A DNA stretch of 64,000 nucleotides from an uncultured Flavobacteriaceae bacterium (GTDB lineage: Bacteria; Bacteroidota; Bacteroidia; Flavobacteriales; Flavobacteriaceae), in the NCBI GenBank assembly GCA_947494565.1, contig CANLVG010000005.1, positions 124,001-188,000 on the forward strand, written 5' to 3'. The position numbers and the translations under genes were made by a program. This document shows, piece by piece, positions 1 to 64,000 of this stretch. Below the pieces are notes generated by a model. The model searched no databases and had not been told where the DNA came from. It saw nothing but the letters and a program-made list of their open reading frames with translations. The stretch's first letter is position 1. Every line of letters starts with the position of its first letter.

Positions 1-2
1 TT

Positions 3-341
3 GCCGTAACTTGTTTTGGGTTGGGGATGGGCTGTGAACTGACCGGCCTACATACGCTCAAGATAAAGGAGACGGATCGTCTAGAAGCGTTGTTTGTCGA
101 GTTAACGAAATTAGGAGCTCCCATTTCGGTTACTGAAAAAGCGCTGACTTTGAAACCCTCGAATACCATAGAGTCCGATGTGGCCATCGATACGTATAAT
201 GACCATCGTATGGCAATGGCTTTTGCTCCGCTCGCACTCAAAACCAATTTGATAATCAATGATGCAGAGGTCGTTTCAAAGTCTTACCCTGACTTTTGGA
301 ACGATTTAAGGACCTTGCGATTTCAAGTCTCCGAATTATAA
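3..341 (+). CDS. aroA: 3-phosphoshikimate 1-carboxyvinyltransferase (EPSP synthase), C-terminal fragment
   Basis: The frame is open to the left edge, so this is the 3' end of a gene that starts outside the window. The visible 112 codons match the end of EPSP synthase, which joins phosphoenolpyruvate to shikimate-3-phosphate in chorismate synthesis. Recognisable family signatures are the KIKETDR stretch near position 60 and the DHRMAMAFA stretch near position 200, both lining the substrate site. The reading frame closes with TAA at 339-341. It lies 87 bp upstream of queA with a promoter in between, so the two are probably transcribed separately. The assignment is confident although only about a quarter of the protein is present. 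Confidence 0.93.
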   Translation, partial: AVTCFGLGMGCELTGLHTLKIKETDRLEALFVELTKLGAPISVTEKALTLKPSNTIESDVAIDTYNDHRMAMAFAPLALKTNLIINDAEVVSKSYPDFWNDLRTLRFQVSEL

Positions 342-353
342 TTCCCCTTTTAC

Positions 354-385
354 TTGACATCCCCTATCCGCAGGTTGTATATTTG
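354..385 (+). promoter_or_regulatory. Bacteroidota-type promoter upstream of queA
   Basis: TTG (354-356, within TTGACA) and TATATTTG (378-385) are separated by 21 bp, a good fit to the Bacteroidota sigma-ABfr consensus of a -33 TTG and a -7 TAnnTTTG box. Transcription would begin near 392, about 37 nt before the queA start. Confidence 0.7.
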
Positions 386-428
386 CAGCCGCTAAAAAAT
401 AGTAATCCAAAGCAACTAATTCCTCTAT

Positions 429-1478
429 ATGAAACTATCGCATTTCAATTTTGAGCTTCCAGAGAATTTACTCGCCGAATATCCAGCGGAAAACAGAGAT
501 GAGTCCAAGCTAATGGTCATCCATCGTGAAACGGGAAAGATTGAGCATAAGATGTTCAAAGATTTGATTGACTACTTTGATGAAGATGATATCATGGTCA
601 TCAACAATACAAAGGTCTTTCCAGCGAGATTATACGGAAATAAAGAGAAAACTGGAGCGCGAATCGAAGTGTTTTTACTTCGTGAATTGAATGAAGAACA
701 ACGTCTTTGGGATGTTTTGGTCGACCCGGCACGTAAGATAAGAATCGGTAATAAACTCTATTTCGGTGATGATGAAACCTTGGTTGCCGAAGTTATCGAT
801 AACACGACCTCAAGAGGAAGAACTTTGCGATTTCTCTACGATGGTTCGTATCTCGATTTCAGAAGAAAACTGAGGGATTTAGGTCAAACCCCTTTGCCAA
901 AATACATCAAGAGAGATGTGGAACCGGAAGATGAAGATCGATATCAGACCATTTATGCCAAGCATGAAGGAGCGGTAGCCGCACCTACGGCCGGACTCCA
1001 TTTCTCAAAGCATCTTTTAAAACGTTTGGAAATCAAAGGAGTGAATTTCGCTGAACTCACCTTACACGTAGGCTTAGGTACTTTTAACCCGGTTGAGGTA
1101 GAAGACCTTTCGAAGCACAAGATGGATAGTGAGGAATTGATTATCGATGAAAGGGCTACTGAAATTGTAAATTCTGCCAAAATCAAAAAAAGAAAAATAT
1201 GTGCCGTAGGTACTACGGCCATGCGTGGTTTGGAAAGCGCGGTTTCTTCGCAGCGCACACTGAACACCTTTGATGGATGGACGAATAAATTCATTTTCCC
1301 TCCTTATGAGTTCAGTATTGCGAATGCTATGATTACGAACTTTCATTTGCCAAAATCGACCTTACTGATGATGGTCTCCGCATTTGTGGGGCATGACCTG
1401 ATGAAAAAAGCATACAAAGAAGCTATTTTAGAACAGTATAAGTTCTATTCGTACGGCGATGCGATGCTGATTATATAG
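429..1478 (+). CDS. queA: S-adenosylmethionine:tRNA ribosyltransferase-isomerase QueA
   Basis: QueA transfers and isomerises the ribosyl part of S-adenosylmethionine onto 7-aminomethyl-7-deazaguanine in tRNA, giving epoxyqueuosine at wobble position 34. The 349-residue length is normal for the family. Visible signatures are the N-terminal [19 protein letters not shown] segment (residues 8-26), PTAGLHFS (186-193), HVGLGTF (213-219) and the C-terminal YGDAML. The ATG start lies 37 nt after a predicted transcription start. It acts in the cytoplasm. rlmN, another RNA-modifying enzyme, follows on the same strand after 103 bp containing inverted repeats. No oddity is seen. Confidence 0.97.
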
Positions 1479-1496
1479 AACATATTTGTTTTTCCA

Positions 1497-1567
1497 TTAC
1501 GGTAGAACTGGTATACCGTAAGTTATAAATCCCTCTTTAAGTTCAATACAAGCATAAGGAGGGATTT
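1497..1567 (+). terminator. Two inverted repeats between queA and rlmN, possible transcription end
   Basis: A perfect 8-bp inverted repeat, TTACGGTA (1497-1504) and TACCGTAA (1514-1521), is followed by a 9-bp one, AAATCCCTC (1527-1535) and GAGGGATTT (1559-1567). Both could fold in the queA 3' transcript. Neither is followed by a good T-run, so the terminator reading is weak and they may instead be regulatory for rlmN. Confidence 0.35.
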
Positions 1568-1581
1568 CTTATACAACCTTC

Positions 1582-2619
1582 GTGAGCACAAAAAAAGACA
1601 TTCGGGCCCTGACCAAAGAACAACTGCGCGATTTCTTTGTTGCTAATGGCGACAAGGCTTTTCGAGGCAATCAGGTGTATGAATGGCTTTGGCAAAAATC
1701 GGCGCACTCCTTTGATGTGATGACCAATCTTTCAAAAGAGACCCGTGAAATGTTGGTACATAATTTCGTCATCAATCACATCAAGGTCGATGTCATGCAA
1801 CGAAGTAGTGATGGTACGATCAAGAATGCTGTACGCTTGCACGATGACTTGGTCGTAGAATCCGTGTTGATTCCGACAAGTACGCGAACAACGGCCTGTG
1901 TATCAAGCCAAGTAGGTTGCAGCTTAGATTGTAGGTTTTGTGCCACCGCACGACTGAAGCGAATGCGAAACCTAAACCCGGATGAAATTTATGACCAGGT
2001 GGTTGCTATCGATAACGAGAGTCGCCTGTACTTTGATCGCCCATTGAGCAATATCGTTTTCATGGGTATGGGCGAACCCCTGATGAATTACAATAACGTA
2101 CTAAAAGCCATTGATAAAATCACTTCGCCCGAAGGTTTGGGTATGTCTCCGAAGCGAATTATTGTTTCGACCTCAGGAGTACCTAAAATGATCAAAAAGA
2201 TGGCTGATGATAACGTCAAGTTCAAATTGGCGGTTTCCCTACACTCTGCAGTCGATGAAATTCGTACTTCCATAATGCCCTTCAATGCCACATTTTCCCT
2301 TACGGATCTTCGTGAAGCCCTTCAGTACTGGTATGAGAAAACCAAAAGTAGGATTACCTATGAGTATGTGGTATGGAAAGGAATCAACGATACGCAAAAA
2401 GACGCTGATGCCTTGGTAGCCTTTTGCCGATTCGCTCCTTCGAAAGTCAATTTAATCGAGTACAACCCAATTGATGACGGAACGTTTCAGCAAGCCGCTC
2501 AAAAAGCCATTTCCATGTATACGGAAACACTCGAACGCAATAATATTGTTGTTACCGTGCGCCGTTCGAGGGGAAAAGATATCGATGCCGCATGCGGACA
2601 GTTGGCCAATAAATCATAA
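1582..2619 (+). CDS. rlmN: 23S rRNA (adenine-2503-C2)-methyltransferase RlmN
   Basis: Radical SAM methyltransferase that methylates C2 of A2503 in 23S rRNA and A37 in some tRNAs. The 4Fe-4S cluster motif CxxxCxxC is at C113, C117 and C120. The C-terminal cysteine in DAACGQL (C338) is the family's second catalytic cysteine, used in the covalent intermediate. The protein has 345 residues and starts with GTG at 1582, since no ATG precedes the conserved N-terminal region. The family can also relate to antibiotic response through A2503, but nothing here suggests the Cfr branch. Confidence 0.96.
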   Translation: MSTKKDIRALTKEQLRDFFVANGDKAFRGNQVYEWLWQKSAHSFDVMTNLSKETREMLVHNFVINHIKVDVMQRSSDGTIKNAVRLHDDLVVESVLIPTSTRTTACVSSQVGCSLDCRFCATARLKRMRNLNPDEIYDQVVAIDNESRLYFDRPLSNIVFMGMGEPLMNYNNVLKAIDKITSPEGLGMSPKRIIVSTSGVPKMIKKMADDNVKFKLAVSLHSAVDEIRTSIMPFNATFSLTDLREALQYWYEKTKSRITYEYVVWKGINDTQKDADALVAFCRFAPSKVNLIEYNPIDDGTFQQAAQKAISMYTETLERNNIVVTVRRSRGKDIDAACGQLANKS

Positions 2620-2766
2620 GAGGTCCGTTCGAAAAGGGAACAAGCAATCCAAATCACCGTGGAACTTTATTTTTACGAGCATAACTACGGATGCGTACCA
2701 AGATACTCCGCGCTTTTCCCTAATTTTATGACTCAATTCAGACCTTACTGAAAAACGAACTTATTT

Positions 2767-3744
2767 TTGAAAGTCGTATCTCAAATAAAAGACCCGATTC
2801 GTACGGAAATGGAACTTTTTGAAAGCAAGTTCCGCGATTCGATGTCGTCTCAAGTAGCCCTACTCAATAGAATTACCTATTACATCGTAAACCGAAAGGG
2901 GAAGCAAATGCGGCCTATGTTTGTTTTTCTGTGTGCCAAACTCTTGAATGACGGTCAGGTTAATGAGCGAACATATCGGGGGGCTTCGGTAATAGAATTG
3001 ATACATACGGCCACTTTGGTACATGATGACGTGGTAGACGAGAGTAATAAACGCCGCGGATTTTTCTCCATTAATGCACTATGGAAGAACAAAATCGCAG
3101 TTTTGGTCGGGGATTATCTGCTTTCGAAGGGACTTTTATTATCGATTGATCATGGTGATTTTGACCTTTTGCGAATTATTTCGGTTGCCGTTCGTGAGAT
3201 GAGTGAGGGAGAGTTGTTGCAAATTGAAAAAGCACGCAGACTCGATATAACAGAGGATATCTACTATGATATCATTAGACAAAAGACGGCTACCTTAATA
3301 GCAGCCTGCTGCGCTCTTGGAGCTTGTTCGGTGAAGCCAGGGTCTTCAGACGTGGAAACGTTCCGAAAATTTGGTGAATTTTGCGGAATGGCCTTTCAAA
3401 TAAAGGACGACCTTTTTGATTATGGCGCCGAACAAATCGGCAAGCCTACAGGTATCGATATCAAAGAACAAAAAATGACGTTGCCGCTCATCCATGTATT
3501 GAACAACTGTTCAAACAAGGAGAAAAAGTGGTTGATCAATTCGGTAAAAAACCATAATCAGAACAAGAAACGCGTCAAAGAGGTTATTTCATTTGTGAAA
3601 GATCGTGGCGGATTGGATTATGCGGTTTCAAAAATGTTAGTGTTCAAAGAACAGGCATTGCGATTATTGGAAGCCTATCCGCCCTCAAGCTACCGAAGCG
3701 CTCTTGAACTCATGGTCAACTATGTGGTCGAAAGAAAAAAATAG
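2767..3744 (+). CDS. trans-polyprenyl diphosphate synthase (IspB/octaprenyl type)
   Basis: All-alpha isoprenyl diphosphate synthase that extends an allylic diphosphate with isopentenyl diphosphate, most likely making the menaquinone side chain in this respiratory lineage. The first aspartate-rich motif is HDDVVD (D87, D88, D91) and the second is KDDLFD (D214, D215, D218), the two magnesium-diphosphate sites. The 325-residue length fits the family. The start is TTG at 2767; the next Met would be inside the first helix. The residue near the first motif that sets chain length cannot be interpreted by eye, so the product length is not assigned. It is separated from rlmN by 147 bp and from the sigma factor by 71 bp. 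Confidence 0.9.
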   Translation: MKVVSQIKDPIRTEMELFESKFRDSMSSQVALLNRITYYIVNRKGKQMRPMFVFLCAKLLNDGQVNERTYRGASVIELIHTATLVHDDVVDESNKRRGFFSINALWKNKIAVLVGDYLLSKGLLLSIDHGDFDLLRIISVAVREMSEGELLQIEKARRLDITEDIYYDIIRQKTATLIAACCALGACSVKPGSSDVETFRKFGEFCGMAFQIKDDLFDYGAEQIGKPTGIDIKEQKMTLPLIHVLNNCSNKEKKWLINSVKNHNQNKKRVKEVISFVKDRGGLDYAVSKMLVFKEQALRLLEAYPPSSYRSALELMVNYVVERKK

Positions 3745-3815
3745 ATTTTTTTAACTTCAGGCAACAGAATGAAGATTTGTGGCGTCTATGCTAATAGAAG
3801 ACAACGATAAAGACC

Positions 3816-4379
3816 TTGAAAATCATACCATTTTATAGTAACGAGAAGCAACTGATCAAGAAATCGGTATCAGGTGATCGTGAGGCGCAAAAGCGGCTAT
3901 ACGAAAAGCATGCGCCAAAAATGTTGAGTGTGTGTCGGCAATATGTCAAAGATGTGCATTTTGCTGAAGACGTCATGATCAACGGTTTTGTAAAAGTGTT
4001 CAAGCACCTTGACAGTTTTCGTTTCGATGGTAGTTTTGAAGGCTGGGTAAGAAGGATAATGGTACGTGAAAGCATATCGCATTTGAGAAAACAACAGTTC
4101 GTGGTCTTTGATGATACTGTTTTTGAGAAAACGGCCTCACCCAGTGTGACGGTCTCCTCTGAATTGGATGTAGCTCATATTCAGGGTCTTATTGATGGGC
4201 TGCCGGAGGGGTATCGAGCGGTATTCGTGTTATTTGCAGTAGAGGGCTATTCCCATACCGAAATAGCAAAAATGCTCAACATTTCAGAAGGTACTTCAAG
4301 GTCTCAATTGTTCAAATCACGAAAAATGTTAAAAGAGAAATTAAAGAAGCAAAATATTATAGGATATGGCACCGAATAA
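3816..4379 (+). CDS. ECF-type RNA polymerase sigma-70 factor
   Basis: An extracytoplasmic-function sigma factor of 187 residues. Region 2 spans roughly residues 28-95 and includes the AEDVMINGFVKVFKHLDSF helix and the GWVRRIMVRE promoter-melting part. Region 4 spans roughly 125-182 with the helix-turn-helix YSHTEIAKMLNISEGTSRS. The start is TTG at 3816. Its stop overlaps the following gene by 14 bp, and that gene encodes a one-TM protein that looks like a cognate anti-sigma factor. A membrane-linked signalling pair controlling the outer-membrane protein behind it is the natural inference, but the regulon is unknown. Confidence 0.9.
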   Translation: MKIIPFYSNEKQLIKKSVSGDREAQKRLYEKHAPKMLSVCRQYVKDVHFAEDVMINGFVKVFKHLDSFRFDGSFEGWVRRIMVRESISHLRKQQFVVFDDTVFEKTASPSVTVSSELDVAHIQGLIDGLPEGYRAVFVLFAVEGYSHTEIAKMLNISEGTSRSQLFKSRKMLKEKLKKQNIIGYGTE

Positions 4380-5106
4380 ATTTGAAAAACATATCAAAAA
4401 AGAACTCGAAAATCGAGAGATACAACCTTCATCCGATGCTTGGCTAAAGTTGAGCGATAGGCTAGATGATACGTCCGCTGAGCAGCCGAGAAAAAAAGGA
4501 TATTTATGGTACGCCGTAGCAGCATGTTTCATAGGCCTGATTGTTCTTTCTACCATTTTCTTTAAAGGTACTGCTCCAGTTTCCGAACCTGCAATTCAGG
4601 TGGTCGAAGATGCAACCAAGAGTGGTGAAGAGGTCGAGGATTTTTCAAAGGACACTACTCCGCACCCACCGGTTGAAGTAGTGATCAATGAAGAAGCGCC
4701 CAAGCAGAAAGTAGAAAGAAAGCCGACTATAGAAAAGAAGGAAATTCTTGAAACGGAAAATGCAAATACCCAACTTGCCGATTCCTCGGAAAAGGTCGAA
4801 GTTCCCTTGAGTGATCCTTCCGAGGAGATCATAAAGACCAAACTCATGGAAGTACTTGCCCAAGTAGACGCTCTAGAACAAAACCAAGAGCAAATAACCG
4901 ATGCTGAAGTAGACTCGTTATTGCGTAAGGCTCAAGAAGAGTTGTTGACGGGCCCCCTTTTCCGTAACGATCAAAGTGTAGATGCTATGGCCTTATTGTC
5001 CGAAGTGGAGAATGAGCTTGATAAATCATTCCGAGATCAAATTTTCGAATCTTTAAAAAGTGGATTCCTAAAAGTTCGTACAGCCGTTGCAGATCGCAAC
5101 AATTAA
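4366..5106 (+). CDS. Probable membrane anti-sigma factor
   Basis: A 246-residue protein starting inside the end of the sigma-factor gene, which implies translational coupling. A short charged N-terminal cytoplasmic part (residues 1-45) is followed by one transmembrane segment at about 47-67 (LWYAVAACFIGLIVLST). A long acidic, Glu/Lys/Thr-rich periplasmic tail follows, rich in predicted helix toward the end. No enzyme motif is visible. Gene position and topology fit the anti-sigma proteins that hold ECF factors at the inner membrane in Bacteroidota, but it has no recognisable zinc-binding ZAS motif, so this is inferred from context. Confidence 0.6.
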   Translation: MAPNKFEKHIKKELENREIQPSSDAWLKLSDRLDDTSAEQPRKKGYLWYAVAACFIGLIVLSTIFFKGTAPVSEPAIQVVEDATKSGEEVEDFSKDTTPHPPVEVVINEEAPKQKVERKPTIEKKEILETENANTQLADSSEKVEVPLSDPSEEIIKTKLMEVLAQVDALEQNQEQITDAEVDSLLRKAQEELLTGPLFRNDQSVDAMALLSEVENELDKSFRDQIFESLKSGFLKVRTAVADRNN

Positions 5107-5138
5107 TATTCATCAATCAATAATACATGCTCCATTCG

Positions 5139-5157
5139 CCCCCTTCCTCGGAAGGGG
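5139..5157. repeat. Palindromic intergenic element, CCCCTTCC / GGAAGGGG
   Basis: A perfect 8-bp stem (5140-5147 and 5150-5157) with a 2-nt loop, followed by TAGGGTGAGGGTT. Short G/C-rich palindromes with this kind of AGGGTGAGGG tail resemble dispersed repeats seen in Bacteroidota genomes. It sits between the probable anti-sigma gene and the outer-membrane protein gene. Only one clear copy is seen in this window. Confidence 0.5.
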
Positions 5158-5188
5158 TAGGGTGAGGGTTGAGCAAATCAAAATCATT

Positions 5189-6259
5189 ATGAGAACAATT
5201 ACACTTTATTTTTTACTTGCACTTGTTGCATTTATTTCACAGCGCCTGAATGCCCAACATGAAGACTACCAAAAGAAAGTAGAGGTACTTCAAAGTTTGA
5301 AAGACGATGTTGTTAAACAAGAAAAAGAAGCTTTAAAAGAAGAAATTGAAACTATCAACGAACAACTGAAGAATGATGATATTTCTTTCGAACAGGCAAA
5401 AACCCGAAAAGAGGCGGCAGCGAAAAAACATGCGCTGAATATCGAAAACAGCATGGCTATAATCGACAACAAAATTCTCTTACTAGAACGAAACGAAGGA
5501 GAGACCTTTATTCTATCCGAGTCGGAAGAATACGATGACGGCATGTTCAAAATCGATATCAATGGGGAGCGGGTGTTGTCTTTCAATTCTAGAGATTGGA
5601 AGGTCGATGTGAAATATGATCGCCGCACCTATATCGACCCAGTGATCGCCTTTGGACTGAACAATGCGATAATCGATGGCCAGTCGCTTGAAGATTCTCC
5701 CTATAAACTAGGAGGAAGTCGTTTTCTTGAGCTGGGATGGGCCTGGAGAACACGTGTGTTAAAGAATTCCAATGCGCTGCGTTTGAGCTACGGGGTGTCC
5801 TTTCAATTCAATGGGCTGAAACCGAAAAACAATCAGTTTTTCACGGTTGAAAATGGGCAAACCGAACTTCAGGAGTTTGAGTTTGAATTGAGAAAATCGA
5901 AATTCCGAATGGATAATTTGGTCTTTCCAGTACATTTCGAATTTGGGCCTTCAAGGTACATCGAGAGTGAAAACAAGATCCGATACTCCATTCGCAATCA
6001 ATTTCGATTTGGTATCGGGGGCTATGGAGGATTTAACCTAGGAACAAGGCAAAAACTAAAGTACCGTCGTGAGGGTGAAAACGTCAAGGATAAATTGAAA
6101 AGAGGGTATAATACTTCCAACTTCATATATGGCTTAAGTGCTTATATTGGTTTTGACGGGGTGCAGCTGTATGCAAAGTATGACCTGAATCCCATTTTTA
6201 GAAATGCCACTGTCGAGCAGCGAAACGTTTCATTGGGAATGCGGTTAGACCTTGATTAA
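5189..6259 (+). CDS. Outer-membrane beta-barrel protein with coiled-coil N-terminus
   Basis: Starts at ATG 5189, giving a signal peptide MRTITLYFLLALVAFISQ ending near LNAQ; an upstream in-frame start would place non-secretory sequence and a G/C palindrome in the coding region. Residues about 25-85 are Glu/Lys-rich and likely coiled coil. The remaining part has alternating hydrophobic strands (FLELGWAWRTR, LRLSYGVSFQF, LQLYAKYDLNP-like) and ends in LGMRLDLD, typical of a barrel. The gene follows the sigma/anti-sigma pair on the same strand, which suggests it is a target or partner. Function is not known. Confidence 0.65.
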   Translation: MRTITLYFLLALVAFISQRLNAQHEDYQKKVEVLQSLKDDVVKQEKEALKEEIETINEQLKNDDISFEQAKTRKEAAAKKHALNIENSMAIIDNKILLLERNEGETFILSESEEYDDGMFKIDINGERVLSFNSRDWKVDVKYDRRTYIDPVIAFGLNNAIIDGQSLEDSPYKLGGSRFLELGWAWRTRVLKNSNALRLSYGVSFQFNGLKPKNNQFFTVENGQTELQEFEFELRKSKFRMDNLVFPVHFEFGPSRYIESENKIRYSIRNQFRFGIGGYGGFNLGTRQKLKYRREGENVKDKLKRGYNTSNFIYGLSAYIGFDGVQLYAKYDLNPIFRNATVEQRNVSLGMRLDLD

Positions 6260-6269
6260 TCTACTTGAA

Positions 6270-7160
6270 ATGAAAACGAACATAAAAAAAATACGCCCCT
6301 ATATCATTCTGCTAACGACCGCCTTTTGGTTGTATAACTGCAAAGATTCCGGATCGAAAGTCGAGGCCGATCCTGGGACGCAACAGGAGAGTCAAAAAGA
6401 AGTTTTGTTGATCGGCACTTTTCACTATAACAACCCAGGTGCAGACGTGGCCAAAACCAAGTCTTTCGACATTCTGAATGATGATTCACAGCAGGAGCTC
6501 GACGATATTGCACATCGGATTTCCGAATTCAATCCAACTAAGGTTTTTGTGGAATGGGAGCACGATGAGCAGATGCAACTAGACTCCCTTCGTAAGCGCT
6601 ATGCAGATAACACCTATTTTACGGATGATAGTTTAAGTGATTTTTATAGAAAGAATGAAATATTTCAATTAGCGTTTAGAGCCGCCAAATTGGGGGAAAT
6701 AGAGGAGGTAATAGGTTTTGACTATAAAACGGAATTCCCATTCGACAGCCTTATGGTGGTCCTTGAAAAACACGAGCAAGTGGATATTCAATCCAGAATT
6801 GGAAAAATGGTCGAGGTTTTCACCTCCGACTTTGATGAGAAGATTGAAAATGGGGAATCTTTATTGGACTTGACCTATTATTTGAATACGGAGAAGTTCA
6901 GAGCAATGAGTAATCGTTTTCATATCGAAATTCCCTTACTTGTGGGGCCAAAGGATAATTTTATCGGTCCGTATCTTACTTCGGAGTGGTACCGACGCAA
7001 TCTATACATGTGGTCTTTAGTTCAAAAAAGTGCTACGGATGACGATAAACGAATAATGATCTTGGCCGGGGCCAGCCATGCGGCAATGTTCAAGGATTTC
7101 ATAGATGACAATACGGTTTGGTCGGTCGTTGAATTAAAGGCTGTCATGGAAGACAACTGA
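6270..7160 (+). CDS. DUF5694-like lipoprotein
   Basis: A secreted lipoprotein of 296 residues with a signal peptide and lipobox ending at C24 (WLYNC). The mature part starts with the typical LLIGTFHYNNPGADVAKT motif near residues 47-63, then a helix containing FNPTKVFVEWEH, and ends with LAGASHAAMFKDFI. This pattern fits DUF5694, which I place near the TraB/ChaN-like group by resemblance of the GTFH and GASH motifs. The biochemical role is unknown. The ATG at 6270 is chosen over an upstream TTG since it starts directly at the signal peptide. It is 10 bp behind the outer-membrane protein gene and may be cotranscribed. Confidence 0.7.
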   Translation: MKTNIKKIRPYIILLTTAFWLYNCKDSGSKVEADPGTQQESQKEVLLIGTFHYNNPGADVAKTKSFDILNDDSQQELDDIAHRISEFNPTKVFVEWEHDEQMQLDSLRKRYADNTYFTDDSLSDFYRKNEIFQLAFRAAKLGEIEEVIGFDYKTEFPFDSLMVVLEKHEQVDIQSRIGKMVEVFTSDFDEKIENGESLLDLTYYLNTEKFRAMSNRFHIEIPLLVGPKDNFIGPYLTSEWYRRNLYMWSLVQKSATDDDKRIMILAGASHAAMFKDFIDDNTVWSVVELKAVMEDN

Positions 7161-7197
7161 GCTACTGAAATCGGTTAGAGGATAAGGGGGTACAGCC

Positions 7198-7449
7198 TCA
7201 ATCCACCTGAGCATTCCGTTGCATTTCTTCGGTGAATTCATTTTCAAAATAAACCCGTTTGCAATGTTTGCATTCGGCAATGCTATGTCTTGAGAACCTG
7301 AAAATCTTTATCCAGAAGAGGTGAAACCAATTACTGGTCTGTGAAAGGGTTAAGGTGTCCGGTTGTGCACAATAAGGACATTTCACTCCATGAAGTGATT
7401 TGATTTCTGTTTTTCCAGGTCGGGTGCCGAAGAACAATATCATGATCAA
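7198..7449 (-). CDS. Zinc-ribbon domain protein
   Basis: An 83-residue protein with two CxxC pairs, C24/C27 (CPYC) and C60/C63 (CKHC), separated by a hydrophobic aromatic stretch (WFHLFWIKIFRF). The N-terminal ILFFGTR and the spacing match the small zinc-ribbon family PF17032. Function is unknown. It is convergent with the lipoprotein gene to its left and divergent from the DUF4386-like gene. The start could also be the second Met two codons later. Confidence 0.7.
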   Translation of the reverse strand: MIMILFFGTRPGKTEIKSLHGVKCPYCAQPDTLTLSQTSNWFHLFWIKIFRFSRHSIAECKHCKRVYFENEFTEEMQRNAQVD

Positions 7450-7511
7450 GCATTTGTATATCGTGACAAATTACATAAAATAATGGAAGTGTCTAATAGT
7501 TAAACAGTCGT

Positions 7512-8231
7512 ATGGAACCAACAAATAGAACGGCAAGAATAGCCGGTTTTTTCTACCTCTTGCTCATTGTCAGTGGTATTTTCAGCATACTTTATGTTCC
7601 CTCCGAATTAATACTGTGGGATAATGCCGCTGAGACGGTGCAGAACATAACCAGTTCACAATTATTATTTAAATTGGGTATACTGGGTAATTTGGTATGT
7701 TTTACCTGCTTTATAGCGGTGCCGGTTGTCTTATATAGGTTATTGCGGTCAGTAAACCAAGAGCAGGCCGCGCTCATGGTAGTTTTCGCACTAACAAGTG
7801 TGCCGATTTCTTATTTGAATATCGTAAATCATATGGATGTTCTTGCCCTTATAGACAATGTGCAATACGCAAACATACACGGGGTCGATAGCTTGAATTC
7901 TGAAGTGATGTTACTACTTGAATCGTTTAATAACGGTACTCTAGTGGCCCATTTTTTTTGGGGTTTATGGCTCTTTCCCTTTGGATATATCGTGTATCAA
8001 TCTGGGTTTTTACCGAAATTTTTTGGAGTTATGCTCATGCTCGGATGCATCGGATATCTAATCGACTTTTTGGGTTATTTTCTTTTTGAAGGATATGGGG
8101 GGAGCCTAGTTTCCGATATAGCCGGAATACCGGCTAGTGTAGGGGAAATAGGTATTTGTTTATGGCTGCTCATCAAGGGGGTCGGCACCAATAAAATAAA
8201 TAAGGGTGATGGGGCTATTGCCCATGGATAG
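7512..8231 (+). CDS. DUF4386 family membrane protein
   Basis: A 239-residue integral membrane protein with about six hydrophobic segments. The N-terminal RTARIAGFFYLLLIVSGIFS and the C-terminal glycine-rich FGVMLMLGCIGYLIDFLGYF segments are those expected of DUF4386. These proteins are common singletons in Bacteroidota and Actinobacteria with no known function. It is an isolated gene, divergent from the zinc-ribbon gene and convergent with the DUF4846 gene. Confidence 0.75.
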   Translation: MEPTNRTARIAGFFYLLLIVSGIFSILYVPSELILWDNAAETVQNITSSQLLFKLGILGNLVCFTCFIAVPVVLYRLLRSVNQEQAALMVVFALTSVPISYLNIVNHMDVLALIDNVQYANIHGVDSLNSEVMLLLESFNNGTLVAHFFWGLWLFPFGYIVYQSGFLPKFFGVMLMLGCIGYLIDFLGYFLFEGYGGSLVSDIAGIPASVGEIGICLWLLIKGVGTNKINKGDGAIAHG

Positions 8232-8333
8232 CTATTCAAAATGAACGAAAATATGTCCGATTTTACCATACATATGGTTCAAATATCCGGCACCCTCTCT
8301 TGATAGTCGGGTTGTATGCGCGTGAATGGATCT

Positions 8334-9209
8334 TTAAAACCGTTTTAAATGGTGGATTTCGAATGTCCACTCCGGCGTATACAACGTATCGGTTAGTTCC
8401 ATACTGTACCACGGATTCATAACACTGTCATTTGGGTTTTTGAGAAGTTGCAATTCTTGGGCGGGCATATAACTTTGCGCCAACAGCACTATTTTTTTCC
8501 CACTTTCTTGATGGATGGCCATATCGACAACAATGATGGCATGCCCAGGAAAACCACCTTTAATAAAGGTATCGCCGATGTCTATGGCATCTAATGAAAT
8601 TGGTTTCATCTCTTTTTCCAAAGAAGCGGTGCCCGCGTAGCTGAAGACCATTTCAAGGTATTTCCAAAAATCGATATAGGAAGTAGAAGGCGTTGTACCG
8701 TTGGTCCATCGAACTTGGTTCCCCGAAACTTTAATCCGTTTTCCGTTCCTCCATGGAATATAATCCGCACGAAAGCCATTGGTGAAATTGAAGCCGATAC
8801 TATCGTATTTCTTTTCTTTGAAAAAGTACTCGGCCCTTAAACGAATAATGGCATCGGCACATTGATGAAGATCTCTTTTTCCAATCGGTAAGTCGATAAC
8901 GGCCTCATAGACATTGCTGTTAGGTTTGAAAGAACCGTCAAAATAAGTCACTTTTGAATTGACCTTCTTTAAAGGAAGTTGCCTTAAATAGTGTTGAAAT
9001 GAACCTGAGTCTACTTCGGACCTTCGATAACCATCAGGTGTGGAAAACCTTTTTTCGATGGTGTTTTCCATAGGGTAGGACAATTGGTCGACGGCAGGGT
9101 GTATGATTTCCTTGTTTTTTGCAGCTGTTTCGTTGTCTTTCCGAGTGGGCCCACCACAGGCTTGAACGATAAGAAGCAAGAATACTACCGAGACTACATT
9201 TTTATACAT
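8334..9209 (-). CDS. DUF4846 lipoprotein
   Basis: A 291-residue lipoprotein: signal peptide with lipobox VQAC (C18), then a low-complexity linker. The domain carries IEKRFSTPDGYRR, GSFQHYLRQLPLK, the LHQCADAIIRLRAEY helix and a C-terminal part with GGFPGHAIIVVD and AQSYMPAQ. These fit DUF4846, whose members look like cysteine/histidine-type hydrolase folds but have no proven activity. It is a single gene on the minus strand. Confidence 0.75.
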   Translation of the reverse strand: MYKNVVSVVFLLLIVQACGGPTRKDNETAAKNKEIIHPAVDQLSYPMENTIEKRFSTPDGYRRSEVDSGSFQHYLRQLPLKKVNSKVTYFDGSFKPNSNVYEAVIDLPIGKRDLHQCADAIIRLRAEYFFKEKKYDSIGFNFTNGFRADYIPWRNGKRIKVSGNQVRWTNGTTPSTSYIDFWKYLEMVFSYAGTASLEKEMKPISLDAIDIGDTFIKGGFPGHAIIVVDMAIHQESGKKIVLLAQSYMPAQELQLLKNPNDSVMNPWYSMELTDTLYTPEWTFEIHHLKRF

Positions 9210-9353
9210 ACCTGTATTATTTTGTTTCCACGCCCTTTTTAGAAGAGATACGACAACATAAGGCTTTTAAAGATAGGTCCCGCCTCCCAAACTAGAAACA
9301 TGGACAAATGTAATAGGGCTGACGGGACTTCTCAATAAACAACCAACTGATTC

Positions 9354-9959
9354 TTAGTGCAACTCAAAGGAAACGGACATGTAATAATCGCGTTCGTCAT
9401 TCGTGTTACCATAGTACATCGACTCTGATATCTTTTTAGCGTTTGTATCGCTCACGTAAATAGCCTTGGCTATTTTTCTGCCTATTTTGTCCGCAATACC
9501 TTGGGCCTTCTTCTTGGCGTCATCAAATGCGGCTTTGGCATAGGTAGCCATTTGTGCATCCGATAATTCAGCTTTGAGTGTGGTATCCGAGCGGGTTACT
9601 CCTATGGATTTCACGCCTAGGAACTTTTGCATTTCTTCAAGTGAAGTGGTCTTGAATTCAAGTATTAGACCTTCCTTTTCGTATCCTAGTAGTGCATAGT
9701 GCAAGGGATCCTCTTTCAAGCGGTCACTGCTGATACCCACTTTGGCCAATTTATCCAAATAGGTCGATTTGACTTCTGACAAGCTCATCGTCTGGGCGTC
9801 ATAATAGACGTTGTTCATACTGAGGATCATCTTGCTGCTGTATTCGGGGGAAATCGAATAGGTGTGATGGCCGCTTACTGTAATGTTGTTTTGAAAGTTT
9901 TGAGCGAAGGCTCCAACGGTCATAAAGACCATAATGATATTTAAAACTGCTTTTTTCAT
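9354..9959 (-). CDS. SIMPL (DUF541) domain periplasmic protein
   Basis: A 201-residue secreted protein. The start at 9959 gives a clear signal peptide MKKAVLNIIMVFMTVGAFAQ; an upstream start 18 codons earlier would bury it. The mature part carries ITVSGHHTYSISP, a domain with repeated helix-strand units and the helix TYAKAAFDDAKKKAQGIADKIGRK, diagnostic of the SIMPL/DUF541 family. Related proteins sit in the periplasm or outer membrane and have been linked to oxidative stress and surface assembly. The role here is unknown. Confidence 0.75.
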   Translation of the reverse strand: MKKAVLNIIMVFMTVGAFAQNFQNNITVSGHHTYSISPEYSSKMILSMNNVYYDAQTMSLSEVKSTYLDKLAKVGISSDRLKEDPLHYALLGYEKEGLILEFKTTSLEEMQKFLGVKSIGVTRSDTTLKAELSDAQMATYAKAAFDDAKKKAQGIADKIGRKIAKAIYVSDTNAKKISESMYYGNTNDERDYYMSVSFELH

Positions 9960-10055
9960 GATAATTGTTATTTGATTTTTTTCCTTTGACCAGGAAATAT
10001 TGGTTGAGTTCAAATTAAATCGACTTATTTAGGTAACGCAGGCAAACGGCTAAAC

Positions 10056-10481
10056 TTATGCTATGGTGAACAAAAATGAAGCGACAATCATCCATATGCC
10101 GACAATGATTCCGAAAATGCCGAGTTTACCCTGTTTCGGGGCGATTTTAGCTCGAAATTCATCCGCTTTTGCCTTCGCGATTTCGTTCTTTGACAAGAAC
10201 AGCTTATTGATAAGTCCCGACCCTAACATAAAGCCAAGAATGGCTGAAATCAGGTTGCCGGCCAAAAAGGTAATCCACCAAATGGGTGCGACCTGTAACC
10301 AGCCTAGGTTTAAAATGGCCGTAATAAGGCCCCAAACACCCCAGAAACAAAAGACAATGCCAATCCAACCTTGATAGGGTTCTATTTTTTCGAGTAATTC
10401 CTTGGCGTTTGGTTTTTTTGAAAGCAGTAACGACGGTACTGCGATAATACTTAATAGAATTAATGTAATTCCCCAGATCAT
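10056..10481 (-). CDS. Four-TM membrane protein with internal duplication
   Basis: A 141-residue protein with four hydrophobic segments at about 2-20, 38-58, 66-88 and 119-140. Two stretches are similar: [20 protein letters not shown] (residues 32-51) and [20 protein letters not shown] (112-131), sharing KI-P-QG--GI----G-W. This suggests an internal duplication of a charged loop plus helix. I do not recognise a named family. It is a single gene with no obvious partner. Confidence 0.65.
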
Positions 10482-10675
10482 AATATGGTTTTTAAAGTTA
10501 TTAATTGTTGTATCGCTGATTTTCAGCTGTTAAGTTTATACACTACAAAGTTGCGTAGATTGTAATCGGGGCGTTACCCTATAGCTAGTGAAATTTGAAT
10601 CCCTGAAAACGGGTATGCAGTACCAGAGATGGATAGGCTCGATGCTTTTTTAAACAAACCTTTCGCTTTTAGATT

Positions 10676-10683
10676 TATCTTTG
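10676..10683 (+). promoter_or_regulatory. -7 box upstream of dnaG
   Basis: TATCTTTG fits the Bacteroidota TAnnTTTG -7 box and lies 44 bp before the dnaG TTG start. No convincing TTG is found at the -33 distance, so this is a half-supported promoter. Confidence 0.5.
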
Positions 10684-10726
10684 CGATATTGTGAGGCTAC
10701 TTCTTTAACACCTGAAATACGCAAAA

Positions 10727-12706
10727 TTGATTTCGAAATCAACAATTGATCAAGTATATGAGACTGCCCGATTAGAGGAGGTTATCGGTGATTTTGTACA
10801 ACTGAAGAAATCTGGGTCCAATTTCAAAGGGTTGAGTCCGTTTAGCGATGAACGTACTCCAAGCTTCATGGTCTCCCCGGTGAAACAAATATGGAAAGAC
10901 TTTAGTAGTGGTAAAGGAGGCAATGTGGTTGCTTTTTTGATGGAACACGAGCACTTCACTTACCCTGAAGCTATTAAATACCTGGCAAAAAAGTACAACA
11001 TTGAAGTAGAGGAGACCGAGCGTACCGATGAACAGAAAAAAGAGGCCAACGAGCGCGAAAGCATGTATTTGGTTTCGGAATATGCACAAGATTATTTTGC
11101 CAAAATGCTTTGGGAAAGCGAGTTGGGAAAGGCGATCGGATTGACCTATTTCAAGGAAAGGGGGTTTACTGATGAAACGATCACCAAATTTGGTTTGGGG
11201 TATTGTTTGGATCAATGGGACGGATTTACAAAAGCTGCTCTAGAAAGTGGCTATCAACTTACCTACTTGGAAAAAACAGGCTTAACGATAGTTAAGGAAG
11301 ATGCCTCCAATGCTGAAGGTTCAAAAAAGTTCGACCGTTTTAAAGGTCGTGTCATGTTTCCGATTCATTCGATGAGCGGAAGGGTGTTAGGCTTTGGGGG
11401 GCGTATCTTGACCAATAATAAGAAGGCCGCGAAATACCTGAATTCTCCTGAGAGTGATATCTATCACAAGAGTAAGGTGCTCTATGGTATCTATTTTGCG
11501 AAACAGGCAATTGCCAAGGAGGATACCTGTTACTTGGTGGAAGGCTATACCGATGTGATTCAGTTTTATCAGAGGGGCATTCATAACGTGGTTTCATCAA
11601 GTGGAACGGCGTTGACCCCAGAACAGATTCGGTTGATCAATCGCTTGACCAAGAATATTACGGTTTTGTTCGATGGTGATGCTGCTGGACTCCGTGCTTC
11701 CCTACGCGGAATCGATTTGATTCTAGAACAGGGCATGAACGTAAAGGTTTGCGCTTTTCCCGAAGGTGAGGATCCCGATAGCTTTTCTAAAAACAATGAG
11801 TTGGAAGAGGTGTTGAATTACCTTAGGTCTAATTCAAAAGACTTTATTCAATTCAAGGCAGGCCTTTTGGCCGAGGAAGCCGCCGATGACCCGATTAAAA
11901 GAGCAGATACGGTTAGGGATATTGTCAATAGTATTGCCAAGATACCCGATGCGATCAAAAGGGAGATATATGTACAGGAATGTGCACAGATTATGAACGT
12001 ATCTGAAGGCGTACTGTTTAGTACACTGGCCCAAATCGGTAAAAAGAACCAAACTGATGCGAACAAACGTGCGCAACCCGAGCAAAAGGCATTTGATGTC
12101 GTAAAGAATGAGGTGAAGGTCGAAAAAGTCGATGTGCAATACGAACTGGAGCGGAAGATCATCGAAATGCTTTTGTTGTACGGAAAAGAACAACAAGAGT
12201 TCGAAGATTTGGTCTTGAAGGAAAATGAAGAGGGTGAATTGATACTAGAACCGGAGTCGTTGCACATTAAAGTATATGAGAAAATTTATCTCGACCTCCA
12301 AGAAGATGAGATCGAACTGACGAATGCGCAATTCAAAGCGGTCTATTTAAAACTGATCGAGGCGTTGAACGAAAAGGAAGATTTTTCGGTGAGTACTTTT
12401 CTGTCTGACTTAAATCAAGATATGGTTTCCGAGATTTCCGGTATACTGATGGAGGAAGAAAAATATGTGTTGCATAACTGGGAGCGTAAAGATATTTATC
12501 CGAAAGAAAAGAAAACCGTCATTGCCCAGTTGGTCAGTGAAACGATACTCACTTTACGCTGTTTTTTAATTAAAAAACGCATGCTGGCCCTCCAAAAACA
12601 TACGGAGAATAGTCATGAAGATAATAAGGAAACACTTGAGGAGATTATGAACTATTTGCAATTGAATAATTTGTTGAATAAAAAACTGAATCGTGTGCTT
12701 TCTTGA
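10727..12706 (+). CDS. dnaG: DNA primase DnaG (zinc-ligand-less N-terminal domain)
   Basis: Primase that makes RNA primers for replication with the DnaB helicase. The 659 residues comprise the N-terminal CHC2-like domain (about 1-95), the catalytic core with the TOPRIM motifs (VEGYTDVI, and VLFDGDAAG) and a C-terminal helicase-interaction region. In the CHC2 domain all four usual zinc ligands are absent: they align with S37, S40, D58 and S61 in GLSPFSDERTPSF and WKDFSSGKGGN, while the surrounding fold-defining residues remain. I believe this is a shared trait of flavobacterial primases. The start is TTG at 10727, directly before the usual ISKSTIDQVYETA. It ends at a strong terminator. Confidence 0.95.
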   Translation: MISKSTIDQVYETARLEEVIGDFVQLKKSGSNFKGLSPFSDERTPSFMVSPVKQIWKDFSSGKGGNVVAFLMEHEHFTYPEAIKYLAKKYNIEVEETERTDEQKKEANERESMYLVSEYAQDYFAKMLWESELGKAIGLTYFKERGFTDETITKFGLGYCLDQWDGFTKAALESGYQLTYLEKTGLTIVKEDASNAEGSKKFDRFKGRVMFPIHSMSGRVLGFGGRILTNNKKAAKYLNSPESDIYHKSKVLYGIYFAKQAIAKEDTCYLVEGYTDVIQFYQRGIHNVVSSSGTALTPEQIRLINRLTKNITVLFDGDAAGLRASLRGIDLILEQGMNVKVCAFPEGEDPDSFSKNNELEEVLNYLRSNSKDFIQFKAGLLAEEAADDPIKRADTVRDIVNSIAKIPDAIKREIYVQECAQIMNVSEGVLFSTLAQIGKKNQTDANKRAQPEQKAFDVVKNEVKVEKVDVQYELERKIIEMLLLYGKEQQEFEDLVLKENEEGELILEPESLHIKVYEKIYLDLQEDEIELTNAQFKAVYLKLIEALNEKEDFSVSTFLSDLNQDMVSEISGILMEEEKYVLHNWERKDIYPKEKKTVIAQLVSETILTLRCFLIKKRMLALQKHTENSHEDNKETLEEIMNYLQLNNLLNKKLNRVLS

Positions 12707-12729
12707 CAGGCCCAAGAAACAAGACACAA

Positions 12730-12764
12730 AAAACCCCGAAGAATTTTTCAATCTTCGGGGTTTT
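12730..12764. terminator. Bidirectional terminator between dnaG and the response regulator
   Basis: A 13-bp inverted repeat (12730-12742 with 12752-12764) built on AAAACCCCGAAGA with a 9-nt loop, with A/T-runs on both flanks. It can serve the dnaG transcript from the left and the response-regulator transcript from the right. Confidence 0.9.
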
Positions 12765-12799
12765 AATTTAGAACTATTTGGTCGGCAGAGTTTACTGCT

Positions 12800-13429
12800 C
12801 TAGTAAAGCTCTAATGCTTTCGCCTGTTGCAATAAATCGACCATGTTGTCGACGTTCAACTTTTTCATCAATCTTGCTTTATAGGTACTTACCGTCTTTT
12901 CATTGAGATTAAGACCTAATGCAACATCTTTATTTCGTTTACCACTAGCGAGTAACTTCAACACTTCTACCTCGCGGGAAGATAATTTTCTGAAGAATCG
13001 ACGTGGTTTCTGAGTTCCTTCATCGAAGGCCAATCGTTGAGCTAGCTCATTGGTAATAAACATGTTACCTTCGCTAACTTTTTTCACCGCCATAATTAGA
13101 TAATCAATGTCGGAGGTTTTTGACAGATACCCGAAAGCTCCTGCTCTGATTGTACTCAGGGCATAAACATCTTCTGATTGTCCACTGTACATCAAAACTT
13201 TAACATCTGGAAATTCTTTCTTGATTTTTCGTAATGTAGCAATTCCATTGATTTCAGGAATATCCATTTCGAGCATCACAACGTCTGGGGTCACTTTTTC
13301 TAATTTTTGGAAAAGCTCCTCAGTAGTCGAGGCGGAATCTACAACTTTAATACCTGAAGCAGAATCCAAAACGTGCTTCACTCCCATACGGATTATGGGG
13401 TGGTTATCGGCAATTAAAACTTTAATCAT
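12800..13429 (-). CDS. NarL/FixJ family response regulator with Glu at the phospho-site
   Basis: A 209-residue two-domain regulator: receiver (about 1-120) and LuxR-type helix-turn-helix (about 149-205, LSSREVEVLKLLASGK through EKTVSTYKARLMKKL). The receiver keeps D8, S82 and K104, but at the phospho-acceptor position (four residues before the conserved P58) it has E54 in VMLEMDIPE instead of Asp. A D-to-E change often mimics phosphorylation, so the protein may be constitutively active or controlled otherwise. There is no adjacent histidine kinase. It binds DNA in the cytoplasm; targets are unknown. Confidence 0.9.
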   Translation of the reverse strand: MIKVLIADNHPIIRMGVKHVLDSASGIKVVDSASTTEELFQKLEKVTPDVVMLEMDIPEINGIATLRKIKKEFPDVKVLMYSGQSEDVYALSTIRAGAFGYLSKTSDIDYLIMAVKKVSEGNMFITNELAQRLAFDEGTQKPRRFFRKLSSREVEVLKLLASGKRNKDVALGLNLNEKTVSTYKARLMKKLNVDNMVDLLQQAKALELY

Positions 13430-13599
13430 TTCTGTTTTTTTCTAGATTAGAGAGACGTTAGGTTTGGCATGTATTTAAATACTGACATGCAATGTAAGGT
13501 TAAAATAGGTAATACTTAAGCAAAACTCGCTTTTTTTTCACAAAAAACCTGATTTACATCATTTTATTCGTCTATATTACGACTTTTTAGGTTAAAATG

Positions 13600-14388
13600 C
13601 TATAATAGTTCCTTGGGAATTTCGCAAACGGGTATTGGAATCATTTTATGATGGTTTGCCGTATTAAATTTTCTAAATATAGCAAAAACTTCTTTTTCTC
13701 GCCCATTAAAATCATCGACTGTCTTTCCTAAGTCCTTCATTTCCATGGCCCATTCCAATTCTGGATAAGAGGCGCCGATTTGATCTTCATCCGTTCGGTC
13801 ATCTCCCCAAAGTCCATCTGTGGGTGCAGCTTGTATGATTTCTTCGTTGATTCCTAAGAATTTTGCAATCTCGTACACCTCGGTCTTCAATAAATCGGCA
13901 ATTGGACTTAGGTCAACACCTCCATCACCATACTTGGTGAAAAATCCTACACCGAAATCCTCAACTTTATTTCCTGTGCCAGCTACTAAGTACCCTCTTA
14001 GGGCCGCAAAGTAGTACAAAGTAGTCATTCGTAAACGTGCTCTGGTATTGGCCAATGACATGAATCGTTCTTCCTCATTTTCCACGGGAGGTAAACTGGC
14101 GACCAAGCTATCGAAAACGGGTGTCAGCTGTACTTCTTGTCTAGCGACCGAATCAAAATTCGATAGTAGCCAGTCAATATGCCTTGATGCCCGACTGACT
14201 TGATTCGCCGCTTGATGGATGGGCATCTCTAGACACAAGAGTTCAAGGCCTGTTTTTGCACATAGTGTGGAAGTCACGGCAGAATCTATACCCCCTGAAA
14301 TACCAATGGTAAAACCTTTGATATTGGCTTGGGTGGCATAATCACGTAGCCAATTTACGATATGCTCGATTACTTTTTCCGTTTGCAT
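13600..14388 (-). CDS. nadE: NAD+ synthetase, ammonia-dependent type
   Basis: NadE makes NAD from nicotinic acid adenine dinucleotide, ATP and ammonia. The pyrophosphatase P-loop SGGIDS is at residues 31-36, and the substrate region includes GTGNKVEDFGVGFFTKYGDG and LLKTEVYEIAKFLG. At 262 residues it lacks the nitrilase-type glutaminase domain, so it should use free ammonia. It is divergently placed from gldB, with 88 bp between starts; nadE next to gldB is a familiar flavobacterial arrangement. Confidence 0.95.
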   Translation of the reverse strand: MQTEKVIEHIVNWLRDYATQANIKGFTIGISGGIDSAVTSTLCAKTGLELLCLEMPIHQAANQVSRASRHIDWLLSNFDSVARQEVQLTPVFDSLVASLPPVENEEERFMSLANTRARLRMTTLYYFAALRGYLVAGTGNKVEDFGVGFFTKYGDGGVDLSPIADLLKTEVYEIAKFLGINEEIIQAAPTDGLWGDDRTDEDQIGASYPELEWAMEMKDLGKTVDDFNGREKEVFAIFRKFNTANHHKMIPIPVCEIPKELL

Positions 14389-14476
14389 GGGATAGGGTAT
14401 TAGGTAAAACGATTAACTTTGCCCCTAAAATAAAGCGGAAGACATTAAAAATAAAATTTACAGAAGACTACTTTCT

Positions 14477-15442
14477 ATGAGACCGACCTTTTTTATTGTA
14501 TTCTTAGTTTTTTGCCTGCTTTATGGCTGTAATGAAAATAATAAGATCGAGGAAGAGATTTCAAAGATAGAATTAGACCTCAATGTCTCAAGATTTGATG
14601 AGGAATTCGCACAAGCACAACCTGAGAATCTTGCGGACTTGAAACAGCGTTATCCGTATCTATTTCCAGAGCAGTATCCTGATAGTATTTGGGAGGCAAA
14701 ATTGAAGGACACGGTTCAACGGGAATTGTTCTTGGAAGTACAAAAAGCCTTCCCTGATTTTTCGGAGAAAGAGGCCGATTTGACCGACCTCTTTCGACAC
14801 ATAGCCTATTATTTTCCCTCGGTATCGGTGCCTAAAGTGGTTACTCTGACTTCCGACGTGCAATATGATACCCGGGTGGTTTTGGTCGATAGTCTTTTGC
14901 TTTTGGGGTTGGACAATTATTTGGGGTCCGGTCATCATTTTTATGAGCGTATTCCTAAGTATATCGCTACGAGTTTGGAATCGAAATTTCTGGTAAGCGA
15001 TGTCGCGAGTGCATTTGCGAATAAAGTAGTCCCCCGGCCGAAAGATCGTAGCTTTTTGGCACAGATGATTTATTATGGCAAGCAATTGTACTTGAAAGAC
15101 AAGCTGATGCCAAATGCTTCCGACCCTATTAAGATTGGATATTCACAAGAGGAGTTTGACTGGGCCGTTGCCAATGAAGAACCTATTTGGCGCAACTTTA
15201 TCGAACAAGAGCATTTGTACAGCACAGATAGGCAGTTGGCGGCACGTTTTTTAGACCCGGCACCATTTTCAAAATTCGGTTTGGAGCTGATCGATAACGA
15301 GTCTCCAGGTAGGATTGGGCGCTATATTGGTTGGCGGATCGTTCGCTCATTTACGGAGAGAAATGAAGTTGGGGTGCAAGAGCTTTTGAGTATACCGGCT
15401 GAAGAACTGTTCAAAAAATCAAACTTCAAACCCCAAAAATAA
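14477..15442 (+). CDS. gldB: Gliding motility lipoprotein GldB
   Basis: GldB is a cell-envelope lipoprotein required for gliding and linked to type IX secretion function in Flavobacterium. This 321-residue protein has a signal peptide with lipobox LLYGC (C18). The mature part matches the family: RFDEEFAQAQPENLADLKQR, RYPYLFPEQYPDS, then LLLGLDNYLGSGHHFYERIP and the C-terminal NESPGRIGRYIGWRIVRSF. It is followed after 1 bp by gldC, as in other flavobacteria, so the two are cotranscribed and probably act together. Confidence 0.93.
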   Translation: MRPTFFIVFLVFCLLYGCNENNKIEEEISKIELDLNVSRFDEEFAQAQPENLADLKQRYPYLFPEQYPDSIWEAKLKDTVQRELFLEVQKAFPDFSEKEADLTDLFRHIAYYFPSVSVPKVVTLTSDVQYDTRVVLVDSLLLLGLDNYLGSGHHFYERIPKYIATSLESKFLVSDVASAFANKVVPRPKDRSFLAQMIYYGKQLYLKDKLMPNASDPIKIGYSQEEFDWAVANEEPIWRNFIEQEHLYSTDRQLAARFLDPAPFSKFGLELIDNESPGRIGRYIGWRIVRSFTERNEVGVQELLSIPAEELFKKSNFKPQK

Positions 15443-15443
15443 A

Positions 15444-15779
15444 ATGACAAAACTGCATACTTCAGAAATCACCTTGACCGTAGGCCTCGATGAGAATCGT
15501 GTGCCGGAAACCCTCCATTGGTCCGCACAAGATGGTGGAGTAGACAATGAAGAGGCGAAGGCCATGCTACTTTCGGTCTGGGATAGTAAGAACAAAGAAT
15601 CACTGAAAATCGATTTATGGACCAAGGATATGCCCGTAGATGAAATGAAGATTTTCTTTCACCAGACGTTGGTTTCTCTGAGCGACACGTTTATGAAGGC
15701 GACCCAAGATGAAAAGATGACGGCTACCATGAAAGATTTCTGTGCTTATTTCGCAGAGAAGTTAGAATTGCAGGGGTGA
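15444..15779 (+). CDS. gldC: Gliding motility protein GldC
   Basis: A 111-residue soluble protein that matches GldC, a non-essential gliding protein that improves colony spreading in Flavobacterium johnsoniae. Typical segments are EITLTVGLDENRVPETLHW, AKAMLLSVWDSKNKESLKID and the C-terminal DFCAYFAEKLELQ. No signal peptide is seen, so it should be cytoplasmic. It lies directly behind gldB. Confidence 0.92.
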   Translation: MTKLHTSEITLTVGLDENRVPETLHWSAQDGGVDNEEAKAMLLSVWDSKNKESLKIDLWTKDMPVDEMKIFFHQTLVSLSDTFMKATQDEKMTATMKDFCAYFAEKLELQG

Positions 15780-15903
15780 AGCGAGTGCTATTCATTCTAA
15801 GTGTTCGTAAGGATTGATTCCTCTATCGATGTCCATAGTATAAATACCAATATTTCGAGGATTAGGCCACCTCTTGTTTCTTTTTCTGAATGTGCTCGCA
15901 CAT

Positions 15904-16761
15904 TTACTTTTCTTTTGAGCTGTTCGTTTCTTTGAATTCAATACTTCTCGCCTTCAAGTATTCCCAAATCTCGATGGAATTTTCTTGTTGTGCTACTGCT
16001 AAGAAATCCGTTTGTGACATACAATACGTAAGAAATCCATCCACATGGGTTAAGGGAATATCGAATGTCTCGGCTATGGTTTGTTTTGAGAATTTGGTAA
16101 TGATTTCTTTTTCCATTGTCATCTGTTCATCACGGGCAACCCTTTCCTCTAATGATTTAGTTCTCCCGGATGCCCGGTTCATGATTTTATGTGTATTGAT
16201 GATCACACTTATGGTGGCGTAACCGAGAATCTGAATTAACTTTCCATGGTCGTCCATGGTACCCAACCTAACGTATTTGCCTCGGTCGGCCTCCAAAAGC
16301 AGACGTTCACTCTGTGACATCACTTCTATATCGGCGTTTGGAAGCCCCAGTGATGATGAGGTAACAGTGGGTTCAAGTCCTAGACGTTCAATATCCAAAT
16401 CTATTTTACCAGTTAAATTATAGGGCGTAACGGTGACCTCCTTTAAATTGATGACGTTCTCAAGCAGGGTAATGACAACTGAATTTTTGGCGAAGATCGC
16501 GTCGGTTATTTTAATTTTCGAGGTTACATATTGAACAGCGGTAATTTGTAGGGTATCCTTTAATCTCACCTCGATGGTGAATTGCCCTAGGCTATCGGTA
16601 ATCGTTGATTCTTTAGAATTCAGGTTGACGATTAAGATGTTGGACACATCGTTTCTAAGGCTCCTAACCCTGCCTTCTAGCGCTGTGGCTTTTTCTTGAC
16701 CAAATCCTGAAAATGAGGATATTGCAAGTAATGTAAAGAAAAACCTGAACTGTTTCCGCAC
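15904..16761 (-). CDS. Carboxypeptidase-regulatory-like domain secreted protein
   Basis: A 285-residue protein with a signal peptide (MRKQFRFFFTLLAISSF, cleavage near Q22), then a CarboxypepD_reg-like beta-sandwich (about 28-115) with LEGRVRS, STITDSLGQFTIEVRLKDTLQITAVQY and INLKEVTVTPY, as in the N-terminal parts of many Bacteroidota surface proteins. The C-terminal half is helical and has no family I can name. It is convergent with gldC. Function is unknown. Confidence 0.7.
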   Translation of the reverse strand: MRKQFRFFFTLLAISSFSGFGQEKATALEGRVRSLRNDVSNILIVNLNSKESTITDSLGQFTIEVRLKDTLQITAVQYVTSKIKITDAIFAKNSVVITLLENVINLKEVTVTPYNLTGKIDLDIERLGLEPTVTSSSLGLPNADIEVMSQSERLLLEADRGKYVRLGTMDDHGKLIQILGYATISVIINTHKIMNRASGRTKSLEERVARDEQMTMEKEIITKFSKQTIAETFDIPLTHVDGFLTYCMSQTDFLAVAQQENSIEIWEYLKARSIEFKETNSSKEK

Positions 16762-16920
16762 GAGTTTCCGATTTGGATGAAGAACGGATGCTTTCTTGAA
16801 ATGAGAAATAGTCTAAGCATCGACCTAAGCCTCTAAAATCCCATAAAAACACAAGAATCACAATTATACTGTCTTAAAATAGTGTTGTAATTCACTAGTT
16901 TGATTGGCAAATTTTTAAGA

Positions 16921-18540
16921 TTAAGGTTTTAGGGAAACAGTAATGGGCCACCCTTCGAACTGCTGGGCTTTCGCTTGGGTTACGTCTACATATCGAGGCC
17001 AACATTCAAAGGTCGCTTCCTCACTGGTCTTGTTGAAACGAATCAATCCGTAACCTCCACCTTTTGAGTTGCTTTCTGGGTTCACGTAGGCCATCATGCT
17101 GATTTTATTATTAAAACCATCTAGGTAATCCCCGGTCCATGGAAGAGTAGTGTTCCGATTGGGGTTGGGGCCTGCCTTCTCATCTTCGGGCCACCACCAA
17201 CGACTGTAGTAGTCATTGACAATTGCGGGTACGACAAATGCCCACGGGCCGTCACCGAATTCATCGATACCCTGTTTGATGACCGTGGCTAGGTGTTGAT
17301 CACCAGCAATATGTATGGCTCCCGCTTTTTGAATTAACTCTAGGGCTTTATTCCGGCCGGTTTGCGGCCAACCGTTGGAGTCCAGGTCTGCATGCAGGCG
17401 ATTTTCCAGATTACCGTGAATATGCGCCCCACCACAAAAACCGGTTTGGGAGAGTACTACTTTTAGGGCATCGGCATTGGAGGCGCCCCACTGTTCAAGA
17501 AAGTCGAGTTGGCGTTCCCCCAATAAGGTGAGTCCAGGCAAATCGATAGAGGAAGGGTCGTAATCCGGATTGCGAATATGATCGGGCCTAGGACCTTGTT
17601 GCGGTATTTTGCCTTCCGGACCTGATTTGAATTTACGGTCTTCGATAATGGCAAAATCGATTCCTCCTAACGTTAAATTGGTATAGTAAACTCCGATGCC
17701 TTGTTCAATAGGGGTGGAGTCATATGGGTCGGGCAAGTGTGCCGTTTGGCAACGTTCAACCATTTTGACGTACTCTGGATGGTATTTGTACCCCCCGTCA
17801 GGGCTCCCGTTCGTTTTGGATACCTTGCCATTTTCGCCCCATAGGTTTCCTTGTCCGATATCATGGTCATCCGGGATGGTTATGGCCGGTCGGTTGCGAA
17901 AGGTCTCACGAAATTGAAGTCCGAACTTTAACCAGGCCGCCGTATGCTCGGTATGGTCGTATGATTGGTCACCCGCAAAAAAGATGACATCGGGATCTTG
18001 ATGATTGATGTTTCGAACATAGTTTTCGCGCATACCCCGATCTTTGTTGGAGTTACAGGACAAAGCCGCAATGGAAATCTCGGATTCAGTTTTGGGGTCC
18101 TTACGTATCAATCCTTCGAATTGGGCTTTTTCGCCATGACGAATGCGGTATTTGATATCTTTTGTGGTATCCCAATCTTCGATTCGAAACAGGGCGGACC
18201 AGCCAATGTCATTAATGGTTTGTGTTTGGATTTCTTTCCAATTACCCGCTTCCTCCACTTCTAAACGTACGTTGCGTGCTTCCTCAGGGTATAAGGGGTA
18301 GAGTTGCGCGGAAAGTTTGAGGGTCTCGTTCGAAACGGTATAAATGCCGAAAGCGATAACACTATCGCGAGCGATTTTTAAATTGATAATGGGGTTCTCC
18401 GCACGATTCCACCAATCATTGATAGCGAGCGTGTCAACCGTAGAGAAAGGGGCAATGGTCAGCGGAACTCTTTTCTTTTCTGCTTTTTCATTACATCCCA
18501 GTAGTAGGACGATAAAAACAAGTAGAAGCGTATATTTCAT
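16921..18540 (-). CDS. PhoD-type alkaline phosphatase lipoprotein
   Basis: A 539-residue lipoprotein of the alkaline phosphatase D family, which hydrolyses phosphate mono- and diesters with calcium/iron cofactors. The start at 18540 gives a signal peptide with lipobox LLGC (C16); a longer upstream frame is rejected. Metal-ligand motifs are visible: FFAGDQSYDHTEH, ITIPDDHDIGQGNLWGENG, LKVVLSQTG and HIAGDQHLATVI. It is probably anchored to the outer membrane facing the periplasm or medium. The stop lies 1 bp from the preceding metallo-beta-lactamase-like gene, so the two form an operon. Confidence 0.85.
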   Translation of the reverse strand: MKYTLLLVFIVLLLGCNEKAEKKRVPLTIAPFSTVDTLAINDWWNRAENPIINLKIARDSVIAFGIYTVSNETLKLSAQLYPLYPEEARNVRLEVEEAGNWKEIQTQTINDIGWSALFRIEDWDTTKDIKYRIRHGEKAQFEGLIRKDPKTESEISIAALSCNSNKDRGMRENYVRNINHQDPDVIFFAGDQSYDHTEHTAAWLKFGLQFRETFRNRPAITIPDDHDIGQGNLWGENGKVSKTNGSPDGGYKYHPEYVKMVERCQTAHLPDPYDSTPIEQGIGVYYTNLTLGGIDFAIIEDRKFKSGPEGKIPQQGPRPDHIRNPDYDPSSIDLPGLTLLGERQLDFLEQWGASNADALKVVLSQTGFCGGAHIHGNLENRLHADLDSNGWPQTGRNKALELIQKAGAIHIAGDQHLATVIKQGIDEFGDGPWAFVVPAIVNDYYSRWWWPEDEKAGPNPNRNTTLPWTGDYLDGFNNKISMMAYVNPESNSKGGGYGLIRFNKTSEEATFECWPRYVDVTQAKAQQFEGWPITVSLKP

Positions 18541-18541
18541 A

Positions 18542-19276
18542 TCATTTATTTTTGAATAGTGCAATAGTATAATCGAGTAGTTCTGGACCTCCATGTGGCC
18601 CATGCCCGGGAATCACGGTCTTTAATTTGGGGTGGGCTTCCTTGATTTTCTGTACGGTGGTGCTCCATGTTGACACATTGGCGTCGTCAAGATTACCGTA
18701 ACCTGCGTTCAGCATCTTGACCATACAACCACCGAAAATCAGTTCTTCCTCAGGTACATAGCTCACGATATTGTCGACCGTATGTGCCTCTCCGTAGTAT
18801 TGGTTGATAACCTCCTTGTCGCCTACTTTAAGAATCAGTTGGTCATCGAAAGTGTTTTGGGGTTTCTTTTCAGGGATCTCGACTAATTTGCTCGTCTTTT
18901 CGTGGGCGTAGGTCGCAATACCCTTTTTGTGGAACTCCGAGATGCCCCCTAACGCATCTATATGAAAATGGTTAGCGACAAGGCCGATAACTTTTTGACC
19001 CTTGATGTCCTCTAGCCAGCGTAGTAACTCGCGTGTGCTTTCTGGATCCGACGGGGTGTCGAAAACGAGTGCTTCTCCCTTATTCATGAAGATGTAACCA
19101 TTACAGGCCACCTTACCCGAAGACTCGGTCTGTAGATATGTGATATGTACGTAGCTGTTTTTACTGAGGGGTATGATCTTTAAACTGTCCGTACTGTAAG
19201 CTGAATTCGCTTTATAAGACTTACATTGTGCAAGTGCCAATAGGAAAAGGAGTAGTAATTTTGAATTTTTGAGCAT
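18542..19276 (-). CDS. Subclass B1 metallo-beta-lactamase-like lipoprotein
   Basis: A 244-residue metallo-beta-lactamase-fold protein with a lipobox LAQC (C18). All ligands of the B1 subclass are present: H103, H105 and D107 (NHFHID), H165 (GEAHTVDN), C184 (FGGCMVK) and H225 (PGHG). The C184 cysteine in the second zinc site marks B1 rather than B2 or B3. Chromosomal B1 enzymes are common in flavobacteria; substrate range cannot be told from sequence. Start at 19276 is preferred; an in-frame Met six codons earlier is possible. It is the first gene before the PhoD-like phosphatase. Confidence 0.85.
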   Translation of the reverse strand: MLKNSKLLLLFLLALAQCKSYKANSAYSTDSLKIIPLSKNSYVHITYLQTESSGKVACNGYIFMNKGEALVFDTPSDPESTRELLRWLEDIKGQKVIGLVANHFHIDALGGISEFHKKGIATYAHEKTSKLVEIPEKKPQNTFDDQLILKVGDKEVINQYYGEAHTVDNIVSYVPEEELIFGGCMVKMLNAGYGNLDDANVSTWSTTVQKIKEAHPKLKTVIPGHGPHGGPELLDYTIALFKNK

Positions 19277-19313
19277 ATTGGAGTCTGTCTCCATAAAGAT
19301 ATGATTTTAGCTT

Positions 19314-19694
19314 ATGGACGAACAACGTGGTACACCTGAAAAATTAATATTTGTTTACAATGCGGATTCAGGTTTGGGAAACATGCTCTTGGATGGCGCT
19401 CATAAGATACTTCAACCTAGTACCTATGCCTGCAGTTTGTGCAGTCTGACTTTTGGGGCCTTTACCGAGAAGGCGACATGGAAAAGATTCAGGGAGGCGC
19501 ATCCGGTGGAAATGGTGTTTTTACACAAAGATGAATTCAACAAACAGTATGCCTCTAAGTTTGGACATAAATTTAGCTTTCCAATAGTTTTGGCGGAAAC
19601 CCGTAGTGGTCTAGAAGTGGGTGTCACGACCGAAGAGTTGAACGCATTGGAGAAAACGGAAAATCTGATGGATTTAATTACAAAAAGAATCTAA
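19314..19694 (+). CDS. Conserved hypothetical protein with a CxxC motif
   Basis: A 126-residue cytoplasmic protein starting KLIFVYNADSGLGNMLLDGAH, with a CSLC motif (C40, C43) in a helix start. A beta strand MVFLHKDEF and a second FSFPIVLAE follow. The order of strands and the CxxC recall a thioredoxin-like fold, but the position of the CxxC is unusual and I do not recognise a named family. It is divergent from the metallo-beta-lactamase-like gene and overlaps the end of engB by 4 bp, tail to tail. Confidence 0.65.
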   Translation: MDEQRGTPEKLIFVYNADSGLGNMLLDGAHKILQPSTYACSLCSLTFGAFTEKATWKRFREAHPVEMVFLHKDEFNKQYASKFGHKFSFPIVLAETRSGLEVGVTTEELNALEKTENLMDLITKRI

Positions 19695-20314
19695 AGTTGT
19701 TTTCGCTGTTCCTCGAAAAATTGATTGTTTATTGCCTCAATAAAACGCAATAACCCATCACGGCCTATGGTCTTGCTCGAAGAGGTGATGAAGTGCTGTG
19801 GCGCTTCATGCCAAACCCCGTTTAATAGTGCTTGAATATAATTCTGCACTTTTTCTTCAATGACCTTGGGTTTCAACTTGTCCGCTTTGGTAAAGATCAT
19901 ACAGAAAGGAATGCCCTTTTCACCGAGCCATTCCATAAATTCCATGTCGATTTTTTGAGGCGCATGGCGTATATCGACCAAAACAAAAGAACAGACCAGT
20001 TGTTCGCGCTGTTCAAAATAATTGGTAATGTATTTCTGAAAGGTCTTTTTGCTCTTTTTCGATACTCTGGCATAGCCGTAACCCGGCAAATCGACTAAAA
20101 ACCAATTCCCATTGATTTTAAAATGGTTGATCAGTTGCGTTTTTCCTGGTCGTCCGGACGTCTTGGCCAGGTTTTTCCGTTCCATGAGCATGTTGATCAA
20201 TGAGGACTTGCCCACATTCGATCTTCCGATAAACGCGTATTCGGGTAGCGGTTCATTCGGACATTTGGCAACGTCGGAATTACTGATTACAAAGTCGGCC
20301 GACTTTATCTTCAT
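19691..20314 (-). CDS. engB: Ribosome biogenesis GTPase EngB (YihA/YsxC)
   Basis: A 207-residue TRAFAC GTPase needed for late assembly of the 50S subunit. G1 is GRSNVGKS (residues 30-37), G2 lies around GRPGKTQ, G3 is DLPGYG (75-80) and G4 is TKADKL (about 142-147). It starts at ATG 20314, 11 bp after the alpha/beta hydrolase gene, so they probably share a transcript. It shares this neighbourhood with gldB and nadE in flavobacteria. Confidence 0.95.
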   Translation of the reverse strand: MKIKSADFVISNSDVAKCPNEPLPEYAFIGRSNVGKSSLINMLMERKNLAKTSGRPGKTQLINHFKINGNWFLVDLPGYGYARVSKKSKKTFQKYITNYFEQREQLVCSFVLVDIRHAPQKIDMEFMEWLGEKGIPFCMIFTKADKLKPKVIEEKVQNYIQALLNGVWHEAPQHFITSSSKTIGRDGLLRFIEAINNQFFEEQRKQL

Positions 20315-20325
20315 TGAAAAAGATT

Positions 20326-21090
20326 TTAGAAATTTCGCTTTTCAAGCCAAGCGTCAAGTACGGTGTTGAATTCTTCCGGATGTTCCATCATCGGGGCGTG
20401 CCCACATTTTTTGATCCAGAATAAATCAGAGTCGGGCAACAGTTCGTGAAAAAGCTCTGCAACGTCGGGCGGGGTGACACCATCGTTTTCTCCCCAGATA
20501 ATGCAGGTTGGTGTCTGCATTTTAGGTAAATCTTGGGCCATATTGTGCCGTATTGCGCTCTTGGCTATGGCTAGGGTCTTTACAAGTTTAATGCGATCGT
20601 TTACGGTAGCAAAGACTTCATCTACAATTTCTTTAGTGGCCACTGCAGGGTCATAAAAAACATCTTGAGCCTTTTTCTTGATGAATTCATAATCGCCGCG
20701 TTTCGGATAGCCATCACCCATGGCACTTTCGTATAATCCTGAACTACCTGTAATCACCAATGCTTTTACCATTTCAGGATACATTTTGGTGTGTAGTAGA
20801 CCAATATGCCCACCTAGGGAATTGCCCAATAGAATCACATCTTTCAGTCCTTTGAACTCGATGAATTTTTCAAGGTACTTTGCAAATTGTTTGACGGTCG
20901 TCTTGAGCATGGGCATATCGTAGATGGGTAGCTCTGGGATCAGAACCTTGTATCCTTTCTTGGGAAAATGGTTCATTACGCCCTCAAAGTTACTCAGTCC
21001 GCCCATGAGGCCATGTAAAATGATGATGGGGGTGCCTTCCCCCTTCTCCATATACTTGAATTTCCCGTCAACGATTATTTTTTCATCCAT
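20326..21090 (-). CDS. Alpha/beta hydrolase
   Basis: A 254-residue alpha/beta-hydrolase-fold enzyme. The oxyanion motif is HG (residues 26-27), the nucleophile elbow is GNSLGG with S91, the acid is in IIWGENDGVTP and the catalytic His is in KKCGHAPMMEHPEEF near the end. These features are typical of the epoxide-hydrolase/lactonase-like branch, but the substrate is not predictable. No signal peptide, so cytoplasmic. It precedes engB. Confidence 0.85.
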   Translation of the reverse strand: MDEKIIVDGKFKYMEKGEGTPIIILHGLMGGLSNFEGVMNHFPKKGYKVLIPELPIYDMPMLKTTVKQFAKYLEKFIEFKGLKDVILLGNSLGGHIGLLHTKMYPEMVKALVITGSSGLYESAMGDGYPKRGDYEFIKKKAQDVFYDPAVATKEIVDEVFATVNDRIKLVKTLAIAKSAIRHNMAQDLPKMQTPTCIIWGENDGVTPPDVAELFHELLPDSDLFWIKKCGHAPMMEHPEEFNTVLDAWLEKRNF

Positions 21091-21194
21091 TCCTTAGCGA
21101 ATCTGATAATGCGCAAATATAGGCATTTACATATTACAAGAAACAATTTGAACGTATTGCAAGGAAGCGCAAATGAGCGGATATTCTTGCAATT

Positions 21195-22961
21195 TCATTC
21201 GATTTGTATTTGGGCCAAAAGAGAAATGGGTTTTCCGTTTTCCGTAAAGCCTTCTACTGAAATTTCATAGGTGCCCAGGTTGTCAGAAGTAAAAAATTCA
21301 AAGGTTTCGGTCGCTTTGATTTTATGTTGCGGTAACCAAAGCAATTGCCGTCTAAAATCCGCGATATGCCCGGTGTCATTTGATGCGCTTGAAGAATATT
21401 CTTGTTCATAATACTTTCTCATCGCAAGCGGCCCCTTTATGTCGAAAATCAAAGGTTCTTTAACCGCCATTGTTTCTGAATAGTTTCCGTCTTTGGTTTC
21501 AACGGAAAAAACACCTTGATACTTTTTAGGTCCGATATAAATTTCACTTCGAGATATACCTATTCGCCGCATTCTTTTTACACCGAAGTCAAATAGTGCG
21601 TTGGCATCTTGCACAAGAATATTATCGACCAATATCAAGGGAGCGTCATACGAATCAATGAAAAACTCATCAGATCCTCTAACTTGAATAGTGTATTTGC
21701 CCTTACGTTTCTTAACCAGTACATCTTCTATAATTTCAACTATGGTTTCTTGTAAGGTCTTGAATCTGGTATACTCATCAAGGTTATAAACTTTTTGAAA
21801 ATCTTTATACGCTGGCTTAACATAGGTTGCGGCAATAATGCTATCCGCCTTTTGCTCAAAAAATGCATTCTCAATTTGATTGTGGATACTTCGTTGCTCA
21901 AACGAGGGATTCAGATCTGATGAAATGGCTAATTCTTTAAAATCAAAAGAATCCTGGCTTATCCTTGTTTGGTCCAGAATGATGTCGATTTCATTTTCAC
22001 TGTCGCCCAAAATATCAAAAACGGCCTTGCTGCTTCTAGAACCAGTATCGATATTGAAATAAAAATCACCATTTTGATTGGTACGTGAAACCTTGGTCAA
22101 ACCATTGTCTCCCGCAATAGAAAGGGTAATGTGTCTGTTTTCAATAGATTGCGTTAAATTTCGAGAAGCTATGCGACCTGAAATCAGTTCGCCACGCAAT
22201 TCGGGCAAGTATATTGAATCATTAGGCTTTAATCTGTGTTTCTTGACTGAAATCGAATTCTCTTTTACAATCGTCGAACTTTTCTTTTGAAACGGGATTT
22301 TTACCGAGTCTTTCTTGCGTACGGAAATAGATATATTACTTGACCCTTGTTCGATGAGTTCTTCGATATCAAATTTGACCAGTTGTCTTTTGCCGAATTT
22401 TCGTTGGGTCAAGTTGATTCTGAAGGAGGGTGTTTTTTCCTTGAATAAGGAAACATTCGTTAAACTATCGAATTTTGAGTGAACAATTTCTTCGCATAAT
22501 AATTGATTGTTGACTTTTGGCAGCGCTTGATACGGATTTACAATAACCAAATCAGCAATGAAAAACGATTGTTCACCTTGGTTGCGCATCCATTGTGTGA
22601 AACCTGTTAATTTATAATGTCCGGTTGCAATATCTACAGGAACGAAAAAATCACCCTGTCCTAATCCATCAACCAGTTTGATTTTATGTTGAAATACGAG
22701 TTCATCATCTTTTCCTATTAGCTCTACATAGCCAATTTTGCTGATTTCGCTAGGGGCTCTATTTTCTGCCCTAAGACAGTAGAATTTATAATAAAGATAT
22801 TCCCCGCTGAGTAGAAGGTTGTCATTGTAATGGATAAAGACCTCTTCTTTTGGAATAGCACTGAAACGCTCCAATTCTCCATTAGTTTGTAAGCGATATT
22901 GCCCCAAGGTGTTTTTAGGTAATGTGAGTACTAAAAAAGCAAGTAGAATTATTCTTTTCAT
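21195..22961 (-). CDS. Secreted macroglobulin-like (MG2-type) protein, TonB-receptor associated
   Basis: A 588-residue exported protein: signal peptide MKRIILLAFLVLTLPKNT ending near LGQ. The first domain (about 25-140) contains VFIHYNDNLLLSGEYLYYKFY and GHYKLTGFTQWMRNQGEQSFF, resembling the MG2-type beta domain of Bacteroidota surface proteins. The middle has a region with GELISGRIASRNLTQSIEN, an Ig-like extension (GDFYFNID). A C-terminal region contains a plug-like stretch (DSYDAPLILVDNILVQDANAL) and FEFFTSDNLGTYEISVEGFT. This layout resembles partner proteins of SusC-like receptors. It ends the operon. Confidence 0.6.
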   Translation of the reverse strand: MKRIILLAFLVLTLPKNTLGQYRLQTNGELERFSAIPKEEVFIHYNDNLLLSGEYLYYKFYCLRAENRAPSEISKIGYVELIGKDDELVFQHKIKLVDGLGQGDFFVPVDIATGHYKLTGFTQWMRNQGEQSFFIADLVIVNPYQALPKVNNQLLCEEIVHSKFDSLTNVSLFKEKTPSFRINLTQRKFGKRQLVKFDIEELIEQGSSNISISVRKKDSVKIPFQKKSSTIVKENSISVKKHRLKPNDSIYLPELRGELISGRIASRNLTQSIENRHITLSIAGDNGLTKVSRTNQNGDFYFNIDTGSRSSKAVFDILGDSENEIDIILDQTRISQDSFDFKELAISSDLNPSFEQRSIHNQIENAFFEQKADSIIAATYVKPAYKDFQKVYNLDEYTRFKTLQETIVEIIEDVLVKKRKGKYTIQVRGSDEFFIDSYDAPLILVDNILVQDANALFDFGVKRMRRIGISRSEIYIGPKKYQGVFSVETKDGNYSETMAVKEPLIFDIKGPLAMRKYYEQEYSSSASNDTGHIADFRRQLLWLPQHKIKATETFEFFTSDNLGTYEISVEGFTENGKPISLLAQIQIE

Positions 22962-22968
22962 TTAATTC

Positions 22969-24174
22969 TTATTCTTCCCAAAAATCAGGTATGGTAGCAC
23001 TGCCTAAAACCGTACAATCACCACATAGTCGGGGTACGACGATATAGGCTTCTATTCCACCTGTGGTCGGATTTGTAACTTCGCCCACGTAGCTTACTCG
23101 ATTTGATTTAACAGGTTCGTATAGTGATGGGTCACCATTGGCAATTGTCGTTCGCTTGCATTCATCAATAAAAGGTGGCAGATCTTCATCAGGAAAAAAG
23201 TCAACATAATTGAAAAAAGTACGTTTTTCGGAAACTGAGGAGACTTCAAAAATACCAACCACTCGTTCGTTGCTATTGTCGTCTGGAAAAATGTTTCCAT
23301 TGATAAACCCGGGTTGGCTTTGAGAAAAAAGACTCTCAGATCCCGAAAAATCCTTTAGTTTTTCATAAAAAGTATAGGCTTGCTGCGATAGTACAAATTG
23401 TTTTACCAGAATGCTGTAACGATGTGAGATAATGTAATTGTCTTTGTTTAAAAACCGCACCTCAAAATCACTTACTCGGTCTTCGCCGGCAACGGAATTT
23501 TTTGTTAGAATAATGGAGTTCGATTTGTCGGTAGCGTAGCATGTTCTTTCTTCCTTATCGGGGTCTCTATTGACAACGCCAACGGTCTGGAATTCTTCCG
23601 GGCCGGCCACCAGTTCAAGAGGTCCCCATTTAGGCGCGATGATTTTATAGGTTTCTTCATATTCATACTTATAGTAAGTAGAGTTACCGGTCGGGTCAAA
23701 ACTGTCGACAGTGATCGCTATACCTTCGTTTCCACTTTCAGTGGTCGTTTTTTGGGCAGCAACATTTTCGATTAGTGTGGTTTGAGGCAACGATTCGGCA
23801 CTTGAAATATACGACCTGTTATCTTCAGTTGTTATCAGCAATCGATACGTTCGACCGGGTTCAGCGCCAAAAGGAATGTCAGAAATGTATTTTCCGGGTT
23901 CTGTTTCAGTAAAAGTGAAGGCCTGTTGATTGTCATCTAAAATTCGAACAGCGGCATTCCGCTCAACTAGCAGTTCACCTGCCTCTTGAGAAGATTTACT
24001 AAGAAATATCTCATGATTTTTCGATTCGTTGGATAGCGTTGCATCAACGACCAAAACACTTTCTGTCTGCGGCAATAAATCAGGAGAAAAAGGTTCAGTA
24101 CATCCACTAAAAAGGTTTCCTAATAATAGAAATACCAGAATGTAGGAGTGATATGTGCCTGTTTCTCTCTTCAT
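22969..24174 (-). CDS. DUF4249 lipoprotein
   Basis: A 401-residue lipoprotein with lipobox LFSGC (C25). The N-terminal part matches DUF4249: CTEPFSPDLLPQTESVLVVDATLS, then AAVRILDDNQQAFTFTETEPGKY and GRTYRLLITTEDNRSYISSAE. DUF4249 proteins are almost always encoded next to a TonB-dependent receptor and are taken to be its surface partner, like SusD in other systems. Here the gene overlaps the receptor gene by 1 bp, supporting that. The substrate is unknown. Confidence 0.85.
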   Translation of the reverse strand: MKRETGTYHSYILVFLLLGNLFSGCTEPFSPDLLPQTESVLVVDATLSNESKNHEIFLSKSSQEAGELLVERNAAVRILDDNQQAFTFTETEPGKYISDIPFGAEPGRTYRLLITTEDNRSYISSAESLPQTTLIENVAAQKTTTESGNEGIAITVDSFDPTGNSTYYKYEYEETYKIIAPKWGPLELVAGPEEFQTVGVVNRDPDKEERTCYATDKSNSIILTKNSVAGEDRVSDFEVRFLNKDNYIISHRYSILVKQFVLSQQAYTFYEKLKDFSGSESLFSQSQPGFINGNIFPDDNSNERVVGIFEVSSVSEKRTFFNYVDFFPDEDLPPFIDECKRTTIANGDPSLYEPVKSNRVSYVGEVTNPTTGGIEAYIVVPRLCGDCTVLGSATIPDFWEE

Positions 24175-26930
24175 TAAAATTTAAAATTATAGGTTATCGT
24201 AGGCACGGGAATGGCAAAAATGGAGCTTTGTAGGGCTTTTAATGAACCATCTTCGGTAATGAAAAACACAGAGTAGGGATTATTTCTTCCCAAGACATTA
24301 TATACCGAAATATTCCAAAAACTATGGGCGAACTTTTTGATTTTATGATTGCCTTCGATATTGAAGCTGAAATCCAACCGATAGAAGTCAGGAATACGAA
24401 ATTTATTCCGGTCACTGTACAGTGCATATTCCGCTCCATCTAAAAAATAAGAACCTACCGGAAAGGTTACGGGCCTTCCCGTTTGATAAACAAAATTCGC
24501 CGAAAAGCTAAAGCGCTTTGTAAACTTATAGTTCGTAACCAAACTAATGTCATGTGGTTTGTCAAAATTCGATGGAAAATAGTCCCCATTATTGATTTGT
24601 TCTTCAATAAAATCGCTATCCAATTTTGTGAAGGTTCGCGAATAGGTGTACCCCAGCCAACCGTTTAATCGGCCTTCGGTTTTTTTAAGAAGTAATTCTA
24701 CGCCATATGCTTTTCCCTCGCCTTGAAGTACTTCTGTTTCTATCGATTCGTTTAGCAATAATTGAGCACCTACTTTATAATCTAAAATATTATTCGATTT
24801 TTTATAGTAGCTCTCCAAACTCAATTCATAGGCATTATCGCCAAAATTCTTGAAAAACCCCAGTGATACTTGATTCGCTCTTTGTGGTGCAATATTGATG
24901 TCGGAAAGTTTCCAAGTATCGGTTGGCGAAACAGTCGTATTGCTTGATATCGTATGAATGTATTGAAAAGTGTTATTGTATCCTGCTTTTACAGATAAAC
25001 TTGGAGATAAAAAATACCGCGTAGAGGCCCTGACCTCAAGTCCGTCATAGGTTTTAATGATTTCATTATTGTCGAATTCTTTGATTTCTGTCAATGTGCC
25101 TTCGTTTTTTGGAACTCCTTCTTCGTAGATTTTCTGAGAAGATTTTCCGAGAGCTGTATAGAAAGAATACCGCAGGCCCAAATCAACCGATAATTTATCA
25201 TTCAACTTAATATTGTCTGATATGAATAATGCCGATTCCCATCCTTTTTCCTGTTGTATTTCTAACGGCGCGACTATTGAAGCCGAGCCTCTTGGTTCTA
25301 CCTCACCAGGATTTACGATATACAATTTACTTGAAAGACCATAATTGATCCTATGATTATTTCTAAAAAGTTTCAAAAATTTTAATTTCAATTCCGTCTC
25401 GTTGATTCTATAGCCCAGATTAAAGTTTTTATCTGAATTACCTTCGAAATCAATATTGAAGCCATATTGACTATTTGCCAACATGGTATTCATAGAATTC
25501 TTATCGTTAAGTTTTCGGTTCCATTTTAAAGAAAACAAACGGTTGCTATAACTATATACAGAGTCGGAAGTAATGCTGAAAGCGTCTCGGCTGTAATAAC
25601 CCGTAGCGGAAATAGTATTATTCTCATTAAGGCGGTTGCTATATTTAGCAACAATGTCGAAGAATGATGCCTTGCTGTTTTTCAGTGATTCTTCATCCAA
25701 AGAATTTAGGATCCAATTGGAGTAGGTACTTCGACCGCCTAGAAGAATACCCGATTTTTCTTTTACAATGGGTATTTCCAAGGTCAAATTACTGGTGACT
25801 GGCCCCAAAGAGGCTTCGCCTGAGAATTTATCGGTATTGGGATCTTTGGTGTTAATGTCAAAAACCGAAGACAGGCGCCCACCGTATTCTGCAGGAATAC
25901 TTCCCTTATATATGGTTACTCCGCCTGTTGTAAAGGGATTTAAAGCAGAGAAAATTCCAAAAAAGTGAGATGGATTGTAAATTACGGCATCGTCCAATAA
26001 AATCAAATTTTGATCGGTACCTCCTCCACGAACATTATAGCCCGCAGCACCTTCCCCGGCGTTGGTGATGCCAGGCAAGGTAATAGCGGTTTTGAGAATA
26101 TCACGTTCGCCAAGAACTAAGGGAATGGTCTTGATTTCGGCCACGTTAAGCTCTACTACGCCCGTGACAACGGTTTCTACATTTTTCAGGCTATTACTTT
26201 CAACGATGACCTCATCCAATTGTTCAATACTTTCCTCCAGATTGAAATCCAATTGACCATCGTTGTACATGATGACTCTTTTCTCCATGCTCTCTATTCC
26301 CAAGGCCTTGGTCTGTAAGAGGTTCGGTCCGGCCGATAGCGCTATTTGATAGCGCCCATCAATATCAGTGCTTACACCTTTGCCGTTTTTTTTCTCGATA
26401 ATCGCCAGATTTTGAATAGGTTCCCCGGTTCTACTGTTGCGGACGATTCCTGATAAGGTTAACTTTTCTTGGGTGCCAGCTTGTTGCTGCTTTCCGATAC
26501 GTACGGTCTCGATCGCTGAGGTACCGCTCTCCTTTTCCGCTAAATAAAATGGCAGGGCTTCCGTTGTTTCTTGATTTGAACTGCCTAATGAATCTCGATA
26601 AAAACTTTCATGTAGGGTATCTTTAATGACCACATTTTGCGTTAAGACAATGATTCTGTAGTCGAGGAAGAAAAAATTCACCGTAGTTTGCTCAAATAGG
26701 TCACCTAGTATTTCGGACAAAGAGGCATTTTCATAAACCCCGGAGACCAAATCATCACCAAGCCACTCCTCATTGTAGTAGAAACTGATTTTTGAGGTTT
26801 GTTCAAGTTGCGAAATCACCTCCTGTCTTGAGCTGTTCTCATAACTAATGGAGATTTGTGGTGTTTCTGTTTGCGCAGATACAACAGGTATGCTGAGAAG
26901 AAGTGCTGCTATGATAAGTAGAAACTTCAA
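24174..26930 (-). CDS. SusC-like TonB-dependent receptor with STN domain
   Basis: A 918-residue outer-membrane receptor. After the signal peptide (MKFLLIIAALLLSIPVVSAQ) comes an STN (secretin/TonB short N-terminal) domain, about 24-105. A CarboxypepD_reg-like domain (about 155-240, LSGIVRNSRTGEPIQNLAIIE, ending LEESIEQLDEVIV), the plug (about 250-370, containing GYNVRGGGTDQNLILLDDAVIY) and a 22-strand-type barrel ending with aromatic F follow. An STN domain usually means transcription regulation through a FecI/FecR pair, but none is adjacent. The DUF4249 gene follows and an unknown secreted protein precedes it. Confidence 0.9.
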   Translation of the reverse strand: MKFLLIIAALLLSIPVVSAQTETPQISISYENSSRQEVISQLEQTSKISFYYNEEWLGDDLVSGVYENASLSEILGDLFEQTTVNFFFLDYRIIVLTQNVVIKDTLHESFYRDSLGSSNQETTEALPFYLAEKESGTSAIETVRIGKQQQAGTQEKLTLSGIVRNSRTGEPIQNLAIIEKKNGKGVSTDIDGRYQIALSAGPNLLQTKALGIESMEKRVIMYNDGQLDFNLEESIEQLDEVIVESNSLKNVETVVTGVVELNVAEIKTIPLVLGERDILKTAITLPGITNAGEGAAGYNVRGGGTDQNLILLDDAVIYNPSHFFGIFSALNPFTTGGVTIYKGSIPAEYGGRLSSVFDINTKDPNTDKFSGEASLGPVTSNLTLEIPIVKEKSGILLGGRSTYSNWILNSLDEESLKNSKASFFDIVAKYSNRLNENNTISATGYYSRDAFSITSDSVYSYSNRLFSLKWNRKLNDKNSMNTMLANSQYGFNIDFEGNSDKNFNLGYRINETELKLKFLKLFRNNHRINYGLSSKLYIVNPGEVEPRGSASIVAPLEIQQEKGWESALFISDNIKLNDKLSVDLGLRYSFYTALGKSSQKIYEEGVPKNEGTLTEIKEFDNNEIIKTYDGLEVRASTRYFLSPSLSVKAGYNNTFQYIHTISSNTTVSPTDTWKLSDINIAPQRANQVSLGFFKNFGDNAYELSLESYYKKSNNILDYKVGAQLLLNESIETEVLQGEGKAYGVELLLKKTEGRLNGWLGYTYSRTFTKLDSDFIEEQINNGDYFPSNFDKPHDISLVTNYKFTKRFSFSANFVYQTGRPVTFPVGSYFLDGAEYALYSDRNKFRIPDFYRLDFSFNIEGNHKIKKFAHSFWNISVYNVLGRNNPYSVFFITEDGSLKALQSSIFAIPVPTITYNFKF

Positions 26931-27748
26931 TTTTTCTGCGTTTTATGGGTTTCCCTAACTGTCAAGGTGTCCAGATACTCCAAAAGTTCGCTTAGGCGTT
27001 GTTCAAAAGGTAGTTTAGGGTCCAAACCTTTAGTAAAGGTGCCTAGTTCGATTTCATGCTCGGGGAATAGAGCGGTTAGTGCTTCTATTGTTGTTATAGA
27101 CGAATACTTATTTCGGTAGTGCAAAAAATAGGAGGCGTCCTCTTCCAGGAATTCATAAAAGACCAGCTTTTCGCCGAGCGACTGCCTCAGCGACTTACGG
27201 TGTTTTTTAAAAAGGGAAAAAGAAGGTTTCTCAACCATCAGTTCATAAAACCCTGGTTCAACTTCAGGGCTGTTGAGGTTGAAAAAAAGATGATCGTTTA
27301 CCATAAAACTCGTAATCGAGGGTTGGTACAACTGTAAGATGTCTCCCCCGAGCTTTTGTTCGACCCGCATCAAGAGTTCATCATCATAGACATTGTACTT
27401 CAATGGAAGATCAAAATAAGATTGGCCGTCGAAGACCAATGATCCCGAAACGAATTCCGGTCCGGGAAAGAATTTTGTCCTCTTGCTTTTTACACGATGC
27501 GCTTCTTCATACACAGTGCCATAGTGCAAGACTGAATTTTCAATTCCAATGATTTCATCAAAGAGCAGATACACCTCTTTTTGACTCTGGTCTGTCTGTC
27601 CTGAAACGAGCATGGACCAAGCGCACAACAGAATAAAAGAATTGACGATATGAAGGAACTGGTAAGTGATAATGTCGGTTTGATGTATGGTGTCTTCTTT
27701 GGTTTGTGGTGTCCGTCCGCACTGTTTTAGAGAAAAACCGGCTACCAT
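26927..27748 (-). CDS. Secreted hypothetical protein, first gene of the receptor operon
   Basis: A 273-residue frame that overlaps the receptor start by 4 bp, so it is probably translationally coupled. A hydrophobic segment at about 34-50 (HIVNSFILLCAWSMLVSGQ) looks like a signal peptide preceded by an unusually long N-terminus, so the true start may be downstream with a non-ATG codon. The mature part is mostly beta strands with YFDLPLKYNVYDDELLM and VNDHLFFNLNSPEVEPGFYELMV, then a helix RLSELLEYLDTLTV. I do not recognise a family. As the promoter-proximal gene it may be a periplasmic or surface component of the same uptake system. Confidence 0.6.
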   Translation of the reverse strand: MVAGFSLKQCGRTPQTKEDTIHQTDIITYQFLHIVNSFILLCAWSMLVSGQTDQSQKEVYLLFDEIIGIENSVLHYGTVYEEAHRVKSKRTKFFPGPEFVSGSLVFDGQSYFDLPLKYNVYDDELLMRVEQKLGGDILQLYQPSITSFMVNDHLFFNLNSPEVEPGFYELMVEKPSFSLFKKHRKSLRQSLGEKLVFYEFLEEDASYFLHYRNKYSSITTIEALTALFPEHEIELGTFTKGLDPKLPFEQRLSELLEYLDTLTVRETHKTQKN

Positions 27749-27896
27749 GTTTAAAGTTATCGGTTTTTTCGATAATAGCCCCCTTTTTTAACCTTCAATG
27801 TCAATTTCTCGAAGGTGTGACACATCCTTTTTTTAAAGGTGTTCGGTGGGGTCTGGGAGAAGGATATAGGAAAAATGCCCTTGTTTTATCAACAAA

Positions 27897-27940
27897 GTGG
27901 TAAAAAGTGGTAAAATGTGGTAATAATATTTATATATTTG
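27897..27940 (+). promoter_or_regulatory. mraZ promoter with three GTGG MraZ-type operator repeats
   Basis: GTGGT is repeated three times at 27897, 27907 and 27917, exactly 10 bp apart, so all face the same side of the helix. TATATTTG (27933-27940), a Bacteroidota -7 box, follows 12 bp later. MraZ is known in other bacteria to bind tandem GTGG-containing repeats ahead of its own operon, so this is the likely autorepression site; it would overlap the -33 region. Confidence 0.75.
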
Positions 27941-27970
27941 AGTTATTAAAGCGAAACCAACCATCTTAAC

Positions 27971-28444
27971 ATGATCGATTTCGATTCGCAATACGATTGT
28001 AAAGCTGATGCCAAAGGTAGGGTAATGTTGCCTGTTGCCCTAAAAAATAAGCTATTGCCAGTATTGAAAGATGGTTTTGTCATCAAGAGGGCAATCAGTG
28101 GAGCATGTTTGGAATTATGGCCCATGGCAGAGTGGCGAGTAGAGATGGCCAAAATCAAAAAACTCAACCGTTTCGTAAAAAAGAACAACGATTTCATCAG
28201 GATCTTTCTATCAGGTGTCAAAGAAATCGATATCGATAGTACCGGCCGGCTTTTGATTCCGAGGAATCTAATTGCTGTCGCCGGTATCAAAAAAGAAATC
28301 ACCTTAAGCCCTGCCATCAATATCATGGAGATTTGGGATAAGGAGCGATACGAAAAAGCTGTGAGCATGCCGGATGATGAGTTTGAGGCATTGGCCGAAG
28401 ATGTTATGGGCGAAGTAGGTGAAGATGCACCCGATGTATCATAA
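27971..28444 (+). CDS. mraZ: Transcriptional regulator MraZ
   Basis: MraZ is the conserved first gene of the division and cell-wall cluster and represses it in E. coli. This 157-residue protein has two SpoVT/AbrB-type half-barrels: DAKGRVMLPVALKNKLLP (about residues 14-31) and IDIDSTGRLLIPRNLIAVAG (about 85-104). The acidic C-terminal tail (about 140-157) is longer than in E. coli. The start is ATG 27971, 30 bp after the promoter. The predicted operator of three GTGG repeats lies upstream. Confidence 0.93.
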   Translation: MIDFDSQYDCKADAKGRVMLPVALKNKLLPVLKDGFVIKRAISGACLELWPMAEWRVEMAKIKKLNRFVKKNNDFIRIFLSGVKEIDIDSTGRLLIPRNLIAVAGIKKEITLSPAINIMEIWDKERYEKAVSMPDDEFEALAEDVMGEVGEDAPDVS

Positions 28445-29327
28445 TCCGGTGTTGTTGAAAGGGTCCGTTGACGGACTCGCTATTGAGGAAAATGGGGTGT
28501 ACGTGGATGTGACCTTCGGAGGTGGAGGACATTCCAAAGAAATATTGAAACAACTTGGCCCTGATGGAAAGTTGTTTGCATTTGATCAAGATGAGGAGGC
28601 CATGGGAAATGCCTTGAGCGATTCAAGGTTCACATTGATCAATGAGAATTTCAGATATATCACGCAGTTTTTAAAGTTCTATGGCATTCGGAAGGTAAAT
28701 GGGGTCTTAGCGGATTTCGGGGTTTCCTCACATCAATTCGATAAAGCGGAGCGTGGTTTCTCGACCCGTTTTGATGCGTTGCTCGATATGAGAATGAGTC
28801 AAAAGAATACGGTCTCAGCCTATGATGTGGTCAACTCGTACGCTTATGATGATTTGAGGAAAGTGTTGTTTGTATATGGCGATTTGCGAAATGCAAATGC
28901 TATGGCCAAGGTCGTGATTGCGCAACGTGAAGCGAATCCGATTAAAACCACGCAGCAGCTGAAAGAGGTATTGCGCCAGTTTTTACCAGCATCGAAGGAG
29001 CATAAGATATTGGCCCAGATTTATCAGGCCATCCGAATTGAGGTCAATCAAGAGATAGCGGTAATCGAAGAGTTTCTTATGCAGACTCCTGATTTGATTG
29101 TAGGTGGAGGAAGGCTAAGTGTTATCAGTTACCATTCATTGGAAGACCGTTTGGTGAAAAGGTTCATAAGAGCTGGAAAATTTGAAGGAGAGCCTGAAAA
29201 GGATTTCTATGGAAACATCGAGGTGCCTTTTAAAAAAGTAGGTGGTTTGATCGTTCCAACGGCCCAAGAGGTAGCGAAAAATAATCGCGCCCGTAGTGCC
29301 AAGCTGCGGATTGCAGAGCGCATATAA
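28425..29327 (+). CDS. rsmH: 16S rRNA (cytosine-1402-N4)-methyltransferase RsmH
   Basis: RsmH (MraW) methylates N4 of C1402 in 16S rRNA using S-adenosylmethionine. Visible motifs are YHNPVLLKGSVDGL, the SAM motif VYVDVTFGGGGHSKEIL and the late VISYHSLEDRLVKRF, which match the family. The start is ambiguous: GTG 28419, ATG 28425 or ATG 28434; the last is nearest to family N-termini, and all overlap mraZ. About 300 residues is the normal length. Confidence 0.95.
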   Translation: MHPMYHNPVLLKGSVDGLAIEENGVYVDVTFGGGGHSKEILKQLGPDGKLFAFDQDEEAMGNALSDSRFTLINENFRYITQFLKFYGIRKVNGVLADFGVSSHQFDKAERGFSTRFDALLDMRMSQKNTVSAYDVVNSYAYDDLRKVLFVYGDLRNANAMAKVVIAQREANPIKTTQQLKEVLRQFLPASKEHKILAQIYQAIRIEVNQEIAVIEEFLMQTPDLIVGGGRLSVISYHSLEDRLVKRFIRAGKFEGEPEKDFYGNIEVPFKKVGGLIVPTAQEVAKNNRARSAKLRIAERI

Positions 29328-29348
29328 AAGTAGATAAAACCGAAAATA

Positions 29349-29672
29349 GTGAGAAAAGGAATTTTAGACATATTAAAAGGAAAATTTTTGGTGAGTGGTG
29401 ATGCACCGAAAAACTGGTTGTTTATTCTCTTCGCATCCTTTTTGGCAACCGTAATGATCGGTAGCTCACATAGTGCCGACAAGAAAGTGCATCAGATTGC
29501 AGCGCTGAACGAACAGGTTAAAGAGCTGAGGAGTGAGTTCGTCGATGTGCGTTCGGATGTTCAGAAATTACGGTTAGAGTCTAAGGTGACCGAAATTGTT
29601 GCAGAAGACGAATTGTATCCCTCAGAAGAACCACCAAAGAAAATAAAAGTAAAGTCAGATCAGAAAGAATAG
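29349..29672 (+). CDS. ftsL: FtsL-like divisome protein
   Basis: A 107-residue bitopic protein: short cytoplasmic N-terminus, one transmembrane helix at about 22-40 (NWLFILFASFLATVMIGSS) and a predicted coiled coil (about 45-80, VHQIAALNEQVKELRSEF). The acidic/lysine tail follows. Size, topology and place between rsmH and ftsI match FtsL, the scaffold of the divisome FtsQLB complex. The start is GTG at 29349, and the stop overlaps the next start by 1 nt. Sequence similarity to FtsL is weak, as usual. Confidence 0.75.
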   Translation: MRKGILDILKGKFLVSGDAPKNWLFILFASFLATVMIGSSHSADKKVHQIAALNEQVKELRSEFVDVRSDVQKLRLESKVTEIVAEDELYPSEEPPKKIKVKSDQKE

Positions 29673-31678
29673 TGGCAGTAAACGATAAGAACATATTGAA
29701 TCGATTGTATTTCGTGGCAGGTTGCCTCTTTCTTTTTTCCTGCGCAGTACTTTTTAAGTTGGTGAGCATTCAGGTGGTCAATGGCGATAAGTACCGTGAA
29801 TTGGCCGAACAGCGCACATCTAAAATGTTCACTATTGCTCCTAATCGGGGAGACCTTATCTCCGATGACGGTAGTTTATTGGCTACTTCGGTTTCGAGAT
29901 ACACCATTCGCTTTGATGCCGTGACCGTGAGCGAGGAAAATTTTCAGGAAAATCTCAAACCCCTCTCTCAGGCGCTGTCCAACTTGACCGGCAAACCGGT
30001 TGCAGAATATGTGCAGCTTTTTAGAAAGGCCAAAGAGAATAGAAATCGTTACACCCTGGTAGCTAGAAACCTCGATTACTCCGAATACATGGAAGTACGT
30101 CAATTTCCGCTTTTCGAAAAGGGGCCGTACAAAGGCGGATTGATCATTGAGCAAAAAACGGTTCGCGAGCATCCTTTGGGCAAGATCGCAGAGCGCAGCG
30201 TAGGCTATGAGCGCGTTGATGAAAACGGGTACAGAACCCGAGTTGGCCTAGAAGGTGCTTTTGGGGAGTACCTAAGGGGAAAAGAGGGTAAGCGTCTAAA
30301 ACAAAAAATAGCCAAAGGACAATGGAAGCCGGTCGGCCAAGAGAACATTATAGAGCCAAAAGACGGCTATGATGTCATTTCCACAATAGATATCAATATT
30401 CAAGATATTGCCCATCACGCCCTGCTCGCACAGTTAGAAAAATACAATGCCGACCATGGTTGTGTAATCGTGATGGAAACCGAGACGGGCGAGATCAAAG
30501 CCATTTCAAATTTAGGTAAGACGAAGAAAGGCAAGTATTATGAACGCTTGAACTACGCCATAGGTGAGTCGCACGAGCCAGGTTCCACATTCAAGTTGAT
30601 GAATATTGTGGCTGCGCTTGAAGACGGAATCATCGATACCAGTACGGTCAAGGATACTGGAAAAGGATATTGGAAAATATACAGACATCGCGTCAAGGAT
30701 TCAAAGCATGGAGGCTATGGAAAAATCTCTATGGCCAAAGCTTTTGAGGTGTCTTCAAACACGGCGTTTGCGCAAATGATTCACGATGGGTACAAGCAAG
30801 AGCCCTCAAAATATGTGAACCGCTTGATGGGTATGAATCTCGGAAAGGAAATCGGATTGCCCATAAAAGGGGAGGGGAAACCAGTGCTTCGTTTTCCTGG
30901 AGATAAAGGTTGGTCCGGACTTTCCCTGGCCCAGATGGCCTATGGTTATGAAATTGCCATGACCCCTTTGCAAATACTCACATTTTACAATGCCATTGCC
31001 AATGATGGGGAAATGGTAAAACCGAGATTGATCAAAGAAGTCAAAGAACTGAACCGCACGGTTTTCAAATTCGATAAGGAAGTTATCAATCCGTCGATCT
31101 GCTCGCCCGAAACGATACTTCAGGTGCAAGACCTCTTAAAGAATGTGGTGGAGAAAAAACACGGTACGGGACATAAAATGTACTCGCCCAATTTTTCGAT
31201 GGCCGGAAAAACGGGGACGGCACAGAAGAATTATGTCAATAAGGACCCCGATGTGATGACATACATCTCCACTTTCGCAGGATATTTCCCTGCGGAAGAC
31301 CCTAAGTACTCTTGTATCGTAGTCATTCACGAACCCGATAAAAGTGTGGGATATTACGGTGCGGACGTTTCCGGTCCCGTTTTTAAGTCCATCGCCCAAA
31401 AGGTATATGCCAATAACCCATTAATTGACGAAGTGGAAACTTTGGACGTCAAAGATGAAAACCTCGAAAAAGCATACCAAAGCTATTACGCCGAGGCACA
31501 AAAGAAGCATGATCAAGTGCCCAATGTCAAAGGAATGTGCGGTATGGACGCCATATCGTTGTTGGAAAACATGGGACTGGAAGTCGTGGTAAAAGGCAAT
31601 GGAAAAGTAAAAAAACAGTCTATCGCCAAAGGAACGGATATTAAAAAAGTGGCTAAAATAATTTTGGAACTCTCATGA
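29672..31678 (+). CDS. ftsI: Penicillin-binding protein 3-type transpeptidase FtsI
   Basis: The septal D,D-transpeptidase, 668 residues. One TM at about 13-33, a dimerisation domain, and the transpeptidase domain with SxxK in EPGSTFK (near 308), SxN in SSNTAF and KTG in GKTGTAQ. A single PASTA domain ends the protein (about 610-668, VPNVKGMCGMDAISLLENMG). The start is GTG at 29672, overlapping ftsL by 1 nt. It acts in the periplasm with FtsW and the FtsQLB complex. Confidence 0.95.
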   Translation: MAVNDKNILNRLYFVAGCLFLFSCAVLFKLVSIQVVNGDKYRELAEQRTSKMFTIAPNRGDLISDDGSLLATSVSRYTIRFDAVTVSEENFQENLKPLSQALSNLTGKPVAEYVQLFRKAKENRNRYTLVARNLDYSEYMEVRQFPLFEKGPYKGGLIIEQKTVREHPLGKIAERSVGYERVDENGYRTRVGLEGAFGEYLRGKEGKRLKQKIAKGQWKPVGQENIIEPKDGYDVISTIDINIQDIAHHALLAQLEKYNADHGCVIVMETETGEIKAISNLGKTKKGKYYERLNYAIGESHEPGSTFKLMNIVAALEDGIIDTSTVKDTGKGYWKIYRHRVKDSKHGGYGKISMAKAFEVSSNTAFAQMIHDGYKQEPSKYVNRLMGMNLGKEIGLPIKGEGKPVLRFPGDKGWSGLSLAQMAYGYEIAMTPLQILTFYNAIANDGEMVKPRLIKEVKELNRTVFKFDKEVINPSICSPETILQVQDLLKNVVEKKHGTGHKMYSPNFSMAGKTGTAQKNYVNKDPDVMTYISTFAGYFPAEDPKYSCIVVIHEPDKSVGYYGADVSGPVFKSIAQKVYANNPLIDEVETLDVKDENLEKAYQSYYAEAQKKHDQVPNVKGMCGMDAISLLENMGLEVVVKGNGKVKKQSIAKGTDIKKVAKIILELS

Positions 31679-33138
31679 TGCTCTTAAAAGACATATTATA
31701 TGGAGTAGGTCTCACGGCAGTGAGTGGGTCGACCAACGTCATGATAAATGCCGTGCAATTCGATTCGAGAGAAGTTGCTATGGATGATGTGTTCGTGGCG
31801 ATACGAGGTCTAGTGAGCGACGGCCATGATTATATTGAAAAGGCGATTAACTCGGGTGCGAAAGCTATCGTATGCGAGGTACTGCCAGAACAGATAGTCA
31901 ATGAAATCACCTATGTGGAAGTGCGCAATGGCAACTCCGCCTTGGCGATAATGGCGTCCAACTTTTATGAAAATCCCTCGAAGAATTTAAAATTGGTCGG
32001 GGTGACCGGAACCAATGGTAAGACTACGGTAAGTAGCCTTCTGTTTCAATTGTTTAAAAAGGCAGGCTATAAGGTCGGTTTGATCTCAACGATCAAGATA
32101 ATGGTAGACGATACCGAGTATCAAACCAGCCATACCACTCCTGATGCCTTAACCATCAACAAACACTTGAAATTGATGAATGAGGCCGGAGTTGAGTTCT
32201 GCTTTATGGAAGTGAGCTCACATGGAATTCATCAGAAAAGAACGGAAGGCCTTGTGTTTGAGGGCGCTATTTTTACCAACCTTTCGCATGACCATCTAGA
32301 CTACCACAAGACTTTTGCGGAATATCGCGATACTAAAAAAATACTGTTCGATAACCTGACAAAAAAGGCCTTCGCCTTGACCAATATCGATGATAAGAAC
32401 GGGCTGGTAATGCTTCAAAATACCAAGGCAAGAAAATATACCTACGCCTTGAAGACGTACGCGGATTACAGAGCCCAGATTTTGGAGAATCAATTCGACG
32501 GACAACTGCTCAAAATAAATGATAATGAACTTTGGTCAAAGCTGATCGGTCATTTTAATGCTTACAATATGTTGGCGATTTACGCCACAGCTGACTTATT
32601 GGGTCTCGAACAATTGGAGACACTTCGTCTATTAAGTGAACTCGAGAACGTCGATGGGCGTTTTCAATATTTCATATCAAAAGAAAAAGTAACGGCTATA
32701 GTCGATTATGCCCATACGCCGGACGCGCTTAAAAATGTGCTTGAAACTATCAACACGTTGAGAACTGGAAATGAAAACGTCATCACCGTTGTGGGGTGTG
32801 GTGGCGATAGAGACAGATCAAAGCGCCCGGTTATGGGTCATATCGCTTCCGAGATGAGCAACAAGGCCATCTTTACTTCTGATAACCCCAGATCCGAAGA
32901 GCCTGCTGCCATTATCGAAGAAATGGTCGATGGTGTGGAACCACAGAATACCAAAAAAATACTTGCGATAGAAAATCGAGAGCAAGCAATCAAAACCGCT
33001 TGCCAACTGGCCTTGGCCAATGACATTATACTGGTTGCCGGTAAAGGGCATGAGACCTATCAAGAAACGAATGGAAAACGAGTCGATTTCGATGATTTTA
33101 AAATCATTAAGGACTTATTATCAGAATTGGACAAATAA
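31675..33138 (+). CDS. murE: UDP-N-acetylmuramoyl-tripeptide synthetase MurE, meso-DAP type
   Basis: Mur ligase that adds the third stem-peptide residue. It has [11 protein letters not shown], the ATP-binding P-loop (near residues 108-118), and SDNPRSEEP near residue 402; the DNPR motif indicates meso-diaminopimelate as substrate rather than lysine. 487 residues is normal. It overlaps ftsI by 4 bp (ATGA). The enzyme is cytoplasmic. Confidence 0.96.
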
Positions 33139-34358
33139 TGCTGTACTACTTATTTGAATACTTAGAGAAAGAGTATCAAGTGCCTGGCGCGAGTCTGTTC
33201 CAGTTCAGCACTTTTCGTGCGGGTATGGCTATCCTGTTCTCGTTGATTATTGCTACGGCATATGGGAAACGCATCATCGTACTGCTACAAAAAAAGCAAG
33301 TAGGGGAAACCATTCGTGAGTTGGGTCTTGAAGGTCAAAAGCAAAAAGCGGGAACTCCGACCATGGGTGGAATCATAATCATTCTGGCCACGCTGATACC
33401 GGTGCTTTTGTTCGCTCGTCTGGATAATATTTATATCATCCTTTTGATTTTTACGACCATATGGATGGGCATTATCGGCTTTGTAGATGATTACATCAAA
33501 GTCTTTAAGAAGAACAAAGAGGGCCTCAAAGGGCGATTTAAAGTGATAGGCCAAGTAGTTTTAGGATTGATTGTAGGGGCGGTACTCTATATTCATCCAG
33601 AGGTTACCATGCGGGATCATAATCGAACCACGATTACGGAACAGTTTACCGTTGAGGAAGTACGAGGTGAAGAAGTGAAATCTACGATGACCACCGTTCC
33701 GTTTTTTAAGAACAATGAATTCGATTACGCTGACTTTTTGGGGTGGGCCGGAGAAGGTGCCAAGCAATACTCGTGGTTGATATTCATTCCGATTATCATA
33801 TTGATCGTGACAGCGGTATCAAATGGAGCCAACCTAACGGATGGTATTGATGGGCTCGCCGCAGGAACTTCGGCGATTATCGTATTCACCTTGGGGGTTT
33901 TCGCCTTGGTTTCGGGTAATGTGATTTTTTCTGACTATTTGGATATCATGTACATACCGAAGTCTGGTGAATTACTGGTTTTCATTACCGCATTTGTCGG
34001 AGCTCTGGTCGGATTTTTATGGTACAATGCATTTCCTGCTCAAGTATTTATGGGGGATACCGGAAGCCTTACCATAGGCGGGGTCATTGCGGTTATCGCA
34101 ATAATCGTCCGTAAAGAACTGCTCATTCCGCTGCTATGTGGAATCTTCTTTGCGGAATCGATTTCCGTGATGATGCAGGTAGGCTATTTCAAATACACCA
34201 AGAAAAAACTGGGGGAAGGGAAACGCATTTTTTTGATGTCACCCCTACACCATCATTATCAAAAAAAGGGGTATCACGAGAGTAAGATCGTGACCCGTTT
34301 TTGGATTGTAGGAATTATGCTGGCCATCGTGACCATAGTGACTTTGAAAGTACGCTAA
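33138..34358 (+). CDS. mraY: Phospho-N-acetylmuramoyl-pentapeptide transferase MraY
   Basis: Integral membrane enzyme that transfers phospho-MurNAc-pentapeptide to undecaprenyl phosphate, giving lipid I. Ten hydrophobic segments are expected and visible along 406 residues. Key motifs are GFVDDYIKV (DDxxK), [12 protein letters not shown] (catalytic Asp region) and the LHHHYQKKG histidine motif near the end. A long loop at about 150-200 between TM segments is typical of Bacteroidota MraY. It overlaps the murE stop by 1 nt. Confidence 0.96.
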
Positions 34359-34359
34359 A

Positions 34360-35694
34360 ATGGAGCGACTGGTTATTCTTGGAGGAGGGGAGAGCGGAGT
34401 TGGAACCGCCATTTTGGGCCAACAAAAGGGATACGAGGTTTTTGTATCCGATAAAGGAAAGATTAAAGAAACGTATAAAGAAGTTCTTGAACATTTTGAG
34501 ATTGATTGGGAAGATGAAAAGCATACCGATGCCAAGATCCTGAACGCCGATATCGTGATGAAGAGTCCGGGTATACCAGACACGGTGCCATTGGTCAAGC
34601 AGCTAGTTGCTCAAGGCGTACCCGTGATTTCGGAAATAGAATTTGCATCGAACTATACTGATGCCACTATTATCGGAATTACCGGTAGCAATGGAAAAAC
34701 CACGACGACCATGCTCGCACACCACATCGCACGACAGGCTGATTTGAAGGTAGGTATGGCCGGTAATATTGGTGATAGTTATGCCAAGATGGTCGCAGAG
34801 CACAATTTTGCGTATTACGTGCTGGAAATCAGCAGTTTTCAATTGGATGGTATTGACGGATTTAGACCGCACATTGCGATTCTTACCAATATCACACCAG
34901 ATCATTTGGACCGCTATGACTATACCTTCGAAAACTATATCGCAGCCAAGTTTCGCATAGCGATGAACCAGACCGAATCGGACTATCTGATTTATGATGC
35001 CGACGACGAAGTGATAGTGAACTGGTTAAGCACACATCCCGTAAAATCTCAATTAATGCCTTTTTCATTGGAGCAAGAATTTGAAAGAGGAGCCTATCTC
35101 AAGAACAACAACATACATATAACAACTGATACTAATACCATAACGATGACAACTGACGCCCTAGCACTTGAAGGAAAACACAATTTGAAGAATACAATGG
35201 CAGCGTCAATGGCGGCTAAATTGATCGGTATTCGAAAAGAGACCATTCGACAGAGTATCGCCAATTTTCAAGGTGCGGAACACCGTTTAGAGAAGGTGCT
35301 TAAAATAGGTCATGTGCAATATATCAATGATTCAAAAGCTACCAATGTAAATGCCACCTATTTTGCGCTGGATAGCATGAGTGCCCCTACTGTATGGATT
35401 GTCGGTGGTGTGGATAAAGGCAATGACTACAAAGAGTTGATGCCCTTGGTCCGGGAAAAGGTAAAGGCGATCGTATGCCTAGGTCTTGACAATGAAAAAA
35501 TAAAGGATGCTTTTGGGAATGTCGTTGAATTGATGGTCGAGACCTTTGCAATGTCAGAGGCAGTAAAAGTGGCCTATAAAATCGCGGAACGTGGTGATAT
35601 GGTATTGTTGTCACCAGCCTGTGCAAGTTTCGATTTGTTCGAGAATTATGAGGATAGGGGAAATCAGTTTAAAGAAGCAATAAAAAACTTATAA
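34360..35694 (+). CDS. murD: UDP-N-acetylmuramoylalanine--D-glutamate ligase MurD
   Basis: Adds D-glutamate to UDP-MurNAc-L-Ala. The protein has GGGESGVG near the N-terminus (UDP-binding loop), GITGSNGKTTTT as the ATP P-loop (about 106-117), and late ligase-core residues such as INDSKATN and GGVDKG. The 444-residue length is usual. It starts with ATG 34360, 1 bp after mraY. Confidence 0.96.
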   Translation: MERLVILGGGESGVGTAILGQQKGYEVFVSDKGKIKETYKEVLEHFEIDWEDEKHTDAKILNADIVMKSPGIPDTVPLVKQLVAQGVPVISEIEFASNYTDATIIGITGSNGKTTTTMLAHHIARQADLKVGMAGNIGDSYAKMVAEHNFAYYVLEISSFQLDGIDGFRPHIAILTNITPDHLDRYDYTFENYIAAKFRIAMNQTESDYLIYDADDEVIVNWLSTHPVKSQLMPFSLEQEFERGAYLKNNNIHITTDTNTITMTTDALALEGKHNLKNTMAASMAAKLIGIRKETIRQSIANFQGAEHRLEKVLKIGHVQYINDSKATNVNATYFALDSMSAPTVWIVGGVDKGNDYKELMPLVREKVKAIVCLGLDNEKIKDAFGNVVELMVETFAMSEAVKVAYKIAERGDMVLLSPACASFDLFENYEDRGNQFKEAIKNL

Positions 35695-35695
35695 G

Positions 35696-36892
35696 GTGCT
35701 ATCGATTTTCAAGAACATACAAGGAGATAAAGCGATTTGGGCAGTAGTGGCCCTATTAGCATTATTTTCGTTTTTGCCGGTGTATAGCGCAAGTAGTAAC
35801 TTGGTATACGTCATCGGTAATGGTACTACTATGGGGCATCTGGTGAAGCATGCCATGTTGTTGATACTCGGTTTTGGAATCATTTACGGCGTACACAAAA
35901 TACCGACCCACTATTTTAAAGGCCTTTCATTGATCGCTATGCCCATTGTATTGCTGCTGCTGATGTACACCTTGGCGCAAGGCGCCACAATTGAGGGGGC
36001 CAATGCCAGCCGTTGGATCAGTGTTCCTCTCGTAGGTTCCTTTCAACCGTCTAATTTGGCAGCCGTGGTATTGATGATCTACGTCGCCCGCTACCTTGCC
36101 AAGATCAAGGACAAGACCATCACTTTTAAGGAAAGCATCGTTCCGTTATGGATACCCGTTTTTCTGGTAATCATTCTCATTTTACCAGCTAACTTTTCAA
36201 CGGCCGGGATCATTTTTTCCATGGTGTTGTTATTGGCTTTTATTGGCGGATACCCCTTGAAATATCTTGGAGCTATTGTAGCTGCTGGGATACTCTCTTT
36301 GGTTCTATTCATTTTGGCTGCTAAGGCGATGCCCGACGCATTTTCGAATCGGGTGGATACATGGGAAAATCGATGGGAAAATTTCTGGAACGGAGAAGAT
36401 ACCGAAGCCGACTATCAAATCGAAAAGGCTAAAATAGCGATTGCTTCCGGCGGATTGTTGGGCAAGGGAGCGGGCAAAAGTGTCCAAAAGAATTTCTTGC
36501 CACAAAGCGAATCGGATTTCATCTATGCGATTATCATAGAAGAATATGGGCTGATCGGAGGATTCGCCATTATGTTCTTCTACCTCTTGTTGCTTTTTAG
36601 GATTGTGGTAGTGGCCAATGGAAGTGAAAGTGTTTTTGGCAAGTTGTTGGTTTTGGGAGTCGGACTTCCCATCGTTTTTCAGGCTCTTATAAACATGTCG
36701 GTTGCCGTAGAATTGTTTCCCGTAACAGGACAAAATTTACCCTTGATAAGTCGTGGAGGTACCTCTAGTTGGATGACGTGTCTTGCCATTGGTATCATAT
36801 TGAGTGCAAGTAATAAAGGGCATAGCGGGCGCAAGTCATCCAAAAAAGTGAATGAGAACAATCCCTTAGAAGTGTTAAGTGGACAACTATAG
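35696..36892 (+). CDS. ftsW: SEDS glycosyltransferase FtsW
   Basis: FtsW is the septal peptidoglycan polymerase, working with FtsI. The 398-residue membrane protein has about ten TM segments and the SEDS signatures [25 protein letters not shown] (given here only by its shorter core [11 protein letters not shown]), [13 protein letters not shown] and the end motif [11 protein letters not shown]. The start is GTG at 35696. The last 14 bp overlap the start of murG. Confidence 0.95.
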
Positions 36893-37985
36893 ATTTATTC
36901 TGTCGGGCGGTGGCACTGGGGGGCATATATATCCGGCTATAGCGATTGCCGACGAATTGAAAAGGAGATATCCGAAAGCCGAGTTCTTGTTCGTAGGTGC
37001 GAAGGACCGAATGGAGATGGAAAAGGTGCCAAAGGCTGGATATGAAATTGAAGGATTATGGATTACAGGGTTGCAACGGAAACTGACCCTTAAAAATTTA
37101 ATGTTTCCCTTTAAACTGATCAGTAGTTTGATAAGAGCAGGTAAAATAGTATCACGATTTAAACCGGATGCCGTCGTGGGAACGGGTGGTTTTGCTAGTG
37201 GCCCGCTGTTAAAGGTGGCTTCAGGTAGAGGTATTCCTTGTCTCTTGCAAGAACAGAACTCTTATGCGGGTATTACGAATAAACTGCTAAAAGATAAGGT
37301 GGCTAAAATTTGTGTGGCCTATGACGGTATGGAAAAGTTCTTTCCGGCCGATAAGATTATAAAAACCGGTAACCCCGTTCGGGGTGATTTGGTCGAGAGC
37401 CATGGAAATGTGAAAGCTGCTCTTGAGTTCTTTGGTCTTGAGCTGGGCAAGCCCACGGTGTTCGTCTTAGGGGGAAGTCTGGGTGCGAGACGCATCAATC
37501 AACTTATCGAAAAGGAACTGGGTTATTTCGAAGAAAAAGGTATTCAGCTACTCTGGCAATGTGGCAAATTATACTATGAGGAGTATAAAAAGTATGATTC
37601 CGATACCGTAAAGGTGCTGGACTTTGTTTCCCGAATGGATTTAGCATATACCGCCGGTGATATCATGATATCACGTGCAGGGGCCGGTTCGGTGTCAGAG
37701 TTATGTATCGTGGGTAAACCGGTAATCTTTATACCGTCGCCTAATGTCGCCGAAGATCATCAGACAAAGAACGCCTTGGCGCTCGTTGATCGAAATGCGG
37801 CGATCATGATTCGGGAGGAGGACCTCAATGCGCATTTTAGGAATTTATTTTCCGAGGTTTTCGAATCTCCGAAAAAACAAGAAGAATTGAAGGTGAATAT
37901 CAAAAAGATGGCCATGCCCAATGCCACGAAGGATATTGCTGACGAAATAGAAAAATTAGTAGGAAATACTAGAAATAGGGCGTAG
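36879..37985 (+). CDS. murG: Undecaprenyldiphospho-muramoylpentapeptide beta-N-acetylglucosaminyltransferase MurG
   Basis: MurG adds GlcNAc to lipid I, forming lipid II, on the inner face of the membrane. The 368-residue GT28 protein shows the N-terminal [12 protein letters not shown] glycine loop and [12 protein letters not shown]. The C-terminal [10 protein letters not shown] loop and [11 protein letters not shown] nucleotide-sugar site are also clear. It starts with GTG at 36879 inside ftsW. Its stop codon falls within a hairpin. Confidence 0.95.
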
Positions 37986-37997
37986 TGACTGCGCCCT
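37977..37997 (+). other. Hairpin spanning the murG stop codon
   Basis: AGGGCGTAG (37977-37985) can pair with CTGCGCCCT (37989-37997) with one G-U wobble and a 3-nt loop, 9 bp in all. The TAG stop of murG is the last three bases of the left arm. No T-run follows, so it is more likely a partial terminator or mRNA-stability element than a full terminator. Confidence 0.5.
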
Positions 37998-38057
37998 AAA
38001 TAGGAATTATAAAAATGAAAACTCAGGTTGTTTTGAGTTGTAATTAAAACTTTTATT

Positions 38058-39410
38058 TTGAACTTGAATGCTATACATAGCGTCTATTTTATAGGTATCG
38101 GAGGTATTGGTATGTCCGCCCTGGCACGCTATTTCAAGTTTATTGACAAAAATGTGGCCGGGTATGACAGGACAGCTTCCCCTTTGACCGCTGAGTTAGC
38201 TACTTTAGGTATTGATATCCATTATGATGACAACCCTGATTTGGTCGAAAAAAACAATTATGATGTTGCTGGCACCTTAGTTGTTTACACTCCTGCCGTA
38301 CCCCTTGACCACAAAGAATACCAATATTTCTTGACCAATGGTTTTGAAATAATGAAACGGTCCGAAGTTTTGGGGCTGATTACGAAGGACTCCTTTTGTA
38401 TGGCGGTGGCGGGTACGCATGGTAAGACTACGACCTCCAGTATACTGGCACATCTATTGCGTGAGACCAACACTCCTTTTTCCGCTTTTCTAGGTGGAAT
38501 ATCGGAAGATTTCAATAGTAATTTTTTCTTCAGTGGAACCGAGCATTCCGTAGTTGAGGCCGATGAGTTCGACCGTTCTTTTTTACGGCTGACCCCTACC
38601 GTTGCGTGTGTAACATCAATGGATGCGGATCATCTTGATATTTATGGAGATTCTGATGCCTTGTGCGAATCGTTTGAGGATTTCGTGGGTCGTATCAAAC
38701 CCAACGGTAAACTATTCGTTAGAAATGGTTTACCTCTGAAAGGGATAACCTATGGTATAGAGGATGATTCGGATTACTGCATCCGAAATATAAAAGTAGA
38801 ACATGGTACCTACATATTCGATTTGAACACACCTGAAAAGACCCTCACAGGTGTTAAGTTCAATAAGCCGGGCAGGCATAACCTGCTCAATGGTTTGGTA
38901 GCTTTTGCAATGGCGGTGGAAACGAAATCCCCCATTCACCGCCTAGCTGAAGCATTGGAGACGTTTAAGGGGGTTCAAAGAAGATTTTCATATAAAATCA
39001 AGCAAGATGACTTGATATTTATCGATGACTATGCCCATCATCCAACAGAAATAATGGCCGTTCATGAAGCCATTTCCGAGATGCATCCAGGTAAAGAGGT
39101 TTTAGCGATTTTTCAACCACATCTGTTTTCAAGAACCAAGGATTTTGTGGATGAATTTGCCAAAAGCCTATCGAAATTCGATGCGATCGTCTTACTCGAT
39201 ATCTATCCCGCAAGGGAAAAACCGATGCCCGGAATCACTTCTAGCTGGTTATTGGATAAAATTGAAAACCCAAATAAAAAGGTACTGAAAAAGGCAGAGT
39301 TGATCGAAGAAATAAAACGCCAAAATCCTGAAATTCTGGTCACTATGGGGGCCGGTGATATCGGGTTGGAAGTGGAAAAAATAAAAAAGGAATTTGAGTA
39401 TGCGAATTAA
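38058..39410 (+). CDS. murC: UDP-N-acetylmuramate--L-alanine ligase MurC
   Basis: First of the Mur amide ligases, joining L-Ala to UDP-MurNAc. It has the N-terminal YFIGIGGIGMSALARYF, the ATP loop AGTHGKTTT (about 118-126) and DDYAHHPTEI in the C-terminal domain. 450 residues. The start is TTG at 38058, chosen as it gives the usual MNLxxIHxVYFIGIGG. A 72-bp gap with a hairpin separates it from murG, the only sizable gap in the mur part of the cluster. Confidence 0.95.
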   Translation: MNLNAIHSVYFIGIGGIGMSALARYFKFIDKNVAGYDRTASPLTAELATLGIDIHYDDNPDLVEKNNYDVAGTLVVYTPAVPLDHKEYQYFLTNGFEIMKRSEVLGLITKDSFCMAVAGTHGKTTTSSILAHLLRETNTPFSAFLGGISEDFNSNFFFSGTEHSVVEADEFDRSFLRLTPTVACVTSMDADHLDIYGDSDALCESFEDFVGRIKPNGKLFVRNGLPLKGITYGIEDDSDYCIRNIKVEHGTYIFDLNTPEKTLTGVKFNKPGRHNLLNGLVAFAMAVETKSPIHRLAEALETFKGVQRRFSYKIKQDDLIFIDDYAHHPTEIMAVHEAISEMHPGKEVLAIFQPHLFSRTKDFVDEFAKSLSKFDAIVLLDIYPAREKPMPGITSSWLLDKIENPNKKVLKKAELIEEIKRQNPEILVTMGAGDIGLEVEKIKKEFEYAN

Positions 39411-40119
39411 TTGGAACTATATCAAGGTATTTACGCTTTTAGTAGCAGTAATAGGGCTTTACGCTTTCTCGAACCAACGGAGTGCAAAGAAAAAAATCAA
39501 TGAAATTCAGATAGAATTCATTGGGGATCAGAACCTTTACATCACAGAGGGCATGGTTAATAAATTGTTAATACAAAATTACGGTAGTCTCAACAATGTG
39601 CCCAAAGAAAAATTAGTTTTGAATTCTATAGAGAAGGTCATTGAAGCCAATAAAATGGTGAAAAGCGCTCAAGTTTACTTGACTGTGAACGGTAGACTTG
39701 CAACGAAGATTGTTCAGCGCAAACCAATCGGACGTATTGAGGGGAGTTCTAAGTTTTATCTCGACGATGAGGGTAAGCAAATGCCTTTGTCTATGAGTCA
39801 TTCTGCGCGTGTGCCAATTATCACAGGCAACATTACGGGCAAAAGCTTAGAGGATGTATATGAGATTTTGAAGTACATCAACGAAGACGAGTTTCTTCGC
39901 AAAAATGTAATCGGAATACATGTTGAGGCGGAAGACGACTATCAGTTAAGATTCAGGATGGAGCAATTTGTTGTGAATTTGGGTGGTATCGAGAGTCTTG
40001 AAGAGAAGTTCAATAATTTTAAGGCGTTCTACGCCAAAGCGAACAAAGACAAGACGCTCGAAGAATACAACGTAGTCAGTTTGGAGTTTAACAATCAAGT
40101 AGTGTGCACAAAAATTTAA
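39400..40119 (+). CDS. ftsQ: Cell division protein FtsQ
   Basis: A 239-residue bitopic divisome protein: cytoplasmic N-terminus, one TM at about 7-24 (VFTLLVAVIGLYAFS) and a POTRA-type domain (about 33-100, with IQIEFIGDQNLYITEGMVNKLL) followed by the FtsQ beta domain. The start at ATG 39400 overlaps the end of murC by 11 bp; an upstream TTG in frame is less likely. Position between murC and ftsA is decisive. Confidence 0.9.
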   Translation: MRINWNYIKVFTLLVAVIGLYAFSNQRSAKKKINEIQIEFIGDQNLYITEGMVNKLLIQNYGSLNNVPKEKLVLNSIEKVIEANKMVKSAQVYLTVNGRLATKIVQRKPIGRIEGSSKFYLDDEGKQMPLSMSHSARVPIITGNITGKSLEDVYEILKYINEDEFLRKNVIGIHVEAEDDYQLRFRMEQFVVNLGGIESLEEKFNNFKAFYAKANKDKTLEEYNVVSLEFNNQVVCTKI

Positions 40120-40132
40120 AATCAGTCAGCAA

Positions 40133-41461
40133 ATGGAACAGGGGAAATATTCAGTAGGTCTTGACATAGGTACCACCAAAATCGTAGCGATTATCGGTCG
40201 TGAAAACGAATACGGAAAAATCGAGGTTTTGGGAATTGGTAGATCAAAAAGTCTCGGAGTACACCGAGGAGTGGTAAATAATATCACCCAAACCATAAAA
40301 TCGATTCAGCAGGCCGTAGAAGAAGCGGAAGCGAACTCTGGGCTGAAAATCGGTTCCGTTGTGGTAGGTATCGCAGGGCAACACATCCGTAGTTTGCATC
40401 ACAGCGATTACATTACCAGAGCAGATTCGGAAGAAGTAATCAATGAGGATGACCTCGATAAATTGTGCAATCAAGTATACAAGCTGGTCATGCTTCCAGG
40501 TGAAGAGATCATTCATGTTTTGCCCCAAGAATATAAGGTTGATGGTCAGGCCGAGATCAAGCAGCCTATCGGAATGTATGGCGGGCGATTAGAGGCAAAT
40601 TTCCATGTTGTTGTTGGTCAGGTATCCTCTATAAAGAATGTTGGCCGATGCATTAAGAGTGCCGGCCTTGATTTGGGAAATATCACTTTGGAACCGTTGG
40701 CCTCTTCCGACGCTGTTTTAAGCCAAGAAGAGAAAGAAGCTGGGGTAGCCTTGATCGACATAGGAGGTGGTACCACTGACTTGGCCATTTTTAAAGATGG
40801 TATCATAAGGCATACGGCCGTAATTCCTTTTGGAGGTGGGGTCATCACCGAAGATATCAAAGAGGGTTGCTCGATAATCGAAAAGCAGGCTGAATTATTG
40901 AAAATAAAATTCGGTTCCGCATGGCCAGGGGAGAATAAGGACAATGAGATTGTCTCTATACCCGGTCTCCGTGGTCGTGAACCGAAAGAGATTACCCTGA
41001 AAAACCTTTCGAAGATCATCCATGCCCGAGTAGTGGAAATTATCGAACAGGTATATGTAGAGATCAAGAACTACGGGCATGAAGAACAGAAGAAAAAGTT
41101 GATTGCGGGAATCGTGCTGACGGGTGGTGGAAGTCAATTAAAACACCTGAAGCAGCTCGTGGAATACATTACAGGCATGGATACCAGAATAGGATACCCG
41201 AACGAGCACCTAGCAGGTGATTCGGATGCTGAGGTAGCAAGCCCTTTATATGCTACTGCCGTTGGATTGTTGATGAACGCTATTCGCAATGAAAATAAGG
41301 GTTCCGACGAAGGTCCAGCACCGGAAATGGTAGAGCCCGAACCGGTCTTGGCCGGTCATGAAGAAGAACAGACGGCGATGGCCGGGGCAAAAAAAGAGCG
41401 AAAATCGGTTTTCGATAAATGGTCTGAGAAGCTAAAGGATTTCTTGGACAACGCCGAGTAA
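40133..41461 (+). CDS. ftsA: Cell division protein FtsA
   Basis: Actin-fold membrane tether of FtsZ, 442 residues. The ATP-binding motifs are visible: SVGLDIGTTKIVAIIG (phosphate 1), GVALIDIGGGTTDLAIF (phosphate 2) and GIVLTGGGSQLKHLKQLVEY (adenosine). The C-terminal end FDKWSEKLKDFLDNAE is the amphipathic membrane-targeting helix, preceded by a Pro/Glu-rich linker. It follows ftsQ by 13 bp and precedes ftsZ. Confidence 0.96.
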   Translation: MEQGKYSVGLDIGTTKIVAIIGRENEYGKIEVLGIGRSKSLGVHRGVVNNITQTIKSIQQAVEEAEANSGLKIGSVVVGIAGQHIRSLHHSDYITRADSEEVINEDDLDKLCNQVYKLVMLPGEEIIHVLPQEYKVDGQAEIKQPIGMYGGRLEANFHVVVGQVSSIKNVGRCIKSAGLDLGNITLEPLASSDAVLSQEEKEAGVALIDIGGGTTDLAIFKDGIIRHTAVIPFGGGVITEDIKEGCSIIEKQAELLKIKFGSAWPGENKDNEIVSIPGLRGREPKEITLKNLSKIIHARVVEIIEQVYVEIKNYGHEEQKKKLIAGIVLTGGGSQLKHLKQLVEYITGMDTRIGYPNEHLAGDSDAEVASPLYATAVGLLMNAIRNENKGSDEGPAPEMVEPEPVLAGHEEEQTAMAGAKKERKSVFDKWSEKLKDFLDNAE

Positions 41462-41510
41462 GACACACAATCAAAAAATAGAATATTCATAAACCAGTAA
41501 TAAATATAGT

Positions 41511-43427
41511 ATGAGCAACAACACGGAATTTGATGGAATAGCTTTTGATTTACCGAAGAATCAGAGTAACGTTATAAAGGTCATCGGCGTTGGTGGAGGC
41601 GGTAGTAATGCCATCAACCATATGTTTCAAGCCGGTATCAACGGGGTAGATTTCGTCATCTTGAATACAGATTCACAGGCATTGACCAATAGTTCGGTTC
41701 CTAACAAAATTCAATTAGGGGTTTCCCTGACTGAAGGATTAGGTGCGGGTGCAAACCCTGAAGTGGGTGAACAGGCCGCTATCGAAAGTATGGAAGATAT
41801 CAAGACCATGTTGGACACGACTACCAAAATGGTTTTTATTACTGCTGGAATGGGAGGGGGAACAGGTACTGGTGCTGCTCCCGTTATCGCCAAACTGGCA
41901 AAGGAAATGGACATTCTTACCGTGGGAATTGTAACCATGCCTTTTGAATTTGAAGGAAAAATGCGTTGTAATCAGGCGCAGCTGGGGATTGAAAGATTAC
42001 GTGCCAATGTAGACTCGCTGATTGTGATCAACAATAACAAATTGAGGGAAGTATACGGTAATTTAGGCTTCAAGGCAGGCTTTTCGAAAGCTGATGAAGT
42101 TTTGGCAACCGCAGCACGCGGAATTGCGGAAGTAATTACCCATCACTACACACAAAATATTGACCTTCGCGATGCAAAAACGGTTTTGTCGAATAGTGGA
42201 ACGGCCATTATGGGGTCTGCTATTGCATCCGGATCTTCTCGAGCGGGCGAAGCTATTATGAAAGCTTTGGACTCCCCGTTATTGAACGACAATAAAATCA
42301 CGGGTGCGAAAAACGTCTTGTTGCTTATCGTTTCAGGTTCCCAAGAAATTACGATTGATGAAATCGGTGAAATCAATGACCATATCCAAACCGAAGCAGG
42401 TCACGGAGCCAATATCATCATGGGTGTAGGCGAAGATGAAGATTTGGGTGAAGCTGTGGCCGTGACCGTTATTGCGACCGGATTTAACATCGATCAGCAA
42501 GATGATATTGTCAACAGTGAGGCAAAAAAAATCATTCATACCCTTAATGACGAGCAACGTGCCAGTCAAGATTTGACCCCGAAGAGTATTGTACACCAGT
42601 TGGTAGAAGAAGACATCGTTGAAGAACCGATCTTGAAGCACACCCTTATCGATGATTTAGATGACCTTGATTTGATTCCCACGACTAATTATATCAAGAA
42701 TTTCAATGTCTTTTATGAAGAGGTAATCGCGGAGAATGTTTCGGAAGACGATTTTATTATTATCGATTCGAGCGACCCTGTGAATTCTATTGAAGTAATC
42801 GATCCAGAAGTGGTTTCTCCAAAGGAAGTAGAGGAAGATCAATTTGCGATGAGTTTTGATCTTCCCTTAGTAACTGACAATGAAGGGCAGGAAGAAAACG
42901 TCATCACTTTTGATTTAGACGAGGAGGTTCATGATCTTGATGTGAAAGACCATATTGAAGTAATCCCCGTTTTGGAGTACAACAAGGATGGCGAAACGCG
43001 ATATAGCCTTGATGATTATATGGAGTTGGAAAATAAATTGACGGGAGCCAAGTCAAAGGCGGAAGAGTTCGAACCCAAAATAGTGGAAGATGAATTGGTG
43101 TTCGAAAGAAAGACCCTGGCTGCTGAAGAAGCTGAAAACGCCTTACCTTTAGAAGACATTGACCCCATGGAGACTCCCTTAGAGGAATTGCTAAAGGAGC
43201 GGGCGGATGAACGTAGAAGAAAGTTGAAAGATTTCAACTATAAGTTTCAGAATAGTTTGAGTAATATCGACGAAATAGAAAAACAGCCTGCTTATAAAAG
43301 ACAAGGTGTCAATTTATCGGAAGGCGCAACGGAAAGCAAGGCTTCGCGGACCTCGTTAAGTGAAGATAGTAATGACGAGATTCAGTTACGGTCCAATAAT
43401 TCTTTTCTACATGACAATGTAGACTAA
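41511..43427 (+). CDS. ftsZ: Cell division GTPase FtsZ with long C-terminal tail
   Basis: Tubulin-like GTPase forming the Z ring, 638 residues. The tubulin signature GGGTGTG lies at residues 115-121 and the T7 loop [10 protein letters not shown] at 216-225. Residues 330-620 form a long acidic linker, much longer than in E. coli (383 residues total) but normal for flavobacteria. The terminal [11 protein letters not shown] is the clade's conserved tail peptide that should bind FtsA. A strong terminator follows, ending the cluster. Confidence 0.97.
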
Positions 43428-43450
43428 CTCAAAGTTTGCTAAACTAAGTT

Positions 43451-43488
43451 AAACCCGAAAACGGCAGTTGTTTTCGGGTTTATTTTTT
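43451..43488 (+). terminator. Rho-independent terminator of the division cluster
   Basis: AAACCCGAAAAC (43451-43462) pairs perfectly with GTTTTCGGGTTT (43470-43481), a 12-bp stem with a 7-nt loop, followed by ATTTTTTT. It lies 24 bp after the ftsZ stop. Confidence 0.93.
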
Positions 43489-43518
43489 TATCTTCGGGGT
43501 CCTTAAAATATCACGATT

Positions 43519-43968
43519 ATGGGGTTACAACAACAGGTCATGGAGCAGATGAAAGCAGCCATGAAATCAAAGGACAAAGTGGCTTTGGAATCATTACGCG
43601 CTATTAAATCAGCTTTGTTATTGGCGCAGACCGAAACCGGTTCTTCTGAAAAAATGAGTGAGGACGATGAAGTGAAATTGGTTCAGAAGTTGGTGAAACA
43701 GCGTAAGGATAGTGCCGCGATTTTCATAGAACAAGGCAGACAAGACTTGGCAGACCCTGAACTGGCGCAAGTAGCGGTAATAGAGCAGTTTTTGCCTGAG
43801 CAACTTTCAGAAGATGAGATTGAGAAAGTAGTCGTACAGATCATTGAATCTACCGGTGCTTCTAGCATGAAGGACATGGGTAAAGTGATGGGGATGGCGT
43901 CTAAACAATTGGCAGGACAAGCAGATGGAAAAACAATTTCCACGATTGTCAAGAATAAATTATCTTAG
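43519..43968 (+). CDS. GatB/YqeY domain protein
   Basis: A 149-residue soluble helical protein of the YqeY family, related to the tail domain of GatB in the tRNA amidotransferase. Typical segments are the KSKDKVALESLRAIKSALL helix and KDMGKVMGMASKQLAGQADGKTIS at the end. It is thought to interact with tRNA or the amidotransferase but its function is unproven. It stands directly after the ftsZ terminator, with a near -7 match TATCTTCG just before it, so it has its own promoter, and precedes the tRNA gene. Confidence 0.9.
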   Translation: MGLQQQVMEQMKAAMKSKDKVALESLRAIKSALLLAQTETGSSEKMSEDDEVKLVQKLVKQRKDSAAIFIEQGRQDLADPELAQVAVIEQFLPEQLSEDEIEKVVVQIIESTGASSMKDMGKVMGMASKQLAGQADGKTISTIVKNKLS

Positions 43969-43988
43969 CCGTCGCTAAGAGAACAATA

Positions 43989-44065
43989 GGCCCCGTGGCG
44001 CAACTGAATAGCGCATCAGATTTCGGCTCTGAGGGTTGCAGGTTTGAATCCTGCCGGGGTCACCA
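43989..44065 (+). tRNA. tRNA-Arg, anticodon TCG
   Basis: A full cloverleaf of 77 nt with encoded CCA. Acceptor GGCCCCG pairs with CGGGGTC (one G-U), D stem GCGC/GCGC, anticodon stem TCAGA/TCTGA with loop TTTCGGC giving anticodon TCG (reads CGA/CGN), T stem GCAGG/CCTGC. Two near-invariant positions differ: the D loop AACTGAATA has A at position 19, and the T loop TTTGAAT has T at position 56, which could form a compensating A19-U56 pair. It marks the left border of the prophage-like region. Confidence 0.95.
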
Positions 44066-44078
44066 GTGTTTCTTTAAC

Positions 44079-44114
44079 AAGCGTCTGACAATCAACATGT
44101 TAGACGCTTTTTTT
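44079..44114 (+). terminator. Terminator after tRNA-Arg
   Basis: AAGCGTCTGACA (44079-44090) pairs with TGTTAGACGCTT (44098-44109) with one G-U wobble; the loop is ATCAACA (44091-44097) and a run of seven T follows (44108-44114). It lies 13 nt after the tRNA CCA. Confidence 0.92.
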
Positions 44115-44305
44115 GTGCAAATCCGAATCGATTTGTCCGAAATGTTCCCGATTTTATATCTACTATTACATATGTAATCACATATAAACATAACAAATGT
44201 ATGATGTTCCGTTTGTGCCGGCATCATTTTAACTTTCCCAAGGCCCTGATACTGGGCGAATACAATCTATTGTGATATTATAATGATGTAAAACACAAAA
44301 TTAAG
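44115..44305. other. Gene-free stretch after tRNA-Arg
   Basis: No coding region is supported here. It holds a 14-bp perfect palindrome ATTACATATGTAAT (44165-44178), a small GCCC/GGGC hairpin (44243-44257) and A/T-rich sequence. The palindrome could be a regulator site or part of an attachment region; there is no proof. Confidence 0.5.
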
Positions 44306-44337
44306 TTGTGTAATTAGAACTTTATGTTGTAGTTTTG
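44306..44337 (+). promoter_or_regulatory. Promoter of the candidate small RNA
   Basis: TTG (44306-44308) and TAGTTTTG (44330-44337) are spaced by 21 bp, the same as the queA promoter. Transcription would start near 44344, exactly at the 5' hairpin of the candidate RNA. Confidence 0.6.
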
Positions 44338-44343
44338 GGTCGT

Positions 44344-44445
44344 TGTTATTCCGAGTAACATGAAAGAACTTAGAAGCTAGTCTAATTTAGTCTTCATAAA
44401 CGAAACCCTTTTTTACTACTCGGAATAGTAATTAAGGGTTTTTTG
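44344..44445 (+). ncRNA. Candidate small RNA with complementary 5' and terminator loops
   Basis: A 5' hairpin TGTTA/TAACA (44344-44348, 44356-44360) presents the 7-nt loop TTCCGAG. A middle hairpin is built on ATGAAAGA and TCTTCAT. A terminator follows: AAACCCTT (44403-44410) with AAGGGTTT (44434-44441), an inner TTACTA/TAGTAA stem (44413-44418, 44426-44431), loop CTCGGAA (44419-44425) and six T. The two heptaloops are exact reverse complements, so they can kiss, or pair over 11 bp (44347-44357 with 44417-44427) in an alternative fold that would open the terminator's inner stem. With a matching promoter this looks like a real RNA. It is not identified; a 6S-like RNA is one possibility. Confidence 0.6.
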
Positions 44446-44488
44446 TTACCCTGAATATTTAAAGGGTGTTTTATAAGTCTATTGATCA

Positions 44489-44713
44489 CGGTTGGAGCTC
44501 CCTTAGTGAAATGTGGTACAGCAGGTGAACGGAAACCACAGCGCCAATGCGAAATGAGGATGGCGCCGTTCAAAGCACGGAACGCGGATTAAGTCTCAAA
44601 CCTATTTTAACCCCGTTAAAGAATAGGACCTTGTATCTCCGGGTGTTTACACTGAACAGAAGATCAAAGGTATATGCAAGCCCCTAGGGTTTGCTATACC
44701 CTGAAAGCAACCG
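44489..44713 (+). ncRNA. Candidate structured RNA, multibranched, in the prophage left edge
   Basis: No open frame of note. CGGTTG (44489-44494) and CAACCG (44708-44713) can close a region with several local helices: TGTGGT/ACCACA (44512-44517, 44535-44540), GCGCCA/TGGCGC (44541-44546, 44561-44566), a hairpin around CGTTC/GAACG (44567-44584), CCTATT.. with a bulged partner ..AATAGG (44601-44627, 3-nt loop), and a strong hairpin GGTATA...TATACC (44669-44700). It ends 50 bp before the first prophage gene and could be an independent RNA or the leader of that operon. It does not match tmRNA, RNase P or SRP RNA by eye. Confidence 0.5.
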
Positions 44714-44762
44714 AGCGATTATCTAAACAGTAAGATTGAAGAAAGAATACTAAGAACCTAAA

Positions 44763-45257
44763 ATGAAGAAACAAATCCCTGACTTTCTGTCTCATTTACC
44801 CGTTTACCGTGGATACCCCGTTCCTTACTTCGTTCCTAAGGACAATAACGGTATTTTTCAGTTCAAGTTCGCATCGGGTGAAAAAATGATGACATGCCAT
44901 AAATACAAAAAGTGCTGTGTCTGTGGCAAGAATCTCAAAAAGGGGCTTAATTATTTTATTTCCGGGCCTTTGGGATTATCCAATCAATCCGATTCCCATA
45001 CACCTATGTATCTTAAATGCGCAAAATACTCTCTTAATCTATGCCCTCATCTTTTTTTCGAGAAGACCAAAAGAACCACCAATGAAGAAGACTCGGAGCC
45101 ATGGCAAATTACTATAAAGCCAAAGCAATTTTATTTGGTGTTGGCAAAGAAATACAAATTGATCACAACCCATAATTCGATGATTATTAAATACAGTAAC
45201 CATAGGGTTGTCCAAGAATACAGTTATAAGAACGGAGAATTACATGAAAAACTATGA
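44763..45257 (+). CDS. Phage zinc-binding protein of the RGYPVP/CxxC family
   Basis: A 164-residue protein with YRGYPVPYF at residues 15-23, a CxxC pair at C51/C54 (CCVCGK), then ISGPLGLSN and a second cysteine pair C86 and C94 in KCAKYSLNLCPHL. This order (R-G-Y/F-P-V-P-W-F, CWVCG, IGPM-N, ECA-Y---CPF) is that of a small zinc-binding family often found in actinobacterial genomes and phages, with no known function. A C-terminal extension (about 105-164) is not typical. It is the first gene of the left prophage operon and overlaps the next gene by 4 bp. Confidence 0.65.
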   Translation: MKKQIPDFLSHLPVYRGYPVPYFVPKDNNGIFQFKFASGEKMMTCHKYKKCCVCGKNLKKGLNYFISGPLGLSNQSDSHTPMYLKCAKYSLNLCPHLFFEKTKRTTNEEDSEPWQITIKPKQFYLVLAKKYKLITTHNSMIIKYSNHRVVQEYSYKNGELHEKL

Positions 45258-45436
45258 TAAAAAAAGCAATAGTTAAATTAATAGAAAAATGGGCTTATAG
45301 ATGTGAGCACGACTGGGAACTGGTGACCAAGTCAAAACACTACAACGAAAGAAGCCTTTCTCATGATATGCTGACCCATGTGGATTATCACTACAGATGT
45401 ACCAAGTGCTGTGAACATAAAAAAATCATTACATGA
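45254..45436 (+). CDS. Small zinc-knuckle phage protein
   Basis: A 60-residue protein with CEHDWELV (C17, H19) and YRCTKCCEHKKI (C49, C52, C53, H55), which looks like a zinc-binding pair. Such short C-x-H-x-W ... CxxC proteins are common in phages, and their function is unknown. It overlaps the genes on both sides by 4 bp, which supports it as real. Confidence 0.7.
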   Translation: MIKKAIVKLIEKWAYRCEHDWELVTKSKHYNERSLSHDMLTHVDYHYRCTKCCEHKKIIT

Positions 45437-45579
45437 AACTTAAAAAAGCAATCAAGATAATGGAGCATCATCAAAAGTGGCGGAAAGGAATGACCGATGA
45501 AATAATCTACAACCCCAGACTACTGACCAAGGCGATGGACAAGGTAACGGAAGTTTCCAAAATAGTGTCGGACCTATGA
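45433..45579 (+). CDS. Short phage protein of the HNEWRRG-like type
   Basis: A 48-residue ORF starting with ATG that overlaps the previous stop (ATGA) and ending TGA at 45577-45579. It has MKLKKAIKIMEHHQKWRKG, then NPRLLTKAMDKVTEVSKIV. The motif H-x-x-W-R-x-G followed by P-x-L-x-x-A-x-D resembles a small phage protein family often seen next to replication or early genes. Function is unknown. It is the last gene of this short cluster. Confidence 0.65.
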   Translation: MKLKKAIKIMEHHQKWRKGMTDEIIYNPRLLTKAMDKVTEVSKIVSDL

Positions 45580-45654
45580 AAACCTCCAAAAAACCATGAT
45601 AAACCTCAGTGACGGACCTATTTCGACCTCCGAAAAAATAAGGGAAATGTATGT

Positions 45655-45683
45655 TGGTTTTACAAACTAACCTCATATATTTG
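45655..45683 (+). promoter_or_regulatory. Promoter upstream of the prophage lipoprotein gene
   Basis: TTG (45655-45657) and TATATTTG (45676-45683) are 18 bp apart, a good Bacteroidota promoter. It should start a transcript near 45690, about 100 nt before the lipoprotein gene. TTTGGAGG (45680-45687) is also the reverse complement of CCTCCAAA at 45583-45590, which may be chance. Confidence 0.65.
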
Positions 45684-45791
45684 GAGGCCCCGATAGTGAA
45701 CAAGATTTTGATAAGTAAATCCCCCGTCGCTCCCCCAACATATTAAAGCTGAGTAATTTAGAGGTATATATAAACCTTTAAATTATTCAAA

Positions 45792-45944
45792 ATGAAAAAA
45801 GTATTAGCAATCGTAGCGGTAGTATTATTCAGTGTAACCATGTACAACTGCACAGAAGACAGCATTAATGAAGAGAACACGACTTACTCAACAGGAAAAG
45901 ACTGCGACGGAAGTCCAGGGGACAAAGGTTGCGGAGACGATTAA
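45792..45944 (+). CDS. Small prophage lipoprotein
   Basis: A 50-residue ORF (ATG 45792 to TAA 45942-45944) with a typical lipoprotein signal MKKVLAIVAVVLFSVTMYNC (C20), followed by an acidic, Asp/Gly-rich tail with two more cysteines (GKDCDGSPGDKGCGDD). Its 3' 77 nt overlap the next gene in another frame. A promoter lies upstream. Prophage-encoded lipoproteins close to the repressor are often used for superinfection exclusion; that is an inference here. Confidence 0.7.
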   Translation: MKKVLAIVAVVLFSVTMYNCTEDSINEENTTYSTGKDCDGSPGDKGCGDD

Positions 45945-46608
45945 GAACGGTTTAGTTTATTTGGTGGCGGTACTTGTTGCCGTCACCTTTTTGATACATA
46001 TGTTCCTTCCTATTACACCCAGTGGATTACAGGGTGTTAAACAGGAAAAAAATGCCAAATCCGATGAAATAGACTCCTACATTGAGGAAGCATTGAAAAA
46101 TGACGTCTCATATTTACAACTTCAAAAGGAGTACGATTTGATTAAAGATCGATATTCCAAACAAAAACTTGACTTCTACGTTAGCGGTTTCCCTTCTTGG
46201 CACAAATTCACATGGCATTTCGGAGTCGGACTAATTATTGTTGTCATGTCGGTCTATGTCCTGACGACAGTAAATTTATATAGCGGTGCTCGCAAAAAGT
46301 CGATAGCCTTCATGGCTTTTCTTTTTCTCACCTGTGGGGGTTACTATATGGCGTGGATCTTTTTTCCGTATGACGACCTTCCCCACAAAATATACTTTCC
46401 GTTATTAGTGTTCATGGCCCTGCTAGGAGCAACTAGCGCAATGTTCATCAATCGAATAAAATTCATGAGCATTTCCAAACTAAAGGGAATCATTCGCATG
46501 ACAATGGATAGGCTTTTGGACGGCAAAGGCTATGCCCGAAATGAAGGTGAGTATACAAAAAAGATTCTTGAACCCACAATTAAAGATCTGCATGAAAGAA
46601 CTAGATGA
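45868..46608 (+). CDS. Four-TM prophage membrane protein
   Basis: A 246-residue protein with TM segments at about 29-49, 117-137, 145-165 and 175-195, a likely periplasmic helical part between the first two, and a charged C-terminus. The ATG at 45868 lies inside the lipoprotein gene, a 77-nt overlap; alternative starts TTG 45961 or GTG 45964 would remove it but begin within the first TM. No family is recognised. Gene order with a lipoprotein and placement between tRNA and repressor suggest a lysogenic-state envelope function. Confidence 0.65.
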   Translation: MKRTRLTQQEKTATEVQGTKVAETIKNGLVYLVAVLVAVTFLIHMFLPITPSGLQGVKQEKNAKSDEIDSYIEEALKNDVSYLQLQKEYDLIKDRYSKQKLDFYVSGFPSWHKFTWHFGVGLIIVVMSVYVLTTVNLYSGARKKSIAFMAFLFLTCGGYYMAWIFFPYDDLPHKIYFPLLVFMALLGATSAMFINRIKFMSISKLKGIIRMTMDRLLDGKGYARNEGEYTKKILEPTIKDLHERTR

Positions 46609-46762
46609 TCTTCATGGCGAAGGGTTTATTTCTGATCGCTTCAAAAATCAAATGTACGAAGACCTTATTGAAAAGGAAAGGTCTGAAATAGAGTCATTGA
46701 AAGAAGATATAAAGGAAATACGAAATGAAAATGGCCTAGACGCCAGTAGCTTTGCTTTTTGA
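46592..46762 (+). CDS. Short coiled-coil protein
   Basis: A 56-residue protein from ATG 46592, overlapping the membrane-protein gene by 17 bp; an earlier in-frame start would lie deeper in that gene. The sequence DDLHGEGFISDRFKNQMYED is followed by a long charged helix (IEKERSEIESLKEDIKEIRNE). Its last 27 bp overlap the tail of the repressor gene on the other strand. Function unknown. Confidence 0.55.
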   Translation: MKELDDLHGEGFISDRFKNQMYEDLIEKERSEIESLKEDIKEIRNENGLDASSFAF

Positions 46763-47116
46763 TTCTTTTTCGATTTCTAGCATTCGCTTATATGCCATTT
46801 TTTCTACAAATTCTACAAACAAAGGGTCGTTCAAAAGCTCTTTTTGTCTTTTTACCACCGCAATACTAATACTCTTGACGTCCGCCAAATCACTTATCTC
46901 CGTTCCATACATTTGACCCTCTCCAGTTAAAAGCCAGTTACCATTTATATCAGGAAAATGCTTGATTATAGAGGAAAGTAATCCGAACTTAGGTTCGTTT
47001 TTTTTATTTATGATCTTTCCAATAGCTACGCCAGAGTAGTTGGCCAACTCCCCTAAACCCTCTTGTTTAAGGCCTTTAGCCTTCATAACGGCACGTATCC
47101 TATCACCTATGTCCAT
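46736..47116 (-). CDS. XRE-family phage repressor
   Basis: A 126-residue helix-turn-helix protein: IGDRIRAVMKAKGLKQEGLGELANYSGVAIGKIINKKNEP (residues 3-42) is the DNA-binding domain, followed by FPDINGNWLLTGEGQMYG, typical of Bacteroidota prophage repressors. It has no Ser/Lys peptidase domain, so induction would be through an antirepressor or other route rather than RecA-stimulated self-cleavage. It is the only minus-strand gene of the prophage, and is divergent from the early operon. Confidence 0.88.
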   Translation of the reverse strand: MDIGDRIRAVMKAKGLKQEGLGELANYSGVAIGKIINKKNEPKFGLLSSIIKHFPDINGNWLLTGEGQMYGTEISDLADVKSISIAVVKRQKELLNDPLFVEFVEKMAYKRMLEIEKESKSKATGV

Positions 47117-47133
47117 ATATTCAAAATATTAAA

Positions 47134-47186
47134 GTTCAAAAAAAGGAACAAAAGTTTTGAAAGCCTAACTAAAGTTTATATTTTTG
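47134..47186. promoter_or_regulatory. Divergent control region: operator-like repeat and rightward early promoter
   Basis: GTTC (47134-47137) and GAAC (47146-47149) form an inverted repeat with an 8-bp spacer, placed next to the repressor start. The rightward promoter is TTG (47157-47159) and TATTTTTG (47179-47186) with the ideal 19-bp spacing. The repressor is likely to bind here; operator identity is inferred. Confidence 0.6.
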
Positions 47187-47259
47187 TCCTATAACATACT
47201 TCTGTAGTTGCGCAAAGTAACAAAAATTGTGCAAACAGAGTCTTAAAAACCTAGTGAAT

Positions 47260-47481
47260 ATGGACACTCCCCAAACCGAAGACCAGACCAAGGAAAAAAT
47301 TAAAACCGAGTTTGTCAAGGTGGCATACAAGACCGGATATATCAAAAAGCTTGCTTTAATAGTCGACCGCGCCCCGCAGACCATAAGGAAAACATGGTTC
47401 AGCGAAAGTGGATTTTGGAGCATCCCGACCGAATACTATCAAACCATTTTAGATACTCTTGAGCAAGAACCCAAGAAGTAA
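47260..47481 (+). CDS. Small HTH-like early protein, possible Cro
   Basis: A 73-residue protein from ATG 47260, the first gene of the early operon. Residues about 30-62 (YKTGYIKKLALIVDRAPQTIRKTWFSE) look like a helix-turn-helix. Its position opposite the repressor is that of Cro in lambda-type phages. A start 11 codons earlier is possible but would lie closer to the promoter. It touches the next gene by 1 bp. Confidence 0.6.
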   Translation: MDTPQTEDQTKEKIKTEFVKVAYKTGYIKKLALIVDRAPQTIRKTWFSESGFWSIPTEYYQTILDTLEQEPKK

Positions 47482-47954
47482 TGCCAAAGGAAGTTGTGGA
47501 CATAGCGGCTAGGCAAAGGTCTTTGAAGAGGTTCCTTACCTGTTACAATCATCTTGATAAAACAGAACTCATCGAGAAGGCCAAGGAGGAAAAGATATAT
47601 CATGAATCCACAACATCCAAAGAAATCTATGATCTAATAGTCCGGTTTGCTAAGCATAATAAGATAGTGATACATAACAAATCTCCACAGAGAATAAATC
47701 CGGTAAAGCCATTGGAATCCTTTAAAAGGAGATATGAAAAAGTAGAGAAACTGGACAATGAAATCTCCGACATAGAACTAGAGGACCCATTGGAAATTAA
47801 GGAAGAAATGGAATTAAAAAAGCCTCCGCCTCTTATTATCAAACCAAAAAAAGATACCAGGTCCAATTTTGTACGGGAACTGGAACTCGAAGAATCATTA
47901 TTGACGGAAAAACTGAAAGCCATACAAAACCTCTTATCAATCTATAATCATTAA
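47481..47954 (+). CDS. Hypothetical phage protein
   Basis: A 157-residue charged protein, overlapping the previous stop by 1 nt. N-terminal part (about 1-70) is helical and basic, the middle is rich in Glu/Pro (ELEDPLEIKEEMELKKPPPL), and the end is a helix (RELELEESLLTEKLKAIQNLL). No family recognised. It immediately precedes the SMC-like ATPase and could be its partner. Confidence 0.6.
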   Translation: MPKEVVDIAARQRSLKRFLTCYNHLDKTELIEKAKEEKIYHESTTSKEIYDLIVRFAKHNKIVIHNKSPQRINPVKPLESFKRRYEKVEKLDNEISDIELEDPLEIKEEMELKKPPPLIIKPKKDTRSNFVRELELEESLLTEKLKAIQNLLSIYNH

Positions 47955-47958
47955 CAGC

Positions 47959-49983
47959 ATGGGAAAGAACATCGAATTACGTAAGCTAGAACTGTCCAAT
48001 TTCAAGGGCATCAAGCAAAAAACCATTGATTTTAATCATGTGACCAGCATCTTCGGACAGAATGCCGCAGGTAAGACCACCATCATGGATGCATGGACCT
48101 GGTTGCTTTTCGGCACGGACAGCAAGGGCAACAGCGACTCCAATTTCGCTATCAAGACATTGGACGCAAACGGCAAGGTCATACCCAAAATAGAGCACTC
48201 GGTGACCGCTACGCTCGATGTGGACGGTAAGGAGTACAAGGTACAACGGATACTTAAGGAGAAATGGGTAAAGGTCAGGGGCGACCTCGAGACCACTTTC
48301 AAGGGCAATACCACCGATTACTTTTGGAACGAAGTACCAAAATCCAAAGCTGAGTACGAGGGCAAGATATCGGAGCTTATCGACAAGAATATCTTTTCGT
48401 TGTTGTCCGACCCGTTGTTGTTCAATTCGCTCCATTGGGAGAAGCAACGGGCAATCCTTATAGGAATTGCGGGTGAAATCGATAATGCTTCTATTGCCAT
48501 GGGCAACGATGACTATGAGGCACTTTTAAAGAAGCTTGATGACAAGGACCTTGAGGAATACAAAAAGGAGCTGGCCTCAAAGCGTAAAAAATTGAACGAC
48601 GCCATCAGGGATATTCCCAGCCGTATCGACGAGGTGACCAATAACAAACCGGAAGCACTGGATTTCGGGGCGTTGGAAAAGGAGAAAAGCGAACTGCTAG
48701 AAAAAATCGAGAAGTTGGACGGAGAGATCCAAGACCGTAACAAGGCCAATGAATCCGCAAATGCCGAGCGACAGAAAAAATCCGATAGGGTATTCGAACT
48801 CAAGACCCGCAACCAGAACATCGAGTTCGAGATCAAACGTAATATCAACGCCGAGGCCTCCAAGGAGTCCGACCCTACGGAGAGTATAAGGATCAATCTC
48901 GGAAATGCCAAGGACAATCTTGAACGTTATGAGCGCGGGGTCCAAAAACTGGAAAGCGAGGTCAGCGATTATAAGCTGGAAATCGAGACCACGGAAAAGG
49001 AAATCGTCGAGAAGCGAAAGGAGTGGGAGGATGAAAACGCCAAGGAACTGATATTCGATGCGGGAAGCTTCAAGTGCCCTAGCTGTAAAAGACCGTTGGA
49101 AGCCGATGATATAGAGACTGAAAAAGAGCGCATGACAATCGATTTCAGGACCGATAAGCAAAAGAGTCTCGAGCTGATCAATAAGCAGGGCGCCAATCTT
49201 GCCGATCGAAAAAAACAACTGGAAACGTCCCTTGAATCTATAAGCAAAAGGATTTCCGAAGGCCGTGTTAAAGTTCAAGAGACAAAGGAAGCCGTAACCA
49301 AGCTGGAAACTGAATTAGCCGAATTGGAATCAAATAAGAATTCCCAACAAAAATCGGAACTGACACCGGATTTGAAGTTCAAATCCGAATTGGAATCAAA
49401 TAAGGAATACCAAGCCAATATACAGGTAATCAAAAACCTTGAAACGGACTTGGAAGGCGGTACCGGTTTCGACGCCTCCGATTTGACCGTACAAAGAAAC
49501 CATCTGAATAACGAGCTCTACGCAATAGATGGACAGCTCAGGAAAAAAGAGGAAATCGAAAAAGCGGACACACGTATCATCGAATTGGGCGAGGAAGAAA
49601 AGAAGTACGCCCAACAAATCGCGGATATCGAAAAAGAGCAGTTCATCGCACAGGAATTTACCATTTCCAAGGTCAACATGATCGAAACCAAAGTGAATGC
49701 GCTTTTCCCCGTTACCAAGTTCAAGATGTTCGAATTACAGGTCAACGGGGCACAGGTTCCGACTTGTATAGCCACCTATAAAGGTGTTGGCTTTAAGGAC
49801 CTGAATACGGCCGGACAGATACACTGTGGCATCGAGATAATCAATACCCTGTGCAAGCATTACGGTATCCGAGTTCCCGTATTTATAGACAACTCCGAAA
49901 GTATCGTGGAAACACCGAGTACCGACAGCCAACTGATTCGATTGGTAGTGAGCGAGAACCATAAAGAACTTAAGGTGGTATGA
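47959..49983 (+). CDS. SMC/Rad50-like phage ATPase
   Basis: A 674-residue ABC-type ATPase with Walker A GQNAAGKT (33-40), long coiled coils (about 215-360 and 390-560) around a zinc-hook CPSCKRPL near residue 373, and a C-terminal lobe with signature-like LNTAGQIHCGIEI and Walker B VFIDNSESI. The Asn after the Asp replaces the usual catalytic Glu; similar VDNxES forms occur in phage ATPases of this type. It probably works in phage DNA recombination or repair, fitting the RecT downstream. It overlaps the next gene by 4 bp. Confidence 0.85.
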   Translation: MGKNIELRKLELSNFKGIKQKTIDFNHVTSIFGQNAAGKTTIMDAWTWLLFGTDSKGNSDSNFAIKTLDANGKVIPKIEHSVTATLDVDGKEYKVQRILKEKWVKVRGDLETTFKGNTTDYFWNEVPKSKAEYEGKISELIDKNIFSLLSDPLLFNSLHWEKQRAILIGIAGEIDNASIAMGNDDYEALLKKLDDKDLEEYKKELASKRKKLNDAIRDIPSRIDEVTNNKPEALDFGALEKEKSELLEKIEKLDGEIQDRNKANESANAERQKKSDRVFELKTRNQNIEFEIKRNINAEASKESDPTESIRINLGNAKDNLERYERGVQKLESEVSDYKLEIETTEKEIVEKRKEWEDENAKELIFDAGSFKCPSCKRPLEADDIETEKERMTIDFRTDKQKSLELINKQGANLADRKKQLETSLESISKRISEGRVKVQETKEAVTKLETELAELESNKNSQQKSELTPDLKFKSELESNKEYQANIQVIKNLETDLEGGTGFDASDLTVQRNHLNNELYAIDGQLRKKEEIEKADTRIIELGEEEKKYAQQIADIEKEQFIAQEFTISKVNMIETKVNALFPVTKFKMFELQVNGAQVPTCIATYKGVGFKDLNTAGQIHCGIEIINTLCKHYGIRVPVFIDNSESIVETPSTDSQLIRLVVSENHKELKVV

Positions 49984-50357
49984 AAAAGACGATAAAGGAT
50001 TTGAGAATTGGAGATACGGTCTTTATGTTCTGTCATTGCGAGCCGACAAAAGAACTAAGGGTCGTAGGAATTAGCGAAAGAAAGCTGGAGGTCAAACACG
50101 CCACGGGATATCCACGTTTGAGTTTCGAAATGACTCCAGAGGATTTTTCTAGATGGACTTTTAAATCTACAGAAAAATACCCTGAAACAGTGTATTTGGA
50201 AAAGTTGGATGCCTTGAAAGCACGACAAAAGTCTTTAGACGCTAGACTTATTTCCGTGTTCCGCGCTCAAACCGATTTCTTAAAGTCCCTTCAGGAACTT
50301 AATGACAAAATCAGAAAGAACGATTTTCAAATATTAGAGGAAACCAAGAAAAAATGA
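49980..50357 (+). CDS. Hypothetical phage protein
   Basis: A 125-residue protein coupled (ATGA) to the ATPase. An N-terminal beta-rich part (LRIGDTVFMFCHCEPTKELR, LEVKHATGYPRLSFEM) is followed by a long C-terminal helix from about residue 78. The first part could be a small beta barrel. No family is recognised. Confidence 0.6.
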   Translation: MKKTIKDLRIGDTVFMFCHCEPTKELRVVGISERKLEVKHATGYPRLSFEMTPEDFSRWTFKSTEKYPETVYLEKLDALKARQKSLDARLISVFRAQTDFLKSLQELNDKIRKNDFQILEETKKK

Positions 50358-50509
50358 GACCCTATATCGGTTACATACCGGTCTTAGGATGTTGTAAACC
50401 AGAAATCGGTCATACAGGGTTTTACCTCTGCAAAACCCATGGATACAAACACACGGATTACAAACCTGAAGGGGAACAATTGAAATTAGAGCTAAATCTA
50501 GCCAATTAA
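50354..50509 (+). CDS. Short phage protein with cysteine/histidine cluster
   Basis: A 51-residue ORF, ATG overlapping the previous stop by 4 bp, stop TAA at 50507-50509. The sequence MRPYIGYIPVLGCCKPEIGH is followed by GFYLCKTHGYKH. Cysteines and histidines (C13, C14, H20, C26, H29, H33) may bind zinc. No family is recognised; coupling supports it. Confidence 0.6.
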   Translation: MRPYIGYIPVLGCCKPEIGHTGFYLCKTHGYKHTDYKPEGEQLKLELNLAN

Positions 50510-50520
50510 CAAATTAAAGT

Positions 50521-52311
50521 ATGATAGATTTTTTTACAGAGCTTGACACCACTCGTTTAATTGAATACATCAAGCAAAACCATGATCCAAATAAACCATT
50601 GGTACTTGTTGTTGATTTGTTTTGCGGATGCGGTGGTGTTACCGAAGGGTTTTTAAATTCAGAAAAAAACCTATTCGTTGTGGCATGCGTCAACCATGAC
50701 GAATATGCCATAAAGTCTCATCACGCAAACCATCCATATTGTATTCATTACACTGAAGACATTCGTGATTGGGCCTTAATTAAAAAGATAGATACTCTTT
50801 TTAAAGCGCTCAGAACCGCTTTTCCTGATGCCGTTGTCATATTACATGGAAGCCTAGAATGTATTCATTTCAGCAAGGCCAAAGGAGGAATGCCTAGGGA
50901 TGCTGATTCAAGAACGCTTGGAAACCACCTTTACAAATACCTGGTAATTGAACCCGATTACATAACTATCGAAAATGTTGATGAGTTCAGAACATGGGGG
51001 CCAATGGCACAGGTACAGAAAAAGGGGAAATGGAAAGCCAGTTACAAAAAATCAAAAAGAAAAATCGTTTGGCTCGATAAATCCTATGAATCGAATCCGT
51101 TGTATTATAAAAGCAATGGACTAATTCCTTGGGATATGCCCATACCGGAACGCAAAGGTGAAGATTATGAGAAGTGGATTAAGAGCTTTGAAAACAAAGG
51201 ATACAGATATGACAACAAATCTCTAAATGCTGCCGATTTTGGCGCATACACAAACCGAAAAAGGTACTTTGGTGTTTTTGCCAAAAATGGATTTCCCATT
51301 GAATTTCCATTGCCGACTCATATCTCTAGAAAAAAATTATCACAAAACCCAAACCTTAAACAACACAAGGCTGTACGGGAAGTGCTCGACCTTGAAAACG
51401 AGGGTAGGTCTATTTTTGGTCTGAGCAAAAATGGAAAGCCATACTGTAAAGCTACATTTGGAAGGGTTTACCATGGTTTGATCAAATCCTGGAAGGAAGG
51501 TTGGTTCATGATCAGATACAATGGCGGAGATCTTCGGGACAAGAACAAGTCTATTGAAGAACCACTTGGTACCATTTTGACAAATAACACACATAGCCTA
51601 GTTAAACCTATATTTCTCACAAGTTATTATGGTGCCTCCAAAAATGGAAATGGAGTTCATTCCTTGGACAAACCTTGTAACACTATTACTACTAAGGACA
51701 GGTTCGCACTACATCATTTACAGTACGCGTACGGTAATGCGATGTACTCATCTGTTCAAGATGTTGCAGGACCAATAACCACCAACCCGAAACACGAACT
51801 CGTAACTCAGTATTTACAGTACGACTATACCAATGGAGGCAAGGGAAACCATTCAAGTGTTGATTATCCTGCCGGTTCAATAACCGCGCTACCAAAACAC
51901 AAGCTTATCACTGCAAAATGGCTGTACGATACTCAGTTTGATAGAAAAGGAATGTCAATAGACCGTCCTTCTCCAACAATAATTGCAAGTCAGGACAAGA
52001 AGCCGCTTTATATAGCCTCGGCCACCAACAATAACAAAATTGACAACTCAGTATGGAGGGAAGATGATGATTTTATTGTAATGCTCTTAAGGACATTTAT
52101 GAGACAACACAATATAACAGACATCAAAATAAGGTCATTGGAAATAGACGAGTTATTGCGTATACAAGGATTTCCAGAGGACTATGTACTAAAAGGCGGT
52201 AAAACCAGAAGCATGAGATATATCGGAAATAGTGTGTGTCCTCCAATGGCCGAAGCTTTAGGGAAAGCTATTTATAGCGGAATCAAAAAACATATAGGAA
52301 AAGCTGCATGA
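50521..52311 (+). CDS. DNA (cytosine-5) methyltransferase, phage type with repeats
   Basis: A 596-residue C5 methyltransferase. Motif I DLFCGCGG (32-39); motif IV is SLECIHFSKAKGG (111-123), with Glu in place of the usual Pro before catalytic C114; motif VI is ITIENVDEF (149-157). The target-recognition half holds about five repeats of the form S-[IV]-x-x-P-x-x-T/S-I-[TI]-T, spaced around 35-40 residues. The C-terminus has the conserved LLRIQGFPEDYVL and RYIGNSVCPPMAEAL. It probably methylates phage DNA against host restriction. Confidence 0.88.
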   Translation: MIDFFTELDTTRLIEYIKQNHDPNKPLVLVVDLFCGCGGVTEGFLNSEKNLFVVACVNHDEYAIKSHHANHPYCIHYTEDIRDWALIKKIDTLFKALRTAFPDAVVILHGSLECIHFSKAKGGMPRDADSRTLGNHLYKYLVIEPDYITIENVDEFRTWGPMAQVQKKGKWKASYKKSKRKIVWLDKSYESNPLYYKSNGLIPWDMPIPERKGEDYEKWIKSFENKGYRYDNKSLNAADFGAYTNRKRYFGVFAKNGFPIEFPLPTHISRKKLSQNPNLKQHKAVREVLDLENEGRSIFGLSKNGKPYCKATFGRVYHGLIKSWKEGWFMIRYNGGDLRDKNKSIEEPLGTILTNNTHSLVKPIFLTSYYGASKNGNGVHSLDKPCNTITTKDRFALHHLQYAYGNAMYSSVQDVAGPITTNPKHELVTQYLQYDYTNGGKGNHSSVDYPAGSITALPKHKLITAKWLYDTQFDRKGMSIDRPSPTIIASQDKKPLYIASATNNNKIDNSVWREDDDFIVMLLRTFMRQHNITDIKIRSLEIDELLRIQGFPEDYVLKGGKTRSMRYIGNSVCPPMAEALGKAIYSGIKKHIGKAA

Positions 52312-52493
52312 ATATGACAACATTTTACATCATTTTAGAAATTATTTCCGCCGCTGGAGTCACTTACATGGCTATCCAGCTTGACAAATGGCTCAATGAA
52401 GATAACTCAGAAGATGAGGAAATTTCCATGACCAAAGAGGTAAGAAGAAAGTTTCCCCAGACTATTGATTGGAATAAATTCAATGAACTATGA
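52308..52493 (+). CDS. Small one-TM protein
   Basis: A 61-residue protein starting ATGA over the methyltransferase stop. A TM helix at about 4-23 (TTFYIILEIISAAGVTYMAI) is followed by a charged acidic tail (NEDNSEDEEISMTKEVRRK). No family is recognised. It overlaps the next gene by 4 bp. Confidence 0.6.
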   Translation: MNMTTFYIILEIISAAGVTYMAIQLDKWLNEDNSEDEEISMTKEVRRKFPQTIDWNKFNEL

Positions 52494-52894
52494 AATCACT
52501 GGAACAACAGATTGGCGGTAAGTGTATCCATTTTAATGGATTGGTCAATAAAAAATGTGATAAAGGCATAACGTACCAAGACGTTAAAGAGCCCGAAGTA
52601 AAACCATTTTTATTTCCCTGTTTAAAAGGTGAGTTGAGAAACGGAGGTAGTTGTGAACTCTGTGAATTTCCTTCTAAAGAAGAAGTCGACAAGCAAGTCA
52701 AAGAAATCAACGAGAGACAAAAGGCTACAATTGGCAACCTTGTATCAGTTAAACAACATTATGCAAAGACCAAAGAAACATCCGGTGTTTTGAAGTGTCA
52801 GGGATGTGGAGGTGAACTACACTACGCGGTCGCAAAAATAAACGGCCATACTAGAGCTACCTGTAAAGGTTGTGAAATGGGCTGGATCGAGTAA
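52490..52894 (+). CDS. Zinc-ribbon phage protein
   Basis: A 134-residue protein with an N-terminal KCIHFNGLVNKKC and FPCLKGE...CELCEF cysteine set typical of a small phage family. A C-terminal zinc ribbon follows: LKCQGCGGELHY (near 100-110) and TCKGCEMGW (near 124-132). Function unknown. It is coupled to the previous gene. Confidence 0.7.
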   Translation: MKSLEQQIGGKCIHFNGLVNKKCDKGITYQDVKEPEVKPFLFPCLKGELRNGGSCELCEFPSKEEVDKQVKEINERQKATIGNLVSVKQHYAKTKETSGVLKCQGCGGELHYAVAKINGHTRATCKGCEMGWIE

Positions 52895-52923
52895 TCAACA
52901 ATAATTAAATCCAAATAAATATC

Positions 52924-53970
52924 ATGAGCACAGCAACAGAGAAGAAAGCTACCACCACCGCAGCGGTAGCAAAAAAGAAAAGTGCGGGAATTTCGAAAGT
53001 TAGCGCTTCACCTGCAGAGCGATTTACCGCCAAGGTAATGTCATTGTTCCCAAGTGGTGGCGACCAAAAAATCGAACTTACCACCCTCCAGAGAAAACTG
53101 ATCAACAACTACTTCATCAAGCTTGATGGGGTTTTGGCCGAGAGCGAGGTCAAACGCTTGAAAAAATCGGAGCAGTATCGCGATGCATTGGAATATAAAT
53201 GGGACAATGTGAATATGAACAAACTGGCCCAAGATGTCATCGCGTTCAGTGAGATTGGATTAGACCCCTTGCAACCTAATCATATCAATCCCATTCCCTA
53301 TAAAAACGGTAAGACCAATAAGTTCGATATCACTTTCATACCTGGCTACAATGGTATCGAAATCAAAGCGGTAAGGTATGGCCTGAATTCTCCGGACAAA
53401 GCCGTGATCGAGCTGGTATTCGCAAATGATGAATTCCGTGTAATCAAAAAGGATGCTGAGAACGATGTTGAAAATTATCACTTCGATGTCACCAATCCTT
53501 TTGATAGGGGTGAACTGATCGGAGGATTTTACTATCACGTCTATAGTTCCGAGCCTACACGGAACAAACTTGTTGTGATGAACAAAAAAGAAATAGAAAA
53601 GCGTAAGCCAAAGTACGCTAGTGCCGAGTTCTGGGGCGGTGAGAAGGATAAATGGGAGAATGGAAAAAAGGTTGGTACCGAAAAAATCGATGGATGGTAC
53701 GAGCGTATGTGCTGGAAAACCATAAAAAGAGCTTGCTGGAACGACGTGAACATCGATCCCGAAAAAATCGATGAGCACCTTCAACGGATGCTGCTAAATG
53801 AAAAAGAAGCTGTTTCAAATAGGGTGGAGAAGGAAATCAGCGAAAATGCCAACGGCGACGTAGTAGATATCGATTTCGATGAAGTCAAGGAAGAACCTAA
53901 AGCCATTGACGCCCCAAAGGACGAACCAAAGGCAGATTCGAAGCCAGGTGAACCCAAAATGATGTTTTAA
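52924..53970 (+). CDS. Phage recombinase RecT
   Basis: A 348-residue RecT-family single-strand annealing protein. After a Lys/Ala-rich N-terminus the core has the family segments INPIPYKNGK, GYNGIEIKAVRYG and GGFYYHVYSSEP, then KRACWNDVN. A long acidic/proline tail ends the protein. It anneals DNA strands during phage recombination. The next gene encodes an MBL hydrolase instead of the usual RecE/YqaJ exonuclease. Confidence 0.92.
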   Translation: MSTATEKKATTTAAVAKKKSAGISKVSASPAERFTAKVMSLFPSGGDQKIELTTLQRKLINNYFIKLDGVLAESEVKRLKKSEQYRDALEYKWDNVNMNKLAQDVIAFSEIGLDPLQPNHINPIPYKNGKTNKFDITFIPGYNGIEIKAVRYGLNSPDKAVIELVFANDEFRVIKKDAENDVENYHFDVTNPFDRGELIGGFYYHVYSSEPTRNKLVVMNKKEIEKRKPKYASAEFWGGEKDKWENGKKVGTEKIDGWYERMCWKTIKRACWNDVNIDPEKIDEHLQRMLLNEKEAVSNRVEKEISENANGDVVDIDFDEVKEEPKAIDAPKDEPKADSKPGEPKMMF

Positions 53971-53979
53971 AACTTGACA

Positions 53980-54714
53980 ATGAAACTAAAAGTGCTCGGT
54001 TCCGGAAGTTCAGGAAATTCGTATCTGCTGACAGATTCGGATAACAACATGCTATTGGTGGAATGTGGAGTTCATCCAGTAGAGATTAAAAAGGCTATTG
54101 ATTTCGACCTAAGCAATGTTAGCGGTGTACTTGTCACACACGGCCACCAGGACCATTGTAGGGCCATTAATCATTTGGCCGCTTCCGGACTCAGCATTTA
54201 TGCTTCCAAGGGAACTTTGGAAGAGACCAATATGATACAGCATCATAGATCGGTAGTGATGAAGCCAAGTGAGCAACATTATATAGGTCCATATATCGTA
54301 AAGGGATTCGAGATTATTCATGATACCAAAGAACCTTTTGGCTTTTTGATACATCATTCGGAATCCGGAAATATAGTGTTCCTTACCGATACGGTTTACT
54401 CGAAGTTCCGTTTCTACAATATCAAACATTGGATCGTCGAAGCAAATTACGATCAGGAAATAATCGATACCAATCCGAATGGAAACACATTCGTCCGCGA
54501 CCGTGTGCTGCAAAGCCATATGTCAATACAGACACTTGAAAAGATGCTTGCCGCAAATGACCTCAGCCAAACCCGAACAATAGTACTGACGCATTTGTCG
54601 GACACCAACTCCAATCAGTATACCGCCAAGGAAAGAATTCGGAATCGTTTTTCAAAAGAAACGCATATAGCGACCAAAGACTTAGAAATATCACTCAATA
54701 AAACCCCTTTTTGA
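53980..54714 (+). CDS. MBL-fold metallo-hydrolase next to RecT
   Basis: A 244-residue metallo-beta-lactamase-fold protein starting KVLGSGSSGNSYLL with the metal motif HGHQDH (H54, H56, D58, H59) and VFLTDTVYS later. It has the layout of MBL proteins encoded beside RecT in many phages, where the enzyme is a candidate nuclease. The ATG at 53980 lies 9 bp after RecT; a TTG two codons before is also in frame. The pairing suggests the recombination module RecT + MBL nuclease. Confidence 0.85.
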   Translation: MKLKVLGSGSSGNSYLLTDSDNNMLLVECGVHPVEIKKAIDFDLSNVSGVLVTHGHQDHCRAINHLAASGLSIYASKGTLEETNMIQHHRSVVMKPSEQHYIGPYIVKGFEIIHDTKEPFGFLIHHSESGNIVFLTDTVYSKFRFYNIKHWIVEANYDQEIIDTNPNGNTFVRDRVLQSHMSIQTLEKMLAANDLSQTRTIVLTHLSDTNSNQYTAKERIRNRFSKETHIATKDLEISLNKTPF

Positions 54715-54715
54715 A

Positions 54716-54985
54716 ATGGACAAACTCAAAGCTTCGGATGTCATCAAGATAGATGACGAATTTATAGAACAAGTTGCCGATAAACTGAGGGCCAAGGCCC
54801 CGGAAGTCGTGTACACTTTAAAGGAACTGGCCAAAATGCCGGGCATTAAGGTCAATGAAGCCACATTACGCACGCACGCCAAGAACTATGCAGCCGGTGA
54901 GACCCACAAGCGTCATTTGGTGGCCACCAAGAAAGGAAAGTCCTGGTACGTAAAGGAAAAGGACCTTGAAAAGTATTTAAAATAA
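54716..54985 (+). CDS. Small phage DNA-binding-like protein
   Basis: An 89-residue protein, 1 bp after the MBL gene. It is rich in Lys and has a middle helix set YTLKELAKMPGIKVNEATLRTHAKNYA, possibly a helix-turn-helix, then KGKSWYVKEKDLEKYLK, as in excisionase/MerR-like small proteins. No named family is certain. Confidence 0.6.
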   Translation: MDKLKASDVIKIDDEFIEQVADKLRAKAPEVVYTLKELAKMPGIKVNEATLRTHAKNYAAGETHKRHLVATKKGKSWYVKEKDLEKYLK

Positions 54986-55001
54986 CCCAAACCCAAATAT
55001 C

Positions 55002-55247
55002 ATGAAACACAGATTTTATTTTGCCCAAGGAGAAAAGCTTCAGGAAGTTGTCGAGAAATTGGAAAGCAAAGAGTATTTCCAATTGACCGATGCCGGTACC
55101 GCACTCAATAAGTTGATCATTGACACGGAATTAATGCAGTTCTGGTTAACCGACCAAAAACATTTTGAATCCAATATCAGCATAATCAAGGATAAGCACA
55201 ATGAAGTTTTCCATGAGCTGGACTTTCTTGAAATTGAAAATCTATAA
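55002..55247 (+). CDS. Hypothetical phage protein
   Basis: An 81-residue helical protein (MKHRFYFAQGEKLQEVVEKL; DKHNEVFHELDFLE). No family recognised. It ends a subcluster, as a palindrome and a promoter-like site follow in the next 90 bp. Confidence 0.55.
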   Translation: MKHRFYFAQGEKLQEVVEKLESKEYFQLTDAGTALNKLIIDTELMQFWLTDQKHFESNISIIKDKHNEVFHELDFLEIENL

Positions 55248-55278
55248 AACATAAAAAAATTTGTGTTTTAATTTGTGT

Positions 55279-55313
55279 AAAACATCAAATTAATGATGTT
55301 TTGGCTATATTTG
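55279..55313 (+). promoter_or_regulatory. Palindromic operator and -7 box
   Basis: AAAACATCA (55279-55287) and TGATGTTTT (55294-55302) form a perfect 9-bp inverted repeat with a 6-bp spacer. Four bp later is TATATTTG (55306-55313), a -7 box. The -33 region falls within the palindrome, so a regulator bound there would block the promoter. Confidence 0.6.
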
Positions 55314-55336
55314 ATGTGTAAAATAAATGCAGTAAA

Positions 55337-55540
55337 ATGACGGAAGAACAAAAATCCTTCATCAAGAACCCTAAGAGGGCAACTTTTCGTGTTGTCGAGT
55401 ATCACGGGGTTTACAACAAAGTTGAGATAGCAAAACTTCTCAATATCTCCAGGCCAACCTTGGACACCCGTCTGAAACAGCACAACTGGAGATTAGGCGA
55501 ACTACAACTTATAACCGAACATTTCCCTGTATTGGCATGA
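55337..55540 (+). CDS. Small HTH protein, possible regulator
   Basis: A 67-residue protein with EIAKLLNISRPTLDTRLKQ, a helix-turn-helix (about residues 30-48). It follows the palindromic operator and may bind it. It overlaps the antirepressor gene by 4 bp (ATGA), so the two are coexpressed. Confidence 0.7.
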   Translation: MTEEQKSFIKNPKRATFRVVEYHGVYNKVEIAKLLNISRPTLDTRLKQHNWRLGELQLITEHFPVLA

Positions 55541-56049
55541 AGGAGCTGATTAAAATAGTGTCTACAAAACAAGGTGAAGTTGTTAGCCTTAAAGAGCTCC
55601 ATAAGTTTCTTGAGGTAAAAACCAACCCGGTTCTATGGGCCACACGAATGTTCGAATACGGATTCGTTGAAGACCTGGATTACATAACTATCAAATCTGA
55701 AAGGTCTGACAATAAGCAAGTTGTGATTAAGGATTTTGCATTAACCCTTGATTGCGCCAAGGAGATTTCAATGATTCAGCGTACTCCTAAAGGTAGAGAG
55801 GCAAGACTATACTTCATTGCCTGTGAAAAAAAATTAAGGCAACTAAATGTTCCCCAAACTTATTCCGAAGCACTGCTTTTAGCTGCTAACCAGGCCAAGA
55901 AGCTCGAGATACAATCCAAACAGTTAGAAATCAAGGACAAAGAAATTGAAGTTGAAAAAGATAAAAGGGTCGTCCAGCAAATGTTGTCGGAGGCTTTATG
56001 GGATAGGGAGGACAGGAACGACCTTATACCTAAATGGGGTCGACGATGA
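55537..56049 (+). CDS. AntA/AntB-type antirepressor
   Basis: A 170-residue protein with LKELHKFLEVKTNPVLWATRMFEYGFVEDLDY (residues about 18-49, shown shortened here as the AntA core) and FALTLDCAKEISMIQRTPKGREAR, typical of the phage AntA/AntB antirepressor family, followed by a coiled-coil tail. It should inactivate the prophage repressor and thus favour lytic growth. It is coupled to the HTH gene before it and the next short gene. Confidence 0.85.
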   Translation: MKELIKIVSTKQGEVVSLKELHKFLEVKTNPVLWATRMFEYGFVEDLDYITIKSERSDNKQVVIKDFALTLDCAKEISMIQRTPKGREARLYFIACEKKLRQLNVPQTYSEALLLAANQAKKLEIQSKQLEIKDKEIEVEKDKRVVQQMLSEALWDREDRNDLIPKWGRR

Positions 56050-56246
56050 AACGTATCACAGGTTCATTGGAGATTGACCAAGGCCTTAGCCAAGACCAAA
56101 TGGTCGAAGTTATCAAGGACCATATAAAATACCTGTACGATATCCTTGCGGACAACAGCCCGGTGGGTATCAAGCGAGAGACCGATTACAGCATTGGATT
56201 TATTATAAGAACAATTAATGAGTACAAAACCAAGAAGCATGACTAA
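56046..56246 (+). CDS. Hypothetical phage protein
   Basis: A 66-residue protein starting with ATGA over the antirepressor stop. It has GSLEIDQGLSQDQMVEVIKD and YSIGFIIRTINEYKTK, mainly helical. No family is recognised. Confidence 0.6.
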   Translation: MKRITGSLEIDQGLSQDQMVEVIKDHIKYLYDILADNSPVGIKRETDYSIGFIIRTINEYKTKKHD

Positions 56247-56433
56247 ACCCATTAAAGAAAGGTATCTGACCACGGATACCGGAATGAACATCGACAAGCG
56301 TATCGAGGATAAAAAAACGGCAGTTTTCGATAATTACGCGGAAGCCAAAGCCCACGCCGAACAGCAAAGAAGCTACCATTACCCCATATTCGAAGATGGG
56401 AAATCTACCGAACTGTACGGGGTTCCGAAATAA
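56239..56433 (+). CDS. Hypothetical phage protein
   Basis: A 64-residue protein from ATG 56239 overlapping the previous gene by 8 bp; an ATG 21 bp earlier is also possible. It has YLTTDTGMNIDKRIEDKKTA and AEAKAHAEQQRSYHYPIFED. No family is recognised. Confidence 0.55.
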   Translation: MTKPIKERYLTTDTGMNIDKRIEDKKTAVFDNYAEAKAHAEQQRSYHYPIFEDGKSTELYGVPK

Positions 56434-56482
56434 GTATTTAATCTAAACCTCGCGATCATTAGGTCAATCGCCAATATTAATT

Positions 56483-56923
56483 ATGTCAAATTTTAGAATC
56501 GGTCAATTATACGACCCAGCATTCAAAGGGCTCTCCAAAAAGGAGATTATGGACAATATAGAGGCTGTTGCCTACAGCCAAGAGGAAAGGAATTATAGTG
56601 TCCAACTAAGTGAAGGACAAATCGCTACCCGCGAACATGATTACACCCAGAACGGCATCCAAATCGAAGAACTCGAATCTGAAAAGAAGCGAATCAACAA
56701 GTCGTTTACGGACCAAATAAATGACCTTAAGGCTTCCTCTGCGGAACTCGGAAAGGCCGTCAAGTTCAAATCCGAGCAACGACATGGCTTTGTCTTCAAT
56801 GTGGAAGATCCAGAAACGGAAACCATGTACATGTTCGACGAGGAAGGCGTGTGCATCGACCACAGGCCTTTTACCGCCAACGAAAGACAACGCGTAATCA
56901 AGTTGCAAAACGAGGCGGTATAA
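56483..56923 (+). CDS. Hypothetical phage protein
   Basis: A 146-residue protein with a long central helix (IEELESEKKRINKSFTDQ) and the C-terminal beta hairpin HGFVFNVEDPETETMYMFD then NERQRVIKLQN. It resembles early phage proteins of unknown function. Coding density and position support it. Confidence 0.6.
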   Translation: MSNFRIGQLYDPAFKGLSKKEIMDNIEAVAYSQEERNYSVQLSEGQIATREHDYTQNGIQIEELESEKKRINKSFTDQINDLKASSAELGKAVKFKSEQRHGFVFNVEDPETETMYMFDEEGVCIDHRPFTANERQRVIKLQNEAV

Positions 56924-56958
56924 CCAGGTTCAACTTTTAAAAACTATTTAGAATATAT

Positions 56959-57681
56959 ATGGAAAATAAAGATAAACTGGCCGCTAAGGCTTTGGCCGAG
57001 GGCCATACCACGCTTCTTCTATTAGAAGGACAGGCACCTGTTCAGCACAACAACAAATGCGTCAAGATTACGGGTAATATCGACGCTCCTTCTAGGTTCA
57101 TTCGAGCCCGGTATAAGGATTTTGAAAACATCTCTAGACACTGTCTGGTTTCAGTCGAGAAAGGGAAAATCGAGCTTGTTATCGATCCACAATCGTCTGT
57201 AGATAAACACGAGATAGTCGGAGTAATAAAGAAATCCCATAAGTTCACTTCACTTGGTATCAATGATTCCGGTTGCAATTATAGCCCGGAGGAACTTCAT
57301 CGTAAACTGAAGCTCATGAGAAGTTATTTCCCTGACGTTTCAAGCCATTCGGCAATCTGTAAGGAACTCAAGAACCTTACAGCTACGATAAATCGTGAAA
57401 TCGAGGACCATGATGATGAAAGGGGCAACCTTTCACAGAAGTTCAAACAGACCGTTGAATCGAATATCCCAAAGGAATTCATTATCAGTATTCCGGTCAT
57501 TGAAGGTGAACCACCTGTGGACCTCACCATGGCTATAACTCTAAGGGCCGGGGGAACTTCAACCATACTCTGCTATCTGGAAAGTATGGATGCCGCCGAT
57601 ATTATCGAGGAAACCTTTAAAAAGAGGATTGAAGAAGAAGTCGAAAAGCTCCAGGAACATACTGTAGTTATCGATTACTAG
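56959..57681 (+). CDS. Hypothetical phage protein, possibly DUF2303-like
   Basis: A 240-residue protein. The C-terminal part contains FIISIPVIEGEPPVDLTMAI and a helix AADIIEETFKKRIEEEVEKL, reminiscent of DUF2303 proteins in phage replication regions, but the match is not certain. It is followed by a terminator. Confidence 0.5.
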   Translation: MENKDKLAAKALAEGHTTLLLLEGQAPVQHNNKCVKITGNIDAPSRFIRARYKDFENISRHCLVSVEKGKIELVIDPQSSVDKHEIVGVIKKSHKFTSLGINDSGCNYSPEELHRKLKLMRSYFPDVSSHSAICKELKNLTATINREIEDHDDERGNLSQKFKQTVESNIPKEFIISIPVIEGEPPVDLTMAITLRAGGTSTILCYLESMDAADIIEETFKKRIEEEVEKLQEHTVVIDY

Positions 57682-57690
57682 AACCAATAC

Positions 57691-57719
57691 AATGGCGCAT
57701 GTCCAATGCGCCATTTTTT
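57691..57719 (+). terminator. Rho-independent terminator inside the early operon
   Basis: AATGGCGCAT (57691-57700) and ATGCGCCATT (57706-57715) form a perfect 10-bp stem with a 5-nt loop, followed by six T (57714-57719). It sits between two plus-strand genes, and the next gene starts only 4 nt after it, so transcription must either read through or begin inside this area. Confidence 0.9.
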
Positions 57720-57722
57720 CTT

Positions 57723-57983
57723 ATGGATAGACAAAAGGAAATACTAAAAGTTTTTCAGAACCAACCAAAAGGTAAGGTCCTGACAAAGTCCGAGATAATC
57801 GAATTAGGTCGTATCTGTTACTACTACAATACCAGAAAACATGTTGGCGATGTACTATCCAGAATGGTAAAAAACAATCTTCTGAGGCGATTAAAAAAAG
57901 GTAGCTATCAATGGACCGGAACAACGGTTCCATCACATGGAGGACCGGTAATAAACGACCCGAATCAAGTAAAACTGTTTTAA
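57723..57983 (+). CDS. Winged-helix-like phage protein
   Basis: An 86-residue protein from ATG 57723. An upstream Met (57699) would place eight codons in the terminator hairpin and is rejected. It has a helix-turn-helix look: MDRQKEILKVFQNQPKGKVL, then HVGDVLSRMVKNNLLRRLKKGSYQW, a winged-helix pattern. It is followed by the replication protein after 3 bp, suggesting a role in replication or its control. Confidence 0.7.
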   Translation: MDRQKEILKVFQNQPKGKVLTKSEIIELGRICYYYNTRKHVGDVLSRMVKNNLLRRLKKGSYQWTGTTVPSHGGPVINDPNQVKLF

Positions 57984-57986
57984 GAA

Positions 57987-58859
57987 ATGGCCAAGAGATT
58001 TATAGATTCAAACTTTTTTAAGGACCCCTTCGTGAGGGGGTTACAAACCCCCTTAAAATCATTCTACATCTACCTCTTTTTAGACTGTACCAATGGTGGT
58101 TTATGGAATGTTGAACTCGATGTCGCGAGATTACGTTGTGGAATCCCTGAAACAATTACCGATAATGACATTAAAAATGTGTTTTCACATAAAATATTAG
58201 AGTTGGAAAACGGTCAAAAGTGGTTGATCAAAAACTTCTTGAAAATCCAACATAATGGGGAATTGAAGCAAAAAAATAATGCCCATGTCAACGTGATTCC
58301 GGAATTAAAAAAATATAATCTTTTAAATGAAGTTGAGGATGGTGTTTTTCACCTAAAAGATGAAATAATCAAGCCCCTTCCTACCCCCTCACTAAACGAA
58401 GGTTTAGGGGGTAAGGTAATGGTAAAAGAAAAAGGTAATGGTAAAAGTAGTGGTAATGGTAAAGTACCAGCACCTCAAAAAAATGAATTTTCCAAAGAAG
58501 TTCAAAATTGCTACGAGCAGTGCCTTTTTCTTTTCGATGAGCACCTTCGGCCTAAGACCGATACCGAGAAATTCAAATGGATGCAGACCATAGAACGGCT
58601 TGAAAGAATCGACAAGGTCCCATTTGAAAAGATAATCCAGATTACCAGGTCAGCTCGGGAAGACGATTTCTGGAAAAACGTGTTTCTCTCCTTGACCAAA
58701 TTGAGGACCAAAAACAAGGATGATATAAAATACATTGTTGTGTTTCATGAAAAGTTCAAATCGGTGATGCCAAGAAACTATGCCGAAGAATTTCAAAAAA
58801 CACAGCAAGAAATAGCTGACGACCCGAACCATATCGCTAGAAATCTAAATATGTTTTAA
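57987..58859 (+). CDS. Phage replication protein
   Basis: A 290-residue protein with an N-terminal winged-helix-like domain (MAKRFIDSNFFKDPFVRGL; LWNVELDVARLRCGIPE), a linker of Gly/Asn/Lys repeats (about 132-160) and a C-terminal helical domain (about 165-290) with VQNCYEQCLFLFDEHLRP and NYAEEFQKTQQ. This layout fits phage initiation proteins of the O/DnaD type. The DNA of the linker contains repeats and a hairpin that look like an origin. Confidence 0.7.
   Translation: MAKRFIDSNFFKDPFVRGLQTPLKSFYIYLFLDCTNGGLWNVELDVARLRCGIPETITDNDIKNVFSHKILELENGQKWLIKNFLKIQHNGELKQKNNAHVNVIPELKKYNLLNEVEDGVFHLKDEIIKPLPTPSLNEGLGGKVMVKEKGNGKSSGNGKVPAPQKNEFSKEVQNCYEQCLFLFDEHLRPKTDTEKFKWMQTIERLERIDKVPFEKIIQITRSAREDDFWKNVFLSLTKLRTKNKDDIKYIVVFHEKFKSVMPRNYAEEFQKTQQEIADDPNHIARNLNMF
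58382..58464. repeat. Hairpin and three iteron-like repeats within the replication gene
   Basis: TACCCCCT (58382-58389) and AGGGGGTA (58406-58413) form an 8-bp hairpin with an inner AAAC/GTTT helix. Three direct copies of GGTAATGGTAAAAG follow at 58415, 58434 and 58452 (the last lacks one A), spaced 19 and 18 bp. It lies in the linker-encoding region, as the lambda origin does in gene O. A/T-rich DNA follows. Confidence 0.6.
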
Positions 58860-59530
58860 TGCAGACGGAGAGTGCACAACTGAAGGGAATCGATTTAGCA
58901 AATAACATAGTAGTCCCAACCAAGAATTTTAGTCTGGCAAGGGTTGAGATGAGTTTGACGATCAAGGACAACATTGAGAAGCCGATAATGAAGACCGTTT
59001 TCAAAGGAAATACGGAGTTGGCCTTCAGCATGATCAAGACCTTGGTAAAAAGATTCGTGGAAAGTTTTGGTTTTAGCACTAAAATGCCACCAGCCCAAAT
59101 CGAAATGCTTACGGTTGATACGCTGGAACGATTCCAATACGAGAGCATCGAGGACGTGATACTATTTTTCAAAATGGCCAGGTCCGGAAAATTAGGTACA
59201 ACCAACAGGGGCGTGGATTCAAATTTGATTTTTGGGGAGTGGTTTCCCAAATACATGGAAATGAAAGCCGAGGAAAGAGAGCGCCAACACCAATTGCAAA
59301 AATCCAATTTAAGCACCGAACAAAGAGGGGCAAATTATGAGGACGTCATGAAGACCTACCAAAAAAACGCCGACAAATTATTTGAAAAAAAGGTCGCGGC
59401 CTACGTTGATCGGATAGTCAAGAACATGGATAGACAAATCCTTGAGGACACTATTGTCGATTGGGAGAAGGATCCGGTCCGTAAGCCTTACGTCAACTTA
59501 TTGAAAGCAAAAAGAAGAACGATTAAATAA
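58859..59530 (+). CDS. Conserved phage protein, replication-associated
   Basis: A 223-residue helical protein starting with ATG that shares one base with the stop of the replication gene. It has FQYESIEDVILFFKMARSG and LIFGEWFPKYMEMKAEERER, as in conserved proteins of Bacteroidota phages and plasmids next to replication genes. The function is unknown; a helicase-loader role could be supposed from the context only. Confidence 0.6.
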   Translation: MQTESAQLKGIDLANNIVVPTKNFSLARVEMSLTIKDNIEKPIMKTVFKGNTELAFSMIKTLVKRFVESFGFSTKMPPAQIEMLTVDTLERFQYESIEDVILFFKMARSGKLGTTNRGVDSNLIFGEWFPKYMEMKAEERERQHQLQKSNLSTEQRGANYEDVMKTYQKNADKLFEKKVAAYVDRIVKNMDRQILEDTIVDWEKDPVRKPYVNLLKAKRRTIK

Positions 59531-59546
59531 TCACAAAAATCAAGAA

Positions 59547-59780
59547 ATGAGCAAAAAAAGACTATTCGAAGTACTGGATGAAATGAACCAAGAAGACGCC
59601 GAAAACGGAACAAGATTGGTTTCTGTAAGCTACAACTTCGTCGCTGGAGACAAAGTAAAACAAGGAGCTAAAATAACTATGGGAATTGAATTATCCGGAT
59701 TAATGGACATTATGTCCGACAAGGTAATTCCCGCTCTCATTTTAATCGATAAAGAAGAATATTTTAAAAGAAACCCATGA
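59547..59780 (+). CDS. Hypothetical phage protein
   Basis: A 77-residue protein with RLVSVSYNFVAGDKVKQGAK and VIPALILIDKEEYFKRN. No family. It overlaps the following lipoprotein gene by 4 bp. Confidence 0.6.
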   Translation: MSKKRLFEVLDEMNQEDAENGTRLVSVSYNFVAGDKVKQGAKITMGIELSGLMDIMSDKVIPALILIDKEEYFKRNP

Positions 59781-60421
59781 AAAGAACACTATTCACCTCA
59801 ATTGCAATTTTACTGCTAAAGTCATGCAGCATCGACTCGGATCTCACCACAATAGCAAGTGGAACGACCAACAACGGACTAAGAACGACAACATCCGTAA
59901 TATCCAAATCGGAGATACCGGACTTCCCTGTCGATATGCCCGACACCTTTTTTCACACTTTTAGTAACGGGCAAAAGTTCATAAACCAACGAACGGGGCC
60001 ATTCGAGCACAACATCGACCCAACAGGACTTACGATGAAGGTCTCCAACGCTATTACAACGCCACCAGCAAGCGAAATACTGATACTTGAGGGCGAAGGC
60101 AACTGGGAGAACGGAAACCCGGATATAACCCTTGATACGAAGCAGGTAAGAATGGGGGTTTACAAACCTAATATAGATTTCATCCCAATAATATACATAA
60201 ACGACGACCCTGTAGAACTATTTAACAATGGTGATTTCTGGGAAATATTCTTTAAACCCAACGAAAACGGCAACCGAATCATAATAGATGATTATGATAA
60301 CGTCCACGGATTCGGAGAACCTGGAACCCAGACCATCTTCTACCGGGGCGAAAAGGCCGAGGGCGGGGTAGGTGTCAAGAGCGGACTGTTCAGTGTTAAA
60401 AATGAAATCGAGGTGCCATGA
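59777..60421 (+). CDS. Phage-encoded lipoprotein
   Basis: A 214-residue protein with lipobox LLKSC (C17) and a beta-rich mature part (TFFHTFSNGQKFINQRTGP; YKPNIDFIPIIYINDDPVEL). No family is recognised. An exported lipoprotein in the early operon is odd; it may alter the host envelope or exclude other phages. It is coupled to both neighbours by ATGA. Confidence 0.65.
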   Translation: MKRTLFTSIAILLLKSCSIDSDLTTIASGTTNNGLRTTTSVISKSEIPDFPVDMPDTFFHTFSNGQKFINQRTGPFEHNIDPTGLTMKVSNAITTPPASEILILEGEGNWENGNPDITLDTKQVRMGVYKPNIDFIPIIYINDDPVELFNNGDFWEIFFKPNENGNRIIIDDYDNVHGFGEPGTQTIFYRGEKAEGGVGVKSGLFSVKNEIEVP

Positions 60422-61233
60422 AATATTATTTTGATACAGAATTTATTGAAGGTAAACAAAAGGGCCTATTTAAGGAGTCAAAACCAACAATAGATTTAAT
60501 ATCCATAGGTATAGTTGACGAAAACGAAAATACATACTATGCGATTTCTAAAGATTTCAATCTAAAAGAAGCCTGGAATAGGTATGATTTAAAGGCTAAC
60601 AGGCTTTACCCGATGGGGCCTGAGAACATCAAGGAGTATTGGATACGAGAAAACGTGCTAAAGCCGATTTTCATAGAATTATGGGAATCAGAAAAAGACG
60701 CAAAACTTACGCATGCGGATTTTAATAATGGAATTTTCAACTACAAAAAAATGAAAAGGCTTGTTGCTAAGTATGGCAAAACGCGGCATCAGATTCAATA
60801 CGAAATATTAGGTTTTGTTTTCGATAATGACGGAAAAGGTTTTGATGATTGGTTGGGTAGTACAGACGAGTTTTATGAGGCATTAAAAAACATTGATAAT
60901 GAAAAACCAAAATTCTATGCTTACTATGCCGGTTATGATTGGGTAGTGTTCTGTTGGATATTTGGAAAAATGATAGACTTACCAAAATCCTTTCCAATGT
61001 ATTGTCGGGATTTAAAACAGATGTTTGATCAAGAAGCAGAAAATTTGCCTAGTGCCGCATTTACAAACATTATGACCGGTGAAAAGATCGGCACCAACCT
61101 AAAGTCCAAAATAAATTTTCTAAAGCAAAGAAAGGATTATCCTAAACAGCAAAACGAGCATAATGCCTTAGATGATGCTAAATGGAATTTGAAATTACAC
61201 CGGTTCCTAACTGATATAAAAAACAATATATAA
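60418..61233 (+). CDS. 3'-5' exonuclease of the DEDDh type
   Basis: A 271-residue exonuclease-like protein. Motif Exo I is YFDTEF (D6, E8), Exo II is around YAGYDWVVF (D174) and Exo III is EHNALDDAKWN (H248, D252). The sequence matches the Rv2179c-like 3'-5' exoribonuclease family. A stretch of acidic and basic insertions lies between Exo I and II. In phages such proteins may degrade RNA or repair DNA. It is coupled by ATGA to the lipoprotein gene. Confidence 0.75.
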   Translation: MKYYFDTEFIEGKQKGLFKESKPTIDLISIGIVDENENTYYAISKDFNLKEAWNRYDLKANRLYPMGPENIKEYWIRENVLKPIFIELWESEKDAKLTHADFNNGIFNYKKMKRLVAKYGKTRHQIQYEILGFVFDNDGKGFDDWLGSTDEFYEALKNIDNEKPKFYAYYAGYDWVVFCWIFGKMIDLPKSFPMYCRDLKQMFDQEAENLPSAAFTNIMTGEKIGTNLKSKINFLKQRKDYPKQQNEHNALDDAKWNLKLHRFLTDIKNNI

Positions 61234-61340
61234 TCAGGAGAAAAAACGATAAAAAAATAAAACCCTACCACTACATACTAATAGCAATAGACCTGATAAT
61301 ATGGTCATTGGTAGCGGTGGCGGATAGTTTAATGGAATGA
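61230..61340 (+). CDS. Possible small membrane peptide with non-ATG start
   Basis: An open frame of 36 codons (ATA 61230 to TGA 61338-61340) encodes a basic N-terminus (RRKNDKKIKPYHY) and a TM segment ILIAIDLIIWSLVAVA. It starts where the previous gene stops (ATAA overlap instead of ATGA), and AGGAG lies at 61236-61240. No standard start codon is present in the N-terminal part. It may be a real small membrane protein with a rare or mutated start, or chance. Confidence 0.35.
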   Translation: MIRRKNDKKIKPYHYILIAIDLIIWSLVAVADSLME

Positions 61341-61350
61341 AAAAATAATT

Positions 61351-61749
61351 ATGGATAACAGGGAATTTAACGTAGCAGGCCGAACCAAAGAGCAATTGAG
61401 AAAAACACTTAAATGTTTGCTTTTAGATGAATATAGCGAATTTCAAAAAGTTAAGTCTTGGGGTTTTGACAAAGAAAAAGGTCTCGTGCTGTATTGGTCT
61501 GAAAACATTAATAACAGTTTTAAGATGATGGGTGATTTAAGCCCGGAACAGTTAACCGAAACGGTATGGCAGTGGCTTCAAACAGATGAAGCAAAAACCA
61601 CAACATTAAGTGGGTCGGATATTAATTATGATCATGACGGACATAATGAAATCGGATTCAGGGTATACAAAGACGGTTGGTCTGAGGTAGAAGGGCATCA
61701 CTATTCCATTTGTGCAATTACCCCTAGATACTGTTGGTATGGAAAATAA
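61351..61749 (+). CDS. Conserved phage protein
   Basis: A 132-residue protein with VKSWGFDKEKGLVLYWSENI, EIGFRVYKDGWSEVEGHHYS and the end ICAITPRYCWYGK. Similar proteins ending in PxYxWYGK are frequent in Bacteroidota phages and conjugative elements; their function is unknown. It is followed by a 184-nt non-coding segment. Confidence 0.65.
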   Translation: MDNREFNVAGRTKEQLRKTLKCLLLDEYSEFQKVKSWGFDKEKGLVLYWSENINNSFKMMGDLSPEQLTETVWQWLQTDEAKTTTLSGSDINYDHDGHNEIGFRVYKDGWSEVEGHHYSICAITPRYCWYGK

Positions 61750-61754
61750 ATAAT

Positions 61755-61916
61755 AAAGGCAAGGTGGCGGAAGCGGAGCGGAAGATGAATAGAAAGACCG
61801 TAAACCGATAAGTAGACGCTGACAGAGGGTAATTAACCAAGACGAGCAAACGTGTGCCGCCCTCAATGAACACCTGAAAGACTTGGATGAAGGTATCAAA
61901 CCCTTCCCTTGCCTTT
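61755..61916 (+). ncRNA. Candidate structured RNA closed by a 10-bp stem
   Basis: All three plus-strand frames have many stops from 61750 to 61933. AAAGGCAAGG (61755-61764) is an exact reverse complement of CCTTGCCTTT (61907-61916), closing a 162-nt region. Inside, GGCGG (61766-61770) can pair with CCGCC (61857-61861), and smaller hairpins such as GGTAATTAACC (61827-61837) occur. It lies between two phage genes on the same strand and could be a processed RNA or operon spacer structure. No known family is recognised. Confidence 0.45.
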
Positions 61917-61933
61917 TAACTAAAACAAGAAGA

Positions 61934-62101
61934 ATGGAAAATAAAAACACAAAAACACTATTGAACGCTGCGGGAAAGCTTTTCAACGATGATATAATTT
62001 CTTTTGAAGAATGGATTAGTCTTAAAAAGAAAATTAGAGATGGTCAATTGCTTATGATTAAAAAATCAAAACGATTTAACCCAACAATAAAGAAACAATA
62101 G
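61934..62101 (+). CDS. Short phage protein
   Basis: A 55-residue protein from ATG 61934; the longer upstream frame would run into the structured RNA candidate and is rejected. It has LLNAAGKLFNDDIISFEEWI and a basic end (KKSKRFNPTIKKQ). No family recognised. Confidence 0.55.
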   Translation: MENKNTKTLLNAAGKLFNDDIISFEEWISLKKKIRDGQLLMIKKSKRFNPTIKKQ

Positions 62102-62105
62102 AACT

Positions 62106-62261
62106 ATGAAAGCAAATGAATATTTCGAGAAAAGCGAATACAGTAAAATTTATTTTGGAAGCAATCCTAAGTTGTTCACTGAAAAAGAATTAATCGATTT
62201 TGCTGAAGATTATCATAGAGAACAGGTAGCCGGAGCCCTCAGACATTTACTTGATAACTAG
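62106..62261 (+). CDS. Short phage protein
   Basis: A 51-residue ORF (ATG 62106, stop TAG 62259-62261). It contains YFEKSEYSKIYFGSNPKLF and a helix FAEDYHREQVAGALRHLL. Acidic and helical; no family. Dense gene spacing (4 bp from the previous stop) supports it. Confidence 0.55.
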   Translation: MKANEYFEKSEYSKIYFGSNPKLFTEKELIDFAEDYHREQVAGALRHLLDN

Positions 62262-62352
62262 GTTAAAAAATTAATACCAGAACCCCCTAAAGAACAATAA
62301 CATGAAAGACAAACTATCAATAGAGGAAGAACAAAACATAAAAGAGTAGAGA

Positions 62353-62751
62353 ATGAAAGATCTTATACCAATGACGGATTATTTGCCCGACCACCCTTAT
62401 TCCAAATTCCTAAAACGGCCCTTGACCTTGGGAATGTTCGTTCCCTGTAATGAAGAGGGAAGACCGATGGATGAACCTGAAAACTATCAGCTTTGGAGAA
62501 AACACGGAAGTTTCACCCAATATGGTGAAGAATTGACCAAGAAGTGTGTTCATTATAAAAAAGCCAAGGAAAAGGTATTGTTCGAAGGGTTGCTAATCGT
62601 AAGCCAAGGAAATTATGGGATGACGTTTGCAAAACCTGGTTCAAAGCCACATGAAACGATAACCTACAGGTATAGAACTGGGTTCGTCGGGTTAAAAACA
62701 ATCGAAGACCTGACCCATCTAGGATTAAAATACAAGGAACCTATTAAATAA
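62353..62751 (+). CDS. Hypothetical phage protein
   Basis: A 132-residue protein starting MKDLIPMTDYLPDHPYSKFL, with RPLTLGMFVPCNEEGRPMDE and VLFEGLLIVSQGNYGMTF. The layout is similar to small Bacteroidota phage proteins, function unknown. Five bp before the ASCH gene. Confidence 0.6.
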   Translation: MKDLIPMTDYLPDHPYSKFLKRPLTLGMFVPCNEEGRPMDEPENYQLWRKHGSFTQYGEELTKKCVHYKKAKEKVLFEGLLIVSQGNYGMTFAKPGSKPHETITYRYRTGFVGLKTIEDLTHLGLKYKEPIK

Positions 62752-62756
62752 ACAGA

Positions 62757-63221
62757 ATGGAAGAAATCAGATCATTATCGTTTAAACAGCCCTATGCATC
62801 CTTAATGCTACACGGGAAAATCGAAACCAGGTCTTGGCCGACAAAGTATAGGGGCAGGGTATTGATATGCGCGAGTAAAAAACCGTACACGGAATCCGAG
62901 ATGTTGGGAATATCCGGTGAAGTCCAGACCCAAAGAATCCTTATAAAGATACATGGTGAAAAAATGAAAGAGCCAGAAGGAGTGGCAATTGCAGTAGGCA
63001 ATCTAGTCGACTGTAGGCCGATGACCAAAGAAGACGAGGAAAAATGCTTCGTTAAATTTCAAGAAGGTCTATGGTGCCATATATATGAGGATGTCCAACC
63101 TCTAAAACCATTTCAATGGAAAGGAACCCAAGGTTGGAAAAAACTCGACTTCTTCCAAAAACACGACATTAAGATTGCGCTAGGTCAATATCAGGAAGAG
63201 CTAAATAAACAGAACCTATGA
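62757..63221 (+). CDS. ASCH domain protein
   Basis: A 154-residue protein with the ASCH/PUA-like fold: SLSFKQPYASLMLHGKIETR, SWPTKYRGRVLICASKK, AIAVGNLVDCRPM and the C-terminal PFQWKGTQGWKKLD. ASCH proteins bind RNA or modified nucleosides. In phages they are common near replication and nucleotide genes, role unproven. It is coupled to the next gene by ATGA. Confidence 0.85.
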   Translation: MEEIRSLSFKQPYASLMLHGKIETRSWPTKYRGRVLICASKKPYTESEMLGISGEVQTQRILIKIHGEKMKEPEGVAIAVGNLVDCRPMTKEDEEKCFVKFQEGLWCHIYEDVQPLKPFQWKGTQGWKKLDFFQKHDIKIALGQYQEELNKQNL

Positions 63222-63619
63222 AAGCGGAAGAAGTAAAGTATAAGAATTTAGTTGAGTACGACGGAAGGATTTTCGAGATCCATATGATAGCAGAGGAATT
63301 CCCAGCACTGAACACCGATGAATTCGGAATAGGTGTAGTGGACTGGAACAATATCAAACCTATCCCCCTTACCGAAGAGTGGTTGATAAGGTTCGGGTTT
63401 AATACATGGAAAGGATGGCTTTGTTTGGATGCATTTTCTCCGGGACACCCATCCCAAAGATTTGATTTGTATTGGTCCAAGGAAGATGGGTTTAATTGCA
63501 AATCAAGATATCAAGGAGATGTTGAATTAGGCTACAAAATGAGACACATAGAGCATGTTCACGAACTTCAGAATCTGTTTTACAGTTTAACAGGAGAGCA
63601 GCTAACCCTTAAACCCTAG
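63218..63619 (+). CDS. Conserved phage protein
   Basis: A 133-residue protein with IPLTEEWLIRFGF, GYKMRHIEHVHELQNLF and the end YSLTGEQLTLKP. This order of 'IPLTEEWL-RFGF' and 'HVHELQNLF-ALTGEEL' is a common Bacteroidota phage signature, without known function. It overlaps the ASCH gene by 4 bp. Confidence 0.7.
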   Translation: MKAEEVKYKNLVEYDGRIFEIHMIAEEFPALNTDEFGIGVVDWNNIKPIPLTEEWLIRFGFNTWKGWLCLDAFSPGHPSQRFDLYWSKEDGFNCKSRYQGDVELGYKMRHIEHVHELQNLFYSLTGEQLTLKP

Positions 63620-63622
63620 ACT

Positions 63623-63952
63623 ATGAACAGACCATTAATAACAATTCTATTAGTCTTAATGTCATTATACTGTTCATCTCAGGATAAAATGATTGACACT
63701 AGTACAGTAAACTATGAAAACTTCAAACCTGAAATGTTTGCGGATATCAATCAATCAAGAACTGAATATGAAGCCATCTACTTGCACATGCTCTTTATTA
63801 TGATGACCCAAGATTCAATAATAACCATGCAGCTAGAATTGATAGACCGATATGAATTTCATTCAAAAGTAATTGACGGAAATATTGAAATGCTAATTGA
63901 ATCAATAAGGGAGTGCGACCCTAATCTTTACAATTTACTCAAGAAAAACTAG
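63623..63952 (+). CDS. Exported hypothetical protein
   Basis: A 109-residue protein with an N-terminal signal peptide (MNRPLITILLVLMSLYCSSQ), then helices (EYEAIYLHMLFIMMTQDSI). Cleavage after Q20 or lipidation at C17 is possible. No family is recognised; a phage-encoded exported protein. Confidence 0.6.
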   Translation: MNRPLITILLVLMSLYCSSQDKMIDTSTVNYENFKPEMFADINQSRTEYEAIYLHMLFIMMTQDSIITMQLELIDRYEFHSKVIDGNIEMLIESIRECDPNLYNLLKKN

Positions 63953-63956
63953 GACT

Positions 63957-64000
63957 ATGACAGTAGAAGAGGCAATACAACTTGGATTCGAACCGGTATC
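63957..64000 (+). CDS. Partial ORF at the window end
   Basis: ATG at 63957 begins MTVEEAIQLGFEPV and runs off the window edge, 4 bp after the previous gene. Too short to identify. Confidence 0.45.
   Translation, partial: MTVEEAIQLGFEPV

Follow-up and report, generated by a model that had tools for sequence, protein, structure and literature searches.

A small RNA candidate with complementary 5′ and terminator hairpin loops near attL of a flavobacterial prophage

The window, by which we mean the whole 64,000-nucleotide stretch analysed here, contains a tRNA-Arg gene into which a prophage is integrated (Table 1). The attL core lies in the 3′ end of the gene and occurs again as attR at L039:15062–15079, and the prophage measures 75,034 bp with both cores counted. 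A third copy of the core, 17 bp long, is located ~ 163 bp further (L039:15226–15242) and was perhaps left by a previous integration. The RNA candidate described below begins ~ 280 bp inward from the attL core and thus at the prophage end opposite the tyrosine integrase, which adjoins attR; in the excised circle it would adjoin attP. The original prediction had a tRNA gene on one side of the locus and a prophage operon on the other; the locus lies inside the prophage, next to attL. The first ORF downstream showed weak matches (25–28% identity) to proteins in four Rhizobium phage records and matched neither Pfam nor PHROG at E ≤ 0.001. As a separate observation, the tRNA-Arg gene here encodes CCA, whereas the tRNA ends in 9 of 12 loci from the genus (L006–L017) do not; the remaining three gave no text match.

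Genes for a terminase large subunit, a portal, virion proteins, RecT, and AntA are found in the prophage. Its terminase shares 63% identity with the terminases of Cellulophaga phages phi18:3, phi46:3, phi13:2, and phi19:3, and phi18:3, phi46:3, and phi19:3 are assigned to Pachyviridae in their records. In the three Cellulophaga phages compared, an SbcC-like protein is 51% and a hydrolase 63–64% identical; RecT had no match in the same three at E ≤ 1e-4. The closest terminases (67 and 66%) are on two short viral contigs without the left end, and a Wenyingzhuangia genome carries a terminase of 51% identity. Judged by its terminase, early genes, att repeats, and integrase, the element is a Pachyviridae-like temperate phage, a likeness that stops short of formal taxonomy. 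Pistol ribozymes (RF02679, 46.5 bits against a cut-off of 34.5) were seen on the minus strand of phi46:3 (L144:19461–19528) and of phi19:3 (L146:20369–20436); none scored above the cut-off in phi18:3, in the rest of the phi46:3 and phi19:3 records, or in this prophage.

Table 1. Features at the attL end of the prophage (positions in the window).
Feature	Position	Strand	Basis
tRNA-Arg (tcg), integration site; attL core in 3′ end	43989–44065	+	ARAGORN, Rfam
attL core GAATCCTGCCGGGGTCAC, 18 bp	44046–44063	+	Core repeat
Promoter-like TTG-N21-TAGTTTTG with disfavoured G at −10	44306–44337	+	Sequence; consensus from PMC6847099
5′ hairpin, near-palindrome TGTTATTCCGAGTAACA	44344–44360	+	Sequence, folding
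Central hairpin (predicted), GAAGCUAG-UCUAAU-UUAGUCUUC	44373–44395	+	Folding
Terminator hairpin with 2 × 2 internal loop	44403–44444, including T run 44439–44444	+	Sequence, folding
TGTTACCCTGAATA at the end of the T run	44444–44457	+	Complements the 5′ strand 44347–44360 at 12 of 14 positions
First downstream prophage ORF, 164 aa	44763–45257	+	ORF list, protein searches

The 5′ hairpin reads TGTTA-TTCCGAG-TAACA. In the terminator hairpin (44403–44441), the outer stem pairs 44403–44410 with 44434–44441, and the upper stem and loop read TTACTA-CTCGGAA-TAGTAA (44413–44431). An RNA transcribed from ~ 44342–44343 to an intrinsic terminator near 44444 would measure ~ 102 nt and form three hairpins. 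It is plausible to read the locus as a small RNA that ends in an intrinsic terminator, a reading supported by the correct order of promoter box, hairpins, terminator, and T run; against it stand the lack of a homologue in our searches, the G at −10, and a 5′ loop that is predicted to be partly closed.

The putative promoter was compared with what is described for Flavobacterium johnsoniae. According to PMC6847099, the Bacteroidetes sigma-A −7 box TAHHTTTG lies 4 or 5 nt upstream of the start, a −33 motif is much less evident in F. johnsoniae promoters, and the 241 probable promoters mapped in that species hardly ever have G at −10 or −9. We infer from the 6S-Flavo gene of the window's organism and from its relatives that it uses promoters of the same kind. 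Measured against the TAHHTTTG box, TAGTTTTG (44330–44337) keeps the six nearly invariant letters and has G at −10; the published box-to-start distance of 4 or 5 nt would put the start at 44342 or 44343. The TTG (44306–44308), the N21 spacing, and the box named in the original prediction are all present, but its description as a good promoter is too strong because of this G. The window contains 12 matches to TTG-N19–23-TAnnTTTG, compared with 6.8 (sd 2.4) for its Markov copies, and therefore one such box proves little.

The central observation concerns the two 7-nt loops, TTCCGAG (44349–44355) and CTCGGAA (44419–44425), which are, as had been claimed, exact reverse complements. With the flanking TA, the match extends to 11 nt (TATTCCGAGTA/TACTCGGAATA). 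We asked how unusual this is by scanning the plus strand of 1,324,000 bases (the window with the 60 kb that follow beyond it, plus 1.2 Mb of this genome) and found five complementary 7-nt loop pairs including the candidate, or ~ 0.2 per 64 kb; in Markov copies of the window, such pairs within 150 nt occurred at 0.02 per 64 kb. When loops of 6 to 9 nt were allowed, 12 complementary pairs were recovered in these bases, and a T run followed only one of the 12, the candidate. We also counted 671 terminator-like hairpins on both strands of the 1.32 Mb, a count in which one terminator may appear more than once, and sought a complement up to 150 nt upstream of each: the candidate had the longest (11 nt), followed by one of 9 and four of 8 nt. 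Resampling of just the 61 nt 5′ of the terminator gave a complement of at least 11 nt once in 100,000 trials.

It is nevertheless quite possible, though short of an even chance, that the loop match arose by chance or as a local duplication by-product of a near-palindromic 11-mer, and that the locus is an ordinary terminated transcript or a mere terminator whose loop has no joint role with the 5′ loop. The real genome yields such loop pairs at the rate given above, and exact 11-nt inverted repeats spaced 41–120 nt are common in themselves (1.4 per 64 kb; 26 in 1.2 Mb). The near-palindromic core TCSGA is present in both copies, and our searches found no relatives. The rank among the 671 hairpins and the resampling frequency, which applies per RNA, speak against chance. 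For a single RNA this arrangement is unusual, but only moderately so once account is taken of its having been picked by a reader. As an aside, TTCCGAG occurs 17 times in the window, two of these being the two loops, against 8.3 expected, a count reached in none of 100 shuffles; we suspect codon usage as the source of the excess.

Folding predictions were made for the candidate and for a readthrough RNA. The strand 44344–44460 was more stable than 199 of 200 shuffles (z = −3.47). The terminator is predicted to present an open loop (unpaired probabilities 0.92 to 0.99) on a firm upper stem (pairing probabilities 0.91 to 1.0). The 5′ hairpin is predicted to be less accessible: its best fold has a 7-bp stem and a CCG triloop (−2.1 kcal/mol), with U-G and U-A pairs closing the loop, whereas the 5-bp stem with a 7-nt loop reaches only −0.1 kcal/mol. 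Unpaired probabilities were 0.05 and 0.04 for the outer two loop positions, 0.44 and 0.43 for the next two, and 0.98 for the middle three. The stems of 5 and 6 bp given in the original prediction can both be read in the sequence, but the 7-nt loop on the 5′ side is predicted to be partly closed. Taken alone, the 7-nt and 11-nt duplexes have predicted energies of −9.0 and −14.3 kcal/mol; a loop–loop kiss is a pseudoknot and lies outside the scoring of the folding programs used. A homodimer is predicted at −61.8 kcal/mol against 2 × −24.9 kcal/mol for the monomers, and would form through the 5′ near-palindrome, not through the terminator loop.

The same calculations bear on the proposal that the locus is a switch or attenuator. 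As an attenuator, the 5′ strand would control readthrough towards the prophage genes from 44763 by pairing either with the terminator apex over 11 bp or with TGTTACCCTGAATA at 12 of 14 positions. One strand does have three mutually exclusive partners, and in the readthrough RNA the alternative helix (−27.9 kcal/mol) beats the fold in which both hairpins are enforced (−25.1 kcal/mol), though not the unconstrained best fold (−29.8 kcal/mol). Pairing of TGTTACCCTGAATA with the 5′ strand is used in the best fold of a readthrough RNA. In the terminated RNA, however, the 11-bp helix has a probability of 0.0 and costs 3.9 kcal/mol (−21.0 against −24.9 kcal/mol for the best fold), and it omits the lower terminator stem beside the T run; for these reasons we do not favour an attenuator. 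The 5′ hairpin would also be made first, inspection revealed no leader peptide, ligand site, or sensor, and Rfam gave no match above cut-off at the locus. We consider control of this kind improbable.

The repeats could instead act as DNA, with near-palindromes near attP bound by a phage repressor, an integrase, or an excision protein and the RNA hairpins incidental. In favour, the predicted start coincides with TGTTATTCCGAGTAACA, a near-perfect dyad of 17 bp; the centre of a second dyad lies 70 bp further on, and attP is close by. The distribution of the dyad argues against such a site: the window has one match at up to 3 mismatches against 0.6 expected, the second hairpin not being among the matches, in the whole genome the pattern occurs at 49 places and its reversed form at 38, and visual inspection upstream of the HTH_3 repressor gene showed nothing similar. 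A role at the DNA level therefore seems unlikely to us.

Relatives of the RNA candidate were sought in genomes of the family and order, in phages, and in viral contigs, and no homologue was found in these searches; therefore nothing shows selection. The covariance model R1, made by entering one sequence twice, matched at E ≤ 0.01 in 3 other genomes of 397 from the family and 2 others of 395 from the order, two overlapping sets, at four places in all. By eye, a terminator-like hairpin ends all four, and two of them overlap tRNA genes (L033, L035). When R1 was applied to the records or genomes to which four related loci belong, it gave L122 at E = 0.096 and L123 at E = 0.144. A complementary loop pair (loops of 5 to 9 nt) was absent from all six R1 matches examined, that is, the four and these two. 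On 263,587 bases comprising the three Cellulophaga phages, L058, and L121, R1 returned 10 matches at E ≤ 10, the best (E = 0.043) an AT-rich terminator, and a plus-strand scan of the same bases for complementary pairs with loops of 6 to 9 nt found none.

Searches at the DNA level gave only short matches: a 697-bp query against the 397 family genomes recovered scraps of 29 to 45 bp in six other genomes, and when 14 genomes from the genus were searched, two of the 13 others had scraps, 22 and 27 bp long. Among 50,697 phage records, blastn matched 26 at E ≤ 1, of which the best 20 are short stretches (E = 0.7), and an exact pattern search of viral contigs yielded no homologue. Protein searches with RecT and the terminase did reach relatives. 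Those with the neighbouring genes found nothing in viral contigs or in 396 other family genomes, and a search of genome contigs with the first ORF (44763–45257) likewise found nothing. Distant homologues can be missed by these searches because large searches filter more strictly and because the model derives from one sequence. We also considered a host RNA conserved 3′ of the tRNA and rejected it, as blastn of 44066–44470 against the 12 genus loci L006–L017 found no more at E ≤ 1 than two scraps, 13 and 14 bp long.

Comparison with known families gave no assignment. Only the tRNA in the window scored above cut-off in Rfam 15; the best weak match at the locus was SpF51_sRNA, with 26 bits against a cut-off of 50. 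6S-Flavo (RF01685), which had been suggested for comparison, resembles the candidate in length (~ 100 nt; 108 model positions), but the candidate has no RF01685 match, and the one match in the genome is on another contig (G000:C16:31988–32097, 105.7 bits). Literature searches for this loop arrangement and for C4 antisense RNA turned up nothing recognised as the same, and one search on Pachyviridae and noncoding RNA returned no paper.

Some well-known RNAs invite comparison. In the kissing complex of ColE1 RNA I and RNA II, fully complementary 7-nt hairpin loops meet; there, however, they belong to two antisense RNAs of one locus, whereas the candidate has both loops in one RNA. The pRNA of phi29 is a phage RNA encoded near a genome end whose two mutually complementary loops can join molecules; it differs as part of the packaging motor of another phage type and has no Rfam sequence link to the candidate. 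Both comparisons are offered as analogies only. In RsaOG (RsaI) of Staphylococcus aureus, a pseudoknot is reportedly formed by hairpin loops. Like the candidate, RsaOG is a small RNA (149 nt), and its pseudoknot is described as predicted in PMC5826253; it differs in that its expression was shown, whereas the candidate is a prediction from sequence for which our searches found no homologue and no Rfam match. LhrC of Listeria monocytogenes shares with it a terminator loop and an upstream loop that function in base pairing, the terminator loop pairing with its target in trans; according to PMC4132741, however, one motif is shared by the two LhrC loops, which bind a target mRNA, whereas the candidate's loops complement each other.

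Our preferred reading, to which we assign a probability of roughly 45%, is that the candidate is an orphan small RNA of the prophage, which a contact may stabilise or dimerise. The sequence anatomy and the place within the prophage are observed, whereas transcription, contact, and function are inferred. The open terminator loop would kiss the 5′ hairpin of the same molecule or of a second one, and the contact, if formed, would mainly stabilise or dimerise the RNA and would not switch the terminator. A bolder version, in which a phage RNA closes or multimerises through a perfect kiss of 5′ hairpin and terminator loop so that only the completed, terminated molecule assembles, either checking itself or forming rings like phi29 pRNA, strikes us as very unlikely. 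The candidate is of ordinary size, without known relatives, and has one unusual match. Its expression would mean that a prophage related to the phage family Pachyviridae makes a small RNA, and a terminator loop touching the 5′ end would link the shape finally taken by the RNA to its completion. Because it stands as one sequence with no known relative, its main use is as a cheap test case.

A further stretch was noticed between the terminator and the first ORF. Positions 44447–44765 comprise ~ 300 nt with several tidy hairpins and no contained ORF of at least 60 aa. We tried this stretch (319 nt) as a large structured RNA and rejected it, since 20 of 100 shuffles folded as well (z = −0.80). Its G+C content is 0.40–0.47 per 100 bases, compared with 0.30–0.31 just before it.
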